Below are positions 1 through 54,849 of a stretch of DNA of 54,849 nucleotides, piece by piece. Where the stretch lies: positions 1 through 54,849 of the forward strand of contig JAHEDG010000017.1 in NCBI GenBank assembly GCA_024641335.1, given 5' to 3'. Below the pieces are notes generated by a model. It was not told the DNA's origin, searched no databases, and saw nothing but the letters and a program-made list of their open reading frames with translations. The position numbers and the translations under genes are program-made. The stretch is from Candidatus Zixiibacteriota bacterium (GTDB taxonomy: Bacteria; Zixibacteria; MSB-5A5; UBA10806). Each line of letters opens with the position of its first letter. Positions within the stretch are counted from its first letter, which is position 1.

Positions 1-470
1 TCGTCGCTGCCGCCGTCACTCTGACGGACAGCCGAGTAAACATCGCCGAAACCGCTGATCTCCAGCTGAACCGGCTCTTCGGATTGCTCTCCGCCGGAAC
101 CGGCATTCATACCCATCGGCTCGCTTATGGCTCCTTTGATCTCGCCGACCAGACCGCGAAGATCTGTGGTCAGGCCGTTTATCTCGGCCAATTCGACATT
201 CTCCCTGTTTGCCGAATTGCTCCTTATCTCGGCGACTTCGGAGCTAAGATCGGCCACGGAGTTTTCGATCTTCGAGAGATCGACACTTCCGGCCGGCCTG
301 TTCCGCAGGTCATTGAAGTCCTTCTTATATTTAGCCTCCAGATCATTCAGGCGATTTTCCAGCTTATCGAGTTTATCCAATACCGCCGAAAAACCCTGGG
401 CATGCGCACCCGCAGACAGTATTAGAGAGGCTACAAAAAGAAAGATCGCTATTTTGAGTATCCTGTTCAT
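1..470 (-). CDS. Porin-like outer-membrane protein, N-terminal part (cut by window edge)
   Basis: The frame is open from an ATG at 470 to the window edge, with a GGAGGA ribosome binding site at 475-480. The product starts with a signal peptide ending near AHA-Q (about residue 25). A predicted coiled coil of about 25-110 follows, rich in L/E/K/D (LDKLDKLENRLNDLEAKY). A Gly/Ser linker then leads to ISGFGDVYSA, which resembles the first beta strand of porin-like outer-membrane proteins that have a periplasmic coiled coil. The rest of the protein lies outside the window, so the barrel is inferred. It follows cheW by 23 bases on the same strand and could be co-transcribed with it. The substrate is unknown. 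Confidence 0.75.
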   Translation of the reverse strand, partial: MNRILKIAIFLFVASLILSAGAHAQGFSAVLDKLDKLENRLNDLEAKYKKDFNDLRNRPAGSVDLSKIENSVADLSSEVAEIRSNSANRENVELAEINGLTTDLRGLVGEIKGAISEPMGMNAGSGGEQSEEPVQLEISGFGDVYSAVRQSDGGSD

Positions 471-493
471 TGTTTCCTCCAAGACAAAATCGC

Positions 494-1024
494 CTATTTT
501 ATGACTATATCCGGGTTAAGCTGACATACCGCCTGCTTAATTGTCTCCGAATACATGACCTTATCGACATCGAGAAGGATCTTGACATCCTCGCCGACCT
601 TGCCCATTCCCTTGATGAAACGGCTGGTCTCGCTGCCGCTGATTCTGGGCGGAGGATCGATATCCTTCTTCTCTATATCTATAACTTCCGATACCGAATC
701 GACAATCACGCCGACCAGCATGCCGGCGATATCGACCACGATTATGCAGGTACGTTCGTCGTAGGCACGTTCTTCCATGCTGAAACGAAGCCTGATATCG
801 ATAACCGGTATAACCTTCCCGCGAAGGTTGATTACTCCTTTTACATAAGACGGCATGTCGGGAAGATCGGTGATCTTCTGCACGCCTATAATCTCGGTGA
901 CGTTCCTGATGTCTATCCCGTACTCCTCATTGCGAATCGCGAAGGTTAAAAACTTATCCTCCTGCGCGTCCGTCTGCTCCTCGTCAATAGCAAGAGCGGT
1001 CGCTGTTTGCTCGATATTTGCCAT
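494..1024 (-). CDS. cheW: Chemotaxis coupling protein CheW
   Basis: This is a 176-residue single-domain CheW protein. In the family it is the cytoplasmic adaptor that joins chemoreceptors to the kinase CheA. The CheW/SH3-like domain covers about residues 22-170 and shows the usual order: a LTFAIRNEEYGIDI start, VTEIIGVQKITDLPDMPSYVKGVINLRG in the middle, IPVIDIR, and a VGVIVDSVSEV segment. The first 20 residues are an acidic, Gln-rich tail. It lies alone here without cheA or receptors, and the porin-like gene follows. A solitary CheW may serve a chemosensory cluster elsewhere in the genome. Confidence 0.95.
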   Translation of the reverse strand: MANIEQTATALAIDEEQTDAQEDKFLTFAIRNEEYGIDIRNVTEIIGVQKITDLPDMPSYVKGVINLRGKVIPVIDIRLRFSMEERAYDERTCIIVVDIAGMLVGVIVDSVSEVIDIEKKDIDPPPRISGSETSRFIKGMGKVGEDVKILLDVDKVMYSETIKQAVCQLNPDIVIK

Positions 1025-1107
1025 TTGCTCTCCTCTTTTCGTTTTCCGCGATTAGTATCGCGAGACGTTCTACCCGTTGATTACCTGGATCCAGCCCCGG
1101 CGCCAAG

Positions 1108-1377
1108 TCAGCATGGATTGAAATAATTAGGCGGTGACGGTCTGGGGGAAGAACCGTCACCGCCAGGAAAACCCAGTGGCAGGACCAGGTTTAGAGCTTT
1201 AAAAGAACCTAATTCGCTTTCACTAAATATCTTCCGGCTCGTAAAATTTGAATCTATTTCCGTCGGACATTTGTTCTCTCCGTTACAGCCGGATCTGGAT
1301 TCATCGCTTTCGGAATTCGTCAGCATTACGCTTTCTGATCGATCCGCTGTTTTTGTCTGTATTCTCCGTTGTCTCAT
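1108..1377 (-). CDS. Small unknown protein, 89 residues
   Basis: I do not recognise this protein. I chose the ATG at 1377 because AAAGG lies 9 bases upstream; an earlier in-frame start at 1425 has no such site. The product is hydrophilic, rich in Ser, Glu and Asn, has a CNGENKC pair of cysteines near the middle and ends in a Gly/Pro-rich tail with a terminal Cys (PPNYFNPC). There is no signal peptide or membrane segment. The codons for the tail lie in a perfect 12-bp hairpin that may also end transcription. It sits between the response regulator and cheW on the same strand. It may not be a real gene. Confidence 0.35.
   Translation of the reverse strand: MRQRRIQTKTADRSESVMLTNSESDESRSGCNGENKCPTEIDSNFTSRKIFSESELGSFKALNLVLPLGFPGGDGSSPRPSPPNYFNPC
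1130..1164 (-). terminator. Perfect 12-bp hairpin at the end of the small gene
   Basis: GGCGGTGACGGT (1130-1141) pairs perfectly with ACCGTCACCGCC (1153-1164) around an 11-base loop. On the minus strand it is followed by the T-rich stretch TAATTATTTC, so it could act as a terminator upstream of cheW. It lies inside the last codons of the 89-residue frame. Confidence 0.45.
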
Positions 1378-1541
1378 TTTTATTACCTTTAGGCATACAA
1401 ATACTGAATCGAATAATACCGACAAACGCTGAACTGGTGGAAATCCCAGTTCTGATAGTGGAAATATCTGGGGGAACCGATATGGAACTGTAACTCTATA
1501 TTTAATTGTGAGTAAGGAATAACATACAGAAATTGAACAGC

Positions 1542-2195
1542 TTAAGATTCCAGAGTTGTCAAGCCTTCTTTTATAGCGTACTTGGTTAATTCCGCAACAC
1601 TTTTGATGTTCAGCTTTTTCATTATATGCTGACGGTGGAAATCCGCGGTCTTAATACTTACACTTAACATCTCACCTATTTCCCTCGAACTTCGTCCTTC
1701 AGCGATAAGTTGCAACACTTCCCGTTCCCGACCGCTTAACAGCCTAAATGAAGATGAATCTTCATCTTCGATCTTATTAATATAACCGTCGACTACAATT
1801 CCCGCGATTTGCGGGGAGAGATAAACCTGATTATTGATTATGGTCCTGATAGCCGTGACCAATTCGCCGAACGCGCAGTTTTTGGGCAGATATCCCGAGG
1901 CTCCCGCCTTAAGCATCTCGGTGACATAACCCTTGTCAGGGTACATGGATAAGGCCAGTATTTTGATATCGGGATGACTGATTTTAATTTGACGGGTGGC
2001 TTCCATACCGTTCATTTCCGGCATAGCCACATCCATGACAATTACATCGGGTTCCATTTCCCCGGCAAGGCTGACCGCGGCTCGTCCGTCATCGGCTTCC
2101 GCTATTACGCTTAAATCGGCCTGCTTTTCAATTAGAGAACGCAGACCTTCCCTTATAACCTGATGATCATCGACCAGCATAATCCTTATACTCAT
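1542..2195 (-). CDS. NarL/FixJ-type response regulator
   Basis: This 217-residue protein has a receiver domain (about 1-120) with D9/D10, phosphoacceptor D55 in VIVMDVAMPE and K105 in LPKN. It also has a C-terminal LuxR-type helix-turn-helix (about 148-213), with SGREREVLQLIAEG and the recognition segment SIKTADFHRQHIMKKL. When phosphorylated, such proteins bind DNA as dimers. Its start overlaps the end of the upstream histidine kinase gene by 4 bases (ATGA), so the two are translationally coupled and are very probably a cognate pair. Targets cannot be seen here. Confidence 0.93.
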   Translation of the reverse strand: MSIRIMLVDDHQVIREGLRSLIEKQADLSVIAEADDGRAAVSLAGEMEPDVIVMDVAMPEMNGMEATRQIKISHPDIKILALSMYPDKGYVTEMLKAGASGYLPKNCAFGELVTAIRTIINNQVYLSPQIAGIVVDGYINKIEDEDSSSFRLLSGREREVLQLIAEGRSSREIGEMLSVSIKTADFHRQHIMKKLNIKSVAELTKYAIKEGLTTLES

Positions 2196-5100
2196 GACGC
2201 GCTCAATTCGGTACTGTTTTCTATTTTATTGAGAGGAGCGATAATAGTAACCCGGCACCCATCCGATGGTCGGCTGTCAATTATTATCCGTCCGCCGATC
2301 GATTCCAGACGTTCACGGATACTGAAAAGTCCGAAACCGCCGGATTGATTGATCTCCCAACTGGCGTTCAACGGATCGAACCCGACTCCGTCGTCCTCTA
2401 CTTTTACGGCGAAATCGTTGAAGCTTTTCATTATAGATACCTTGACCCAACTCGCTCCGGAATGTTTGGCGACATTCAAAAGGATTTCGCGTACTGCCCG
2501 AAATATGATCACCTTCTCGCTTTCGTCGGGAGTCTGCGGCAAACCATCGTCATAAAACTCCACGGGAATACCGTACTGGCTCTCGAACTGTTCGCCCAGC
2601 CATTCGATAGCTTTTCCCAGACCCAGTTCGTAAAGAATAGGCGGGCTGAGTTCGAATGTCAATGACCAGGTGTCCCGAATAGTTTTTTCAAGAAGATCTA
2701 TGACCTCGTCCATTCCGTTCCGCATTTCGCTGTCGGGTTCGGGAGGGCGAATTAGCGAGAGTTTGAGTTTCGAACTGACCAGATTCTGCCCTATCCGGTC
2801 GTGCAGATCGGCGGCGATTCTCCGTCTTTCCCGCTCCTCGGCCATGGAAAGCTCCGTGGCCAATGAACGCAACTGTCGTTGATACTCGAAAAGCCGTTTT
2901 TCCGATACTTTCCGCAGAGTGATATCTTCTCCGGAACTTAAAGTGCCTATAATATTATTATCCGAATCTCTAAGGAGAGTATTATGCCAGGCTATCATCT
3001 TTTCCTGGCCGCCTCCCGATACGATTTCATTTTCATGATATTCGAATATTCCTATATCACCGGAAATTAATCGATCGAATTCCCGTTTAAGGTCTTTATT
3101 CAATCCTTTCGGAATATAATTTTCAAACCAGTTCTTTCCCAGAATATCTTTCTCATCATATTCCAAAACCGAGCAGCCTTTTTTATTTATAAGAGAAACT
3201 TCACCCTTCGAATTAAGGGCCATCAGGATCGTGCCGGCTATATCAAGATATTTCCGAGCTTTTTCACGTTCCATGATGATTTTTTCTTCTGCCTGTTTTC
3301 TAGCCAGGGCAATACCGATACTGGTTGATATTTTCTCGAGAAACGACAACATCCCCGGCCGAAGCATATCTCCGCGTTTATCGTTAAGCTGAATCAGACC
3401 GAGCGTATCAGAATACGACTTCAATGGAATCAGTACCACCGTTTCATATCCTTCGCCGTTACAACGGTTTCTGGTTCTGGCTTGCCTGTCATTTTCGGTA
3501 GTGGAGGCCAGCAGGTCCGACGTGCTGTTGGTCCAGAAACTCCCCGCGTCGCTGAAAAAGGGTAGCGACGAATTACATCTTCCGCTTAAGACATTGCCGC
3601 ACATGCATTCCAGAAACGGATTATGATTCTTATCCCGAAGAATTTCCCCCAGGTTGTTGCGGACGCACAAATTATTCTCCTTAATTACAAACTGTTCCGG
3701 AAAACCTATGGTCTCGATATATGGATAATCATCCTTCTCTTTCAAGCGGATTCCCACCGCTTGAAATCCGGTGTAGTTTTTAATTACGGTCAATATCTGA
3801 CGTATTATTTCAGGTGTTTCATCTGTACTGTTCAACAAACCGAGAATTTCTCCGGCGAAAATTAAGCGCTGTTCCGCCTGCTTCCGCTCGGTGATATCCT
3901 CGATTAAGGTAACGAAATGATCTTTATCAAGACCATAAGCGTTATAGCTCAACCATTTACCCCATGGCTCGAAATATAGTTCGAACTTATATTCTTTGTC
4001 CGCGTCCTTGATCTTCCTGACAGGATCGATAAGATCGGGATATTTTTCGAACATATTGGGGAACAACTCTGTTATTCTCCTGCCTACTATGTCCGATCGT
4101 TTAATGCCGGCTAATTTTTCGAACGCGTCATTGATTTCGATAAACTCGAAATCTATCGGCTCGCCGCTTTTGTCATTGATAATCCGGCAGTAATTGAAGC
4201 TGTTTGTCGTGTTCTGAATGAGCGACTTGAATTTATTCTCGCTGGCCTGAAACTGCTCCTCGGCGGCTTTCCGGGCGATAGCCACTCCCAGGCTGGCCGC
4301 CACCTCCTCGAAAAACTCGATTATATCCGGGGAAAACATATTTATTCTCTTATCCCCCAAAACGAGCAGACCGACTGTTTCCGAACCGGATCTAAGCGGT
4401 ATATAAGCCGCTGATCTTATCCCGGCGGCAATACAGCTGTTCCGCATTATTATATCGCTTTTATTGTTTTTGATATTCCGCATGAATAAAATAAGATCAT
4501 TAATCCAGAAACTGCCTGTTTTTGTATGATTTGAGAAATCACAATCGGTCTTGCAGGATATTACTTTACCGCATAAGCATTCCAATAGAGGCTTGCCGGA
4601 ATTATCACAAACAACTTTCCCATCTGAATCGAGCTTGCATAAAATATTCTCGCTTTCGAAAAATCCATCCGGATATCCGAGCGTTTCGACAAGAGTGTAA
4701 TCATCTCCTTTCTTAACTCGCAGGGCCACTCCGTCATATCCGCCGAATTCTTTGATTTTTCGTAATATCTCTCGCAGCGTATCTGATTTTACCCAGCCTT
4801 GATTCATATCCTTGAGTATTTGAGTAATAAATCTTCGGCGGTTTTGGGCCAATTTTTTCTCATTAATCTCATCGACCAGTTTCTTTACCGTCTCCCTGAG
4901 CTTATCGGTTCTCTCTTCGATCCGGATTTCCAGAGAATCTTGAATGGTTAGGAGTTCTTCTTCGGCTTTTCTCCGTGCGGCCAGATCCAGCTTGTGAGAA
5001 AATAGACTCCAGATCATACCCATAATCAAGCCCAGGCAAGCCATTACCAGGAATGATATTTCCCAACTTAACAGGTTTCGTTGATATTGGGTTATCTGCA

Positions 5101-5845
5101 GCGACAAACCTGGCCCATCAGAATTTAGAGGAACGATCAGAACATTGTTTGGATTGATCGCTTTGATTGTCGGTAGTTCCGCTACTACCTCACCATTGGG
5201 ATCAAGAAGCCTTAACTGGTTGTTTTCCGGGAATTCCTTATGAATCCGCCGAACAGAATTCTCAAGGAGTTTTCGACAGGAATAAGACGCTCCGAAAATC
5301 CCGGCCAACGTATCGCCATTATAGCAGGGAGAATATATCTCCAGGTATTTATCATCGTTTATCACACCGAATAGGGGGTCGTTTATCGAAGATCGTTTTT
5401 GCGGCGTAATTTTGAACGAATGAGCCTGATCGGGCAGTGATATTTTCTGTCCGATCTTTCTTTTTTCCTCATTTGTGTAAACTGCCCTGCGAATAACTGA
5501 ATCAGCGTCCGCCCAAAAAACAACCTCGACATCATTATGACGGGCCGTAAAATCCCACGTTATCTGGTCAAAGGCGTTTTCATTCAAATTGTGGCGCAAA
5601 AGATCTTTTCCCAATTCATCGAGGAAAACCTGATGAGCCTCCAGATCCTTGATAACACTATTTTGGATAAATTCGCTATCATTTTTCAAATGTGCTCTCA
5701 GATCATCATATTCAACTTCGATTAGAACGAGAACGATAGACGCGAATAATATAATAAACAGAATCGCCAGAAGACCCGGTCCAGCCCAAATATAGTTGTT
5801 TTCCGATACCAGTTTTCGCCAAACTCCTGTGAATATCTTCCTCAA
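2192..5845 (-). CDS. Multi-sensor histidine kinase (NarX/LiaS-type catalytic core)
   Basis: This is a 1217-residue membrane kinase. A membrane helix at about 20-43 and another near 260-285 bracket an extracytoplasmic sensor of about 215 residues. The cytoplasm holds a coiled coil, then GAF (about 345-520), PAS (about 535-655), a second GAF (about 665-840) and PAS (about 850-975). A HisKA_3 dimerisation helix follows, with phosphoacceptor His in RIAADLHDRIGQ, then an HATPase_c domain (VEDDGVGFDP, GGFGLFSIRERL). Both GAF domains carry a Cys cluster (LECLCG / LECMCG plus a later Cys) followed by a GSFW segment, so they look like an internal duplication. The end overlaps the response regulator gene by 4 bases. 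The signal is unknown. Confidence 0.92.
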   Translation of the reverse strand: MRKIFTGVWRKLVSENNYIWAGPGLLAILFIILFASIVLVLIEVEYDDLRAHLKNDSEFIQNSVIKDLEAHQVFLDELGKDLLRHNLNENAFDQITWDFTARHNDVEVVFWADADSVIRRAVYTNEEKRKIGQKISLPDQAHSFKITPQKRSSINDPLFGVINDDKYLEIYSPCYNGDTLAGIFGASYSCRKLLENSVRRIHKEFPENNQLRLLDPNGEVVAELPTIKAINPNNVLIVPLNSDGPGLSLQITQYQRNLLSWEISFLVMACLGLIMGMIWSLFSHKLDLAARRKAEEELLTIQDSLEIRIEERTDKLRETVKKLVDEINEKKLAQNRRRFITQILKDMNQGWVKSDTLREILRKIKEFGGYDGVALRVKKGDDYTLVETLGYPDGFFESENILCKLDSDGKVVCDNSGKPLLECLCGKVISCKTDCDFSNHTKTGSFWINDLILFMRNIKNNKSDIIMRNSCIAAGIRSAAYIPLRSGSETVGLLVLGDKRINMFSPDIIEFFEEVAASLGVAIARKAAEEQFQASENKFKSLIQNTTNSFNYCRIINDKSGEPIDFEFIEINDAFEKLAGIKRSDIVGRRITELFPNMFEKYPDLIDPVRKIKDADKEYKFELYFEPWGKWLSYNAYGLDKDHFVTLIEDITERKQAEQRLIFAGEILGLLNSTDETPEIIRQILTVIKNYTGFQAVGIRLKEKDDYPYIETIGFPEQFVIKENNLCVRNNLGEILRDKNHNPFLECMCGNVLSGRCNSSLPFFSDAGSFWTNSTSDLLASTTENDRQARTRNRCNGEGYETVVLIPLKSYSDTLGLIQLNDKRGDMLRPGMLSFLEKISTSIGIALARKQAEEKIIMEREKARKYLDIAGTILMALNSKGEVSLINKKGCSVLEYDEKDILGKNWFENYIPKGLNKDLKREFDRLISGDIGIFEYHENEIVSGGGQEKMIAWHNTLLRDSDNNIIGTLSSGEDITLRKVSEKRLFEYQRQLRSLATELSMAEERERRRIAADLHDRIGQNLVSSKLKLSLIRPPEPDSEMRNGMDEVIDLLEKTIRDTWSLTFELSPPILYELGLGKAIEWLGEQFESQYGIPVEFYDDGLPQTPDESEKVIIFRAVREILLNVAKHSGASWVKVSIMKSFNDFAVKVEDDGVGFDPLNASWEINQSGGFGLFSIRERLESIGGRIIIDSRPSDGCRVTIIAPLNKIENSTELSAS

Positions 5846-6549
5846 TTTTAGAATCCTCTAAGTGGGTTAATTACAATTTGACCGGTGTTAGCGCGGGTCG
5901 TAATACAACCCTCCAACAGCGAATAGAATATAGTTCGATGACGCGGTTATTCAGATCCATTCTCAGATTCCCCCAATGGTATCCGCTTCTGCTGGCAGAT
6001 TAGCTCCTGACATTATGTTATCGTCAGCTCATTCGATAACCTGAATTCCATAAATCGGTTTAGAGCATTTTATTACAGTTTTATCGCCATTTCTCGCTCA
6101 GCGAATCGAGTTATCTCTCAGTTAGGAACCTTAATATTGCTCAAACCTAAAGCGGCTTTTCAAACGCCTCGCGGGAATTACCTATGGCATTGTTAATAAA
6201 GAAGTTACGCTTACCGCCCTAAATTACTCACCAGGAGATGCTATGCCGCTCAAGGGAGAATTAATTCCTTTTGATTCTAACTATTTTCAAGGCCTCGACT
6301 GTCGATCAAGAGTCCCGATGTTTTAATCTTCTCATTTCCGGTTACCAAGCCGAATCTTAGTAACTTTCAATAATCTTATAATACTGAGACTGGTCAAAAA
6401 TTCGCCGTAGTATCTATTGGCTTGTATATCAACAGGTTAGTTCGACATCGCAAAAATTCTAAACAAATCCCTGAAAAAAATGAAACCCAATAAAATAACG
6501 TCCGTAATATAACGCATGTTGGATAACGAACGTTTGAGAAGGAGAGATT
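5846..6549. other. Long intergenic region between kinase and TetR genes
   Basis: About 700 bases separate the divergent kinase and TetR genes. I see no convincing gene. A 27-codon frame at 6241-6324 has a good AGGAG site but no recognisable product. The stretch nearest tetR holds an imperfect dyad (described separately). The rest presumably holds the promoters of both flanking genes, but no strong -35/-10 pair stands out. Confidence 0.4.
6497..6520. promoter_or_regulatory. Imperfect dyad, candidate TetR operator
   Basis: AACGTCCGT and ACGCATGTT are inverted copies (7 of 9 positions match) separated by AATATA. The site lies 30 bases upstream of the TetR start, where autoregulatory operators of this family usually sit. 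The assignment is inferred from position and symmetry only. Confidence 0.35.
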
Positions 6550-7131
6550 ATGCCCCCGAAAACCGTTTTTACAAAAGATGACGTGATCCAGGCGGGTTTC
6601 GAAATAATACAAGAGCAAGGATTTCAAGCACTTACGGCCCGCGAGGTGGCTCGCGCGCTGAAATCGTCGACCGCTCCGGTCTATAGCAATTTCGAATCAA
6701 TGAGGTTATTGGAGAAGGAAGTTCTCCTTAGGGCCAACGCCCTGCAAATGGAGTATATGACTCGATCTTATACCGATCGAGTATTCTTAAATATGGGAAT
6801 TGGGTATGCCATTTTTGCCCGTGAGCAGTGCCGCCTTTTTAGAGCACTATACTTGGAAAAAAGCGAAAATAAGGATCTGCTGTACGATCTCGAAAAATCA
6901 ATGAGAAGCCGGATGGTTAAAGATACCAGGCTATCGTCTCTGACCGATCAGGAAAGACATTCCCTTTTGGATAAGATGTGGATCTTCACGCACGGCATGG
7001 CCACCATGATCTGCGTGGGATTAGCCGAGGATAACAGTGATGAATATATAACTAAAACACTAATGGACGTCGGATCGGCCGTAATCGGCGCCGTGTTCAT
7101 GAATAAACAATCTAATCAGGAGCAGCAATGA
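6550..7131 (+). CDS. TetR/AcrR-family transcriptional regulator
   Basis: This 193-residue protein has an N-terminal TetR helix-turn-helix (about 8-55; KDDVIQAGFEIIQEQGF, LTAREVARALKSSTAPVYSNF) and a helical C-terminal domain for ligand binding and dimerisation. An AGGAGA site precedes the ATG. The stop overlaps the start of the TonB-dependent receptor gene by 4 bases (ATGA), so regulator and receptor are made from one message. This suggests that it controls its own operon in response to the receptor's substrate or a related compound. The ligand cannot be read from the sequence. Confidence 0.92.
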   Translation: MPPKTVFTKDDVIQAGFEIIQEQGFQALTAREVARALKSSTAPVYSNFESMRLLEKEVLLRANALQMEYMTRSYTDRVFLNMGIGYAIFAREQCRLFRALYLEKSENKDLLYDLEKSMRSRMVKDTRLSSLTDQERHSLLDKMWIFTHGMATMICVGLAEDNSDEYITKTLMDVGSAVIGAVFMNKQSNQEQQ

Positions 7132-9431
7132 AAAAGAAAACATTGGCGAGCATTCTGGCGATATTCCTGGCGGTTTTTTCGACCGCAAATCTACTCGCGG
7201 ACGAAATCCCGGTGGGTACTATTAAGGGAAAGGTTGTCGATTCCGAAACCAAGTCTCCATTGCCTGGTGTCTCTATTTCCATTCTCGATACGAGAAATGG
7301 AACCAACAGCGACCCCGACGGCAATTTTACTATCAATAATATCCCTGTTGGGACCTACAGTCTTCGTTTCAACTGTATCGGATTCGAATCAAGTGTCAAG
7401 ACCGATATTATTGTAAAGCCCAAGCGTATCACGTTCGTACAGGCCCATCTCGGAGTTTCCCCGGTGCGGACGAATGAAGTAATAGTCACCGGCGGCGTTT
7501 TCGCGCGGCAGGAGAACGAGCCGACCAGCACGATCAATTTTTCGGCCGAGGAGATCCGTAGATCACCCGGCACAGCGGGCGATGTCAGCCGTATTCTGAT
7601 GACATTGCCGAGTGTGGCCAAGGTCAACGATTTATCAAACAGTCTGGTTGTCAGAGGCGGCAGTCCCAATGAGAACGGGTTTTTCGTGGACAACATAGAA
7701 ATCCCTAATATCAACCACTATCCCGTCCAGGGCTCATCGGGCGGCCCGATAGGATTGATCAATGTCGATTTCATCCAGGACGCCGATTTCTCGTCAGGCG
7801 GCTTCTCCAGCGCATACGGCGATCGGCTATCGTCGGTAATGAACCTGACTTTTCGCGAGGGTAACCGTGACGAGCTTGACGGCCAGCTCGATATGGCCTT
7901 TGCCGGCGTCGGTATTGCCGCCGAGGGTCCCGTTGCTGCCGGTAGAGGCTCCTGGCTTCTCTCGGTTCGCAAAAGTTATCTCGATTTGCTTGTCGACGCT
8001 ATCGGTACGGGGGTGGCCCCCAAGTACAGTGATTATCAGGGGAAATTCGTTTACGATCTTAATCCCGGCAACAAGTTGACCGCCCTGGGAATACTTGGTA
8101 TCGATTATATTAAGTTCAATAAAGACGAAGCGGAAGATGTGGGCTATAACGCGTACGGTACGTCGAGATCCAGGGAAGGCGCGGCCGGCGTGAACTGGCG
8201 TTATCTCTGGAGTGAAAAAGGATATTCCAATACCGCTCTATCGTATTTCGGAACATGGGGGAAAAACGATTTTATCGAGACAGCAAGCGAAAACCTATTG
8301 ACTGAAAACGAAAATTTCGAACAGACATACCAGCTGCGCAATATCAACTTCTACCGCTTTAACAGATCGTTCGAGGCCGAGTTCGGGTTCGACGCGAAAA
8401 TAGTCGGAGTCGACTACGACAATTATCTCGGGCCGTATACCGATCCGTTCGGCAATCCGATTCCCGCTTACCTTGTTAGGGATAATTTCTGGTCGCGGAA
8501 GGGGGGAGCGTTCGTAAACTTGTCGTGGAAACCTTTCACAAGGCTGACCTTGAGTCCCGGGGCGCGTTATGATTATTTCGCCTATAACAAAAGCGGCAAT
8601 ATCTCGCCCCGTTTCTCATTCTCTTTCGATATCGACGATTTGACATCGTTCAACGGCGCCGGCGGAATATACTATCAGAACCTGCCTTTAGTGCTTCTCA
8701 CTCAGCAAGTGGAAAATAAAGATCTCAAAGATCCGGTAGCCACTCATTATGTTCTGGGAATAAACCGTCTTCTAACCGAAAACACTCGTTTGACCTTAGA
8801 GGTATACGATAAAGAGTACAAGAATTTCCCGGTAGACCCGTCGACACCGTCTCTGTTTGTCATAGACGAGATCGCCTACCGTTACGGTTTCTATTTTACT
8901 CATGAACCTCTGACGGATATAGGCAAAAGCTACTCCCGAGGCGTGGAATTAACCCTTCAGAAGAAGCTGGTCGAGGATGTCTATGGCCTCATCAGCGGAT
9001 CTTATTTCCGGTCGCGCTACCAGGGCGGCGACGGTGTCTGGAGAGACAGGATTTTCGACAACCAGTTCTCTTTCAGCGCCGAAGGCGGTTACAAGCCGAA
9101 CAGCAAATGGGAATTCAGTTTGAGGTGGATCTACGCCGGCGGAGTGCCGTACACGCCATTCGACCTGACAGCCTCGGAGGCGATAAACAGGGGAGTGATT
9201 GATAACGCCAAAGTTAATCAGGATCGTTACCCCGCGTATCATTCGCTCAACGTGCGCTGCGACAGACGATTCAATTTCAAAGGCTCGAACTTGATACTTT
9301 ACGCCAGTGTCTGGAACGCCTATAATCGGAAGAACGTGGCCGGATACTACTGGAACGAGATCGAGCGCGGGCAGGACTCCATGAATCAGTGGGGCCTTCT
9401 GCCGGTAATCGGGATGGAGTACGATTTTTAG
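7128..9431 (+). CDS. TonB-dependent outer-membrane receptor with N-terminal CarboxypepD_reg-like domain
   Basis: The protein has 767 residues. A signal peptide (about 1-24, ending LLADEIP) is followed by a carboxypeptidase regulatory-like beta-sandwich (about 30-110; GTIKGKVVDSETKSPLPGVSI), a plug domain (about 120-225; LVVRGGSPNENGFFVDNIEI) and a long beta-barrel that ends in an aromatic-rich strand with terminal Phe (GMEYDF). In the family such receptors import scarce substrates across the outer membrane using energy from TonB/ExbBD. The extra N-terminal domain is typical of Bacteroidota and other FCB bacteria. It is coupled to the TetR gene by a 4-base overlap. No substrate enzyme or TonB gene is adjacent, so the substrate is unknown. 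Confidence 0.92.
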   Translation: MKKKTLASILAIFLAVFSTANLLADEIPVGTIKGKVVDSETKSPLPGVSISILDTRNGTNSDPDGNFTINNIPVGTYSLRFNCIGFESSVKTDIIVKPKRITFVQAHLGVSPVRTNEVIVTGGVFARQENEPTSTINFSAEEIRRSPGTAGDVSRILMTLPSVAKVNDLSNSLVVRGGSPNENGFFVDNIEIPNINHYPVQGSSGGPIGLINVDFIQDADFSSGGFSSAYGDRLSSVMNLTFREGNRDELDGQLDMAFAGVGIAAEGPVAAGRGSWLLSVRKSYLDLLVDAIGTGVAPKYSDYQGKFVYDLNPGNKLTALGILGIDYIKFNKDEAEDVGYNAYGTSRSREGAAGVNWRYLWSEKGYSNTALSYFGTWGKNDFIETASENLLTENENFEQTYQLRNINFYRFNRSFEAEFGFDAKIVGVDYDNYLGPYTDPFGNPIPAYLVRDNFWSRKGGAFVNLSWKPFTRLTLSPGARYDYFAYNKSGNISPRFSFSFDIDDLTSFNGAGGIYYQNLPLVLLTQQVENKDLKDPVATHYVLGINRLLTENTRLTLEVYDKEYKNFPVDPSTPSLFVIDEIAYRYGFYFTHEPLTDIGKSYSRGVELTLQKKLVEDVYGLISGSYFRSRYQGGDGVWRDRIFDNQFSFSAEGGYKPNSKWEFSLRWIYAGGVPYTPFDLTASEAINRGVIDNAKVNQDRYPAYHSLNVRCDRRFNFKGSNLILYASVWNAYNRKNVAGYYWNEIERGQDSMNQWGLLPVIGMEYDF

Positions 9432-9457
9432 CCCCGATGCCAAGGGATAGAAAACAG

Positions 9458-10294
9458 ATGGAATCAATATCCTTCTGGGGATTAATAAAAGCGGTCTTTT
9501 TTGCGGCCGGGGCGGTTTATATCGCCCTGGCTCTTTTATTGGCGATATTTCAATCGAGGATGATATATTATCCCACTTACAGTATCGACTCGACACCTCG
9601 TCAAATCGGTCTCGGTTATGATGATGTCGATTTTGTCTCTGATGACGGTATCAGGCTCAACGGTTGGTTTATTCCCGCTGAAAATAGAATCGGCGTATTG
9701 CTCTTTTGCCACGGCAACGCCGGCAATATATCTCATCGACTGGAATCTATAAAAATATTCCACGATCTCGGGTTGTCTGTCTTCATATTCGATTATAGAG
9801 GTTATGGCCTAAGCGAAGGCGATCCGTCGGAGAATGGAACCTACCGCGATGTCGAGGCGGCCTGGAATCACCTGACCGAAATAAGTATGATAGATCCATC
9901 GGAGATCATAGTATTCGGCAGATCCTTAGGCGGATCGATCGCCGCTTATATCGCCAAAGAGCAAAACCCCGGCGCCTTGATACTGGAATCGGCCATGACC
10001 TCCGTCCCCGATATCGCGGCCGGGATGTATCCGTTTTTACCGGTGAGATTGCTGGCCAGATTTGAATATAATACGATAGATTATATCCGCGAGATCTCCT
10101 GCCCGGTACTGGTTATCCACTCCCCGGATGACGAGATCATACCGTATGAGAATGGACAGAAGCTGTTCGCCGCCGCCAATGAGCCAAAGCTATTTTTGGA
10201 ATTAACTGGCGGGCATAACGAGGGGTTCTTGCTGGCTGCGAAGGAGTATAAGGATGGTCTGCGAGAGTTTATCGGAAAAATTCTACAAGAATAA
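9458..10294 (+). CDS. Membrane-anchored alpha/beta hydrolase (Bem46-like)
   Basis: I chose the ATG at 9458 because AAGGGA lies about 10 bases upstream and the protein then starts with a hydrophobic anchor (about residues 8-30). Earlier in-frame starts at 9437 and 9389 are possible. The hydrolase core shows the HGNAGN oxyanion segment, the nucleophile Ser in GRSLGGS, Asp in HSPDDEIIP and His in GGHNEG, all typical of the Bem46/YqkD group of serine hydrolases. The substrate is not known. It begins 26 bases after the receptor gene and may belong to the same operon. Confidence 0.88.
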   Translation: MESISFWGLIKAVFFAAGAVYIALALLLAIFQSRMIYYPTYSIDSTPRQIGLGYDDVDFVSDDGIRLNGWFIPAENRIGVLLFCHGNAGNISHRLESIKIFHDLGLSVFIFDYRGYGLSEGDPSENGTYRDVEAAWNHLTEISMIDPSEIIVFGRSLGGSIAAYIAKEQNPGALILESAMTSVPDIAAGMYPFLPVRLLARFEYNTIDYIREISCPVLVIHSPDDEIIPYENGQKLFAAANEPKLFLELTGGHNEGFLLAAKEYKDGLREFIGKILQE

Positions 10295-10349
10295 ATTGAC
10301 GAAATATCAGATCCTCGACCGCCAGGAGGGAACAATCGCCTTACCGGCT

Positions 10350-10396
10350 ATTGCGAGTACCCCCGCGCTGATAGCGCGGGGGAGTTAAGCAATCGA
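10350..10396. repeat. REP-like palindrome, copy 1
   Basis: ATTGCGAGTA and TTAAGCAATCGA flank a perfect 10-bp hairpin (CCCCCGCGCT at 10360-10369 with AGCGCGGGGG at 10373-10382). The ends match the widespread bacterial interspersed palindrome with ATTGC...GCAAT ends. It lies in inverted orientation to the copy at 10457. Between two convergent genes it could also act as a terminator. Confidence 0.6.
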
Positions 10397-10456
10397 TAAA
10401 CGATATTTTCAAAACATATTTATAGAAACCGAATATTTCCCATAATAATAGCCAGA

Positions 10457-10499
10457 TCGATTGCTTTATTGTCCCGTAAAACGGGACTACTCGCAATCA
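10457..10499. repeat. REP-like palindrome, copy 2 (inverted)
   Basis: The end boxes match those of copy 1 in opposite orientation (GATTGCTTTATT ... TACTCGCAATC) around a different 7-bp hairpin, GTCCCGT with ACGGGAC. The end boxes are conserved and the core differs, as in REP/BIME families. It lies just downstream of the phoU stop. Confidence 0.6.
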
Positions 10500-10521
10500 A
10501 ATGTCATGACAGCCAAGCCTG

Positions 10522-11193
10522 CTATATCGATCCCCCGATTGCTCCGCCATGTCTGACAATATCCCCCTCGATCATGTAGATAACATCCTCGGCGATATTG
10601 GTTGTCGAATCCGCGATCCGTTCCAGATGCCTCGAAATGCTGAGGTGGGTGATATACACGGTAATCTTCTCAGGCTCTTCGACAATCCGTTCCTTGACCC
10701 AGTCGTAAATCTCCCGATTGATCTCATCGACAATATCGTCGGCGACCATCACTTCCCGGGCCAGATCGGCATCCATAGTCACCAGCGCCTGAATGCATTT
10801 TTTCAACATCTCCTTGGCTTTCTCGGTCATCTCGGGAAACCTGGAAGCGCAGGGGATTTTGGGTTTATCGGCGATGATCTTAACCCGTTCTGCTATATTG
10901 ACCGCCAGATCGGCGATTCGTTCGAGATCATTGTTGATTTTCAGAACGGCTATGATAAACCTAAGATCGATAGCCACCGGCTGATGAAGAGCCAGAGTTT
11001 TAAGGCAATCTTCTTCGATCTCCACCTCGAACCGGTCGATCTCGATATCCTCTTTTATTATCCGATCGGCCAGAGCTGTATCGAGAGTATCAACCGCCTT
11101 GAGAGCGCACTTGACATCTTCCTCCACCTTTTCGGAAAGCAGTAATATTTTCGATTTCAGTTTTTCGATCTCTTTCTTCAAATGAACCGGCAT
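10522..11193 (-). CDS. phoU: Phosphate signalling protein PhoU
   Basis: This 223-residue all-helical protein consists of two PhoU repeats (about 8-105 and 115-210) with the metal-binding type motifs DLERIADLAVNIAE and HLERIADSTTNIAED. In the family PhoU couples the Pst transporter to the PhoR kinase, so that the Pho response is shut off when phosphate is plentiful. It is the last gene of the phoB-phoR-pstSCAB-phoU block, 10 bases after pstB. Length and motifs are normal. Confidence 0.95.
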   Translation of the reverse strand: MPVHLKKEIEKLKSKILLLSEKVEEDVKCALKAVDTLDTALADRIIKEDIEIDRFEVEIEEDCLKTLALHQPVAIDLRFIIAVLKINNDLERIADLAVNIAERVKIIADKPKIPCASRFPEMTEKAKEMLKKCIQALVTMDADLAREVMVADDIVDEINREIYDWVKERIVEEPEKITVYITHLSISRHLERIADSTTNIAEDVIYMIEGDIVRHGGAIGGSI

Positions 11194-11203
11194 AAATCTC
11201 TCC

Positions 11204-11968
11204 TTAACCGAAACGCCCGGTGATATAGTCTTCGGTCTGTTTCTTTATTGGTTTGGTAAAGATCTGCTTGGTGGCCCCGAATTCCACTAACTCTCCCTCG
11301 TAGAAAAAGGCTGTGAAATCGGAAACCCGGGCTGCCTGCTGCATATTATGGGTCACGATTATTATCGTATACCGTTCCCGCAATTCCGCGATCAGATCCT
11401 CGATACGGGCGGTTGATTTGGGGTCCAGAGCGGAAGCCGGTTCGTCCATAAGCAGTATCCGCGGATCGACCGCCAGCGCTCTGGCGATACAAAGCCTCTG
11501 CTGCTGCCCGCCGGAAAGATCCAGGGCATTTTTATCGAGCCTGTCCTTGACCTCGTTCCATAATCCGGCCCGAATCAGACTTCGCTCCACAATCTCATTA
11601 TATGAGGATTTATCAAAACCGTGGATTCGAGGTCCGTAGGCGATATTCTCGAATATCGATTTAGGAAACGGATTCGATTTCTGAAAAACCATTCCTACTT
11701 TCCTGCGCAAGGCGACAACATCGATATCACCCCGATAAATATCCTGATTATCAATATAAACCTCACCTTCAACCCTGGTGCCGTCAATAATATCGTTCAT
11801 CCGGTTTAAGGTTCGCAGGAATGTCGATTTGCCGCATCCGGACGGTCCAATCAACGCGGTGGCCTGTCCGGGAGTAATATTTATACTGATTCCGTGCAAC
11901 GCTTTTACAGCGCCGTAATAGAAATCCAAATTAATGGTTTTGACAATAGAACTGTTTTCGCCTACCAC
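11204..11968 (-). CDS. pstB: Phosphate ABC transporter ATP-binding protein PstB
   Basis: This 254-residue ATPase powers high-affinity phosphate uptake. It has Walker [10 protein letters not shown] (about 40-48), the Q-loop VFQKSNPFP, the ABC signature [15 protein letters not shown] and Walker [14 protein letters not shown], then the switch His in VTHNMQQA. The Gly-Cys-Gly in Walker A and the NPFP segment are typical of PstB. The start overlaps the end of pstA by 7 bases, which suggests translational coupling. Confidence 0.96.
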
Positions 11969-12813
11969 CGGTATTTTTTCCTCACTCTGTTGCGAAAGAT
12001 AATAGCGAACATGTTCAATCCCAACACTAAGGCGATCAGCACCAACGCCGTGCCGTACTGCATGGGACGAACCTCATCCGCGTTGGGCATCTGTGTCGCC
12101 AACACATATAAATGATAAGGCAGTGCCATAACCTGATCGAATATCGATCTCGGAAGCTTGGGCAGATAAAAAGCTGCGACTGTAAGTAGTATCGGAGCCG
12201 TCTCCCCGGCGGCCCTGCCTATGCCCAGGATCGATCCTGTCAGCATACCGGAAACCGAATACGGTAATACATTTCTACGAATAGTCTCCCATTTCGTCGC
12301 TCCCAAGGCGAGACTGCCTTCCCGCAACGCTTGCGGCACCGCCTTCAAAGCCTCCTCGCTGGATACGATAATGGTCGGCAATATCATGCAGGCCAGTGTC
12401 AGGCTTCCGGCCAGTATGGACGCTCCCATCTTAAGAAACAGGACGAACAATCCCAATCCAAAAAGCCCGAAAACAATCGACGGCACACCGGCGAGAGTGA
12501 TTATCGCCAGTCTTATGAAATATGTAAATCTCCCCGATCTGGCATATTCCGAGAGATAAATCGCGCTGGCCATCCCTAAGGGAAGAGCTACGATTATCGT
12601 ACCTGTCACCAGCAGCAATGTCCCCGCGATAGCCGGAAGAATTCCCCCCTCGGCGCCGCTACGGCGTGGAAATCCCGTGAGGAATTCCCAGCTTATTGTC
12701 GGCAGTCCGTGCCAGGCGATATCTATAATAATGTAAGCGATAACCGCCAGCATCGAGTAGGTGACAATCCTCATTACCCAGTGAATCGATGTTTCCAGTT
12801 TCCTGCCGGGCAT
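11962..12813 (-). CDS. pstA: Phosphate ABC transporter permease PstA
   Basis: This 283-residue inner-membrane protein has about six membrane helices. It carries the BPD permease signature of the PstA type ([22 protein letters not shown], about 165-190), which contacts the ATPase PstB. With PstC it forms the phosphate channel. It overlaps pstC by one base and pstB by seven, consistent with a single message. The N-terminal helix starts near residue 14. Confidence 0.95.
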
Positions 12814-13688
12814 TAGTTCATCCTGTACTTTTTTAATACTCTCATGGCAACCATATTCAATCCGAAGGTGACAATCAAGAGAATGATCCCGATCCAGAAG
12901 AGGGCGCTGTAATGAGCGCTACCGAAAGGTACCTCCCCCATCTCGGCCGCAATTGTCGCGGTCATCGTCCTGACCGATTCAAATGGAGACATCGTAATTA
13001 TAGCCGCGTTGCCCGTTACCATCAATACCGCCATTGTTTCGCCGATGACTCGTCCCATACCTAACATGACAGCGGCAATTATGCCGGAAAGGGCCGCGGG
13101 AACTGTCACTTTCCAGGTCGTCTGAAGTTTACTTGCTCCCAGGGCCAGCGACGCTTCTTTAAAAGATCGGGGAACACCGCGGATAGCGTCTTCCGAAATC
13201 GAGATGATTGTCGGAATAGCCATCAGGGCCAAAAGCAACGCTCCCGTAAGAGCGGTCAAACCCGAGGATAAATGAAAGACACTTTTGGTAACCGGCCCGA
13301 TGACCATCAATCCGAAAAAACCGAGGACAACTGACGGTATTCCAGCCAAAATCTCAATGAACGGCTTGAAGAGTTCCCGCTCGAATCCACTGCCGATTTC
13401 GGAGATATAAACGGCCCCGCAAACCCCGATTGGAAGCGATATCAATGTAGCAAGAAACGTGATCAGCAATGATCCTGTTAAAAGTGGATATATACCGTAA
13501 GATTCCTTGATAAAAGAAACCGGAGCCCATTTTGATCCTAAAAGCTGGAAGAGCCCGGGATCTTTAATGAATGGAAACCCCTCCTTTCCCAGAAACACGA
13601 AGATCAGCATAACGATTATTATACTGATCGACGCGCTTCCCGCAATCAAGATCCTTACGGCACTCTCTTTTATCCGTAGTTTTTTCAT
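12813..13688 (-). CDS. pstC: Phosphate ABC transporter permease PstC
   Basis: This 291-residue inner-membrane protein has about six membrane helices and the EAA-type loop EDAIRGVPRSFKEASLALGASK (about 185-207). It pairs with PstA. Its ATG follows the pstS stop codon directly, and its stop overlaps the pstA start by one base. The order S-C-A-B-phoU is the standard one. Confidence 0.95.
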   Translation of the reverse strand: MKKLRIKESAVRILIAGSASISIIIVMLIFVFLGKEGFPFIKDPGLFQLLGSKWAPVSFIKESYGIYPLLTGSLLITFLATLISLPIGVCGAVYISEIGSGFERELFKPFIEILAGIPSVVLGFFGLMVIGPVTKSVFHLSSGLTALTGALLLALMAIPTIISISEDAIRGVPRSFKEASLALGASKLQTTWKVTVPAALSGIIAAVMLGMGRVIGETMAVLMVTGNAAIITMSPFESVRTMTATIAAEMGEVPFGSAHYSALFWIGIILLIVTFGLNMVAMRVLKKYRMN

Positions 13689-14555
13689 CTATTTGGCTAT
13701 CGAGATGTACCCTGTCTCCCGTACGATTTTCTGGCCCGCGCTGCCCAGGCAATAATCTATGAAAATTTTTACTCTGCCGGTTGGTTCCCCATTTGTGTAG
13801 AGATAAAGAGGCCGGGATATCGAATATTCTCCAGACTTAACCGTAGCTTCCGAAGGCACAATTGCCTTACCGCCATCGCTGACCGCCAAAGGCTTAACCT
13901 TATCCCCGGCATCTGTGGCGTACCCTAATCCGACATACCCGATAGACCACTTATCCTCGACCGTGGCGTTAATAATAGCCGACGTTGCCGGCATCAAACG
14001 AGCCTTGGGGGTGTAATCGTTCATTTTTAAGACATGCTCCTGGAAGAATACAAAGGTACCAGAACTCGATTCTCTGGAAAGAACGATGATCTCGTGGTCG
14101 GGGCCGCCGACCTGTTTCCAATTTGTGTAAGCGCCGGTGTAAATCTTGCCGATCTGCTCGATACTGAGCGAGTTGATCGGATTGACCGGATTGACCACCA
14201 CAGCGATTCCATCGCGGGCCACTACTATTTCCCTGGGCTTGATATTTTTCGCCGCGGCGAGTTTGAGTTCTTTATCCTTGATCGATCTGGAGGCCGCGCA
14301 AATATCAGTAGTACCGTTTAGCAGAGCCGCGATTCCGGTTCCGGAACCGCCGCCGGTGACCGAGATTTCCGCTTTGGGATTGGTTTTCATGTAATCCTCG
14401 GCCCAGGTACTAACCAGGTGAACCATGGTATCGGAACCCTTGATTATAATGTAGTTGCTGTCTCCGGCAACAACCTTTCCCGCTCCGAAAACGAATGCGG
14501 CCATAATCCCGACAATCGCGATTTCCGCCGCTATTTTGATTTTCAGCAATTTCAT
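13689..14555 (-). CDS. pstS: Periplasmic phosphate-binding protein PstS
   Basis: This 288-residue protein has a signal peptide (about 1-30, ending VVAGD) and a PBP-like fold. Phosphate-binding motifs are visible: KGSDTMVHL near the N-terminus, TGGGSGTGIAALLNGTTDICAASRS, and SRESSSGTF in the middle. It delivers phosphate to PstCA in the periplasm. The Cys of a lipobox is absent, so it is probably soluble. A tandem Pho-box-like site and a -10-like TAAATA lie just upstream, so transcription probably restarts here under PhoB control. Confidence 0.95.
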   Translation of the reverse strand: MKLLKIKIAAEIAIVGIMAAFVFGAGKVVAGDSNYIIIKGSDTMVHLVSTWAEDYMKTNPKAEISVTGGGSGTGIAALLNGTTDICAASRSIKDKELKLAAAKNIKPREIVVARDGIAVVVNPVNPINSLSIEQIGKIYTGAYTNWKQVGGPDHEIIVLSRESSSGTFVFFQEHVLKMNDYTPKARLMPATSAIINATVEDKWSIGYVGLGYATDAGDKVKPLAVSDGGKAIVPSEATVKSGEYSISRPLYLYTNGEPTGRVKIFIDYCLGSAGQKIVRETGYISIAK

Positions 14556-14607
14556 TTTTTCTCCTTAGTTTGATTATTCGATCTCTCTGCCTTATTTACA
14601 ATTATTT

Positions 14608-14635
14608 TGTTAGACTTGTGTTAGGAAAGCGTGAG
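14608..14635 (-). promoter_or_regulatory. Tandem Pho-box-like site upstream of pstS
   Basis: On the minus strand CTCACG, CTAACA and CTAACA recur with an exact 11-base period (14630-14635, 14619-14624, 14608-14613). PhoB/PhoP family regulators bind direct repeats of this period. A -10-like TAAATA (14593-14598) starts 9 bases after the last repeat, the spacing expected when the activator replaces the -35 contact. The binding itself is inferred. Confidence 0.6.
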
Positions 14636-14848
14636 ATTATTGTATTTATCGAATCTGGCTTCTGTTGTCACCAGCTTAAAATTTCACCAGAGTATTAAAA
14701 AATCCCCATTTTCCTCCTTTCCGGGCCTCCATTTTTAAAGATCCTCCAGATTATTGTTTAATCCCCCCAGAGGTAATCATGGGTGAATTAACTATGAAAA
14801 TATTAGGTTATGATTAGCGCCGGATTAGTTTAATGTAAGGTCCGAAGC

Positions 14849-16624
14849 TTATATTAGTGGAATAAAAATAGAAAATTCGCTTCCCCGGCCGGGTTCGCTT
14901 TTCACGGTCACATAACCGTTGTGTGCTTGCGCTATATGCTTTACGATAGCCAATCCCAGGCCGGTTCCGCCCAGCCTTCGGCTTCGGGCCGTATCCGCTC
15001 TGTAAAACCTCTCGAACAACCGAGGCAAATGACGTCTTTCAATTCCGCGGCCCTGGTCGGAAATCGCGATTTCTATTTCAGAATCGGATTTGATAATCTT
15101 TACTTCAATATCTTTTCCCGGGTCGCTGTAGTTAATGGCGTTATCGATTAGGTTGGATACCGCCTGCTCGATAAGAGAAGCATTTATATTTATTCGAAAA
15201 TCGTCGTCAGGCACGTAACCGATATCTATCTTTTTCTCCTCCGCCTTGATCCTTAGTGGCCCGATCGCCGATTCGATCACCTCACTCAAAACAACTTCTT
15301 CCCTCGTTATTCTATTATGATCGGCATTCTGCTCTATTCGGGAAAGGCTCAAAAGATCATCGATTATGGCGTTCAATCTGTCGGTATGGCGAGATATAAT
15401 CTGCATAAAATTCAACGCCTGCGCCTTATCGTCTATGGCTCCATCCCGCAATGTTTCCACAAAACCCTTGATAGCGGTTATAGGAGTCTTGAGTTCGTGG
15501 GATACATTGGCCGCGAATTCGCGACGGATATTTTCCAATCTCAGAATATTTGTGATATCGTTCAAAACAAGCAGCCCGCCGATTTTTCTTCCTTTTTCAT
15601 CTCTTAGTATCGCGCCCCTGGCTTGCAGAATAATTTCTTCTTTTCCCCCGAATGGTATCTCTTCTTCTATGCCGACCTCGGACTCCAGGATCCGTTCGGC
15701 GAATCGATGAACGTGGATATTTCTGGCGATTTCCTGAATGGTCAGCCCATCAACTTCGATACCACTCATATCGAAAATTGCCGCCGCCGCCCGGTTCATA
15801 GTTAAAACACGCATTTCAAGATCCATCGCGATTACGCCTTCTCTCATGCTGGAAAGTATAGCATCGGTCTCCTCCCGTTGACGGACAATCGCCTTTATCC
15901 GTTCATCGAGCTGGGCAGCCATATTATTCATCGATTCGGCCAGGACCCGGGTTTCGTAATAGTCGGATAAATACAATTTCTGATCGAACTCTCCACGGGC
16001 AAATCGCTCGGCCCCCTTCCTCAGCTCATTTATGGGACGTCTTATTCTCCGGGAAATAAGATAGCTGATCAGGGCCAGAAATAACGCGGCCAAAATTCCA
16101 CCGAGTGTGATTTTCCAATAAATTGCCCCCAGCACTTCCCTTATTGAAACCAGCGGAAGGGAAACTCGTACCACAGCGGCGATTTGATTTTCGTCTCGCA
16201 AAGGGACCGCGACATACATCATATCTTCACGGAGCGTAAAACTATATCTTATGCTGCTTCCTATTTCCCCCTTGAGCGCCTCTATTACTTCCGGTCGATC
16301 GGCGTGGTTGTCCATTTTCGAGGGCTCCTCATCGGAATCGCCAATTACCTTTCCCGACGGCAGTATCAGTGTAACCCGCGTCGATATCTTGCGACCCGTC
16401 GTTTTGCATATACTATCAAGGGCCGTCTCCGATTCACTGGCTATCATCGACGAAAATTGATCGTCCAGTAATCGCGCTCTGACAAGCAAATTGGCGAAAG
16501 TGCTTTCTATATATATTTTTTTTAGCGAATAAGAAAAATATACGCTGATTATCAACAGCGAGACTATACCTACAAGAAGAAAAGGCACAAATAGATACCA
16601 GATTAGTCGTCTTTCGCGCATCAT
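14849..16624 (-). CDS. phoR: Phosphate-responsive sensor histidine kinase PhoR
   Basis: The protein has 591 residues. A membrane helix (about 8-30), a sensor domain outside the membrane (about 35-165), a second helix (about 168-190) and a HAMP linker (IRRPINELRKGAERFARGEF) come first. A PAS domain (about 250-355) follows, then HisKA with phosphoacceptor in NVSHELKTPI, and HATPase_c with NLIDNAINYSDPG, DQGRGIERRHLPRLFERFYR and GGTGLGLAIVKHI. The layout is that of PhoR-type kinases with a sensor domain. The start overlaps the end of phoB by 4 bases. Neighbouring pst genes support a role in phosphate signalling. Confidence 0.93.
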   Translation of the reverse strand: MMRERRLIWYLFVPFLLVGIVSLLIISVYFSYSLKKIYIESTFANLLVRARLLDDQFSSMIASESETALDSICKTTGRKISTRVTLILPSGKVIGDSDEEPSKMDNHADRPEVIEALKGEIGSSIRYSFTLREDMMYVAVPLRDENQIAAVVRVSLPLVSIREVLGAIYWKITLGGILAALFLALISYLISRRIRRPINELRKGAERFARGEFDQKLYLSDYYETRVLAESMNNMAAQLDERIKAIVRQREETDAILSSMREGVIAMDLEMRVLTMNRAAAAIFDMSGIEVDGLTIQEIARNIHVHRFAERILESEVGIEEEIPFGGKEEIILQARGAILRDEKGRKIGGLLVLNDITNILRLENIRREFAANVSHELKTPITAIKGFVETLRDGAIDDKAQALNFMQIISRHTDRLNAIIDDLLSLSRIEQNADHNRITREEVVLSEVIESAIGPLRIKAEEKKIDIGYVPDDDFRININASLIEQAVSNLIDNAINYSDPGKDIEVKIIKSDSEIEIAISDQGRGIERRHLPRLFERFYRADTARSRRLGGTGLGLAIVKHIAQAHNGYVTVKSEPGRGSEFSIFIPLI

Positions 16625-17310
16625 TCCTCTTTCATTCTGTACCCTATACCCCGCACTGTTTCGATCCTGGCCCCGGTCTGACCTAATTTCTTGCGCAATC
16701 CGACTATTTGAACGTCAACGGATCTGTCGGTTACGGGGTAATCATCGCCACGGACCGCGTTAACGATCTGGCTGCGGGAAAAAACCCATCCAGGCCGTCG
16801 AGCCAGATAATGCAGCAGTGAAAACTCGGTCGCTGTTAACGACACCGGATGACCATCGGACAATACCTCGAAACGTCCGGGATCGACTACGATATTCCCC
16901 AGATCGATTTTATCCTGATCACCGGGCAATTTGACCGAAATTCTCCGTAATACAGCTTTGATTCTGGCCAACAGAACCCGAGGAGAGAACGGCTTGGAAA
17001 TAAAATCGTCGGCCCCGAGTTCGAGCCCGGCCACAATATCGGCCTCCTCTCCCCTGGCTGTCACCATTATAATAGGAATAGCCTCGGTACTTTCATTTCT
17101 TTTCAGAATCCTGCATAATTCGAGACCGTCAAGATCGGGAAGCATCAGATCGAGCAAAATCAGGCTCGGACGCGATTTTTTGGCAATGGATAATCCCTTT
17201 TCCCCGGATTTCGAGGCAACAACCTGATATCCCTCTTTTTCCAGATTATATCTGATAAGCTCTATTACGTCCTCTTCGTCCTCGATAATTAGAATATTTT
17301 GCTTTGGCAA
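16621..17310 (-). CDS. phoB: Phosphate regulon response regulator PhoB
   Basis: This 229-residue OmpR-family regulator has a receiver domain (1-120, phosphoacceptor D54 in LILLDLMLPD, K in FISKPFSP) and a winged-helix DNA-binding domain (about 130-228; LTATEFSLLHYLARRPGWVF). The start is a TTG, supported by an AGGAGG site about 7 bases upstream. Its stop overlaps the phoR start. It probably binds the Pho-box-like repeats before pstS. Confidence 0.93.
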   Translation of the reverse strand: MPKQNILIIEDEEDVIELIRYNLEKEGYQVVASKSGEKGLSIAKKSRPSLILLDLMLPDLDGLELCRILKRNESTEAIPIIMVTARGEEADIVAGLELGADDFISKPFSPRVLLARIKAVLRRISVKLPGDQDKIDLGNIVVDPGRFEVLSDGHPVSLTATEFSLLHYLARRPGWVFSRSQIVNAVRGDDYPVTDRSVDVQIVGLRKKLGQTGARIETVRGIGYRMKEE

Positions 17311-17426
17311 ATCGATTCCTCCTATATTTCGCTATTCTCATAAATACCGCTTTTTCAATAGATTGGCAAGCCCGATCCCGAAATCTTGCGGACGTATATC
17401 CGAAGATGCCATCCTGTAAATACCCT

Positions 17427-17455
17427 TTGACAAATGAGCGAATCGCTGGTATGTG
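17427..17455 (+). promoter_or_regulatory. Predicted sigma70-type promoter of the mscS gene
   Basis: TTGACA (17427-17432) is followed after 17 bases by TATGTG (17450-17455). The -35 box is perfect and the -10 box weak. It lies about 50 bases before the mscS start codon. Confidence 0.5.
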
Positions 17456-17503
17456 AAAACTGATATAGATTGAATTCTAAAAATCTTTGAAAGGAACCTC
17501 TAG

Positions 17504-18388
17504 TTGGATTCTTCCGCTGGTATCCGGGATCTGTTAAAATTAATGTGGGAAGCCATGGAGTTCAAGTTGTTCGAAATCAACCAAACTCCGGTTACTGTTT
17601 CCTCGCTGGCCATGTTTTTCCTTATATTGTTTATCTTCTTTTTTATTTCCCGCTTGTTCAACGCGGGATTGCTCAGGAAAATCCTGATCAAATCGAGTCT
17701 TGAACAGGCAACCCAATATACTATTATCCGCATAGGCCATTATCTGCTGATGATTATCGGCTCCATCGTTGCGTTTCAGTTCGTCGGGATTGACTTAAGC
17801 GGCCTGGCGGTAATCTTTGGTCTGCTTTCGGTGGGAATAGGTTTCGGCCTGCAGAATATCACCTCTAATTTCGTAGCCGGCCTTATTCTGCTTTTCGAAC
17901 GTCCCATTAAGATCGGCGATAGAGTAGTAGTCGGCGAAACCGAGGGAGATGTAATAGCTATTAATATGAGGGCAACGACCATTTTATCGTTGAACAATAT
18001 CGCCATAATAGTACCCAATTCCGAGTTCATTTCTTCCAAGGTGATAAACTGGTCATACGGCGACACAAAGATTCGGATAATAATCGAAGTCGGAGTCTCC
18101 TATGGTTCCGATCTGCAGTTGGTCTTGAAAGCTCTTCGCGAAGTGGCTGATAACAATCCGGCGGTCCTCGGTAATCCAGAGCCGGACGTGCTTCTCGAAA
18201 ATTTCGGAGATTCATCCTGGAATATGAAACTTAGAGTTTGGATCGATCACCCTCAACGGCACCATATTATCCGATCTGAAATCAACTGCGCGATAGTCGA
18301 GAGATTCCGTCAGTACGGTATCGAGATTCCGTTCCCGCAGAGGGATGTACATTTTAAAACGCCGATAACCTTGAATAAACAATCCTGA
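17504..18388 (+). CDS. mscS: MscS-family mechanosensitive channel
   Basis: The protein has 294 residues. I accept the TTG start because AAAGGAA lies 7 bases upstream. Three membrane helices (about 33-52, 73-95 and 100-130) are followed by the pore-lining Gly/Ala-rich segment VGIGFGLQNITSNFVAGLILLFE and the MscS beta domain with RPIKIGDRVVVG. The C-terminal alpha/beta domain makes up the rest. Such channels open when membrane tension rises in osmotic down-shock. Length matches small MscS members. It is divergent from phoB and monocistronic. Confidence 0.93.
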   Translation: MDSSAGIRDLLKLMWEAMEFKLFEINQTPVTVSSLAMFFLILFIFFFISRLFNAGLLRKILIKSSLEQATQYTIIRIGHYLLMIIGSIVAFQFVGIDLSGLAVIFGLLSVGIGFGLQNITSNFVAGLILLFERPIKIGDRVVVGETEGDVIAINMRATTILSLNNIAIIVPNSEFISSKVINWSYGDTKIRIIIEVGVSYGSDLQLVLKALREVADNNPAVLGNPEPDVLLENFGDSSWNMKLRVWIDHPQRHHIIRSEINCAIVERFRQYGIEIPFPQRDVHFKTPITLNKQS

Positions 18389-18419
18389 ATTATAGTTTAT
18401 CAACGGATATCCCACGTTT

Positions 18420-18453
18420 TGTCAGGTCGCACGCCCAGAGCGGGGATCTGATG
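18420..18453. repeat. REP-like palindrome, GTCAGGTCG family
   Basis: GTCAGGTCG and GGGGATCTGA bracket a CGCCC/GGGCG-like core. The same end boxes recur, in inverted orientation with a shorter core, at 20550-20575. The site lies just downstream of mscS. The family assignment rests on these two copies. Confidence 0.4.
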
Positions 18454-18470
18454 GTCAATCGGCATATCTC

Positions 18471-18519
18471 CGGTCGGGTCACACCCTTAATAGAATTCGG
18501 GACTACAATCCGACCGAAC
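18471..18519. repeat. Interspersed palindrome, GGTCGGGTCAC family
   Basis: GGTCGG at the left pairs with CCGACC at the right, around CACCCT...CGGGACTACAATC. A second diverged copy of the same layout is at 21487-21524. It directly follows the other repeat type, so this gap is a repeat cluster. Confidence 0.45.
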
Positions 18520-18543
18520 AAGCGAATTAGAGTCTATAGGCGC

Positions 18544-19048
18544 CTATTTCCGTCCTACCGCCGCTATGTGATCGCTCAACGGCAGCAGTGAGCGATCCTC
18601 CTCGACCATCCTGACGATTTCCAAAATCCGCCCCCGTCGTTCGGGCTTTTTCATATCGGAATCGTAATCACGAACCAGCCAGCCGGGGCCTTCGATAGCC
18701 AGAATCTTTTCGACTTTAAATCCGACCTCTTCCATCTCCGCTTCTATTTCGTCGGGATGATGGAAATAGGCGGTTGTAAAATAATCACTGTTGTTTGTCC
18801 GATGCTTCTTTCGCTTGTTCTAATTGTTTTCTCACCGGATCGATCAAACGCACTTCGTAACCTTTGCGCGCCAGGGGGCAGGAGTACATCCCCGACGCTC
18901 CGCCGATATCGAGTACTATTGCAGGAGGAGGAGGCAGGTATCGTTCCATAAGCTCCAGGGTACGAAGATATTCCAACGACGGCGTACCGCCGAATAAGCG
19001 GCCGGATTCGTCATAGCGTTCGTAATAGTTTCTTATCTCATCCATCAT
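18544..19048 (-). pseudogene. Class I SAM-dependent methyltransferase with internal deletion
   Basis: The N-terminal part (18785-19048) keeps a start, the leader DEIRNYYERYDESGRLFGG and SAM-binding motif I VLDIGGASGMYS, and then hits a stop after residue 87. In another frame, directly after the stop, the sequence reads DYFTTAYFHHPDE and continues as the C-terminal part of the same family down to 18544 (GFKVEKILAIEGPGWLV, LSDHIAAVGRK). By my recollection of the family, full members have about 260-270 residues, so roughly 110-120 codons of the catalytic middle are missing. A deletion that also shifted the frame explains this. The gene is almost certainly non-functional. Confidence 0.8.
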
Positions 19049-19101
19049 CTATTGCTTCAAGAAGCTGGATATGTTGAATTGATATTTGTTATGATAATCA
19101 C

Positions 19102-19665
19102 CTATTTAGCGATATTGCGTTTCTTTATTCGACGAATAAGCCAAATGGTTAATCCCGCCAGCACTAGTCCGCCCATGATATATTCTTCATATCTGCGGAT
19201 ATCTCCGAAAACAGCCTCGATCGCCGATCCGAAAAAGTATCCGGCGCCGGCAATCAGAACCGCCCAAACCATCCCGCTTATCGCGTTAAAGAGAACAAAG
19301 CGGCCGACTCGAATATCGCTCATTCCCAATGCGAAAGGTACCATCGTACGGGTCCCGTAAAAAAACCGAAATCCCAGCAGGAGCCATACCTGATATTTAC
19401 GAAGGTAGAAGTTTACTTTTTCTACCCGATCCTGCCATTCCGGCCGCCGGGCCAGCATCTTCTGCCCTTTTTGTTTTCCGAGATAAAAATAGAACTGGTC
19501 TCCCAGAAAACCGCCGAGGAAGGCCACCGCGCAGACGATCGGGAAATCAAGATACCCCCTGTGAGACGCGAACCCTGCCAGGATCAGAATAGTCTCCCCT
19601 TCCAGAATCGTGCCTAAAAAAACAGCGATATAACCGTAATTTTGGAGAAGCGTCTCTAGCGGCAT
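19102..19665 (-). CDS. DedA family inner-membrane protein
   Basis: This 187-residue protein has four to five hydrophobic segments. It carries the DedA (SNARE-associated/VTT) hallmarks: an E in LEGETILILAGF (about 22-33), GGFLGDQFYFYLGK, and the arginine-containing FRFFYGTRTMVPFALGM loop. DedA proteins act in lipid carrier translocation and membrane homeostasis. It precedes the methyltransferase pseudogene on the same strand by about 50 bases. Confidence 0.9.
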   Translation of the reverse strand: MPLETLLQNYGYIAVFLGTILEGETILILAGFASHRGYLDFPIVCAVAFLGGFLGDQFYFYLGKQKGQKMLARRPEWQDRVEKVNFYLRKYQVWLLLGFRFFYGTRTMVPFALGMSDIRVGRFVLFNAISGMVWAVLIAGAGYFFGSAIEAVFGDIRRYEEYIMGGLVLAGLTIWLIRRIKKRNIAK

Positions 19666-19746
19666 CCCGATTCCGCGGGCGATTTTAATTCGATCATCAT
19701 GAATATCCTTCGGAGTGAAGTAAAATCCATTATTTTATTAATTTGA

Positions 19747-20466
19747 TCACTCTCGATTATTTTCATTCTTATCGGCTATCTCCTTCATCAGCTCGGTCTG
19801 AATCTGCTGTATCTCGAGAAGTCTGCCCCACGAATGATTCATCAGCTGGTCGAATTTAATATGCAGCTGCCTGATCTCTATTTCGGCTTTCAGATTAACC
19901 TGGTAATCATGTTCGGCCCGCAGGCGATCCTTGGCCTCCTGCCGGTTCTGGCTCATCATTATTATCGGCGCCTGAAGAGCCGCCAGACAGGAGAGAATCA
20001 GGTTGAGCAGGATAAACGGATACGGATCGAATGGTCGTCGTAGCAAGACTATCGAATTAGCGGAGATCCAAATTGTCATCATAATAGCAAACAGGATAAT
20101 GAAACGCCAGCTTCCGCCGAACGAAGCGACCTTATCCGCGGTCCGCTGGCCGAAATTTTGATCTTTATCGAATTCGGGATTAATATTGCGCGCGAGAATT
20201 TCCTGCTCTCTAAGACTCTCTAATACAGCCTCTTCGATTTTACCCAAATCTCCCTTTTGCTCCTCAAGAGAATTCTCTACATACTCCATCCTGAATTTAC
20301 GCAGGCAGGAAGCGCAAATTTCATGATCCGGACCCCAGTCGGGATGCTGACCGCGAATCAGCTCCCCTACCGGCCCGTGAACCAGCTCCGCCGGGCGGCC
20401 TTCGATAACGTCCTTCGACAACCCGCATATCGGGCATTGGAAAGTTCTCTGATGATTTCTACCCAT
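19747..20466 (-). CDS. DUF1003 membrane protein with N-terminal zinc-ribbon-like domain
   Basis: The protein has 239 residues. The N-terminal third has two Cys pairs (CPIC at about 11-14 and CASC at about 52-55) that may bind zinc. The DUF1003 core follows (about 115-215) with two membrane helices and the typical NLILSCLAALQAPIIMMSQNRQ and AEHDYQVNLKAE segments. The function of DUF1003 proteins is not established. The gene stands alone on the minus strand. Confidence 0.85.
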   Translation of the reverse strand: MGRNHQRTFQCPICGLSKDVIEGRPAELVHGPVGELIRGQHPDWGPDHEICASCLRKFRMEYVENSLEEQKGDLGKIEEAVLESLREQEILARNINPEFDKDQNFGQRTADKVASFGGSWRFIILFAIMMTIWISANSIVLLRRPFDPYPFILLNLILSCLAALQAPIIMMSQNRQEAKDRLRAEHDYQVNLKAEIEIRQLHIKFDQLMNHSWGRLLEIQQIQTELMKEIADKNENNRE

Positions 20467-20549
20467 ATTTCCCCCGAGCTTATGCTCCGATGTTAATTCT
20501 ATGTTTTTAACCGTTAAATGTCAATTATCGTCTAACCGCGCGGATCGGT

Positions 20550-20575
20550 GTCGTCAGATCCCCCGACCTGACGAC
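20550..20575. repeat. Short palindrome GTCGTCAG...CTGACGAC
   Basis: An 8-bp perfect stem (20550-20557 with 20568-20575) encloses ATCCCCCGAC. Its reverse complement shares end boxes with the repeat at 18420. No T-tract follows, so it is more likely a REP element than a terminator. Confidence 0.4.
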
Positions 20576-20659
20576 TCTCCGTAATAATGGAATTTTTGGT
20601 ATGGTCAGGCCTTGATAAACCGACATTGTATCGAGCGGTTTATTTCCCGTTTACAAATA

Positions 20660-21004
20660 TCAGCTTTTATCTTTGGTATGCCGGTAGGCGATAATTCGAA
20701 TCTTCTCGAGTGTTACTAATCCCTCGCCGATCATCTTATCCAGATCGGGCAGAAACGCTTCGATCCTCTCCTGTGAATCGGCGATCTCAATTACCACGGG
20801 CAGATCCTCCGAGAGACGCAGCACTTTCGACGTGTGAATACGGCTGTTGGCGCCGAACCCCAAAAAACCCCGCAAAACCGTGGCGCCGGCCATCCCCCGT
20901 TTGCGAGCTTCCTCGACAATCGCCTCATACAACGGTTTGCCTTCGGCCTTATCGCTTTCCCCCACGAAAATACGCAATAACAACGATTCGGATGGCAGTT
21001 CCAT
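20660..21004 (-). CDS. DUF190 protein (CrcB partner)
   Basis: This 114-residue PII-like protein shows the DUF190 pattern: LRIFVGESDKAEGKPLYEAIVEEA, GATVLRGFLGFGANSRIHT and LPVVIEIADS. Genes of this family are often next to crcB, and here it starts 14 bases after crcB. A regulatory or accessory role in fluoride export is inferred from that pairing. It is cytoplasmic, with no membrane segment. Confidence 0.9.
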   Translation of the reverse strand: MELPSESLLLRIFVGESDKAEGKPLYEAIVEEARKRGMAGATVLRGFLGFGANSRIHTSKVLRLSEDLPVVIEIADSQERIEAFLPDLDKMIGEGLVTLEKIRIIAYRHTKDKS

Positions 21005-21018
21005 ATATTAATCCTCCG

Positions 21019-21396
21019 TTAAATCATCCGCCCTATAGCCGCCCCGGCAAACAGAGCGATAAATCCGAGTCCGGTCTGTCCGGCCACGTTCCCGGCGGCG
21101 TATATCCATTCGGCGGAGCGGGCCAGTTCGCCTGTCTCCAATATAAACGCGGAAAATGTAGTAAAGGCCCCCATAAAACCGACCAGAATAATCGTCCGTG
21201 TTTCACCGGATACGGGCCATCTGGTTTCGAACATCGCCCAGAGCAGACCGGCCAGAAAACATCCCGCTATATTGACAACCGCGGTTCCCCAGGGAAAGGA
21301 GGCACCGCTGAAACGATGAACCAATCCGGCCAGTCCGTAACGGGCCAGTGTCCCCAACGCTCCCGCCAACGCCAACATGCCGATCTTGTGAATCAA
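21019..21396 (-). CDS. crcB: Fluoride channel CrcB (Fluc)
   Basis: This 125-residue protein has four membrane helices, the length of a Fluc monomer. The family signatures GALGTLARYGLAG (about 15-27), WGTAVVNIAGCFLAG with the key Asn, and GFMGAFTTFSAF with the Phe-box are intact. The start is a TTG with AAAGGAGA upstream; an in-frame ATG follows at residue 7. A promoter with a perfect TTGACA lies 45-75 bases upstream. I found no fluoride riboswitch before it. Confidence 0.93.
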   Translation of the reverse strand: MIHKIGMLALAGALGTLARYGLAGLVHRFSGASFPWGTAVVNIAGCFLAGLLWAMFETRWPVSGETRTIILVGFMGAFTTFSAFILETGELARSAEWIYAAGNVAGQTGLGFIALFAGAAIGRMI

Positions 21397-21440
21397 ATCC
21401 GGAAATCTCCTTTCGCTGCGAGCCTTAAGCTTGCGCGTTT

Positions 21441-21469
21441 AGCTTAGCCGATATAGGGGAGGGTGTCAA
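21441..21469 (-). promoter_or_regulatory. Predicted promoter of crcB-DUF190
   Basis: On the minus strand TTGACA (21464-21469) is followed after 17 bases by TAAGCT (21441-21446). The -35 is perfect and the -10 poor. Confidence 0.45.
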
Positions 21470-21486
21470 TGATGAAGATCGTTATG

Positions 21487-21524
21487 GCTGGGTCACGTCC
21501 TAACGGACTACGACTCGACCGAAC
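21487..21524. repeat. Interspersed palindrome, GGGTCAC family, copy 2
   Basis: GCTGGGTCACGTCCT...GGACTACGACTCGACCGAAC has the same order of boxes as the element at 18471-18519 with a shorter core. It lies in the gap upstream of crcB. Confidence 0.4.
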
Positions 21525-21538
21525 CTTGTATGTTCACT

Positions 21539-21570
21539 TTATTGCAGGATTTAGCCAAATCCTGCAATAA
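21539..21570. repeat. Perfect 14-bp hairpin
   Basis: TTATTGCAGGATTT (21539-21552) pairs perfectly with AAATCCTGCAATAA (21557-21570) around the loop AGCC. No T-tract follows on either strand. It lies about 80 bases outside the left moxR-like repeat. It could be a small palindromic repeat or a recombination structure. Confidence 0.5.
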
Positions 21571-21646
21571 CAATCCATTCTATTGCAGCTTTCGATAATA
21601 TACTGAAATTACACAATTGCATCCGTTATAAAATTCGAGAGCGCAA

Positions 21647-21740
21647 ACCCCGGGTTCCCCTACTCCGCCACATCCCCCAGCAGCTTATCGACCACGTCCA
21701 ACGTGCCCACACCCTCGGCCTCGGCGGAAAAGGAGATGAC
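21647..21740. repeat. Left copy of the moxR 3'-end direct repeat
   Basis: This stretch repeats the last codons and the stop of moxR, in the same orientation as the intact gene copy at 23792-23881. They align from ACCCCG through the stop and about 26 codons, with a 4-base insertion (GGTT) and about seven mismatches. The two copies bracket the AT-rich cassette, as the ends of a gene-end integrated element would. Confidence 0.8.
21660..21740 (-). pseudogene. moxR C-terminal remnant (27 codons)
   Basis: On the minus strand this reads VISFSAEAEGVGTLDVVDKL, then LGDVAE and a TAG stop. It matches the C-terminus of the intact MoxR (VTSFSAEAEGVG...LLGDVEE). Two serines and a phenylalanine are encoded by different codons in the two copies (TTTTCC against TTCAGT). 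So it is probably a diverged allele and not a fresh duplication. No start or upstream moxR sequence is present. Confidence 0.75.
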
Positions 21741-21875
21741 ACTTAAGGCTTACATTATCAACAGGTTAACGTTTTCAGGCATTGGCAAGTCATTTCAATT
21801 TGATAAAAAAATCGTTCATACCACATTACTTTTTTCTTGATCTTTTTGATAGAACTGCCGTAAATATAAGTGAGT

Positions 21876-21949
21876 CCTGTTTTGGCGAAAGTCGGCTTCA
21901 TGCCGTGCGCCCCCTAAAGGGGCCTAGCCAAGACAGGGCTTATTTTTTT
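21876..21949 (+). ncRNA. Branched stem-loop with T-tract next to the HEPN gene
   Basis: CCTGTTTTGGC (21876-21886) pairs with GCCAAGACAGG (21927-21937), with one G-U wobble. It encloses two smaller hairpins, CGGC/GCCG (21893-21905) and GCCCC/GGGGC (21909-21923). On the plus strand the closing stem is followed by GCTTA and seven T (21943-21949). The wobble pairs only in the plus-strand RNA; the minus strand would have a C-A mismatch. It could be a small RNA, a terminator facing the cassette, or a DNA structure used in integration. No family was recognised. Confidence 0.4.
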
Positions 21950-21953
21950 GCAG

Positions 21954-22430
21954 TCAATTACGTTTTAGCTTATTGAGGTCTTTCAATTTTACCTCTACAT
22001 TTCCATTGCTGATTAATTTTAATGCATCAACTATAGAATTCGCATACTTGAACCCATCAGCGACATCACTTTTATTAGGATTTACATGAAATTTGGCATA
22101 ATTACTATCGTAATCTGCTTTGACTCTTTTCTTCTTTAACGCAAATAAATGCCTTCCTGCAGTCTTAATATCTTCATTATCATTTACTTCTAATAATTTA
22201 TGAACAATCTCGTGGGATTGCAATTTATACTTCTTTCTACAATTATTAACCGTATGGAAATCGAGATCAATATCGCAATACTTCAATAAATGTAACTTTG
22301 TAGTGTTAAAAACCGAATAATATATCCGGCTAATTGCTGTTCTTAGCTTAGCATCGACGATTTCGGTGTTTAGCGACTCGCCGCTTAACAATTTTGCTAA
22401 TAAAAGATACTCGTTCCAATCAAAAGTCAT
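21954..22430 (-). CDS. HEPN-domain protein, possible RNase effector
   Basis: The protein has 158 residues. The N-terminal half matches HEPN helical bundles: EYLLLAKLLS (about 7-16), then KLRTAISRIYYSVFN (about 28-42), the hallmark AxSRxYYxxF helix. Later comes LKKKRVKADYD (about 98-108), a typical R-x-x-ADYD segment. A run RKKYKLQSH (65-73) and the RH at 93-94 are candidate catalytic sites, but a canonical RxxxxH motif is not certain. HEPN proteins are often RNA-cutting toxins in toxin-antitoxin, CRISPR and abortive-infection systems. It is the last gene of a three-gene overlapping operon; its start overlaps the upstream gene by 4 bases. Base composition is much more AT-rich than the flanks. 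Confidence 0.7.
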   Translation of the reverse strand: MTFDWNEYLLLAKLLSGESLNTEIVDAKLRTAISRIYYSVFNTTKLHLLKYCDIDLDFHTVNNCRKKYKLQSHEIVHKLLEVNDNEDIKTAGRHLFALKKKRVKADYDSNYAKFHVNPNKSDVADGFKYANSIVDALKLISNGNVEVKLKDLNKLKRN

Positions 22431-23008
22431 TTGTAATCGACGTCAAAGCAAATATTATTTCTCGCAATTTCTATAATATTGGATAAATATTCTCTTTGAA
22501 ACATATCTAAACGCTCAATAGCATTATCATTACTTTCATCCGTAATTATAGTAACGGAAAGAAACTCGGAATCCATATCTTCTGGATCATTCATCAGTTC
22601 AAGTGTAAGAATATCAGACGTCTTAAAATAATTGAAAATATTAGTCGATATATAGATTAATAGATCGAGGATACCGTCGATTCTTTTCAAATAACTTTCC
22701 GTATCTTGCTTGTTTGATATTTTATATGCGGTGTTTACTTGCTGAAATTTACTTTCTATGGAAAGTATACCGAAAAAAACGCTCATTAACTCCTTTTCCC
22801 AGTTTGCTCCTTCACGTTCATAACTACCTTGAAGCACAGTAGCTAAAGCACGCCGACGAACGATTTCTGCCGAATGAAGATCAATCGATGTGCCTGAATC
22901 TACAAAATAATTAAAAGATATAGCTGTACTGGCAGTTGCGCCTATGGCAAGGGGCCATTTATTATGGTCGATATTGCTTACGGTTCTATGAGCAATTGCT
23001 TCCATCAC
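22427..23008 (-). CDS. Unknown protein of the cassette
   Basis: I do not recognise this 193-residue protein. It has no signal peptide. The N-terminal part contains a moderately hydrophobic stretch (LAIGATASTAISFNYFVDSG, about 20-39), followed by an Arg-rich helix (EIVRRRALATVL) and mostly helical sequence. The C-terminal 60 residues are acidic. Both ends overlap its neighbours by 4 bases, so it is made in step with the TIGR04255-type and HEPN-type proteins. It may be an antitoxin, regulator or adaptor for one of them; that is inferred from the gene order alone. Confidence 0.75.
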   Translation of the reverse strand: MMEAIAHRTVSNIDHNKWPLAIGATASTAISFNYFVDSGTSIDLHSAEIVRRRALATVLQGSYEREGANWEKELMSVFFGILSIESKFQQVNTAYKISNKQDTESYLKRIDGILDLLIYISTNIFNYFKTSDILTLELMNDPEDMDSEFLSVTIITDESNDNAIERLDMFQREYLSNIIEIARNNICFDVDYK

Positions 23009-23736
23009 TCAAAGTCCTTCAGTAGTTTTGGAGAAACAATATTCAAGAATGCTTTTTCGACTTCGTCGTGTGCGGTTGCGACCCAATCTATAGCCTCGCC
23101 TTCGTTTATTCCTTCCATTTTTAATATGAAATAATCAATATCTAGAGTATGGGCCATCTTGAAATCTGGATCTGGTATTGTATTTGATAATGAAATTTTA
23201 AGAAGATCGCGATTATCTTGTCTGGGAAATTGAACCCCTACTATATACGAACCAACATCAGGTCCGAAATATTCCTCATCAAACTGTGGTGTCAAGTTAA
23301 AATGCTCATCCAAATCCAGATTCGTAGTATTAAGATTTATCTTATTGATATACCTAAGTCCAATTCTTTTAAGGCGATAAGTATCACCGTTTTTTATGGT
23401 TGAATCAAAAGCCATCTTTATACAAGAGTAGAAAATATCCCAATTTTGATATGGTTTCAGCATATTTATTGTTAAAATGTCGGGGCCAATTTGAACAAGC
23501 GTTTTTTCGTCTTCTGAAAGAAATTGCTGGAGTTTTTGCTCGATTATTCTTTGTTGTATTTTGCCGTCCGCATTTTCAAGTGCAACATCTAAACGGGTTG
23601 CTATACGTTTTTTGGGGAATTTATCTTTAAGACTATTTCCCAGAGTGCCGTAAATAGTCAAATCCTCAAATGGAGTCACAAATTTAAATTCGCAGACCGC
23701 CTCAATGATAGGTGCATTTTTTAATATTATTCCCAT
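23005..23736 (-). CDS. TIGR04255-type protein
   Basis: The 243-residue product starts with ILKNAPIIEAVCEFKF, the N-terminal signature I associate with the sporadically distributed TIGR04255 family. The length and the later LKRIGLRYINKI segment also fit. The family has no established biochemical role and is found patchily across bacteria and archaea, as expected for accessory or defence genes. It is the first gene of the cassette operon. A weak promoter (TTGCGT, 16 bases, TAAATT) and an AGAGAGG site lie between it and moxR. The downstream gene overlaps by 4 bases. The identity rests on recollection of the motif. Confidence 0.7.
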   Translation of the reverse strand: MGIILKNAPIIEAVCEFKFVTPFEDLTIYGTLGNSLKDKFPKKRIATRLDVALENADGKIQQRIIEQKLQQFLSEDEKTLVQIGPDILTINMLKPYQNWDIFYSCIKMAFDSTIKNGDTYRLKRIGLRYINKINLNTTNLDLDEHFNLTPQFDEEYFGPDVGSYIVGVQFPRQDNRDLLKISLSNTIPDPDFKMAHTLDIDYFILKMEGINEGEAIDWVATAHDEVEKAFLNIVSPKLLKDFE

Positions 23737-23800
23737 AGCCTCTCTCTTCCCAATTTACCATATTTAAATCGGAACGCAAGGATTTTTCTTTACCCCGCCC

Positions 23801-24793
<993 letters not shown>

Positions 24794-24879
24794 TTATCCT
24801 CCGGGATCTGATTAGTCTGAATTATCGTCCAATTCCCTGATAACGGAAATCGCCCGGCCGTCGCCGGGGACATCTTCTT

Positions 24880-24907
24880 ATTATACGCAAAAACCGGGGA
24901 AAAGCAA
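24880..24907 (-). promoter_or_regulatory. Predicted promoter of moxR
   Basis: On the minus strand TTGCTT (24902-24907) is followed after 16 bases by a perfect TATAAT (24880-24885). It lies about 85 bases before the moxR start. Confidence 0.5.
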
Positions 24908-25009
24908 CAGGGGATGAAAGTGTTGGAAAAAATCAAAAATCAACTACCAAATGATCCGGCAACATCGGCAGTCTAAAGTAATCTATGAAAAATATTTATT
25001 TGGAATACT

Positions 25010-25699
25010 TTATCTGATCATCCTGATGAGCGTCGTTCCGTCATTTTGAATATTAAGACGGTAGCTCGATGTATCGTTGGCGTTGATAAAATCGCTGGCG
25101 AAACTATCCACCTCGGCAAACCACTTGAAATACTTGGTATCCCGGAAGAAAGTGAAAGCGTTGGTCTTTCCCCCCTCCAGAATCTCTTCATTAAAAAGCT
25201 CCCCTGATGTATTGGGAGGCAATCGTCCCAGAAAACGTCCCTCAAACTCAACTGTTTTATAACACTCTTCCGGCAGCAGTAGATATTCGCCGGCGAATTT
25301 GAATCTCAGGATCTCCCCGGAGAATCGCCACGAATCGCCGGAAAGATAGAATGAATTTTCGACCCCGGCCGAGTCTCCATACGCCGGTGTATAATTAACC
25401 CTCAACGATTTAATCGGATCGTTCATCCATTCGATCGCCAATATTCCGATGGAACGATCCTGGCCGAACGGCCGGAAATATTTCAGCTGGGATGACAGCC
25501 AGAAACAAGATTGAGCCAGAACGATTGATATTAGAGCGAGCAGCATAAATAAAATACTGGCACGCCGAGGCGGTTTATTTTTTGGATCGCCGGTATCCTG
25601 AAACCGTAATCGTTTAAATACCCTGTTCAAGAGCAGAGCGAGAATCAGGATGCCCAGAAGAAACAGAGAGACACCGATAACAGTAAGCCGCGTATCCAT
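25010..25699 (-). CDS. Unknown membrane protein
   Basis: I do not recognise this 229-residue protein. It has two predicted membrane helices (about 5-28 and 46-68) with a basic, Pro-rich loop between them. An extracytoplasmic domain of about 150 residues follows, with many aromatic residues and a beta-type pattern (FYLSGDSWRFSGEILRFKFAGEYLLL). It starts 10 bases after the bactofilin gene and so is probably co-transcribed with bactofilin and the M23 peptidase. A role in the cell envelope is inferred from that context. Confidence 0.75.
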   Translation of the reverse strand: MDTRLTVIGVSLFLLGILILALLLNRVFKRLRFQDTGDPKNKPPRRASILFMLLALISIVLAQSCFWLSSQLKYFRPFGQDRSIGILAIEWMNDPIKSLRVNYTPAYGDSAGVENSFYLSGDSWRFSGEILRFKFAGEYLLLPEECYKTVEFEGRFLGRLPPNTSGELFNEEILEGGKTNAFTFFRDTKYFKWFAEVDSFASDFINANDTSSYRLNIQNDGTTLIRMIR

Positions 25700-25709
25700 T
25701 ATTTACCGT

Positions 25710-26096
25710 TTATTTGTTGTTCGGTCTTGACGAGTCCGGGGCTATTGACCCGGATGGTCCTCCGGCCTCTTTCATTTTCGAATTGCCATGAAATATGGCG
25801 CCGTGCTCCACCAAAAGAGATTTCGACGATATATCGCCGATAACCTCCGACTTAGCCTGAAGCTCCACCTTTTCGGTGGCCACCAGATTTCCCTGAACTC
25901 GACCGCCGACCGTTATAGAGCGGGCGCGAATCTCCGCTTTGACCATGCCTGTTGAACCGACAGTTACCGAATCATTGGAAACCAGTTTGCCGGTCACCGT
26001 ACCATCAATCCTGGTCGAACCCTCGATATTGATATCACCTTCTATTTTGGTTCCTTTGCCTATTATGGTGCCCATTTCGCCTTTGTTACCGTTCAT
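25710..26096 (-). CDS. Bactofilin
   Basis: This 128-residue protein belongs to the bactofilin (DUF583) family of self-polymerising cytoskeletal proteins. The right-handed beta-helix core (about 8-105) shows repeats such as GTKIEGDINIEGSTRIDGTVTG and GRVQGNLVATEKVEL. The tail is disordered. I chose the ATG at 26096, with GAGGGAG just upstream; a TTG 15 bases earlier is possible. Bactofilins often work with M23 peptidases to shape the cell wall, and the upstream gene here is one. Confidence 0.93.
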   Translation of the reverse strand: MNGNKGEMGTIIGKGTKIEGDINIEGSTRIDGTVTGKLVSNDSVTVGSTGMVKAEIRARSITVGGRVQGNLVATEKVELQAKSEVIGDISSKSLLVEHGAIFHGNSKMKEAGGPSGSIAPDSSRPNNK

Positions 26097-26142
26097 CGCT
26101 CCCTCTTTCAAACTTAGCAGGTTTATTCTCTTTAGATACCTA

Positions 26143-26955
26143 TCAATCCAGATACGCGGCCGGATCGACCGAAACGCCGTCTTTCCTGATCTCGTAGTGC
26201 AGATGAGGAGCCGACGAGTGGCCGGTATTGCCCGACAACGCTATTACATCTCCTTTTAAGACTTCCTGCCCCTTTTCGACAAGTAATTTTTCGTTGTGAC
26301 CGTAATGAGTTTGGAAGCCGTTGCCATGATTTAGTATTACCAGGTTCCCCAGGTTTTTATCCCAACCGGCAAAAATGACCACGCCGGAGGCCGTCGCTTT
26401 TACGGCTGTTCCCTTCTTCACCGCGAAATCCATGCCGGAATGTTTATCCGGTTTACTTTCTTCGCCCTTCTCATACGGTCTGGTGATCCAGCCGTAAAGA
26501 GGTCTGCCCGCCGGAATTCGCTCTCTGGCCAGCTCTTCGGGAGAAAGAGGAATCCTTAATGTGTCGTCGGATAAAGAGCTCTGCTCGTAATTAAAAGCGC
26601 TCTCCTCGTCCTCGAACGATTGCAGATCGACCTGCGGAGGACCATCGAAATCCTCCAGATCGACACCGGCCATACTGGCCAGCTGGGCGGTCAGCTCCCG
26701 ATTTTTCTTGAGGCTTTCTTCTATGTCGACAACCCTGGCCAAATAACCCCTCAAATTATGATTCTCATTTTCCAGCATAACCGCTTTGGCCGCTGTCAAT
26801 GAAAGCCGGGAATAAAATACAGTCAAAACCACCAGGGATACCAGCCAGAGAATCAAGACGGCTCCCAGAATCTTCACCAGGGTTATCGGATATGTTCTGG
26901 AATATGCCCTGTCGCTCCCCTCGGGGACCACCATCAATGTTACTCGTCTGCTCAA
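26143..26955 (-). CDS. Membrane-anchored M23 family metallopeptidase
   Basis: The protein has 270 residues. One membrane helix (about 25-48) is followed by a coiled coil (about 52-95), an acidic linker and the M23 LytM domain (about 155-270). Metal ligands are visible: the first His and Asp in HSGMDFAV and the HxH of APHLHYEI. Such enzymes cut peptide cross-links of peptidoglycan in the periplasm. The start is a TTG that overlaps the parB stop (TTGA). Being next to bactofilin suggests a cell-shape module. Confidence 0.93.
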   Translation of the reverse strand: MSRRVTLMVVPEGSDRAYSRTYPITLVKILGAVLILWLVSLVVLTVFYSRLSLTAAKAVMLENENHNLRGYLARVVDIEESLKKNRELTAQLASMAGVDLEDFDGPPQVDLQSFEDEESAFNYEQSSLSDDTLRIPLSPEELARERIPAGRPLYGWITRPYEKGEESKPDKHSGMDFAVKKGTAVKATASGVVIFAGWDKNLGNLVILNHGNGFQTHYGHNEKLLVEKGQEVLKGDVIALSGNTGHSSAPHLHYEIRKDGVSVDPAAYLD

Positions 26956-27833
26956 AAATTCTCCAGTACTCCGAACAGCTCGAGAAGCCTGTTCAACTCG
27001 TCAACCGAATAATACTCTATTACGATCCTGCCCCCTTTTCGTTTCTGAGAAAGTATCACTTTGGTACCGAGCTTGCGTTTCAGCGATTCTTCTATCGACG
27101 AAAGCTGCGCCGATCTCAGACGTTCCTTGCGGGGCTTCTTTTGAGGTTTATCGGTATAAACCAGTTTTTCCAAATCCCTGACAGAGAGATTTTCCGAAAT
27201 TATTTTCTCGGCCAGCTCGATTCTGTCCGAATCGGCCGGCACCGCCAAAAGAGCTCTGGCGTGGCCTGACGATATCCGGCCATCCATGAGCATCTCCTGT
27301 ATTTTTTTCGGAAGCGATAAAAGCCTGACCGAATTGGCCACCGACGATCTGTCTTTACCGATCCTGGCGGCTAAATCGGATTGAGTTATATTGCACTCCG
27401 TTATCAATCGGTAATAAGCCGCCGCTTCCTCTATCGGATTGAGATCCTCACGCTGTATGTTCTCGATTAAGGCCATCTCCATGACCATCTCGTTGTCGGC
27501 TTCTTCGAGTATCAATGCCGGCACGGCGGACCATCCGAGTTTCTCCACAGCTCTGAATCGACGTTCTCCGACTATAATCTCATAACCGTTATCCGCGGGA
27601 CGAACAAGTATAGGTTGTATCACTCCCCGCTCTTTTATCGATTCGGCCAGCTCCGCGAGACGAGCGGGATCAAAAACTGTCCGCGGCTGAAATTGATTCG
27701 GTCTGATTTTATCCAGAGGAATTTCCACTATCGCGTTAATTCCGCCCGCTGCCGAAACAGCCGTATCGTCGACCGAAACTCCGCCGGTAGGTATCAATGC
27801 TTCCAGTCCTCGTCCCAACGCTAATCGTTTCAT
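26952..27833 (-). CDS. parB: Chromosome partitioning protein ParB
   Basis: This 293-residue protein has the ParB nuclease-like N-terminal domain (about 35-125; NQFQPRTVFDPARLAELAESI, GERRFRAVEKLGW) and a helix-turn-helix domain (about 135-200; NITQSDLAARIGKDRSSVANSVRLLSLP). The C-terminal dimerisation domain is 240-293. It loads on parS and spreads; two parS sites lie within 2 kb. Its start overlaps the parA stop by 4 bases. Confidence 0.96.
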   Translation of the reverse strand: MKRLALGRGLEALIPTGGVSVDDTAVSAAGGINAIVEIPLDKIRPNQFQPRTVFDPARLAELAESIKERGVIQPILVRPADNGYEIIVGERRFRAVEKLGWSAVPALILEEADNEMVMEMALIENIQREDLNPIEEAAAYYRLITECNITQSDLAARIGKDRSSVANSVRLLSLPKKIQEMLMDGRISSGHARALLAVPADSDRIELAEKIISENLSVRDLEKLVYTDKPQKKPRKERLRSAQLSSIEESLKRKLGTKVILSQKRKGGRIVIEYYSVDELNRLLELFGVLENF

Positions 27834-28588
27834 CTGGACAATACCTCCCTGGCAAGATTCATATAATTAGCGGCGCCGGTGCATAATATATCATAAAGCA
27901 AAATCGGTTTGCCGAAACTCGGCGCCTCGGATAATCGTACATTTCTGCTGATCACTGTATCAAAAACCTTCTCGGGGAAAAATCGCCGGGTCTCATCGGC
28001 CACCTGGCGCGATAAATTCAATCGCCCGTCATACATAGTCAGTAGCACGCCGTGAATCTGAAGATCAGGATTCAGATGTTTTTGAACCAGATTGATCGTA
28101 TTGAGAAGCTGGCCGAGCCCCTCCAACGCGTAATACTCGCATTGGATAGGGATGATCAGCGAATCGGCGGCGGTCAGAGTATTGATTGTCAGAAGCCCCA
28201 ACGACGGTGGACAGTCGACAATAATAAAATCGTAATCGTCCTTTATCGGTTCCAAAGCTCTCTTTAACCGATGCTCCCTGGATTCAACTCCAACCAGTTC
28301 GAGCTCGGCCCCGACCAGATTGATATTGGCAGGCAGTATCTTTAGATATTGTATCTCTGTGTCTAATATGGCCTTAGGGGCAGAAACTCCATCCAAAAGA
28401 ACATCGTAGATAGAATTATCCAGTTTAGTTTTATCGAGTCCCATGCCTGATGTTGAATTACCCTGGGGATCGATATCGATTAACAGGGTGTTCATTTCGG
28501 CCACCGCCAGACAGCTGGCGAGATTGATGGCGGTGGTAGTTTTTCCGACTCCGCCCTTCTGATTTGTAATCGCGATTATTTTCGACAT
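27830..28588 (-). CDS. parA: Chromosome partitioning ATPase ParA (Soj)
   Basis: This 252-residue protein has the deviant Walker A KGGVGKTTTAINLA (about 10-23), a Walker A' IDIDPQGNSTSGMG and Walker B DYDFIIVDCPPSLG. ParA binds DNA in its ATP form and moves ParB-parS complexes apart. Length and motifs are those of chromosomal Soj-type proteins without the N-terminal DNA-binding extension. It is coupled to parB. Confidence 0.96.
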   Translation of the reverse strand: MSKIIAITNQKGGVGKTTTAINLASCLAVAEMNTLLIDIDPQGNSTSGMGLDKTKLDNSIYDVLLDGVSAPKAILDTEIQYLKILPANINLVGAELELVGVESREHRLKRALEPIKDDYDFIIVDCPPSLGLLTINTLTAADSLIIPIQCEYYALEGLGQLLNTINLVQKHLNPDLQIHGVLLTMYDGRLNLSRQVADETRRFFPEKVFDTVISRNVRLSEAPSFGKPILLYDILCTGAANYMNLAREVLSR

Positions 28589-28673
28589 ATAACCTCAACC
28601 AAAACATCGTGTTACGACAGCCCTATCGAGTGAGTTCGATTTTATATTATTTTACGCTAAAATGCAAGAGAAA

Positions 28674-28689
28674 TGTTTCACGTGAAAAA
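28674..28689. promoter_or_regulatory. parS site 1
   Basis: TGTTTCACGTGAAAAA matches the parS consensus TGTTTCACGTGAAACA at 15 of 16 positions. It lies between rsmG and parA. Confidence 0.8.
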
Positions 28690-28709
28690 AATAATATCCG
28701 ACGGATATT

Positions 28710-29252
28710 TTATACCAATCGATACCGGCCCGGCTTTTCATAGTAGATGATTTTACCGTCCGGCTTGACCACTGTCTTGAGGCTACGCAGAATTTTCTCG
28801 GTAATAGCTACAGCTCGAACCGTAGCAATATCGACCGGGAAGCCAAACTGGTAATCCTCAAGACGGCCGGTATGAATAGTAACATTGGCCAGTTTCAGCC
28901 GGTTCACCGCCTCTTTCAAGAAAAGTGTCTTCTTCTGACGGCTTTCCAGGGCGGTAATATTCAGCCCCGGACGGATAAAAGCTATTGGGATAGCTGGAAA
29001 TCCGGCCCCGGAACCGATATCCAGTAAACTGCCGCTGTCCGGTATCTCGGAAACAGGAGTAAGAGAATCGAGAATATGGCGTTCTAATAATATCCCCAAA
29101 TCGTTCCGCGAGACAATATTGATTTTCTCCGACCAGGAGACGATCAGATCGTTATATAGTTCGGTGCGCTCGATAAAATCGTCCGGAAGTTCCAAACAGT
29201 GGAGATCGAACCAGTCTTTTATTGTCTTTTCAGAGCCGTGAGACAATGGCAT
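28710..29252 (-). CDS. rsmG: 16S rRNA 7-methylguanosine methyltransferase RsmG (GidB)
   Basis: This 180-residue class I methyltransferase methylates guanine 527 of 16S rRNA in the family. It shows the RsmG N-terminal helix block with NIVSRND...LLERHILDSL, SAM motif I LLDIGSGAGFPAIPIA, the ESRQKKTLFLKEA segment and ATVRAV. At 180 residues it is somewhat shorter than common RsmG proteins of about 205; the C-terminal end is truncated but the core is complete. It lies between mnmG and parA, the classical origin-proximal order. Confidence 0.93.
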   Translation of the reverse strand: MPLSHGSEKTIKDWFDLHCLELPDDFIERTELYNDLIVSWSEKINIVSRNDLGILLERHILDSLTPVSEIPDSGSLLDIGSGAGFPAIPIAFIRPGLNITALESRQKKTLFLKEAVNRLKLANVTIHTGRLEDYQFGFPVDIATVRAVAITEKILRSLKTVVKPDGKIIYYEKPGRYRLV

Positions 29253-29482
29253 ATCGGGGTAGTCCTGTGGATTAAATGTTGACAGGCATCGCGGTTTTCA
29301 AGAATTCAATGATATTTACGCACATTTTATCCAGATCCGTTTTCGGGCGATTTTGAGAAAATTCGACAATATTGTTTCACGTGAAACTTTTCCACGTCGC
29401 AAACCCATTGAATTGTAGATATCTTCAGATATTTCCACAGTTTGTCAACAGTTCGAGAGGTTGACAGCCCAAACCCCGGTTT
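29253..29482. other. mnmG-rsmG gap with parS and degenerate DnaA boxes; possible origin
   Basis: This 230-base gap holds parS site 2 and four sequences close to the DnaA box TTATCCACA: TGTGGATTA (29266-29274, other strand, 8 of 9), TTATCCAGA (29327-29335, 8 of 9), TTTTCCACG (29388-29396, 7 of 9) and ATTTCCACA (29431-29439, 7 of 9). No clear AT-rich unwinding tract is evident. Origin status is a guess from gene context. Confidence 0.35.
29373..29388. promoter_or_regulatory. parS site 2
   Basis: TGTTTCACGTGAAACT matches the parS consensus at 15 of 16 positions; only the last base differs. It lies in the mnmG-rsmG gap, about 700 bases from site 1. Confidence 0.85.
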
Positions 29483-31324
29483 CTAACCTCGGCCCAGATA
29501 GACCATCAACACTGTAATATCTCCCGGCGTAATTCCGGAGATCCTCGAAGCCTGCCCCAAAGTCTCCGGTCTGAATCTGGATAGCTTTTCCGTAGCCTCC
29601 TTTTTCAGTCCCTTGAAACCGGAAAAATCGATTATAGCGGGAATTTTGAAACCTTCGAGGCTTCTCATCCTGCCGATACGACTGTTCTGCCTCTTTATAT
29701 AGCCATCATAACGAACCTCATTGGCTAACATGGAAAATATCTCCCGGCCGAATCTAAGCATCCCTTCCTTATATATAGGCTCCTGGTAAAACTCGATTCC
29801 GGGATTTTTCAGCCCCTCAAAACCGTTGATTACCCTCATCGAATCGCCGCCGCCGCTCAAATCGGGGATCTTCACCCTCGAATCCCTCAGAAAACGCTCC
29901 AATTTGGCCATGGACTCCAGTTTCCGCAAGAAATTTTCCCGAATACCCCCGGCTACCAATCCCAGGGCGAATCCTTTTTCAAGGAGACGGTCCTCGGCGT
30001 TGTCATCGCGGAGATTCAGCCGGTATTCCGCTCTCGATGTGAACATTCTGTAAGGCTCTGATGTCGACTTGGTTACCAGATCATCAAGCAGGACTCCTAT
30101 ATAAGCCTCAGATCTGGTCAGATGGAATGGTTCCTCTCCGCGAATCTTTAGGACAGCGTTGATTCCAGCCATCAATCCCTGGGCTGCCGCCTCTTCATAC
30201 CCCGATGTACCGTTGACCTGCCCGGCAAAATATAGTCCCGGGACCACCTTCGACTCCATGGTTATGTTGACCTGGTGAGGAGGGAAATAATCGTACTCGA
30301 TAGCATAACCTGCCCGATTCATCTCTACTTTCTCGAGTCCGGGCACAGTCCGAAGCGCTTCAAGCTGTATAGTACCGGGCAAGGATGACGAAAAACCGTT
30401 AAGATAGTACTCCGTGGTATTTATACCTTCAGGCTCTAAAAAGAGCTGGTGTCGGGGTCGTTCGCTGAATCTAACTACCTTATCCTCTATTGACGGGCAA
30501 TAACGGGGCCCGATGCCGGTGATTTTGCCGGAATACATGGCGGAACTGTTCAGGTTATCTCGGATTATCCGGTGCGTATTCTCATTTGTATAGGTCAGAT
30601 GACATAAGGCCTGTTCGAAATTTCTCGGGTTCAGGGTTCGATTGGAGAAATAGGGGGGAGGATCGTCGCCCGGCTGAATTTCGCACTTAGAAAAATCGAT
30701 AGTCCGGCCGTCAAGCCTGGGAGGAGTGCCGGTTTTTAGCCGCCCGGTCTCTATCCCCAGCGACAGCAGCCGCCGGGTCAAGCCGATAGCCGGAGGCTCC
30801 CCGATCCGGCCCGCTCTTGTTTGTTCTAACCCAATGTGTATCAATCCATTAAGAAATGTGCCGGCGGTGACAATAACGGCTCCGCAGTCTATTTTCTCAC
30901 CACTATCGAGAATAACGCCTCGGCATTGACCATTTTCGATTATAAGATCGACCACCTGTCCTTCGATGACCTCGAGATTGCTTTGATCCAGGACTGTCCG
31001 GGACATGAATTTCGAATATTCTTCCCGATCGGCCTGGGCTCTCCGCGCCTGGACCGCCGGGCCTTTGCTTTGATTGAGAATCCTGAACTGAATGCCGGTA
31101 TTATCGATGGCCAATCCCATTTCGCCGCCGAGGGCGTCGATCTCCCGCACTAATTGCCCTTTGGCCAGTCCGCCGATAGCCGGGTTGCAGCTCATCCGTC
31201 CTATGGCATTTTTATCCATGGTAACCATAGCGGCAGACATGCCCATGCGGGCGGCGGCTAAGGCCGCTTCGATGCCGGCATGTCCTCCGCCGATGACGAT
31301 TATTTCGAAATCTGGTTCCCGCAT
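29483..31324 (-). CDS. mnmG: tRNA uridine-5-carboxymethylaminomethyl modification enzyme MnmG (GidA)
   Basis: This 613-residue FAD enzyme modifies the wobble uridine of several tRNAs together with MnmE. FAD-binding motif IVIGGGHAGIEAALAAARMG is at the N-terminus; the family signatures CNPAIGGLAKGQLVREIDALGG and RTGRLKTGTPPRL-like GRLKTGTPPRLDGRTIDF are present, and NGTSGYEEAAAQG near 375. The C-terminal helical domain is complete. mnmE is not in the window. No ribosome binding site is seen and the promoter ends about 10 bases before the ATG, so the message may be leaderless. Confidence 0.96.
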   Translation of the reverse strand: MREPDFEIIVIGGGHAGIEAALAAARMGMSAAMVTMDKNAIGRMSCNPAIGGLAKGQLVREIDALGGEMGLAIDNTGIQFRILNQSKGPAVQARRAQADREEYSKFMSRTVLDQSNLEVIEGQVVDLIIENGQCRGVILDSGEKIDCGAVIVTAGTFLNGLIHIGLEQTRAGRIGEPPAIGLTRRLLSLGIETGRLKTGTPPRLDGRTIDFSKCEIQPGDDPPPYFSNRTLNPRNFEQALCHLTYTNENTHRIIRDNLNSSAMYSGKITGIGPRYCPSIEDKVVRFSERPRHQLFLEPEGINTTEYYLNGFSSSLPGTIQLEALRTVPGLEKVEMNRAGYAIEYDYFPPHQVNITMESKVVPGLYFAGQVNGTSGYEEAAAQGLMAGINAVLKIRGEEPFHLTRSEAYIGVLLDDLVTKSTSEPYRMFTSRAEYRLNLRDDNAEDRLLEKGFALGLVAGGIRENFLRKLESMAKLERFLRDSRVKIPDLSGGGDSMRVINGFEGLKNPGIEFYQEPIYKEGMLRFGREIFSMLANEVRYDGYIKRQNSRIGRMRSLEGFKIPAIIDFSGFKGLKKEATEKLSRFRPETLGQASRISGITPGDITVLMVYLGRG

Positions 31325-31332
31325 AACAATGG

Positions 31333-31361
31333 AAAATACGAAAAAGTGAGAATTGTTTCAA
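31333..31361 (-). promoter_or_regulatory. Predicted promoter of mnmG, nearly leaderless
   Basis: On the minus strand TTGAAA (31356-31361) is followed after 17 bases by TATTTT (31333-31338). Transcription would start about at the ATG (31324). That agrees with the lack of a Shine-Dalgarno sequence. Confidence 0.45.
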
Positions 31362-31473
31362 TCAAATAGTTTTAGGGGAGATTTTATCACAGAGTTGGAA
31401 AAGACATAACAGGAGTTGACAACAGCGATTGCTCCGAATCAGCTGAAGCAACACAGATCCGGAACCTGACAAT

Positions 31474-31510
31474 GATTATCATAGTTAATTAATACTAATC
31501 TATGATAATC
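31474..31510. promoter_or_regulatory. 11-bp inverted repeat upstream of the cupredoxin gene, partly Fur-box-like
   Basis: GATTATCATAG (31474-31484) and CTATGATAATC (31500-31510) are perfect inverted arms, 15 bases apart. The left arm lies in ACAATGATTATCATAGT, which resembles a Fur box. The right arm contains TATGAT, a possible -10. It lies 80 bases before the cupredoxin start and could be a metal-dependent operator; a simple hairpin is the alternative. Confidence 0.4.
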
Positions 31511-31590
31511 CGGGAAGGCGGATGGTCCGCCCCGCGTTTCCAGGTTATGGTCAAATTGAAACTTTCAAAACTTTATCAAAGGAGCCGACC

Positions 31591-32220
31591 ATGTCCGGAC
31601 CGCGAACTGTTTTTATGACGTTAGGAGCGATACTCGGGGCGTTACTGCTTTCCCCCCGAACTGCCGCCGCTATCACCTGGGAAGTGGAGATCGAGGATTT
31701 CGCCTTCATTCCCGGCAGACTGCATATCAACGTGGGAGACGCTATCGAATGGAGAAACCGGGATAATGTCCAGCACACCTCCACCAGCGATGACGGCCTC
31801 TGGAACTCCGGCCTGCTTTCGAGAGATCAGAGATACACTTACGTTTTCTCTACCGAAGGCATATTTCCGTATCATTGCTCGCCGCATCCGACTATGGTCG
31901 ATACAATCGTGGTGGGCAATCCCACGTCCATAGATAACGAACTGCCGTCGGTACCCATCGGTATCGATCTTTCGCAGAACTATCCGAATCCGTTCAACGC
32001 CCAAACGGTGATCGAGTACGGTCTGCCCGGACCGTCCCACGTGAAAGTCGCTGTCTATAATCTTTTGGGCCAGACTACTAAAATACTCGTCGATCAGAAT
32101 CAGGACGCGGGGTCGCATCGAGTAATCTGGGACGCCGCCGATGCTCCGACAGGAGTATATTTTTATAGAATAGAGGCTTTGGGAATTACAGAGACCAGGA
32201 AAATGCTTCTGGTGAAATAG
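31591..32220 (+). CDS. Secreted cupredoxin with C-terminal sorting domain
   Basis: I start it at the ATG at 31591, preceded by AAAGGAG. The 209-residue product has a signal peptide (about 1-28), then a plastocyanin-like domain (about 30-110) with type 1 copper ligands in VQHTS and in YHCSPHPTM (Cys, His, Met). From about 125 follows a FlgD/Por-type sorting module with NYPNPFNAQT, VYNLLGQ and the closing GVYFYRIEA...TRKMLLVK. It is a small exported copper electron carrier, probably attached to or released from the cell surface by a type IX-like pathway. Confidence 0.9.
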   Translation: MSGPRTVFMTLGAILGALLLSPRTAAAITWEVEIEDFAFIPGRLHINVGDAIEWRNRDNVQHTSTSDDGLWNSGLLSRDQRYTYVFSTEGIFPYHCSPHPTMVDTIVVGNPTSIDNELPSVPIGIDLSQNYPNPFNAQTVIEYGLPGPSHVKVAVYNLLGQTTKILVDQNQDAGSHRVIWDAADAPTGVYFYRIEALGITETRKMLLVK

Positions 32221-32258
32221 CGATCAATCGATAAATCAAATCCCGGGGGAACGGCCAC

Positions 32259-32615
32259 TCACTTTTTTTTTCGAGATCGCGGGCTCCCGTTCCATAAGAA
32301 CGGCTGGAAATCTATTTTGTCGGATTTATCGAACTCTATTCCCTCACATTGAAGAAGCGATTTCTGCTCATCGTAGCCGAAGCCTGGCTCCAAAGATATC
32401 AGTCCTTTGCTGTTGATGACCCTGTGCCAGGGGAGACGATCTTTTTTCGATGATGAATGCAGTATTCTGGCTACCTGCCGGGCGGCTCGCGGATTTCCGG
32501 CCAGGATCGCTACCTGACCGTAAGAGGCGACTTTCCCTTTTGGAATCTTTTTGATGACCTTCTTAATTTGCTCGCTTAACGAGATGAAATCGCTCTGGTT
32601 TTTTGGCAGGGCCAA
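32259..32615 (-). CDS. Alkyltransferase-like protein (ATL)
   Basis: This 118-residue protein matches the DNA-binding domain of O6-alkylguanine-DNA alkyltransferases (IPKGKVASYGQVA, ARQVARILH). The active-site segment reads PWHRVINSKG, with Trp in place of the Cys of PCHRV. Such ATL proteins bind alkylated guanine but cannot remove the alkyl group, and pass the lesion to nucleotide excision repair. It ends in a basic tail. It follows the DinB gene by one base. Confidence 0.9.
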   Translation of the reverse strand: MALPKNQSDFISLSEQIKKVIKKIPKGKVASYGQVAILAGNPRAARQVARILHSSSKKDRLPWHRVINSKGLISLEPGFGYDEQKSLLQCEGIEFDKSDKIDFQPFLWNGSPRSRKKK

Positions 32616-32616
32616 A

Positions 32617-33105
32617 TTACCCCTTTCTCAGACGTTTCAACAGCTGTATCTGTCCGGCGTGATATAGATCGTGCGAGGCGGCGCCGTAAATAAACTGGAC
32701 GTATCTGTATTTCGACTTCGGAGCTGATTGATTCAATTTCGATTGAGGAAAATCCGAAACCGCGTTTCTCAGCAAGGCGTGTTGAGCTCTCAGCAGCGAG
32801 AGATCGTCGTCCCAGCTCTTTTTATCCGGTCGGTCGGGAAGCGACGGCCAGTTGCTCGGTTTTCTGGGAAACGAACCCCGTTCGGCCCCGGTTAATTTTC
32901 GATAGACAATATATTTCCAGTAGGCGGTATGAAGAATTATATCCCAAACGCAATGACGTTTAGGAGCCGGCTTCCAGAGCAGCTCATCGAGTTTCAAACC
33001 CCTGACAGAGCCGCGCAGATTGGGGCCGTGCCAGGCGGCCTTTTCGAAAGCTTGATCCAGCAGTTCGATTAAAATATCTGTTCCGGCGATACCGTTTTTT
33101 TTCAT
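32617..33105 (-). CDS. DinB-like protein
   Basis: This 162-residue four-helix protein has the His ligands of DinB/YfiT-type metal-dependent proteins: HCVWDIILHTAYWK (about 51-64) and HDLYHAGQIQLLKRL at the C-terminus. Some members transfer low-molecular-weight thiols, but function here cannot be assigned. It lies between the ATL gene and a Nudix gene, in a possible small damage-response operon. Confidence 0.82.
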   Translation of the reverse strand: MKKNGIAGTDILIELLDQAFEKAAWHGPNLRGSVRGLKLDELLWKPAPKRHCVWDIILHTAYWKYIVYRKLTGAERGSFPRKPSNWPSLPDRPDKKSWDDDLSLLRAQHALLRNAVSDFPQSKLNQSAPKSKYRYVQFIYGAASHDLYHAGQIQLLKRLRKG

Positions 33106-33118
33106 CGTTCCCCCGCGG

Positions 33119-33619
33119 CTAAAATGCTATTTTGAAAAATTCCTTAGGTTCGTTAATGATGAAGTATTTCTCTATATGCCGGATCGCATTCATCTGCTGG
33201 TCGAACGCCACCATTTGGCAGGCCTCGTCGGGCGCCGCCCAGTGATATTCTTTATGCTCGCCCGACAGTATTACCTGACGGTCGTCGTCCACAACCCCGA
33301 CGAATACAGGGGCTAAATGGATACTGTTTTGGCTTTGCTCATAAAATGATTCCACAAAATCAGCCGAGTAAAGACGATCAGGAATAATACCGGTTTCTTC
33401 TTTGATCTCTCTCAGCGCCGCCTGCCAGGCCGTTTCGCCATTCTCGACTTTACCGGTAACGGGCTGCCAGACATTCTTCAGATAAACGCCGTTACGCAAT
33501 AGAAGCAGGATATGACATCGATCTTTATGGAAGCGCAGAATATATGCGGAGATGCAATTGGATTTAATCGGAATTCTGCCGCCACTGTCGAATATCGGAT
33601 CAGGTTTTTTATCTGTCAT
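33119..33619 (-). CDS. Nudix hydrolase
   Basis: The 166-residue product has a complete Nudix box, GKVENGETAWQAALREIKEETGI (about 55-77), of the form GX5EX7REUXEEXGU. The fold resembles dihydroneopterin triphosphate / dATP pyrophosphatases. The substrate is not evident. It lies 13 bases upstream of the DinB gene and probably shares its operon. Confidence 0.88.
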   Translation of the reverse strand: MTDKKPDPIFDSGGRIPIKSNCISAYILRFHKDRCHILLLLRNGVYLKNVWQPVTGKVENGETAWQAALREIKEETGIIPDRLYSADFVESFYEQSQNSIHLAPVFVGVVDDDRQVILSGEHKEYHWAAPDEACQMVAFDQQMNAIRHIEKYFIINEPKEFFKIAF

Positions 33620-33872
33620 GATCTAAAGATATCGGTTTCGGGGGCCGACGCAAATATATTTCCATGAAAGCTTCGTTCTACCGCGACGTGGATAAATAAG
33701 ATTTCTCGAAATGCGGTTACCGACGAGTCAGGCCATTGAATCGCGGTTCGTATTCAAATAAACCTGATAAACGCCGTATCCAATATCAACCGCTTCGATC
33801 AGGCGGCAGAATTAACAGCTATGACAAAATTGAATGAATGAAAGTAAATATGGTAACCAGGATTCGATTCTA

Positions 33873-35063
33873 TCAGCTCAACGCCTTAATAACGCTAAAG
33901 GCCAAAAGCCCGGCGGCCCAGGGTATGGCTTTCTCGTCGACCTTGAAAGCCGGATGGTGCCAGGGCTTGTCGGCGCCGATCTTCGTATTCCGAACTCCCA
34001 GACGCATCATAGCCGACGGCACAGCCTGGGTGAAATACGAGAAATCCTCGCCCCCCATAACCGGCTGATCCATCTCCATGACCGCGTTCCTGCCGTATAG
34101 CTCGCCCACCGATTCCCGGTAGATATCATTAACACTTTTATCGTTAATTGTAATCGGGTACCCTTTGCGATAAGTCAGTCTATATTTCGCCCCGTATGTT
34201 TTGCAGACACCGGCTATGATTTTCTCGATCATTTTTGGAATATTATCTGCCAATTTTTTATCCAGAGTGCGCGCGGTGCCCATCATGGTTACGCTGTCGG
34301 CGATAATATTATAGGCGGTTCCGCCATAAATCGAGCCGATTGTCACGACCACCTGGTTCAACGGATCGACCTGTCGGGATGCGATATTTTGCAGGGCCGT
34401 GACCACATTGGCCGCCACCATGACAGCGTCGATTGTCTCATGCGGACGGGCGGCATGCCCGGATCGTCCGAAGATCTCGATATCGTAATCGTCCGGCTGC
34501 GCCATCGCCGCGCCGTCGATAAGCCCGATTTTCCCAACCGGAATAGTTGTATCGACATGCAGGCCGAATACCATATCGACTTTAGGGTTTTTCAGAACCC
34601 CGTTTTCGATCAAGAACTTAGCGCCACCGGGAGTCATTTCTTCCGAAGGCTGAAAGATAAATTTGACATTGCCGCCAAGTTCGCTTTGCAGTTCGCCCAA
34701 GATCCTGGCCGCTCCCCAGACTATTGCCATGTGGTTGTCATGGCCGCAGGCGTGCATTTTGCCTTTGTTTTTCGAGGCGAATGGGTAGCCGGTTTTCTCG
34801 GTAAGCGGCAAGGCGTCCATATCGGCCCTTATGCCGATTGTTTTGCCGTTGGATTTCCCTTTGAGAAGCCCGATAACCGCCGTTTTCCAGATTTTGGCAT
34901 CGACCCGGCATCCGGTCTCCTTGAGTTTGGCCGCGATAGTTTTCTGAGTGTGGAATTCCTCCAGCCCTAACTCGGGGTATTGATGGATTTGTCGTCTTAG
35001 GGCAATCATGCCCGGACCATGCTTTTTAACCAGGCTTAGTATTTTGGATTTGATATCGGGCAC
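33873..35063 (-). CDS. M20-family amidohydrolase (N-acyl amino acid hydrolase type)
   Basis: This 396-residue zinc peptidase-like hydrolase has the YPELGLEEFHTQ start, the metal-binding HACGHDNHMA (about 100-110), FQPSEEMTPGG with catalytic Glu, and a dimerisation domain with FGRSGHAARPHETIDA. The C-terminus holds GGEDFSYF. Related enzymes cut N-acyl groups from amino acids or hippurate. It is cytoplasmic. A 127-base gap with a 9-bp hairpin separates it from the next gene upstream. Confidence 0.93.
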   Translation of the reverse strand: MPDIKSKILSLVKKHGPGMIALRRQIHQYPELGLEEFHTQKTIAAKLKETGCRVDAKIWKTAVIGLLKGKSNGKTIGIRADMDALPLTEKTGYPFASKNKGKMHACGHDNHMAIVWGAARILGELQSELGGNVKFIFQPSEEMTPGGAKFLIENGVLKNPKVDMVFGLHVDTTIPVGKIGLIDGAAMAQPDDYDIEIFGRSGHAARPHETIDAVMVAANVVTALQNIASRQVDPLNQVVVTIGSIYGGTAYNIIADSVTMMGTARTLDKKLADNIPKMIEKIIAGVCKTYGAKYRLTYRKGYPITINDKSVNDIYRESVGELYGRNAVMEMDQPVMGGEDFSYFTQAVPSAMMRLGVRNTKIGADKPWHHPAFKVDEKAIPWAAGLLAFSVIKALS

Positions 35064-35138
35064 GATTGTCTCCGGTTAATGGTTGTCAAATCGCAGGCGG
35101 CCTGACCTCTGCAAAGACGGTAAATACCATTGTTGTAG

Positions 35139-35161
35139 GTCAAAACCCCTGTGGTTTTGAC
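35139..35161. repeat. Perfect 9-bp hairpin, REP-like
   Basis: GTCAAAACC (35139-35147) pairs with GGTTTTGAC (35153-35161) around CCTGT. It lies between two minus-strand genes and has no T-tract. It may be a REP-like element or a weak processing signal. Confidence 0.4.
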
Positions 35162-35189
35162 TGCTTCGTCAAGTTGGGTATCATCAGGG

Positions 35190-36734
35190 TTAATACCCCT
35201 CCAGCCTCCTGAGAGCCTCAGGTACCATCGCCAGGATATCCCCGGCGATCATCCCGCGGGAGCCGAGCTCGTCGCAGGCCAGGTCGCCGGCCGCTCCATG
35301 AATGAAGCATCCCAATACCGCCGCGTCGATATCTATCACTCCCTGCGCCAGGAAACTGCCGATCAGCCCGGTTAACACATCGCCGGAGCCGGCTGTAGCC
35401 ATCCCCTCGTTGCCGTTGGGGTTGATCCAGGCCTCCCCCGAAGGCGCCGCTATGACCGACGGCGCGCCTTTGAGCAGGCAGACAAGATTGTATTTATCCG
35501 CGAACTCCAGCGCTATATCGATCCTGTTCCTGGCGATCTCTTCGATCGTTCTTCCGGTCAGCCGGGCCATCTCCCCCGGATGCGGAGATATGACCAGCGG
35601 AGCGGTATGGTTTTTAAGGTAATCGGTATTATTCGCCAGGATATTCAAAGCGTCGGCGTCGAATACCGCGGGTTTATCGAGCCTGGAGATCAAACGAAAT
35701 ACAAGATCCCGTGTTTCATGGTAAATCCCGATACCCGGCCCGACAGCGACAGCGTCCGCCCACTTGACCATCTCCCGAATTTCCCCAAGACCTCGCAGGG
35801 CCAGGCAACGGCGCTTTCTTACTTCGGGCAACGGCCTGGTGATGACTTCTGTGAGCTTTGTTTCCAGAATATCGTTAAGGCCCGACGGGCATCCCAGAAT
35901 GGTCAAGCCGACACCGGAGCGAAGCCCCGCCTCGGCGGTCAGAGCGGCCGCGCCGGTCATCCCCTCGGATCCGGCCAATACGAAAAGCCTGCCGAAATCT
36001 CCCTTGTGGGAATCGAACGCCCTAAACGGCAACAGCCCGGCGGCTTCATCTTCCATTAAGAGCGAAAGGCCGATTTCCTCTTCGCTGATAGCTTTTTCCG
36101 GAATACCAATATCGGCCACTGTCAGGAATCCGCAACGCGCTTTGCCTGGATAAACGGTCTGGCCATATTTGGGAAGTCCGAAGGTAACGGTTATATCGGC
36201 TGAAATGCAGGGATCGGAAACCTCGCCTGTCTCGCCGTCAAGACCGCTGGGGGAATCGATAGCAATGACCGGGGTGGGATTATTATTTATCCGGCGAATA
36301 ACCTCGGCGTAGGGTGATTTGATTTCACCGGAAAAGCCTGTACCGAAAATGGCATCGACAATAAGGGCGGAAGTTTCCATTATCTGAAAATCCACAGGAT
36401 CGTTTATCTCTTTTATCCAGAGTCCGATCTTTTCGGTTCGCTCGAGGTTGACTCTGGCGTCTCCCTTTACCGAATCTCGTCTTCCGATCAGGTAAAGTTC
36501 GATATTGGCCCCTTTCTCGTGGAGCAGACGCGCTACGACGAAACCGTCACCGCCGTTATTCCCCTTGCCACATACTATAGTAACAATCCTGTTTTTTATA
36601 TCGCCGAAACGTTCGAGTATAGTTTCGGTCACACGGGTACCGGCATTCTCCATCAGCTTGAGACCGGGAATTTTCAGCTCCTCTATAGCCCGACGGTCGA
36701 TATTGCTCATTTGTCTGGTAGTGCAGAGTTTCAT
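35190..36734 (-). CDS. nnr: Bifunctional NAD(P)HX epimerase/dehydratase
   Basis: This 514-residue protein repairs hydrated NADH and NADPH. The N-terminal half (about 1-215) is the epimerase domain (NnrE) with VCGKGNNGGDGFVVARLL. The C-terminal half (about 225-510) is the ADP/ATP-dependent dehydratase (NnrD), with AVGPGIG, VISPHPGEMARL and NPNGNEGMATAGSGDVLTG. The fused form is common in bacteria. The gene is alone on the minus strand and is divergent from gcvT. Confidence 0.95.
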   Translation of the reverse strand: MKLCTTRQMSNIDRRAIEELKIPGLKLMENAGTRVTETILERFGDIKNRIVTIVCGKGNNGGDGFVVARLLHEKGANIELYLIGRRDSVKGDARVNLERTEKIGLWIKEINDPVDFQIMETSALIVDAIFGTGFSGEIKSPYAEVIRRINNNPTPVIAIDSPSGLDGETGEVSDPCISADITVTFGLPKYGQTVYPGKARCGFLTVADIGIPEKAISEEEIGLSLLMEDEAAGLLPFRAFDSHKGDFGRLFVLAGSEGMTGAAALTAEAGLRSGVGLTILGCPSGLNDILETKLTEVITRPLPEVRKRRCLALRGLGEIREMVKWADAVAVGPGIGIYHETRDLVFRLISRLDKPAVFDADALNILANNTDYLKNHTAPLVISPHPGEMARLTGRTIEEIARNRIDIALEFADKYNLVCLLKGAPSVIAAPSGEAWINPNGNEGMATAGSGDVLTGLIGSFLAQGVIDIDAAVLGCFIHGAAGDLACDELGSRGMIAGDILAMVPEALRRLEGY

Positions 36735-36946
36735 AGAGGATATATTAATTTAGCGGGAATGGTATGTCAATCGCTTTGCGATTTCGCGGGCAAATAGATG
36801 ACGTCGCTGTTTTCACATATTCAATGGCATATTCGAAAATAGCAGAACGGGTCTGTTGCAGTCGTCGGGAAATAAAATAATATTTGGCCTGCATCCAGAT
36901 TTGTTCGTATATTCGAGCCATGAAAATCACTCTAAGGAGCTCGAAA

Positions 36947-38041
36947 ATGATCAGGAAAACGCCATTTTTCGATATACATGAGAAATTAGGAGCTAAAATC
37001 GTCGAATTCGCCGGCTACTATATGCCGATCCAGTACCGTTCGATAACCGAGGAACATAGGCGGATCAGGAAAAGTGTGGGAATCTTCGATCTCTCCCACA
37101 TGGGGGAAATAATGGTCGGCGGCGAGGGAGCCTGGCAGTTTGTTCAGCAAGCGGTCACCAACGATATCACCCCTTTGGGAATCGGGCAGGTGCTCTATAC
37201 CTGCATGTGCTATCCCGACGGCGGTATTGTCGACGACCTTTTGGTGTATAATCTGGGTGACGAATACCTACTGGTGGTTAACGCATCGAATATAGAAAAA
37301 GATTTCGATCACCTCAAATCTCTGCGTAAGAGCGATGATGTTACCCTGACCGACCTTTCCGAGGCGACAGCGCTTCTGGCGATACAGGGCCCCGACGCTG
37401 AAAAGGTCATGGCCAAACTGACCGATTACGACCTGCCGTCGATAAAGTATTACTGGTCGGCCGTGGGGGAGATAGCTGGAATCGAGATGATGTTTTCCCG
37501 GACAGGATATACCGGCGAAGATGGTTTCGAGCTGTATTTTCCGGCTGAAAACGCGAAGACTATCTGGGACGCGGTAATGAGAGCTTCCGCGGAGTTTGAT
37601 GGCGAACCGGTTGGTCTCGGAGCCAGGGATTCGCTGCGGCTGGAGATGAAGTACGCGTTATACGGCAGCGATATAGATCAGACCACCAATCCGCTGGAAG
37701 CTGGTCTGGGCTGGACAGTAAAACTGGATAAACCGGATTTTGTCGGGAAAAAAGCGTTGATGGATATCAAAGAAATAGGCTTGAAACGGAAGCTGGTGGC
37801 TTTCGAACTGGCCGAGCGGGGGATTCCCAGACCGCATTACCCGATCATGTCCGGCGGAGTGAAAATAGGAGAGGTAACATCGGGGATCTTTTCTCCAATG
37901 CTCGAAAAGGGGATCGGAACCGGCTACGCGGCCGCGGAATCGTCTGGAATCGGTACGAAGATAGAGATAGAAATCAGGGGAAAACTGATTCCGGCGACAG
38001 TTATTAAGCCGCCATTTTATAAAAGCGGGACACGACGATAA
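36947..38041 (+). CDS. gcvT: Glycine cleavage system aminomethyltransferase GcvT
   Basis: I chose the ATG at 36947 because AAGGAG lies 7 bases upstream; earlier in-frame codons lack a site. The 364-residue T-protein transfers the methylene group from the H-protein to tetrahydrofolate. It has FDIHEKLGAKIVEFAGYYMPIQY, FDLSHMGE, YTGEDGFELYF and the C-terminal domain with PIMSGGVKIGEVTSG. The other gcv genes are not in the window, so it is unlinked here. Confidence 0.95.
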   Translation: MIRKTPFFDIHEKLGAKIVEFAGYYMPIQYRSITEEHRRIRKSVGIFDLSHMGEIMVGGEGAWQFVQQAVTNDITPLGIGQVLYTCMCYPDGGIVDDLLVYNLGDEYLLVVNASNIEKDFDHLKSLRKSDDVTLTDLSEATALLAIQGPDAEKVMAKLTDYDLPSIKYYWSAVGEIAGIEMMFSRTGYTGEDGFELYFPAENAKTIWDAVMRASAEFDGEPVGLGARDSLRLEMKYALYGSDIDQTTNPLEAGLGWTVKLDKPDFVGKKALMDIKEIGLKRKLVAFELAERGIPRPHYPIMSGGVKIGEVTSGIFSPMLEKGIGTGYAAAESSGIGTKIEIEIRGKLIPATVIKPPFYKSGTRR

Positions 38042-38131
38042 CTTAACAGGAATAAGTACCGATAACTATATACAGGATACAAAGCCTATATCAATAAATA
38101 AATACGAGTAGCGGCGTATCAAGGGGGGGGC

Positions 38132-38524
38132 ATGCTATTTAAAATGTGCACTAAATGTCGTACCGAATGGAAGAGTCGGGACGAATTCCTCAATAGTTAT
38201 GATATAGAGCTTTTGGGTTATCAGGCGGACTGCGATCAGGTTACCGAGGGGATTTTGCTTTTTAATCATAATGTTCCAGGATGCGAATCTTCGTTTGGAA
38301 TAAAAATGCGTTATTTTATAGATTTATATCCCGGCAAAATCGCAAGCGGAAAAAAGGATAGCGCCGGGGCCTGCCGAAAAATCTGCCTGAATATAAGCGA
38401 GAGCGCAAGATGCGAGGCAAATTGCGATCAGCATTTTGTCGCTGAAATCGCCTCGATTATCCGCAATTGGAAACGTCCTGCGAGGGCAAAGAGTGAGCAT
38501 GTTTCCGGACGCGATTCGATGTAA
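38132..38524 (+). CDS. Cysteine-rich protein, tandem paralog 1
   Basis: I do not recognise the function. The 130 residues start with CTKC (6-9), then a W..RDEFL segment, ELLGYQAD, LLFNH and two later CxxxC pairs (ACRKIC and ARCEANC). All are shared with the next gene, so the two are paralogs. The Cys pairs suggest metal binding. The ribosome binding site lies in a run of eight G (38123-38130) one base before the ATG, which may make expression variable by slippage. No signal peptide. Confidence 0.7.
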   Translation: MLFKMCTKCRTEWKSRDEFLNSYDIELLGYQADCDQVTEGILLFNHNVPGCESSFGIKMRYFIDLYPGKIASGKKDSAGACRKICLNISESARCEANCDQHFVAEIASIIRNWKRPARAKSEHVSGRDSM

Positions 38525-38671
38525 AAGTGATGCAAAACGAAATTGTAAGCGAGCAATATAGAAATGTGAAACATCCGGTTAAGAGTCTCCATTTTATATA
38601 CCGATAAATCGAACATATTAATTTTCATATCACGACCAGTGGCAGCATGTAGGGGAGAAAGGCGTAATTTT

Positions 38672-39058
38672 ATGCCGTTTAAGACCTGTCCTAAATGCTC
38701 TGCCGATTGGTCTGACAGGGATCAATTTCTTAATTCTGTGGATGTATTTATAATTGGCTATCAGGCTGATTTCATAGTACCCGGAAACGGTCTTTTGCTT
38801 TTCAATCATGAGAAACAGAACTGCGGCACGACATTAGCCGTGCCGGTATTAGAATTCGATGATCTTTATATCGGGATTCGTTATGCAGAACCGCTCCTGG
38901 GCAAAAAGGGGTGCAGCGGTTACTGTCTGAGGGAAAATGATCTGAATTCGTGCCAGGCTAAATGTATGTACGCGTTCGTTAGGGAGATTATCCAAACCAT
39001 AAAAGCTATCGAATCGACAAGAAACGCCGGAAGAATTATTATCCGGCAGGCGAAATAA
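38672..39058 (+). CDS. Cysteine-rich protein, tandem paralog 2
   Basis: This 128-residue protein is a paralog of the preceding one: CPKC (6-9), DWSDRDQFLNS, IIGYQAD, GLLLFNH, NCGTTLAV, GCSGYC and SCQAKC, then a helical FVREIIQTIKAI. I chose the ATG at 38672, which has GAAAGG about 9 bases upstream; a GTG at 38639 gives a longer frame. It is followed by a strong bidirectional terminator. The function is unknown; a metal-binding role is inferred from the Cys pairs. Confidence 0.72.
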   Translation: MPFKTCPKCSADWSDRDQFLNSVDVFIIGYQADFIVPGNGLLLFNHEKQNCGTTLAVPVLEFDDLYIGIRYAEPLLGKKGCSGYCLRENDLNSCQAKCMYAFVREIIQTIKAIESTRNAGRIIIRQAK

Positions 39059-39201
39059 TGAAAACGGTCGAGCCAGAGTAAAATATCGCGAGCGTTTCTC
39101 CGAAGACCATAATATTAAGAAGATAGCCGAAATGAAATCATGGTAGAATCGGTTGATTGGTTTAACGCCTGTAATTCATCCGAGAACAACAAAAAAAAGA
39201 A

Positions 39202-39229
39202 AAAGCCGGAAACAACTATCTCCGGCTTT
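39202..39229. terminator. Bidirectional terminator
   Basis: AAAGCCGGA (39202-39210) pairs with TCCGGCTTT (39221-39229). The plus strand continues ATTTATTTTG and the minus strand is followed by a T-rich run (from the AAAA...AAAGA at 39191-39200). It lies between the convergent paralog and Na/Pi transporter genes. Confidence 0.8.
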
Positions 39230-39244
39230 ATTTATTTTGTAAGA

Positions 39245-40924
39245 TTAAAAGGACGATTGTTCTCTTTCCAGATTGCTATAGTGGAATCCCCGTTTGATGG
39301 CGATGGCTATATTGGAAAGATGATCGCCGATTTTTTCCAGGTTCAGGATGTAGTCGATAAAGAGCAGTCCGGATGCCGGTTCGCATTGCCCGCTGTTCAG
39401 CCGTCTTAGATTGGCTTCTCTGGAAAGTATATGATAATCGTTGATTCGCCTTTCAACTTTCAAGGCTTCGTGAGCTTTTTGTTCATTCATGCTGGAAAGG
39501 GCGCTGATAATGAGTTCGGCCATTTCGCTCACCGCTTCGTACATTCTCTTTATTTCCTGATCGGCCTCTTCTGAGAATTTCACTTTGGCATCGAGCACTC
39601 TATCGCTCAGATCGCCGAGGTTTTCGGCGTGATCTCCCACTTTTTCGAAATCATTGATACTGTGCAGCCAGACCGGGATTTCATCGGCGACTTCCTGGGC
39701 CAAATCTTCTTTGGAAAGATCAACCATATAGTTGGTTATCTCTCTTTGCAGTCCGTCGACAGCGTCTTCCATGTGGGGCACTTCTCCCAGCCGTTTGCTG
39801 TCCCTTTCGAAAAGCCCGTTCATGGCGATCCTGACCGCCTCGATGGAGATCTCGGCCATACGCAAAACCTCGCGGCGGGCCTGAATCAGGGCCATTTGAG
39901 GGGTATGCAGGAGAGTTCTATCGAGATGCTGCGGAATTCCCTCGACCCGGCCGCCTTTTCCCATTGGCGTAATCCATATCACCAGTCTTTCGAGTACTTT
40001 GGTCAAGGGGAGGAAAATCATGGTATTGAGGATATTGAACACAGTATGGGACATGGCGATATTGACCATTATGGTGGCGCCGGTGATAGTTCCGGGCACG
40101 ATAAAATCTATCAACCGGGGATACCACCCGAACCAGACAAATGGCAGCATATACATAACCCCGATCACGTTGAAAGCGGTGTGAACGTTGGCTGTGCGCC
40201 GGGCGTTTATATTGGCCCCCATAGCGGCCAGCTGCGCGGTTATGGTAGTGCCGATATTATCGCCGAGTATCAACGGTATGGCAGATTGAAAATCGAGCAG
40301 CCCCTGAAAAGCCATGACCTGGATAATAGCCACAGTAACCGAAGAGCTTTGCACCAGAACCGTAGTCAACGCTCCAACCATTACTCCAAGAATAGGATTT
40401 TGTCCGAAATTGAGAAACAGATTTTTGATAGCCTCGCTGTCTTTGAGCGGAGCGAAGCTGTCTTTCAGAACCGCCAGGCCGAGAAATATAAGACCGAATC
40501 CCAACAGGGATCGTCCCCAGTTTTTTGTGGAACGCCGCCGGGCCAGGGCGGTCATGGCAAAGCCAATACCTATCGCCGGGTAAGCGTATTGCGAGATCTT
40601 GAAAACGGCAAACGCGGAAACCAGCCAGGCGGTGAATGTCGTGCCGATATTGGCTCCCATGACAACGCCGATAGCCTGTGTCAGGTTGAGGAATCCGGTG
40701 TTCACCAGGCCGACAGTCATCACGGTCATGGCGGACGATGACTGAATCAGGGCTGTAAATCCGGCTCCTATCATTACGGCAACCACCCGGTTTTTCGTCA
40801 GCATACTGAGGATTCGTTTTAGTTTCTCCCCGGATATGCTTTTCAAGCCGTCGGACATGAGCCTCATGCCATAAAGAAATAGACCCAGTCCTCCGATGGT
40901 GCCGAAAATGATTTCTCTAACCAT
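39245..40924 (-). CDS. Na+/phosphate cotransporter with PhoU-like C-terminal domain
   Basis: This 559-residue inner-membrane protein has two Na/Pi cotransporter repeats with QSSSAM (about 60-66) and VQSSSVTVA (about 190-199) and many helices to about 330. The C-terminal 200 residues form a PhoU-like helical domain (LHSINDFEKVGDHAENL, LEKIGDHLSNI). Such YjbB/NptA-type carriers move phosphate, sometimes as exporters. It adds a second phosphate route to the Pst system in the same window. No Pho-box was found before it. Confidence 0.93.
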   Translation of the reverse strand: MVREIIFGTIGGLGLFLYGMRLMSDGLKSISGEKLKRILSMLTKNRVVAVMIGAGFTALIQSSSAMTVMTVGLVNTGFLNLTQAIGVVMGANIGTTFTAWLVSAFAVFKISQYAYPAIGIGFAMTALARRRSTKNWGRSLLGFGLIFLGLAVLKDSFAPLKDSEAIKNLFLNFGQNPILGVMVGALTTVLVQSSSVTVAIIQVMAFQGLLDFQSAIPLILGDNIGTTITAQLAAMGANINARRTANVHTAFNVIGVMYMLPFVWFGWYPRLIDFIVPGTITGATIMVNIAMSHTVFNILNTMIFLPLTKVLERLVIWITPMGKGGRVEGIPQHLDRTLLHTPQMALIQARREVLRMAEISIEAVRIAMNGLFERDSKRLGEVPHMEDAVDGLQREITNYMVDLSKEDLAQEVADEIPVWLHSINDFEKVGDHAENLGDLSDRVLDAKVKFSEEADQEIKRMYEAVSEMAELIISALSSMNEQKAHEALKVERRINDYHILSREANLRRLNSGQCEPASGLLFIDYILNLEKIGDHLSNIAIAIKRGFHYSNLEREQSSF

Positions 40925-41104
40925 AAGCTCCTATCGCAATACTATATATAGGCGATACTTAACGCGGATTTTTCTTTTCCCTGGACCACTTTCCATAAAC
41001 TCCGACATTGTCAAAAGTTATCTATTATAATTGTAGTCTCGGTGTATGTCAAACTTAAAATGAACGATAACGCTAATAAAATCATCTCTGTTATCCAGTC
41101 TCAT

Positions 41105-41171
41105 TTTTATCAAGATTACATAGCTAAAAGGCGGCTCCTTCGACCGATTTTGTAAAAACATCTTGATAAAA
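41105..41171. promoter_or_regulatory. 12-bp inverted repeat over the ppdK promoter
   Basis: TTTTATCAAGAT (41105-41116) and ATCTTGATAAAA (41160-41171) are perfect inverted copies 43 bases apart. The right arm covers the -35 box of the predicted promoter. A regulator with two half sites or a DNA loop is possible; a stem-loop is the alternative. Confidence 0.45.
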
Positions 41172-41191
41172 TCCGTAATAATGGCTATAAT
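41163..41191 (+). promoter_or_regulatory. Predicted strong promoter of ppdK
   Basis: TTGATA (41163-41168), a 17-base spacer, then perfect TATAAT (41186-41191). The start codon follows at 41243, which leaves an untranslated leader of about 45 bases. Confidence 0.7.
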
Positions 41192-41242
41192 TTCATTCCG
41201 ATTATGGGTCTGATTTCGATATTTTTAAAATAAGGAGTAGCT

Positions 41243-44116
41243 ATGCCGCCAAAAAAAGCCAAGAAAAGTCCGGCGAAAAAGGGCGCCACCAGCAAAACCG
41301 CTAAAGTAAAGAAAATCAGGAAAGCTCCATCGGCAACAACGGCAGACAAACCTGCCAAAAAGGCAGGAAAAAGGAAGGTAATGACTAAGGTAGCTACCCA
41401 ATCAGTTGCCAAAACAAGGAAAGCCGCCGTCAAGGCCGAACCGGCAGTCGGTAAAATGGTGTATTATTTTGGGGACGGTAAGGCAGACGGCAACGGAAAC
41501 ATGAAAGACTTGCTCGGAGGTAAAGGATCGGGACTGGCGGAAATGACTAATACCGGCGTGCCTGTTCCTCCGGGATTCACTATAACGACCGACGCCTGCA
41601 GGCTTTTCTATGAAAACGGTATGAAGATTCCCAAGAAGACAGAGGAAGAGATAGTCAATCATATCGGCAAACTCGAGAAATCGACCGGAATGCGGTTCGG
41701 AGATAAAACCAATCCTCTTCTGGTATCGGTCAGATCCGGCGCGAAATATTCGATGCCCGGTATGATGGATACTATTCTAAATCTCGGCTTAAACGACGAG
41801 ACTTTGGCAGGATTGATTAAGAAAACCGAAAACGACAGATTCGCCTACGATTCTTATCGGCGTTTCATCCAGATGTTCGGCAATGTCGTTCTGGGAATAG
41901 ACAAATCGCAATTCGAAGATATTCTGGAGACCCGAAAGAAGAAGCAGCGAATCAAGCTCGATACTGAACTGACAGTGGAGGATTTGAAATATATCATCAA
42001 GAAATACAAGGCGCTTATCAGCGAAAAATCGGGCGAGGAGTTTCCTCAGGATCCGATGGAACAGTTGATTAACGCCAGGGACGCTGTATTCAAATCATGG
42101 AATAATCCTCGGGCCATAACCTATCGACATCTGAATAATATCCCGTCGGATCTGGGAACAGCGGTCAATGTTCAGGCGATGGTATTCGGCAACATGGGGG
42201 AGACATCGGCTACGGGTGTAGGCTTCACCAGAAATCCATCCACCGGCGAAAAGGAATTTTATGGTGAGTATTTGACCAACGCTCAAGGGGAGGATGTGGT
42301 GGCCGGTATCCGGACGCCCAAGCATATTTCCAACCTGGCCAAGGAAATGCCCAAGGTATACAAGCAGCTCAGAGATATAACCCAGAAACTGGAAAAACAT
42401 TATCGGGACGTTCAGGATTTCGAGTTCACTATTCAGGAAGGCAAGCTTTACCTTCTTCAGACCAGGAGCGGAAAAAGAACAACAGCCTCGGCGGTAAAGA
42501 TCGCCGTAGATATGGTCAAGGAGGGTTTGATTAACAAGAAAGAAGCCCTGATGAGAATCGAACCGACCCAGCTCGATCAGCTTTTGCACCCGATGATTGA
42601 TCCGTCGGCCAATGTCAATATTTTATCGAAAGGTCTGGCCGCGTCACCCGGCGCCGCCAGCGGTATGGCGGTATTTACCGCCGATGACGCGGTCCGTTTC
42701 GCTGAGGCCGGCAACAAGGTGATTCTGGTCAGGCATGAGACGAATCCTGACGATATCCACGGAATGAACGCCGCCGAGGGAATATTAACATCGCGCGGAG
42801 GTATGACTTCGCACGCGGCAGTCGTCGCCAGGGGGATGGGAAAATGCTGCGTGGCCGGCGCCGAGGATATCAAGGTATACGAAGTCGACAAGAAAATGAT
42901 CATAGGGGGAACTGTAGTCAAGGAAGGTGACGCGATCACTCTTAACGGCAGCACTGGTGAAGTAATGGCCGGACAGGTGGCGACCATCGCTCCGACTCTA
43001 TCGGGAGAATTCGCGGTTTTCATGAAATGGGCTGACGAGGTTCGGCGCTTGAAAATTCGCACCAACGCCGATACTCCTGCGGATGCCGCTCAGGCTTTGG
43101 AATTCGGAGCCGAGGGTATCGGCCTTTGCCGTACCGAACATATGTTTTTCGCGCCCGAGAGAATTCCCATTGTTCAGGAGATGATCCTGGCCACCGACGA
43201 GATCGCCAGAAGAGAAGCATTGGACAAACTGATGCCGTTCCAGAAAAATGATTTCAAGGGAATTTTCGAGGTAATGGACGGCAGACCGGTGACTATCCGC
43301 ACGATCGATCCGCCGCTGCATGAATTCCTGCCGGACAAGAATGTGATAATCGAGGAAATCGCCAAGTTGAAATCGCGCGAGGTCTGGGAAGACGAGATAA
43401 AGGCCAGGGAGAGGATATTGGCCAGGATCGATGAACTCAAGGAATTCAATCCGATGCTGGGACATCGCGGATGCCGGCTGGGTATCACTTATCCGGAGAT
43501 AACCGAGATGCAGGCCAGGGCGATATTCACCGCCGCCTGCGAGGTAGCTCGAGGACGAAAGGCCAAAGCCCCGGTAGTGGAGATCATGATTCCGCTCGTC
43601 GGAAGCCTAAACGAACTCCGTCATCAGAAGGAAGTGGTAATCAGGGTGGCCGAAGAGGTCATGAAAAAGCAGAAGGTCGAGGTTCAGTATCTTATCGGCA
43701 CTATGATCGAGGTTCCCCGCGGAGCCATTACCGCCGATGAAATAGCCACGGAAGCGGAGTTTTTCAGCTTTGGAACAAATGATCTGACCCAGATGACCTA
43801 TGGTTTTTCCCGTGACGATTCGGGCAAATTTCTGAAAGTATATCTTGATAAGGGTATTCTGGAAAAAGATCCATTTGTTACCCTGGATACGACCGGTGTC
43901 GGATACTTGATAACCATAGCCGCTGAAAAAGGGAAGAAAACCCGTTCCGATCTAAAAGTCGGTATCTGCGGCGAGCATGGCGGCGATCCCGATTCAATAC
44001 ATTTCTGCCATTCGATCGGGCTGGATTATGTATCCGCCTCTCCTTTCAGAATACCGATTGCCCGGCTGGCGGCGGCCCAGGCCGCTCTCGGCAAGAGCGA
44101 TTATACTCAAAAATAA
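41243..44116 (+). CDS. ppdK: Pyruvate phosphate dikinase with histone-like N-terminal tail
   Basis: This 957-residue enzyme interconverts pyruvate, ATP and phosphate with phosphoenolpyruvate, AMP and pyrophosphate. Residues 1-70 are a Lys/Ala-rich tail (MPPKKAKKSPAKKGATSK...) unlike normal PPDK. From residue 71 the enzyme is complete and of usual length: nucleotide-binding domain (GGKGSGLAEMTN), the phosphohistidine domain with GGMTSHAAVVARGMGKCCV and the PEP-binding barrel with GICGEHGGDPDSIHFC. The start is supported by AAGGAG. The tail looks like those of histone H1-like proteins; its role is unknown. A strong terminator follows. Confidence 0.94.
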   Translation: MPPKKAKKSPAKKGATSKTAKVKKIRKAPSATTADKPAKKAGKRKVMTKVATQSVAKTRKAAVKAEPAVGKMVYYFGDGKADGNGNMKDLLGGKGSGLAEMTNTGVPVPPGFTITTDACRLFYENGMKIPKKTEEEIVNHIGKLEKSTGMRFGDKTNPLLVSVRSGAKYSMPGMMDTILNLGLNDETLAGLIKKTENDRFAYDSYRRFIQMFGNVVLGIDKSQFEDILETRKKKQRIKLDTELTVEDLKYIIKKYKALISEKSGEEFPQDPMEQLINARDAVFKSWNNPRAITYRHLNNIPSDLGTAVNVQAMVFGNMGETSATGVGFTRNPSTGEKEFYGEYLTNAQGEDVVAGIRTPKHISNLAKEMPKVYKQLRDITQKLEKHYRDVQDFEFTIQEGKLYLLQTRSGKRTTASAVKIAVDMVKEGLINKKEALMRIEPTQLDQLLHPMIDPSANVNILSKGLAASPGAASGMAVFTADDAVRFAEAGNKVILVRHETNPDDIHGMNAAEGILTSRGGMTSHAAVVARGMGKCCVAGAEDIKVYEVDKKMIIGGTVVKEGDAITLNGSTGEVMAGQVATIAPTLSGEFAVFMKWADEVRRLKIRTNADTPADAAQALEFGAEGIGLCRTEHMFFAPERIPIVQEMILATDEIARREALDKLMPFQKNDFKGIFEVMDGRPVTIRTIDPPLHEFLPDKNVIIEEIAKLKSREVWEDEIKARERILARIDELKEFNPMLGHRGCRLGITYPEITEMQARAIFTAACEVARGRKAKAPVVEIMIPLVGSLNELRHQKEVVIRVAEEVMKKQKVEVQYLIGTMIEVPRGAITADEIATEAEFFSFGTNDLTQMTYGFSRDDSGKFLKVYLDKGILEKDPFVTLDTTGVGYLITIAAEKGKKTRSDLKVGICGEHGGDPDSIHFCHSIGLDYVSASPFRIPIARLAAAQAALGKSDYTQK

Positions 44117-44127
44117 GTGTGTCTGCT

Positions 44128-44152
44128 GGGGCGGCATCGGCCGCCCCTTTTT
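44128..44152 (+). terminator. Rho-independent terminator of ppdK
   Basis: GGGGCGGC (44128-44135) pairs with GCCGCCCC (44140-44147) around ATCG, followed by TTTTTC. It starts 12 bases after the ppdK stop. Confidence 0.88.
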
Positions 44153-44323
44153 CTTATTGTATTTTTATCCGCATCGATATTCCCATATATAATACCGATA
44201 TTTCCGCACGGCATCGCGGCGGATGTACGGTTTATTATTAATACTGGCTGGTTTCGAAATACAAACGGCCGTTCTATAATTTTATATTCGGATCCATTTT
44301 GTCGAACAAAAATTAAATGGGGG

Positions 44324-44353
44324 TTGACATTTTCCGGCTGATTTTCGTATTTT
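44324..44353 (+). promoter_or_regulatory. Predicted promoter of the AT-hook gene
   Basis: TTGACA (44324-44329), an 18-base spacer and TATTTT (44348-44353). The start codon is about 105 bases further, so the message has a long leader. Confidence 0.6.
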
Positions 44354-44373
44354 GATATCAGGAAGGTGTGGGA

Positions 44374-44434
44374 TTGGGCTTAAGACCCAACGATTTACCG
44401 AAGCAAATCGTGAGACGTTGGCAGTGAGAACGTC
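44374..44434 (+). ncRNA. Structured leader of three consecutive hairpins
   Basis: Three hairpins follow each other almost without gaps: TTGGG/CCCAA (44374-44390), CGATTT/AAATCG (44391-44410) and GACGTT/AACGTC (44414-44434). They lie within the predicted leader, directly after the promoter and 26 bases before the start codon of the AT-hook gene. A cis-acting RNA that controls translation or stability is possible. No known riboswitch class was recognised. Confidence 0.45.
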
Positions 44435-44459
44435 GCAGTCTTAGAGAAAGAAGGTGAAC

Positions 44460-44945
44460 ATGGGAAAAAGTATCAGCGAGATCGCTAAACAGGCGGAAAG
44501 AGCTGTCGCGGGGATCAAGGACAGAGAGCTTCGTAAAGAAGCGTTCAGAATCCTGTTACTACAATCCCTGGCCGGCGGAAGTATATCCTCAGGCGAACCG
44601 GCCGCAGGCCCGAGACGCGGTCCCGGCCGTCCTCCGCTAAAACGCGGGCCGGGTCGTCCCCCGTTGACAGGAACCCGGAAGGCCGGTAAGAAGAAAGCCG
44701 CCAAACGTCCCGGAAGAGCCGGTGGCGGAGTAGTAACAACCGGGCTCAACAAGCTGCTCGCGGCCGGGTATTTCAAAGCCCCCAAAGATGCCGCCACTTC
44801 GTTTAATGAGTTCAGGAAACGGCGCATCGATATCGAACCGTCGCAGCTTCGCATGGAGCTTTTGCGCTTCGTCCGTCAGGGAAAATTAAAAAGACGGATT
44901 AAAATGAAGGGCAGAAAGGTTACATACCTTTACAGTGTCAGGTAG
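44460..44945 (+). CDS. AT-hook DNA-binding protein
   Basis: This 161-residue basic protein has a short helical N-terminus (about 1-40), then two AT-hook cores GPGRPPL (54-60 and 63-69) and a Lys/Arg-rich linker (72-90). The C-terminal domain (about 92-160) looks like a winged helix (KLLAAGYFKAPKDA, SQLRMELLRFVRQGKLKRR). I chose the ATG at 44460 with GAAGG upstream; a GTG two codons earlier is possible. It may be a nucleoid-associated or global regulator. Two tandem AT-hooks joined to a possible winged helix are unusual in bacteria. Confidence 0.8.
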   Translation: MGKSISEIAKQAERAVAGIKDRELRKEAFRILLLQSLAGGSISSGEPAAGPRRGPGRPPLKRGPGRPPLTGTRKAGKKKAAKRPGRAGGGVVTTGLNKLLAAGYFKAPKDAATSFNEFRKRRIDIEPSQLRMELLRFVRQGKLKRRIKMKGRKVTYLYSVR

Positions 44946-45054
44946 CCAATCAGATCGTGGGGACAAGATTCCATTGTTCCCGCGATATATTTTTAGGCGC
45001 ATCCATCGACAGCATTCAAAGTCTGATCTATAAAATATTAATTTCAGCGTTTGT

Positions 45055-45486
45055 TCATTTATTCAGAAATGATGAAATGTTTTTTTCTATTTGTCTGAAT
45101 ATTTTTCCGAAAAACTCCAGTTTCGCTTCGAGAGAACCATTGAAAGCGGCCGGGTCATCGAAACTCCAGTGCAGTATTTCGGTTTCGGCAGGCCAGACAG
45201 GACACGACTCTTTGGCGCTATCGCAGACCGTAACCACTATATCGATATCCTGTCCGAGAAATTCATCAAGCGGTTTTGACCGGTAACCATCAGACGAGAT
45301 ACCATTATTTTTCAGGGTTTCTATAGTCATGGGATTAACCGTTCCGGACGGTTTGGAGCCGGCGGAGAAAGCCTGGAAATTTCCCCGGCTTAGACGGTTC
45401 ATCAAGGCTTCCGCCATGATGGAGCGGGCCGAGTTGCCCGTGCAGATAAAAAGTATCTTCTTCAAAAGAAGATCCCGTTTTCGCAT
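45055..45486 (-). CDS. ArsC-like arsenate reductase / low-molecular-weight phosphatase
   Basis: This 143-residue protein has the P-loop CTGNSARS (CX5R) near the N-terminus and the redox pair in VTVCDSAKESCPVWP (about 85-99). Both fit thioredoxin-coupled arsenate reductases of the phosphatase fold. The usual Cys in CTGNSCRS is Ala here, but the second and third cysteines are kept. It stands alone: no arsR or arsB is next to it. A tyrosine-phosphatase role cannot be ruled out. Confidence 0.88.
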   Translation of the reverse strand: MRKRDLLLKKILFICTGNSARSIMAEALMNRLSRGNFQAFSAGSKPSGTVNPMTIETLKNNGISSDGYRSKPLDEFLGQDIDIVVTVCDSAKESCPVWPAETEILHWSFDDPAAFNGSLEAKLEFFGKIFRQIEKNISSFLNK

Positions 45487-45553
45487 ACCTGATAAAAATC
45501 AACCATCATCGATTGTATTATAGGCGACTGAAAAACCCGACGCCAGTTATTTC

Positions 45554-45582
45554 GAAAAAAAAGCCCCGGCATTATCCGGGGC
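45554..45582 (-). terminator. Rho-independent terminator of the propeller gene
   Basis: On the minus strand the stem GCCCCGG/CCGGGGC (45563-45569 with 45576-45582) around ATAATG is followed by a run of eight T. It lies 27 bases after the stop. Confidence 0.85.
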
Positions 45583-45608
45583 CAAACAGAGAAAATATTA
45601 TGTTAAAT

Positions 45609-47531
45609 CTATTTTAAATACATCATCTTACCGGTTGCCGAAATGGAGCTGTCGACCGTAACGCGGTAATAATAAATTCCGCTTTTCAACTGCATCGAGT
45701 ATTGCGGCCAGGGGTATTGATGAATCCCCGCCGGCAGATACCCGGAATAAACCTCGCTGACCAATCTGCCGAGAACATCGTAGACATTGACATTGACATC
45801 GGCGGTCGACGGCAGGTTAAAGCTGATAATAGTCCGGCCGTTGAACGGATTCGGGTAATTGGAATGCTCCACCCGGGTAGATATGGAGACTGGATCGTTA
45901 ACAATGCCGGTGGCTACGCTGCCTATAAAGGAAACGACTCTGGCCGTTCCGGTTTCGCCTTCGATATTCAGTTCGGGGACATCGATCTGATTTCCTTCGC
46001 GGCATAGTATCATGCTGCTTCCGAAGGTCTCGCCGATTCCCATGGTTACGGTTAAGGTATCGCTGTAATTGGCGCGATTCATCCCGGCGTCCATATCCAT
46101 GATTGTAACTTCTATTTCCGACGGTTCGTCGGATTCGATTTCCAAAAATACCATCAGCCTGTCATGTTTATAACGGTAGGTTATCTCATCACCGTCATCC
46201 CGTCCGCGTCTGAATTCGCCGAAAGTGACGCTAAAGCTGTATAATTCGCCCAGGGCCGAATTGAGCGCGAAGACTACGCTGTCGGAATCGGCAATCTCTT
46301 CAGGAGCGTCTTGAAGCTCCAGGGTGGAGAAAATCCGTTCCACAGGCCTGTTGCGGTAGAAGAATATAAACATACGATCGATATCGACACTCATGCTGTC
46401 TGATGGAGGAGGCGGGGGAGGAGGAGGTGGAGGAGGGGGGGGGATAGAATCGAGGAACAGGGAGGCCATGCCGCCGCCATAGGCGGATACCCAGACCGAT
46501 CCAAGCGAATCGAAAGCTATATCAGAATAGAATTCGCCCCAGATAAAACCGCCGTTGGGAGGAATATAGCTTCTCCAGACACTATCCGGATCGAGCACCC
46601 ATACGCCATAACCTGTGCCCAGCCAGATTTCGCCGTTCACCGGACGGGTTTCAATGGTGGCAATAAAACCGTTGGTCATAGGGGAATTTCTCGTATTATA
46701 GACTACCCATGAGGCGCCGTCATAAATAGCCGCCCCGAAGCCGGTGGTACCGAAATATACTTTACCGTCGAATGTATCGACCTTGATCGATAGCAGCTGG
46801 TTTGACGGCAGTCCGCTGTTGCCGGAATGGAATCTGGTCCAGACGTTATTAACGACTCTGACCGCTCCGCCGTCGGCAGTAGCTAACCAGACATCGCCGC
46901 TGTTATAATTGATATCGATAGCCCGAATATAATCGGTCGGGATATAGGTTCCGGGGGGAACGTCAAAAACCTGCTGCAGGCTGTCGGCGTATCTGAATTC
47001 GGTTCGCGATGAATATCTGTATCTGACCCAGCCGCTGTCGCTGTAGACGGTTACTCCGCCACCATAAGTGGTAACCCACCTTTTTCCATTATACAGAACG
47101 ATACCTGTAACAACCTGGCTTATTTCCAGCCCGCTGTTGTGCATGGTCCATGACGAATCGCTGATATCCAGATAGGCTACGCCGAAACCATAGGGGGACG
47201 AATCCAGGTTGCCCGAAGCCGCCGCCAGCCAGAGATTGCCGAGACTGTCTTTGGCCATGAGACGGACCGCGTTGATAGGCACGCCGGAATTGGACTGATT
47301 GAATATAGTCCAGACTGAATCGTGCTTTACGGCCAATCCGCCGCCGGTAGTTCCGATATACTCATTACCGTTCCCGTCGAAACTAAGCGAGGCCACGTAA
47401 TTCGAAGGCAAAGGCGAGTTTCTCATTGTATAGACATTCCAGGTGGTATCGGCATACACCAATTCGAACGGCAGGAATAGGGCCGCTAAGACTGTGATAA
47501 CTCCGATTATTTTTTTGGTCTCACCTGACAT
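45609..47531 (-). CDS. Secreted propeller-repeat protein with polyproline linker and sorting domain
   Basis: The protein has 640 residues. A signal peptide (about 1-27, ending VYAD) is followed by about seven repeats of 40-50 residues with the Reg_prop-like pattern NSPLPSNYVASLSFDGNGNEYIGTTGGG (about 30-365). A linker of 13 prolines (about 367-380) leads to a beta-sandwich region (about 385-550). The C-terminus holds NYPNPFNGRTIISFNLP and ends KMMYLK. It is probably an extracellular protein exported by a type IX-like route. The proline run lies on a G-rich tract (nine G at 46435-46443) that could slip. Confidence 0.88.
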   Translation of the reverse strand: MSGETKKIIGVITVLAALFLPFELVYADTTWNVYTMRNSPLPSNYVASLSFDGNGNEYIGTTGGGLAVKHDSVWTIFNQSNSGVPINAVRLMAKDSLGNLWLAAASGNLDSSPYGFGVAYLDISDSSWTMHNSGLEISQVVTGIVLYNGKRWVTTYGGGVTVYSDSGWVRYRYSSRTEFRYADSLQQVFDVPPGTYIPTDYIRAIDINYNSGDVWLATADGGAVRVVNNVWTRFHSGNSGLPSNQLLSIKVDTFDGKVYFGTTGFGAAIYDGASWVVYNTRNSPMTNGFIATIETRPVNGEIWLGTGYGVWVLDPDSVWRSYIPPNGGFIWGEFYSDIAFDSLGSVWVSAYGGGMASLFLDSIPPPPPPPPPPPPPSDSMSVDIDRMFIFFYRNRPVERIFSTLELQDAPEEIADSDSVVFALNSALGELYSFSVTFGEFRRGRDDGDEITYRYKHDRLMVFLEIESDEPSEIEVTIMDMDAGMNRANYSDTLTVTMGIGETFGSSMILCREGNQIDVPELNIEGETGTARVVSFIGSVATGIVNDPVSISTRVEHSNYPNPFNGRTIISFNLPSTADVNVNVYDVLGRLVSEVYSGYLPAGIHQYPWPQYSMQLKSGIYYYRVTVDSSISATGKMMYLK

Positions 47532-47963
47532 AGTTTATCCTCTCTTTCGGACATAAACAACGCAAAATCGTTGCCGGATGAAACAGAATATCGCAAAATG
47601 CAACCGGGCCCCGATAAGAACAGTTAAGAGATAACCATACAACGTCTTGCGAAAACCGCAGGACAGATGATAGTAAGGTAAATTCGGTCATTTCCAGGCC
47701 CGTGCCAAAAGATGATAAATTTATTGCATAAATATCATACTTTCTGTTCATTTGGTGAACAGTAAAACTCCCTGGATTTCTCTATAATAAACAGACGGCT
47801 TTCGGGACGCGAACTAGTGGTATTTTATCCGCCGGCCGACATTACGGAACCATACATAGAACATAATGGTTATAATTATTAACACAGATTTAAATTGCGT
47901 GATTAAAACAGCGTAAATTCGGGTTATAATGAAAATCAACACAATAACCAAAGGAGTTTGAGA
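47532..47963. other. Divergent promoter region
   Basis: This 432-base gap separates two divergent genes. A perfect TATAAT (47925-47930) lies 34 bases before the heme-motif gene, without a clear -35. I see no gene, repeat or RNA structure in the rest. Confidence 0.4.
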
Positions 47964-48785
47964 ATGCGAAAGTCGATAATGATTTTCATTTTTCTGATCA
48001 TTCCGGCCGCCGCTATGGCTTATTCGAGCGGCCCACCGGACGGCAAAACCGGAGCTCCCGGCGAATCGAACTGCACCGACTGCCACAGCACTTTCCCGGT
48101 AAACAGCGGCAACGGCACGCTGACCATAAGCGGCCCCGCGCAGTACTCGCCGAATACCACATATGCAATCACCGTGCAATTGTCCGATCAGGGGCAAAGC
48201 AGATGGGGCTTCGAATTTACGCCGCTGACTTTCGGAACCGTGACAATAACGGATCCGACCAATACGCAGCAGTCGTCATCCAACGGCAAATTCTATGTCA
48301 AGCACAGATCGGCCGGTACTTTCGCCGGCACCCAGGACGGTCCGGTAAGCTGGAGCTTTAACTGGACGGCTCCCGCCAATCCTCCCGATTCAATCATATT
48401 TTACGCCGCCGGTAACGCCTCCAATAATAACGGGAATAATTCCGGAGACTATATCTATACGGCCTCCTTCGTCTCCTTCGCGGCGCAAACCGCCATCGAT
48501 GACGATCCATTCGCGCTCATCCCGACGCATCTGAATATGAACAACTACCCCAATCCTTTCAACGCTCAAACGATCATATCCTTCGATTTGCCTGTTTCTG
48601 GAAATATGACCTTGAGCATTTACAATCTTAACGGTCAACTTGTGGAAACATTGGTTGACGGTTACCAGAGCGCGGGAACTAAAACCGTAAACTGGAACGC
48701 CTCCGATGTACCGTCGGGGACATATTTCTACACTCTTTCGGTCAACGATGTGATCACGACCCGTAAAATGGTTTTGATAAAGTAA
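47964..48785 (+). CDS. Secreted protein with CxxCH heme motif and sorting domain
   Basis: I chose the ATG at 47964, preceded by AAAGGAG. The 273-residue product has a signal peptide (about 1-20, ending AMA-YSSGPP), then GAPGESNCTDCHSTFP with a single CxxCH heme-attachment motif, then a Reelin-like / choice-of-anchor V beta-sandwich (about 45-175). The C-terminal module has NNYPNPFNAQTIISFDLP and ends RKMVLIK. It may be a surface c-type cytochrome. A terminator with eight T follows. Confidence 0.88.
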   Translation: MRKSIMIFIFLIIPAAAMAYSSGPPDGKTGAPGESNCTDCHSTFPVNSGNGTLTISGPAQYSPNTTYAITVQLSDQGQSRWGFEFTPLTFGTVTITDPTNTQQSSSNGKFYVKHRSAGTFAGTQDGPVSWSFNWTAPANPPDSIIFYAAGNASNNNGNNSGDYIYTASFVSFAAQTAIDDDPFALIPTHLNMNNYPNPFNAQTIISFDLPVSGNMTLSIYNLNGQLVETLVDGYQSAGTKTVNWNASDVPSGTYFYTLSVNDVITTRKMVLIK

Positions 48786-48816
48786 TCATCGAGATAAGGG
48801 ATGTAATTTAGAGAAG

Positions 48817-48845
48817 GCGGGATTTTCATGATCCCGCTTTTTTTT
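48817..48845 (+). terminator. Rho-independent terminator
   Basis: GCGGGAT (48817-48823) pairs with ATCCCGC (48831-48837) around TTTCATG and is followed by eight T. It lies 31 bases after the heme-motif gene, before the convergent miaB gene. Confidence 0.9.
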
Positions 48846-48867
48846 GCGCCATATCCTGGCGTGGAAT

Positions 48868-50235
48868 CTATCGGCCGGTAATTTCGCCTTTCAGGGTATT
48901 CGACGTGGCCTTGACGATCTTCACGTCGATATAATCCCCGGCTTGTTGATCGGTCCTCTGAAAAATGACGATCTTATTGCTTTCGGCGCGGCCGTACCAT
49001 TCGCTGTCGTTTCGTTTGCTGGGAGCCTCCACCAGAATTTGATGTCTCTCCCCTATATGCCCGCGGTTTTGATCGAGGCTGATTTCTTTCTGAATTTCAT
49101 TGAGTAATGTGATCCTGTATTTTTTCTCTTCCGGAGGAATATCGTCTTTCCAACGACGTTTGGCGACGGTTCCTTTACGTTCGGAATAGTTGAAGATAAA
49201 AGCCGAATCGAACCTGACCTTTTTCATAACCTCGACAGTCTCCTCGAACTCCTCCCTGGTCTCTGACGGGAACCCCAGAATGATATCGGTAGTCAGGGTG
49301 ATACCGGGGATAGTTTCGCGAATATGTTCGGCCAGCTTCAGAAATTCGGCCGATGTATAATTCCGTCTCATCATTTTCAATATCCTATCGGAGCCGGCCT
49401 GCAGTGGCAGGTGGATATGTTTGCAGATATGGGGATGATCGGCTACCGCCAGTAGCAAACTATCGGGAAAATCCTTGGGGTGGGGCGATGTAAATCTTAT
49501 TCTTTTAATCCCGGGAACATCGGCGGCGGCCCTTATCAATACCGCGAAATCCCGACCGTCATGAACATAGGAATTAACATTCTGGCCGAGCAGGGTAACC
49601 TGTGAGTAACCCTCGGAAGCCAGCCTGGCGGTTTCCTCCACCACGCTCTCCAGAGAACGGCTTCTTTCGCGGCCCCTGGTGTAAGGAACTACACAAAATG
49701 TGCAAAAATTATCGCAGCCTCTCATTACCGCGATCCAGGCGTTGACCCCCTCGCGGCGAACCGGATAGATATCGTCATAGGTTTCGAACTCGGAGAGATC
49801 GATATCGGATGTTTTTCCGCGGCCGTCCCTGGCCTCCCCGATCAGGGACGGTAACCTTCGATAGCTGTCGGGTCCGGCGGTAAGATCGACATAGACGGAA
49901 TTTTCCAGAAGCTCCATTTTCAGATTCTGGGCCATGCATCCCAGAACACCGATGACGATCTTTTTCGGGCCATCCCGCAATTGACCGAGCCTTTGCAGGC
50001 GGCCGTGGACCTTATTATGGGCATTCTCCCGGACTGAACAGGTATTCAGAAGAACCACGTCGGCTCCCTCCGGTTCCGCGGTCTCTATAAAACCATGATT
50101 GCCGAGAATCGAACGGACCAATTCGGAATCGTATTCGTTCATCTGGCAGCCGTATGTCTCCAGGTAGAAGTGAAGCCCTGGCTGGTTATGGATGTTATTG
50201 GCAACTGTTGTTATTTTTTTTTCGTCGCTGTTCAC
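48868..50235 (-). CDS. miaB: tRNA methylthiotransferase MiaB
   Basis: This 455-residue radical SAM enzyme adds a methylthio group to i6A37 of tRNA. It has the N-terminal UPF0004 domain (YGCQMNEYDSE, CSVRENA, GCMAQ), the radical SAM cluster motif CDNFCTFC (about 175-182) and a C-terminal TRAM domain (about 390-455). All three N-terminal cysteines that bind the auxiliary cluster are present. It stands alone on the minus strand. Confidence 0.96.
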   Translation of the reverse strand: MNSDEKKITTVANNIHNQPGLHFYLETYGCQMNEYDSELVRSILGNHGFIETAEPEGADVVLLNTCSVRENAHNKVHGRLQRLGQLRDGPKKIVIGVLGCMAQNLKMELLENSVYVDLTAGPDSYRRLPSLIGEARDGRGKTSDIDLSEFETYDDIYPVRREGVNAWIAVMRGCDNFCTFCVVPYTRGRERSRSLESVVEETARLASEGYSQVTLLGQNVNSYVHDGRDFAVLIRAAADVPGIKRIRFTSPHPKDFPDSLLLAVADHPHICKHIHLPLQAGSDRILKMMRRNYTSAEFLKLAEHIRETIPGITLTTDIILGFPSETREEFEETVEVMKKVRFDSAFIFNYSERKGTVAKRRWKDDIPPEEKKYRITLLNEIQKEISLDQNRGHIGERHQILVEAPSKRNDSEWYGRAESNKIVIFQRTDQQAGDYIDVKIVKATSNTLKGEITGR

Positions 50236-50387
50236 GTTCAGCAGAATCCCTTTTAAAATATGAAACTAACCGGTTCAATATCGGGTCAAAATCCCGGCAG
50301 TCAAGGAGAATTTACCGACAAAGATTCGATTTACATAATAGATCTTCAGGTTGATTTTGCCTATGCCGAAAGAGTATCAATCCTGTT

Positions 50388-52151
50388 CTATCTCAAAAGA
50401 ACCATCTTGCGGGTTATCTCGGTACGCCCGGAGGTCAGACTATAAAAATATACTCCCGTCGATAAACCGGCCTGATCGATTGTCACTCCGTGAGTGCCGG
50501 ACGACAATAAGCCGTCGACAGGCACCGATACACGTCGTCCGAGTATATCGTAAACAGACAGGTTGACATATTGCGATTTCGGCAGGACGAACTCGATCCG
50601 GGTGGAGTTATTGAACGGGTTCGGATAATTCTGCTTTAAAAGGCAGCTTGTCGGAAGTATCTCCTCGCGGTCTATTCCGACCCGGGCCAGATCGACAAAA
50701 TTATAATTCTTGGTCATCAGGTTATCGTGAGAGAGCATCGGCCATTGATCGGTCGGCCCGGTGGTATCGGGGAAAATATAAATCTCCACGTAGCCGGTAT
50801 CGATTTCCGGTTCTGGCTCCAACCCAACACTGATCTCCGTGTATAGACCCATATATAATTCATGGCTGACCGGATCGCGGGCGAAGGAGGGCGGTCTGGA
50901 AAAACAATCCCCTTCCACGATCAAGGGATAACCGGCCAGCTCCTGACCGAGATAATTATGAGCGTACAGATAGCCATGCCCCCAGTACCAGGTAGAATCT
51001 TCCCCCATCGAATCGGCATGAATGGCGTTGTAATCGCCGAAAATCTCGCTGTAACCGTCGCCGTTGAGATCGACGATGATGAGTTCGCTGGAAATCCCTC
51101 TCGGACTGCCGTCGGGATAGGTGGTCATGGCCGGCCAGCCGGGGAGATTCTGGCCGTTGATATCCACAAAATAGAGCCATTCATAGGCCGAAAACCCGAT
51201 CTCCATCTGACCGTCATTATTGATATCCGCCGGAGTGGGAATCTGCCATACATAACTGTTGGGCAGCATCAAAGGCCAGTTTTCTTTAATTGTACCATTA
51301 TGTTCATAGATAGCCACGTAACTATCGATATAATACCGGTCTATTCTGGTATGTGCCGAGATTAGTATTTCGAGGTAACCGTCACCGTCCATATCAGCCA
51401 GGTTGGGACTCCACCAGTAGTTAAAGAAATACGCGGTATCTATTATGCCTATAGGGAAACCGTCTTGAATCGTGCCGTCATATCGATAAGCGTATATCTC
51501 CTTCCTCCCCTTCACAATATATTCAAGATAGCCGTCCAGATCGAGATCCCCCACGGCGCCCGCCGATCCGACGGTACTCATAAGCTGTCCGGGCAAGTAT
51601 ACCGGCCAGCCAGGCATGATATTACCGAATCGATCCACCATAAAGATAGTATCGTTGTCATAGTCCACTATCATAATATCGTATTCCCCATCGTTGTCGA
51701 AATCGGCTACGTTGGGGGTAGGACAACGGTTCAGGAAGAGAGGGAAGCCGGGAAAGACGCTTCCGTCCTCGTCAAATATGTACAATTCCGAACGAACAAA
51801 GTGGTTATCGTACGATCGTCTGAAGGCTGTAACAACCACCTCCTCGATACCGTCATGGTCAATATCGGCCAGAACGTTAGGAAAGCCGAACAGCAGGGTA
51901 TCTTCGACAAAAGGCCAGCCGGGGAAAAAGGAGCCGTCGAGACGAAACCGGTCGAATTCGTGGGCCGCGCAGGAGCCGAAGGTGATTGCCGGGAGAGCCT
52001 CGGAATTCCCCAGGGAAAACTTGGGGATACTATATACCGCCCAGTACGAGTTCCAGGTCTTGTACGGCCAGCCGTCGACCATCTCCGGTATCTGGGCCAG
52101 ACTGTTCGAGGCCGGCAAGGTTATTAGCATAATCCATATTATCAGTTTCAT
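50388..52151 (-). CDS. Secreted FG-GAP/VCBS-repeat protein with sorting domain
   Basis: The protein has 587 residues. A signal peptide (about 1-19) is followed by an integrin-alpha-like repeat region (about 20-490) with recurring calcium-loop patterns such as DIDHDGIEEVV, DFDNDGEYDIMI, DLDLDGYLEYIV, DMDGDGYLEILI and DINNDGQMEIGF, each beside an FPGWP/PGWPV turn. The C-terminus has NYPNPFNNSTRIEFVLP and ends TRKMVLLR. It is probably an extracellular or surface-bound adhesion-type protein. It shares its tail with three other proteins in the window. Confidence 0.9.
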   Translation of the reverse strand: MKLIIWIMLITLPASNSLAQIPEMVDGWPYKTWNSYWAVYSIPKFSLGNSEALPAITFGSCAAHEFDRFRLDGSFFPGWPFVEDTLLFGFPNVLADIDHDGIEEVVVTAFRRSYDNHFVRSELYIFDEDGSVFPGFPLFLNRCPTPNVADFDNDGEYDIMIVDYDNDTIFMVDRFGNIMPGWPVYLPGQLMSTVGSAGAVGDLDLDGYLEYIVKGRKEIYAYRYDGTIQDGFPIGIIDTAYFFNYWWSPNLADMDGDGYLEILISAHTRIDRYYIDSYVAIYEHNGTIKENWPLMLPNSYVWQIPTPADINNDGQMEIGFSAYEWLYFVDINGQNLPGWPAMTTYPDGSPRGISSELIIVDLNGDGYSEIFGDYNAIHADSMGEDSTWYWGHGYLYAHNYLGQELAGYPLIVEGDCFSRPPSFARDPVSHELYMGLYTEISVGLEPEPEIDTGYVEIYIFPDTTGPTDQWPMLSHDNLMTKNYNFVDLARVGIDREEILPTSCLLKQNYPNPFNNSTRIEFVLPKSQYVNLSVYDILGRRVSVPVDGLLSSGTHGVTIDQAGLSTGVYFYSLTSGRTEITRKMVLLR

Positions 52152-52231
52152 GATTTATCTCCGGTTGTTCATTGCCGTAAATGGAGACCGGCGGAGAGTT
52201 CCGCCGGTACTCCGCCTTACTCAAAAAATCA

Positions 52232-52621
52232 TTAATCGCCGCCGGGGGCGTCCGGTTTCGGGGTGGGGCCGTAAACTATCAGATTCACCCGTTGGTCATC
52301 AGTGCCGTGATAAACACGTTCTAACTGGACCTTATCGCAATCTGTAGAGATCCCGAGAACGACCGCAATATCATACCAACCAGGCGGAAAAGTCTGTGTT
52401 CCAGTATTATAGCCATCTGGTCCCCCCCCTCCGCAAGCTGCACTCCAGAAAGTGGAACTACCGCCGGCTGTCGAGCTAATTTTTACTTGATCGAATCCAG
52501 GTCCATTACTACAATCACAGTTTCGATAATCGATACTTCCGAAAAACCCGCCGTCGGCAAAAGCGGTCGCCCCCGCGAAAACGATCAAGAATATTGTTAT
52601 AAGCAAGTTTCTGGCAAACAT
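52232..52621 (-). CDS. Small secreted protein of unknown function
   Basis: The 129-residue product has a signal peptide (about 1-22, ending AFAD) and a mature part with an even number of cysteines (YRNCDCSNG, SAACGGGG, STDCDK) that may form disulfides. It ends in a Pro/Gly tail (PTPKPDAPGGD). I do not recognise a family. It lies 80 bases upstream of the FG-GAP gene on the same strand and might be co-expressed. A run of nine G lies upstream at 52732-52740. Confidence 0.75.
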   Translation of the reverse strand: MFARNLLITIFLIVFAGATAFADGGFFGSIDYRNCDCSNGPGFDQVKISSTAGGSSTFWSAACGGGGPDGYNTGTQTFPPGWYDIAVVLGISTDCDKVQLERVYHGTDDQRVNLIVYGPTPKPDAPGGD

Positions 52622-52899
52622 GAGTTGAATCCTTTCTTTTTTTTCAATTTAATAAACAGACTATAGAACGCTCGCCTTTGCCAGCGCGGCGGAGCGCGTG
52701 GAACGCGTCCGCGTTTTAACCGTCGTTTCCCGGGGGGGGGACAGAATAATAATATTCACCATAAAGGCTTCCTTTGAATATAAATATAGCAGGGCGCGAT
52801 AATTATGTCAACAAAAATAGGACAATATATCTACTATAATAATAAACGCGGGAATTCGTATATTTCAAGTATAATTGATGGAAGCTGATCCCTCCGCTC

Positions 52900-53412
52900 T
52901 CAACCCTGATACTTGGGGAGCCTGGAGCTGCATTGGGGCGGAGTGAAATTATCCTGGAATTTTTCCAAAGGTACCGACGGCCCCGCGGCGGTACAATATT
53001 CGTTGAAGGCCTCGATTAAAATCCCGGCCACGTCCTCGGCGTCCATCATCTCTATCTGTCTTCTATGAAGCATGAAGACCAGTTGGCCATCTTTAAAGAG
53101 AGCTACCGACGGCGACGATGGCGGGACATCGCTCATATATTCTCTGGCCCTCTGGGTGGCCTCGCGGTCCACTCCGGCGAACACAGTAAAAAGATGATCC
53201 GGGATTAAATTGTTTTGAAGCGCTAAGCCTACTCCCGGACGGGCATGGCCGGCGGCGCATCCGCAAACCGAGTTAACCACTATTATGGCGGTTCCCGGCT
53301 TATTTTTCAAAGCGTTATCGACATCATCCGAGGTTTTCAGCGAAACTATTCCGATATTTTCAAGCTCTAAAGACATCGGGCGAACCGCGTCGAGGTCATA
53401 CAATGGCTGCAT
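52900..53412 (-). CDS. Bacilliredoxin, BrxA/BrxB (YphP/YqiW) family
   Basis: This 170-residue thioredoxin-fold protein has the characteristic CxC in NSVCGCAAGHARPG (about 48-61) of DUF1094 bacilliredoxins, which remove bacillithiol from proteins. HRRQIEMMDAEDVAGIL near the end also fits. Such proteins are known in Bacillus and in some FCB bacteria, which suggests that this organism may make bacillithiol or a similar thiol. Confidence 0.9.
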   Translation of the reverse strand: MQPLYDLDAVRPMSLELENIGIVSLKTSDDVDNALKNKPGTAIIVVNSVCGCAAGHARPGVGLALQNNLIPDHLFTVFAGVDREATQRAREYMSDVPPSSPSVALFKDGQLVFMLHRRQIEMMDAEDVAGILIEAFNEYCTAAGPSVPLEKFQDNFTPPQCSSRLPKYQG

Positions 53413-53602
53413 TATTTATCTCCTTACCTAAGTAAACAACTTCAGGATCTTCCCCGCTATTTCTGTTCCCAATCTAACCTGAAACAAGAGAGGAATGTTC
53501 CCAACCTCAATAAAGATTTAAAGTTAACATTGCCGAAACTGTCTTTGTTCGGCATATTGATTATTCGAATCGAACAGCCGGACCGGCTGTCTTTTTGGCT
53601 CC

Positions 53603-54016
53603 TCACCCGGGGCCGCAATGGGCGCAGGCCCTGATCCGCTCGGTAATTATATTGACATTAATATCGGCGTCGATAACTGTATCGGCTCCATCAAAACCGA
53701 TTTCGGCCAGGGCGCAGGATTTTCCGACGGAGCCTGGATCGATTCCGGCATAGACTCTCAGCGCGGCCTGTAAAGCGAACAGGTGCTTGAGGCCGAGGAA
53801 CTCTTCTATCTGATTATCCGGCTTGTTGTCTTCGCAGAATGTATGCTCGTCGAGAGAGATAATATGTTCGACCGAACTCCCGGCGAGATGGTCCTGAAGC
53901 ATCGATTCATAGCCGACCGCTCCACCGCAGGTTTTTTTGGAGAAGCGATATGATTTCAGCTTCTGATCCCTATCGAGGGTGATCTTAATTATTTCGGTGA
54001 TATCGGTACAGGGCAT
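53603..54016 (-). CDS. NifU/IscU-like protein
   Basis: This 137-residue protein resembles the N-terminal NifU/IscU scaffold in its pattern (LKSYRFSKKTCGGAVGYESML, EEFLGLKHLFALQAALRVYAG). Six cysteines are present, including an ending CAHCGPG, but their spacing differs from classical IscU. An iron-sulfur scaffold or carrier role is inferred. No other iron-sulfur assembly gene is adjacent. It could be a distinct family of unknown role. Confidence 0.6.
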   Translation of the reverse strand: MPCTDITEIIKITLDRDQKLKSYRFSKKTCGGAVGYESMLQDHLAGSSVEHIISLDEHTFCEDNKPDNQIEEFLGLKHLFALQAALRVYAGIDPGSVGKSCALAEIGFDGADTVIDADINVNIITERIRACAHCGPG

Positions 54017-54131
54017 CTACTAATAACCTCACAGAGGCCTGATCATGATCTGGCCGGTTGTCATTTTTACAATAATTATCAATTGAAGGCTCGGTGTCAA
54101 GGTATTCCAGCCGGAATCAGAATCGACGGAT

Positions 54132-54159
54132 AAAAAAAGGGCCGGTTTCAAACCGGCCC
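54132..54159 (-). terminator. Rho-independent terminator of the esterase gene
   Basis: GGGCCGGT (54139-54146) pairs with ACCGGCCC (54152-54159). The minus strand continues with seven T (54132-54138). It lies 25 bases after the esterase stop. Confidence 0.88.
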
Positions 54160-54183
54160 GGTGTAGATATCGATAGCGCGAAT

Positions 54184-54849
54184 TTATTGTGAGAAGACCC
54201 CGTCGTGGAATTTGGCTACATATCGCAGTCGTTCACCCACATAGGTAGTATGGTCGGCGGAGTAACGTCCCTCAAATCCGCTGTATATTTCGAACTGGTC
54301 GACCATGCTTCCGGCGACGCTGTAGAAAATCTGGGCATGAGCGTAAAGCCCCAGATCGTCTTCATCGCCGCAGTCGATATACAAAGCGGTGGAATCGAAA
54401 ACCCCTCCGTAACCTCCGGCAAACAAGGCCAGCACGTCGTTAGCCATCCAGAGATTCCAGACCGGCATGGCCAGATCGCCGTTAACATCAAACGGCAGAT
54501 CGACGTAACCGGTGTAGCCGGTCACGGCGAAGTAGTGGGCGTAGGATGTATCGGTATCGGCGGGATCGTGGGGGCTGAAGGCCGAGGCCATGGCGAACAT
54601 CATATTGGTCAGGCTTTTTCCGGTGCCCGGTCGAATGGAATAAAACGCGGCGGTGTCGCCCGGAGCGGCGCCGTTCTCCGCGAACACGTAAGGTAAAAGT
54701 TCGATCAGGCCGGCAAAAAGCGTATCCTGCGGGTAGGTACCCCAGAAGGTCAGCGGCCCGGACATGGAAGCGGCCGACCCGAAGACGTCGCTTCGGAGCA
54801 TGGCCAGCTTGACCGCTCCGTAGCCGCCCATCGAATGGCCGGCGATACC
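54184..54849 (-). CDS. Putative esterase, C-terminal part (cut by window edge)
   Basis: The frame is open to the right edge. The first residues seen are GIAGHSMGGYGAVKLA, with the nucleophile Ser of GHSMGG as in esterase D / antigen-85-type alpha/beta hydrolases. Later come an Asp region (CGDEDDLGLY) and a likely catalytic His in FEGRYSADHTTYVG. The last residues are aromatic-rich. The N-terminal part, with any signal peptide, lies outside the window. The substrate is unknown. Confidence 0.8.
   Translation of the reverse strand, partial: GIAGHSMGGYGAVKLAMLRSDVFGSAASMSGPLTFWGTYPQDTLFAGLIELLPYVFAENGAAPGDTAAFYSIRPGTGKSLTNMMFAMASAFSPHDPADTDTSYAHYFAVTGYTGYVDLPFDVNGDLAMPVWNLWMANDVLALFAGGYGGVFDSTALYIDCGDEDDLGLYAHAQIFYSVAGSMVDQFEIYSGFEGRYSADHTTYVGERLRYVAKFHDGVFSQ

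Follow-up and report, generated by a model that had tools for sequence, protein, structure and literature searches.

In the 54,849-nucleotide stretch of a Candidatus Zixiibacteriota contig analysed here (the window), our favoured reading, held with reasonable though limited confidence, is that a single-gene unit encodes a nucleoid- or silencer-type DNA-binding protein confined to this lineage, and that three short hairpins proposed for its leader are chance features. According to this model, a conserved sigma-70 promoter would direct transcription through a leader of roughly 100 nt and the protein gene to a terminator. Within the protein, the N-terminal helices would probably mediate multimerisation, the basic linker would provide a non-specific grip on DNA, and the C-terminal winged helix may itself bind DNA. 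Features of the locus are collected in Table 1.

Table 1. Predicted features of the locus, in window coordinates.
Feature	Positions	Strand	Basis or remark
Likely intrinsic terminator of the upstream pyruvate phosphate dikinase gene	44128..44147	+	8-pair G+C stem, T run
Sigma-70-type promoter, TTGACA-18-TATTTT	44324..44353	+	Promoter scan; TTGACA kept in 5/5 family genomes
Inverted repeat 1, TTGGG/CCCAA, 5 bp, loop 7	44374..44390	+	Pair probability 0.13-0.18
Inverted repeat 2, ACGATTT/AAATCGT, 7 bp, loop 8	44390..44411	+	Pair probability ~0.01
Inverted repeat 3, GACGTT/AACGTC, 6 bp, loop 9	44414..44434	+	Pair probability ~0.01
Shine-Dalgarno-like GAAGGTG	44450..44456	+	Read directly
Gene, 161-aa basic DNA-binding protein candidate	44460..44945	+	Open frame; relatives in 5/5 family genomes
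Conserved helical N-terminal region, residues 1-40	44460..44579	+	Helices 5-16 and 22-37; proposed oligomerisation part
Two GPGRPP AT-hook-like motifs in basic linker, residues 52-69	44613..44666	+	Read directly
C-terminal winged-helix domain, residues 87-161	44718..44942	+	AlphaFold2 model
Likely intrinsic terminator 3' of the 161-aa gene	44954..44986	+	13-pair stem, T run

The first-pass annotation had placed a good promoter ahead of the gene, and this was borne out by comparison with relatives: TTGACA is similarly placed in all four, lying 136 nt from the start codon in the window's genome (G000) and 134, 134, 168 and 131 nt from it in G001, G003, G002 and G004, respectively, with a TA-rich hexamer at a spacing of 17-18 nt in the family genomes. 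The promoter call was made because of this conservation, the scan by itself being no evidence; it found 2 promoter sites against 1.2 expected in shuffled sequence, and 3 terminator-like sites between 44100 and 45060 against 1.6, counts only slightly above those of the shuffles. Judging from the promoter's position, transcription would start near 44360, leaving a leader of about 100 nt before the ATG at 44460. A GGAAGG comparable to the Shine-Dalgarno-like element of the window is similarly placed in G001 and G003. Since terminator-like sites lie on both flanks, the gene is probably transcribed as a unit of its own.

The neighbouring upstream gene (41243-44116, + strand), identified by Pfam as a pyruvate phosphate dikinase, was also inspected. 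Its product begins with about 70 Lys/Ala-rich residues resembling a histone H1 tail, PPDK_N starting only at residue 89, and the same kind of tail is present on the dikinases of G001 (L032 757-1800) and G003 (L033 741-1700), hence in 3 out of 3 genomes examined. In the window, in G001 (L002) and in G003 (L003), the dikinase gene immediately precedes the 161-aa gene; other genes, their kinds judged by eye, occupy this place in G002 and G004. The adjacency of a tailed metabolic enzyme to a basic DNA-binding protein candidate is an oddity of the locus.

The open frame, closed by a stop at 44943-44945, encodes, in agreement with the first-pass annotation, a basic protein; it has 161 residues and a positively charged linker and C-terminal part. 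The same charge distribution holds in all five family members (N-terminal part +3 to +4, linker +7 to +29, C-terminal part +15 to +18). The winged-helix-like end proposed earlier was likewise recovered: an AlphaFold2 model of the C-terminal 75 residues, based on an alignment that combined the five family members with a single distant domain of L011, has a mean pLDDT of 91.2 and the element order H-H-H-E-E. When this model was compared with the PDB by VIA, matches reached a Z of 11.6 (rmsd 1.7, 70 residues aligned), and the top fold matches among those listed were winged-helix regulators of the Fur, Zur and PadR types; such structural matches would indicate fold, not function. The best Foldseek E value for the same model was 0.0076, with none at or below 0.001. 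The full-length protein was modelled poorly (pLDDT 60.7), the N-terminal region scoring 79-90 by blocks of ten residues, and comparison of the whole-protein model returned 12 chains (best Z 3.1) that matched the N-terminal helices only and are uninformative.

No Pfam family exceeded its cut-off in the window's protein. Candidates below that level were set aside: a PaaX-like match (E 0.16, or 0.017 for the C-terminal piece), a weak match to Bcr-Abl_Oligo (E 0.16), DUF6465 (E 0.0067, in one of the five members), and four NCBIfam enzyme models (E 0.015-0.72) found in one or two of the five members and not in the window's.

Between the two terminal regions, the linker varies in both length and kind. 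It spans 43 residues in the window, 40 in G001, 54 in G003, 38 in G002 and 29 in G004, and consists of GPGRPP repeats in the window, Lys-Ala-rich repeats in G001 and G003, and less regular basic stretches in G002 and G004; a closing PGR(A/R)GGG is kept in all five. The two AT-hooks of the first-pass annotation are thus present as GPGRPP motifs in the window's species and there alone, the AT-hook-like GRP motif being absent from all four relatives (1/5 members). The double AT-hook belongs to this one species and not to the protein family. The Pfam AT-hook model listed nothing up to E 10 in residues 48-87, although a model so short is easily missed.

All five family genomes examined, among them the window's own, contain full-length relatives, whereas the 127 other genomes searched in the phylum have none. 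Counting any match raises this to 6 of 132 genomes, the sixth being a weak match in G103 to profile positions 71-144 of 159, covering the linker and C-terminal part (E 6.8e-4). A pattern-limited scan of genome contigs returned 4 loci, assigned to Zixiibacteriota or Zixibacteria and apparently the same four relatives, and none of 42 pattern matches in viral contigs was a relative. As the window's genome also contains two matches to HU, the 161-aa protein would not be its sole nucleoid protein. To our knowledge, nucleoid proteins other than HU have not been described for these bacteria, and a limited literature search on nucleoid-associated proteins of Zixibacteria found nothing.

Three consecutive hairpins had been said to fill the leader. 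The corresponding inverted repeats are indeed present in the letters and occupy part of the leader, base 44390 being common to stems 1 and 2, such that stem 2 retains 6 pairs if repeat 1 forms. Counting perfect stems of at least 5 pairs with loops of 3-10 nt, dinucleotide shuffles of the 100-nt leader contained at least three hairpins in 7 of 3000 cases and at least 17 pairs in 3 of 3000. A cruder count, since superseded, in which each stem entered in its longest form alone, gave 2 hairpins and 13 pairs (194/5000 and 17/5000 shuffles). Across the whole window, the same threshold is reached at 4 places (first tiles 6631, 28611, 29371 and 44341), and 40 shuffled windows contained a mean of 4.95 such places (sd 2.07), with at least 4 in 30 of the 40 and at least 1 in all 40. 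The rarity calculated for the leader is outweighed because the first-pass annotation drew on the whole window, where such trios are expected; the three hairpins are therefore probably chance inverted repeats. A short frame noticed by eye in the leader, GTG-TGG-GAT-TGG-GCT-TAA, was not clearly matched in the relatives on visual inspection and was dropped.

One rival reading, which we regard as very improbable, takes the leader as a cis-regulatory RNA of the window's genus, in which three hairpins and a possible loop-to-tail pseudoknot, noted on visual inspection, would control translation of the encoded protein, perhaps through binding by that protein. The rarity of the trio among shuffles of the leader itself (7/3000) speaks for such an element, whereas its expected frequency over the window, thermodynamics and comparison all speak against it. 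The three-hairpin structure has a free energy of -15.0 kcal/mol compared with a minimum of -21.9, so that an alternative fold is preferred by 6.9 kcal/mol, and the leader is hardly more stable than its shuffles (MFE z -0.68 over 100 nt and -0.81 over 109 nt). Searches of Rfam yielded no match up to E 10 in a sensitive search of 44280-44520, and none over the whole window at gathering scores. Among the four relatives, none has three such hairpins in the 100 nt preceding its start codon (G001, 1; G003, G002 and G004, 0 each), in a count that omits longer loops and part of the G002 leader, which exceeds 100 nt.

Leader alignments provide a further comparison. Against the leaders of G001 and G003, the window's leader gives alignment scores that 0/200 and 3/200 shuffles match, respectively, and against those of G002 and G004 it scores no better than shuffles (90/200 and 147/200 score as high); a search of the five family genomes with the leader DNA gave, after the leader itself, a next best match of E 0.3. 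In the three-leader alignment, 68.6% of stem cells are paired and 5 of 17 pairs are changed on both sides, each value being reached by 2/500 shuffles and six slid versions giving 28.6-51.0% and 2 pairs each. This pair count is favourable under both controls, the shuffles and the slides, but it includes the window's own row, the source of the stems. Restricted to the two alignable relatives, pairing falls at 8/17 and 10/17, or 18/34 cells, which 9.5% and 10.3% of random placements reach, and slid partners give 18/34 (+3) and 21/34 (-6). Compensatory changes at the stems, proposed as a check on the hairpins, do occur, with both sides changed relative to the window's row in 7/34 cells; however, among draws of other possible stems of the same leader, 34% pair as well and 15% equal this number of double changes, in a comparison of three alignable leaders that has weak power. 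In these few sequences, the stems are not kept in relatives beyond chance. A consensus fold of the three leaders by RNAalifold (-3.22 kcal/mol) contains 9 pairs, 2 of them changed on both sides, and none belonging to the three stems. A structured leader is accordingly not upheld: it is neither the preferred fold nor kept in relatives, and it is expected by chance over the window. Leader lengths that are alike in 4 of the 5 family genomes are a point in favour of the RNA reading. Together with the identity of G001 and G003 at 68 of 98 aligned leader positions, they would allow for a leader function of some kind.

Another possibility is autoregulation at the level of DNA, in which an inverted repeat that closely follows the transcription start would be a candidate operator of the winged-helix protein or of another repressor; we judge this unlikely. 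The occurrence of PadR and Fur regulators among the winged-helix matches is compatible with it, as is the presence of this repeat after the promoter in 3 of 5 leaders, from genera g2 and g3, as GTAT-N8-TGATACA in G001 and G003 and as GTAT-N13-TGATACA in G002. Counted genome-wide on both strands, GTAT-N8..14-TGATACA occurs 7, 19 and 7 times in G001, G003 and G002, against 4, 3 and 8 for a reversed control, so that an excess is seen in G003 and not clearly in the other two. Further, two of the three carriers belong to one genus. Because the motif was picked after the three leaders had been viewed, and the leaders of the window and of G004 do not contain it, we treat the element as a lead only.

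Two other features of the relatives' leaders were recorded. In L002 and L003, GTAT-N10-ATAC lies roughly 47-75 nt past the beginning of TTGACA, with overlapping repeats, CTGA/TCAG in one and TTGA/TCAA in the other; in these repeats the two species, which share a genus, differ by one compensatory change. The G004 leader (L005:1997-2030, minus strand) forms a long hairpin, ACCGGG...CCCGGT, directly after the promoter, unlike the other leaders, with a fold z of -2.46.

The nature of the protein itself also admits alternatives. That it is a conventional transcription factor, recognising specific sequences and carrying a basic linker, and not a nucleoid protein, seems to us rather unlikely. The best structural matches among those listed belong to the Fur, Zur and PadR families, which are specific regulators and not silencers, a point that counts against our main reading, and the PaaX-like match of the C-terminal piece points the same way from below the cut-off. 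Winged helices have many functions, however, and a basic, fast-varying linker would better fit a non-specific DNA binder. On computational grounds we thus rank a nucleoid or silencer role as likeliest, ahead of a specific regulator. A more elaborate proposal, of a family-restricted bridging and silencing protein that arose independently by joining a winged helix to a histone-H1-like or AT-hook tail switching type between genera, autoregulated through a conserved promoter-proximal leader, appears quite improbable.

Of itself, the leader would not matter. The relatives considered here are known from metagenome-assembled genomes, and the family is little studied. The first-pass annotation regarded an autoregulated nucleoid protein with a structured leader as unusual for bacteria, which is doubtful given that autorepression of hns is known and that the cspA leader is structured; our literature search on autoregulated nucleoid proteins with hairpin leaders found nothing specific among the papers listed.

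Among known systems, the N-terminal part of H-NS, MvaT and Lsr2 is acidic, unlike that of the window's family, where its charge is +3 to +4 in all five members. These proteins are described as comprising an N-terminal oligomerisation part, a flexible basic linker and a C-terminal DNA-binding part (PMC6936261), a general three-part plan that the window's protein would share, and an asymmetrical charge is also described for them. They bind DNA with AT-hook-like or AT-pincer motifs (PMC6936261, PMC6212790), in place of which the window's protein has a predicted winged helix. Within the phylum, a comparison can be made with the small winged-helix-like proteins of L011 in G103, the second of which (116 aa) aligns with the family's C-terminal domain over 51 columns (hhalign probability 94.7); the L011 proteins differ at the N-terminus and have no long basic linker like that of the window's protein. 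That locus (L011:1062-2166) encodes three such proteins side by side (114, 116 and 131 aa), of which the 114- and 116-aa ones are related to each other (30% identity, E 5.5e-10) and none has a Pfam family above cut-off.

The layout is like that of Rok, the xenogeneic silencer of Bacillus subtilis, which is described as having an N-terminal region, some 45 residues long, that is conserved, a less conserved middle and a C-terminal winged helix (PMC6212790), and thus resembles the arrangement of N-terminal helices, variable linker and winged helix seen here. The linker of Rok is described as a neutral Q linker (PMC6936261), in contrast to the basic linker of the window's protein. A profile search confined to PDB chains gave no sequence link to Rok up to E 10, and the absence of Rok from the 50 fold matches listed proves nothing. 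Given this lack of a sequence link and the different linker charge, we suggest that the protein would work like Rok, not that it is a Rok. The non-acidic N-terminal part counts against our main reading. Should the protein prove to be a Rok-like silencer, it would represent a further independent origin of the Rok architecture.
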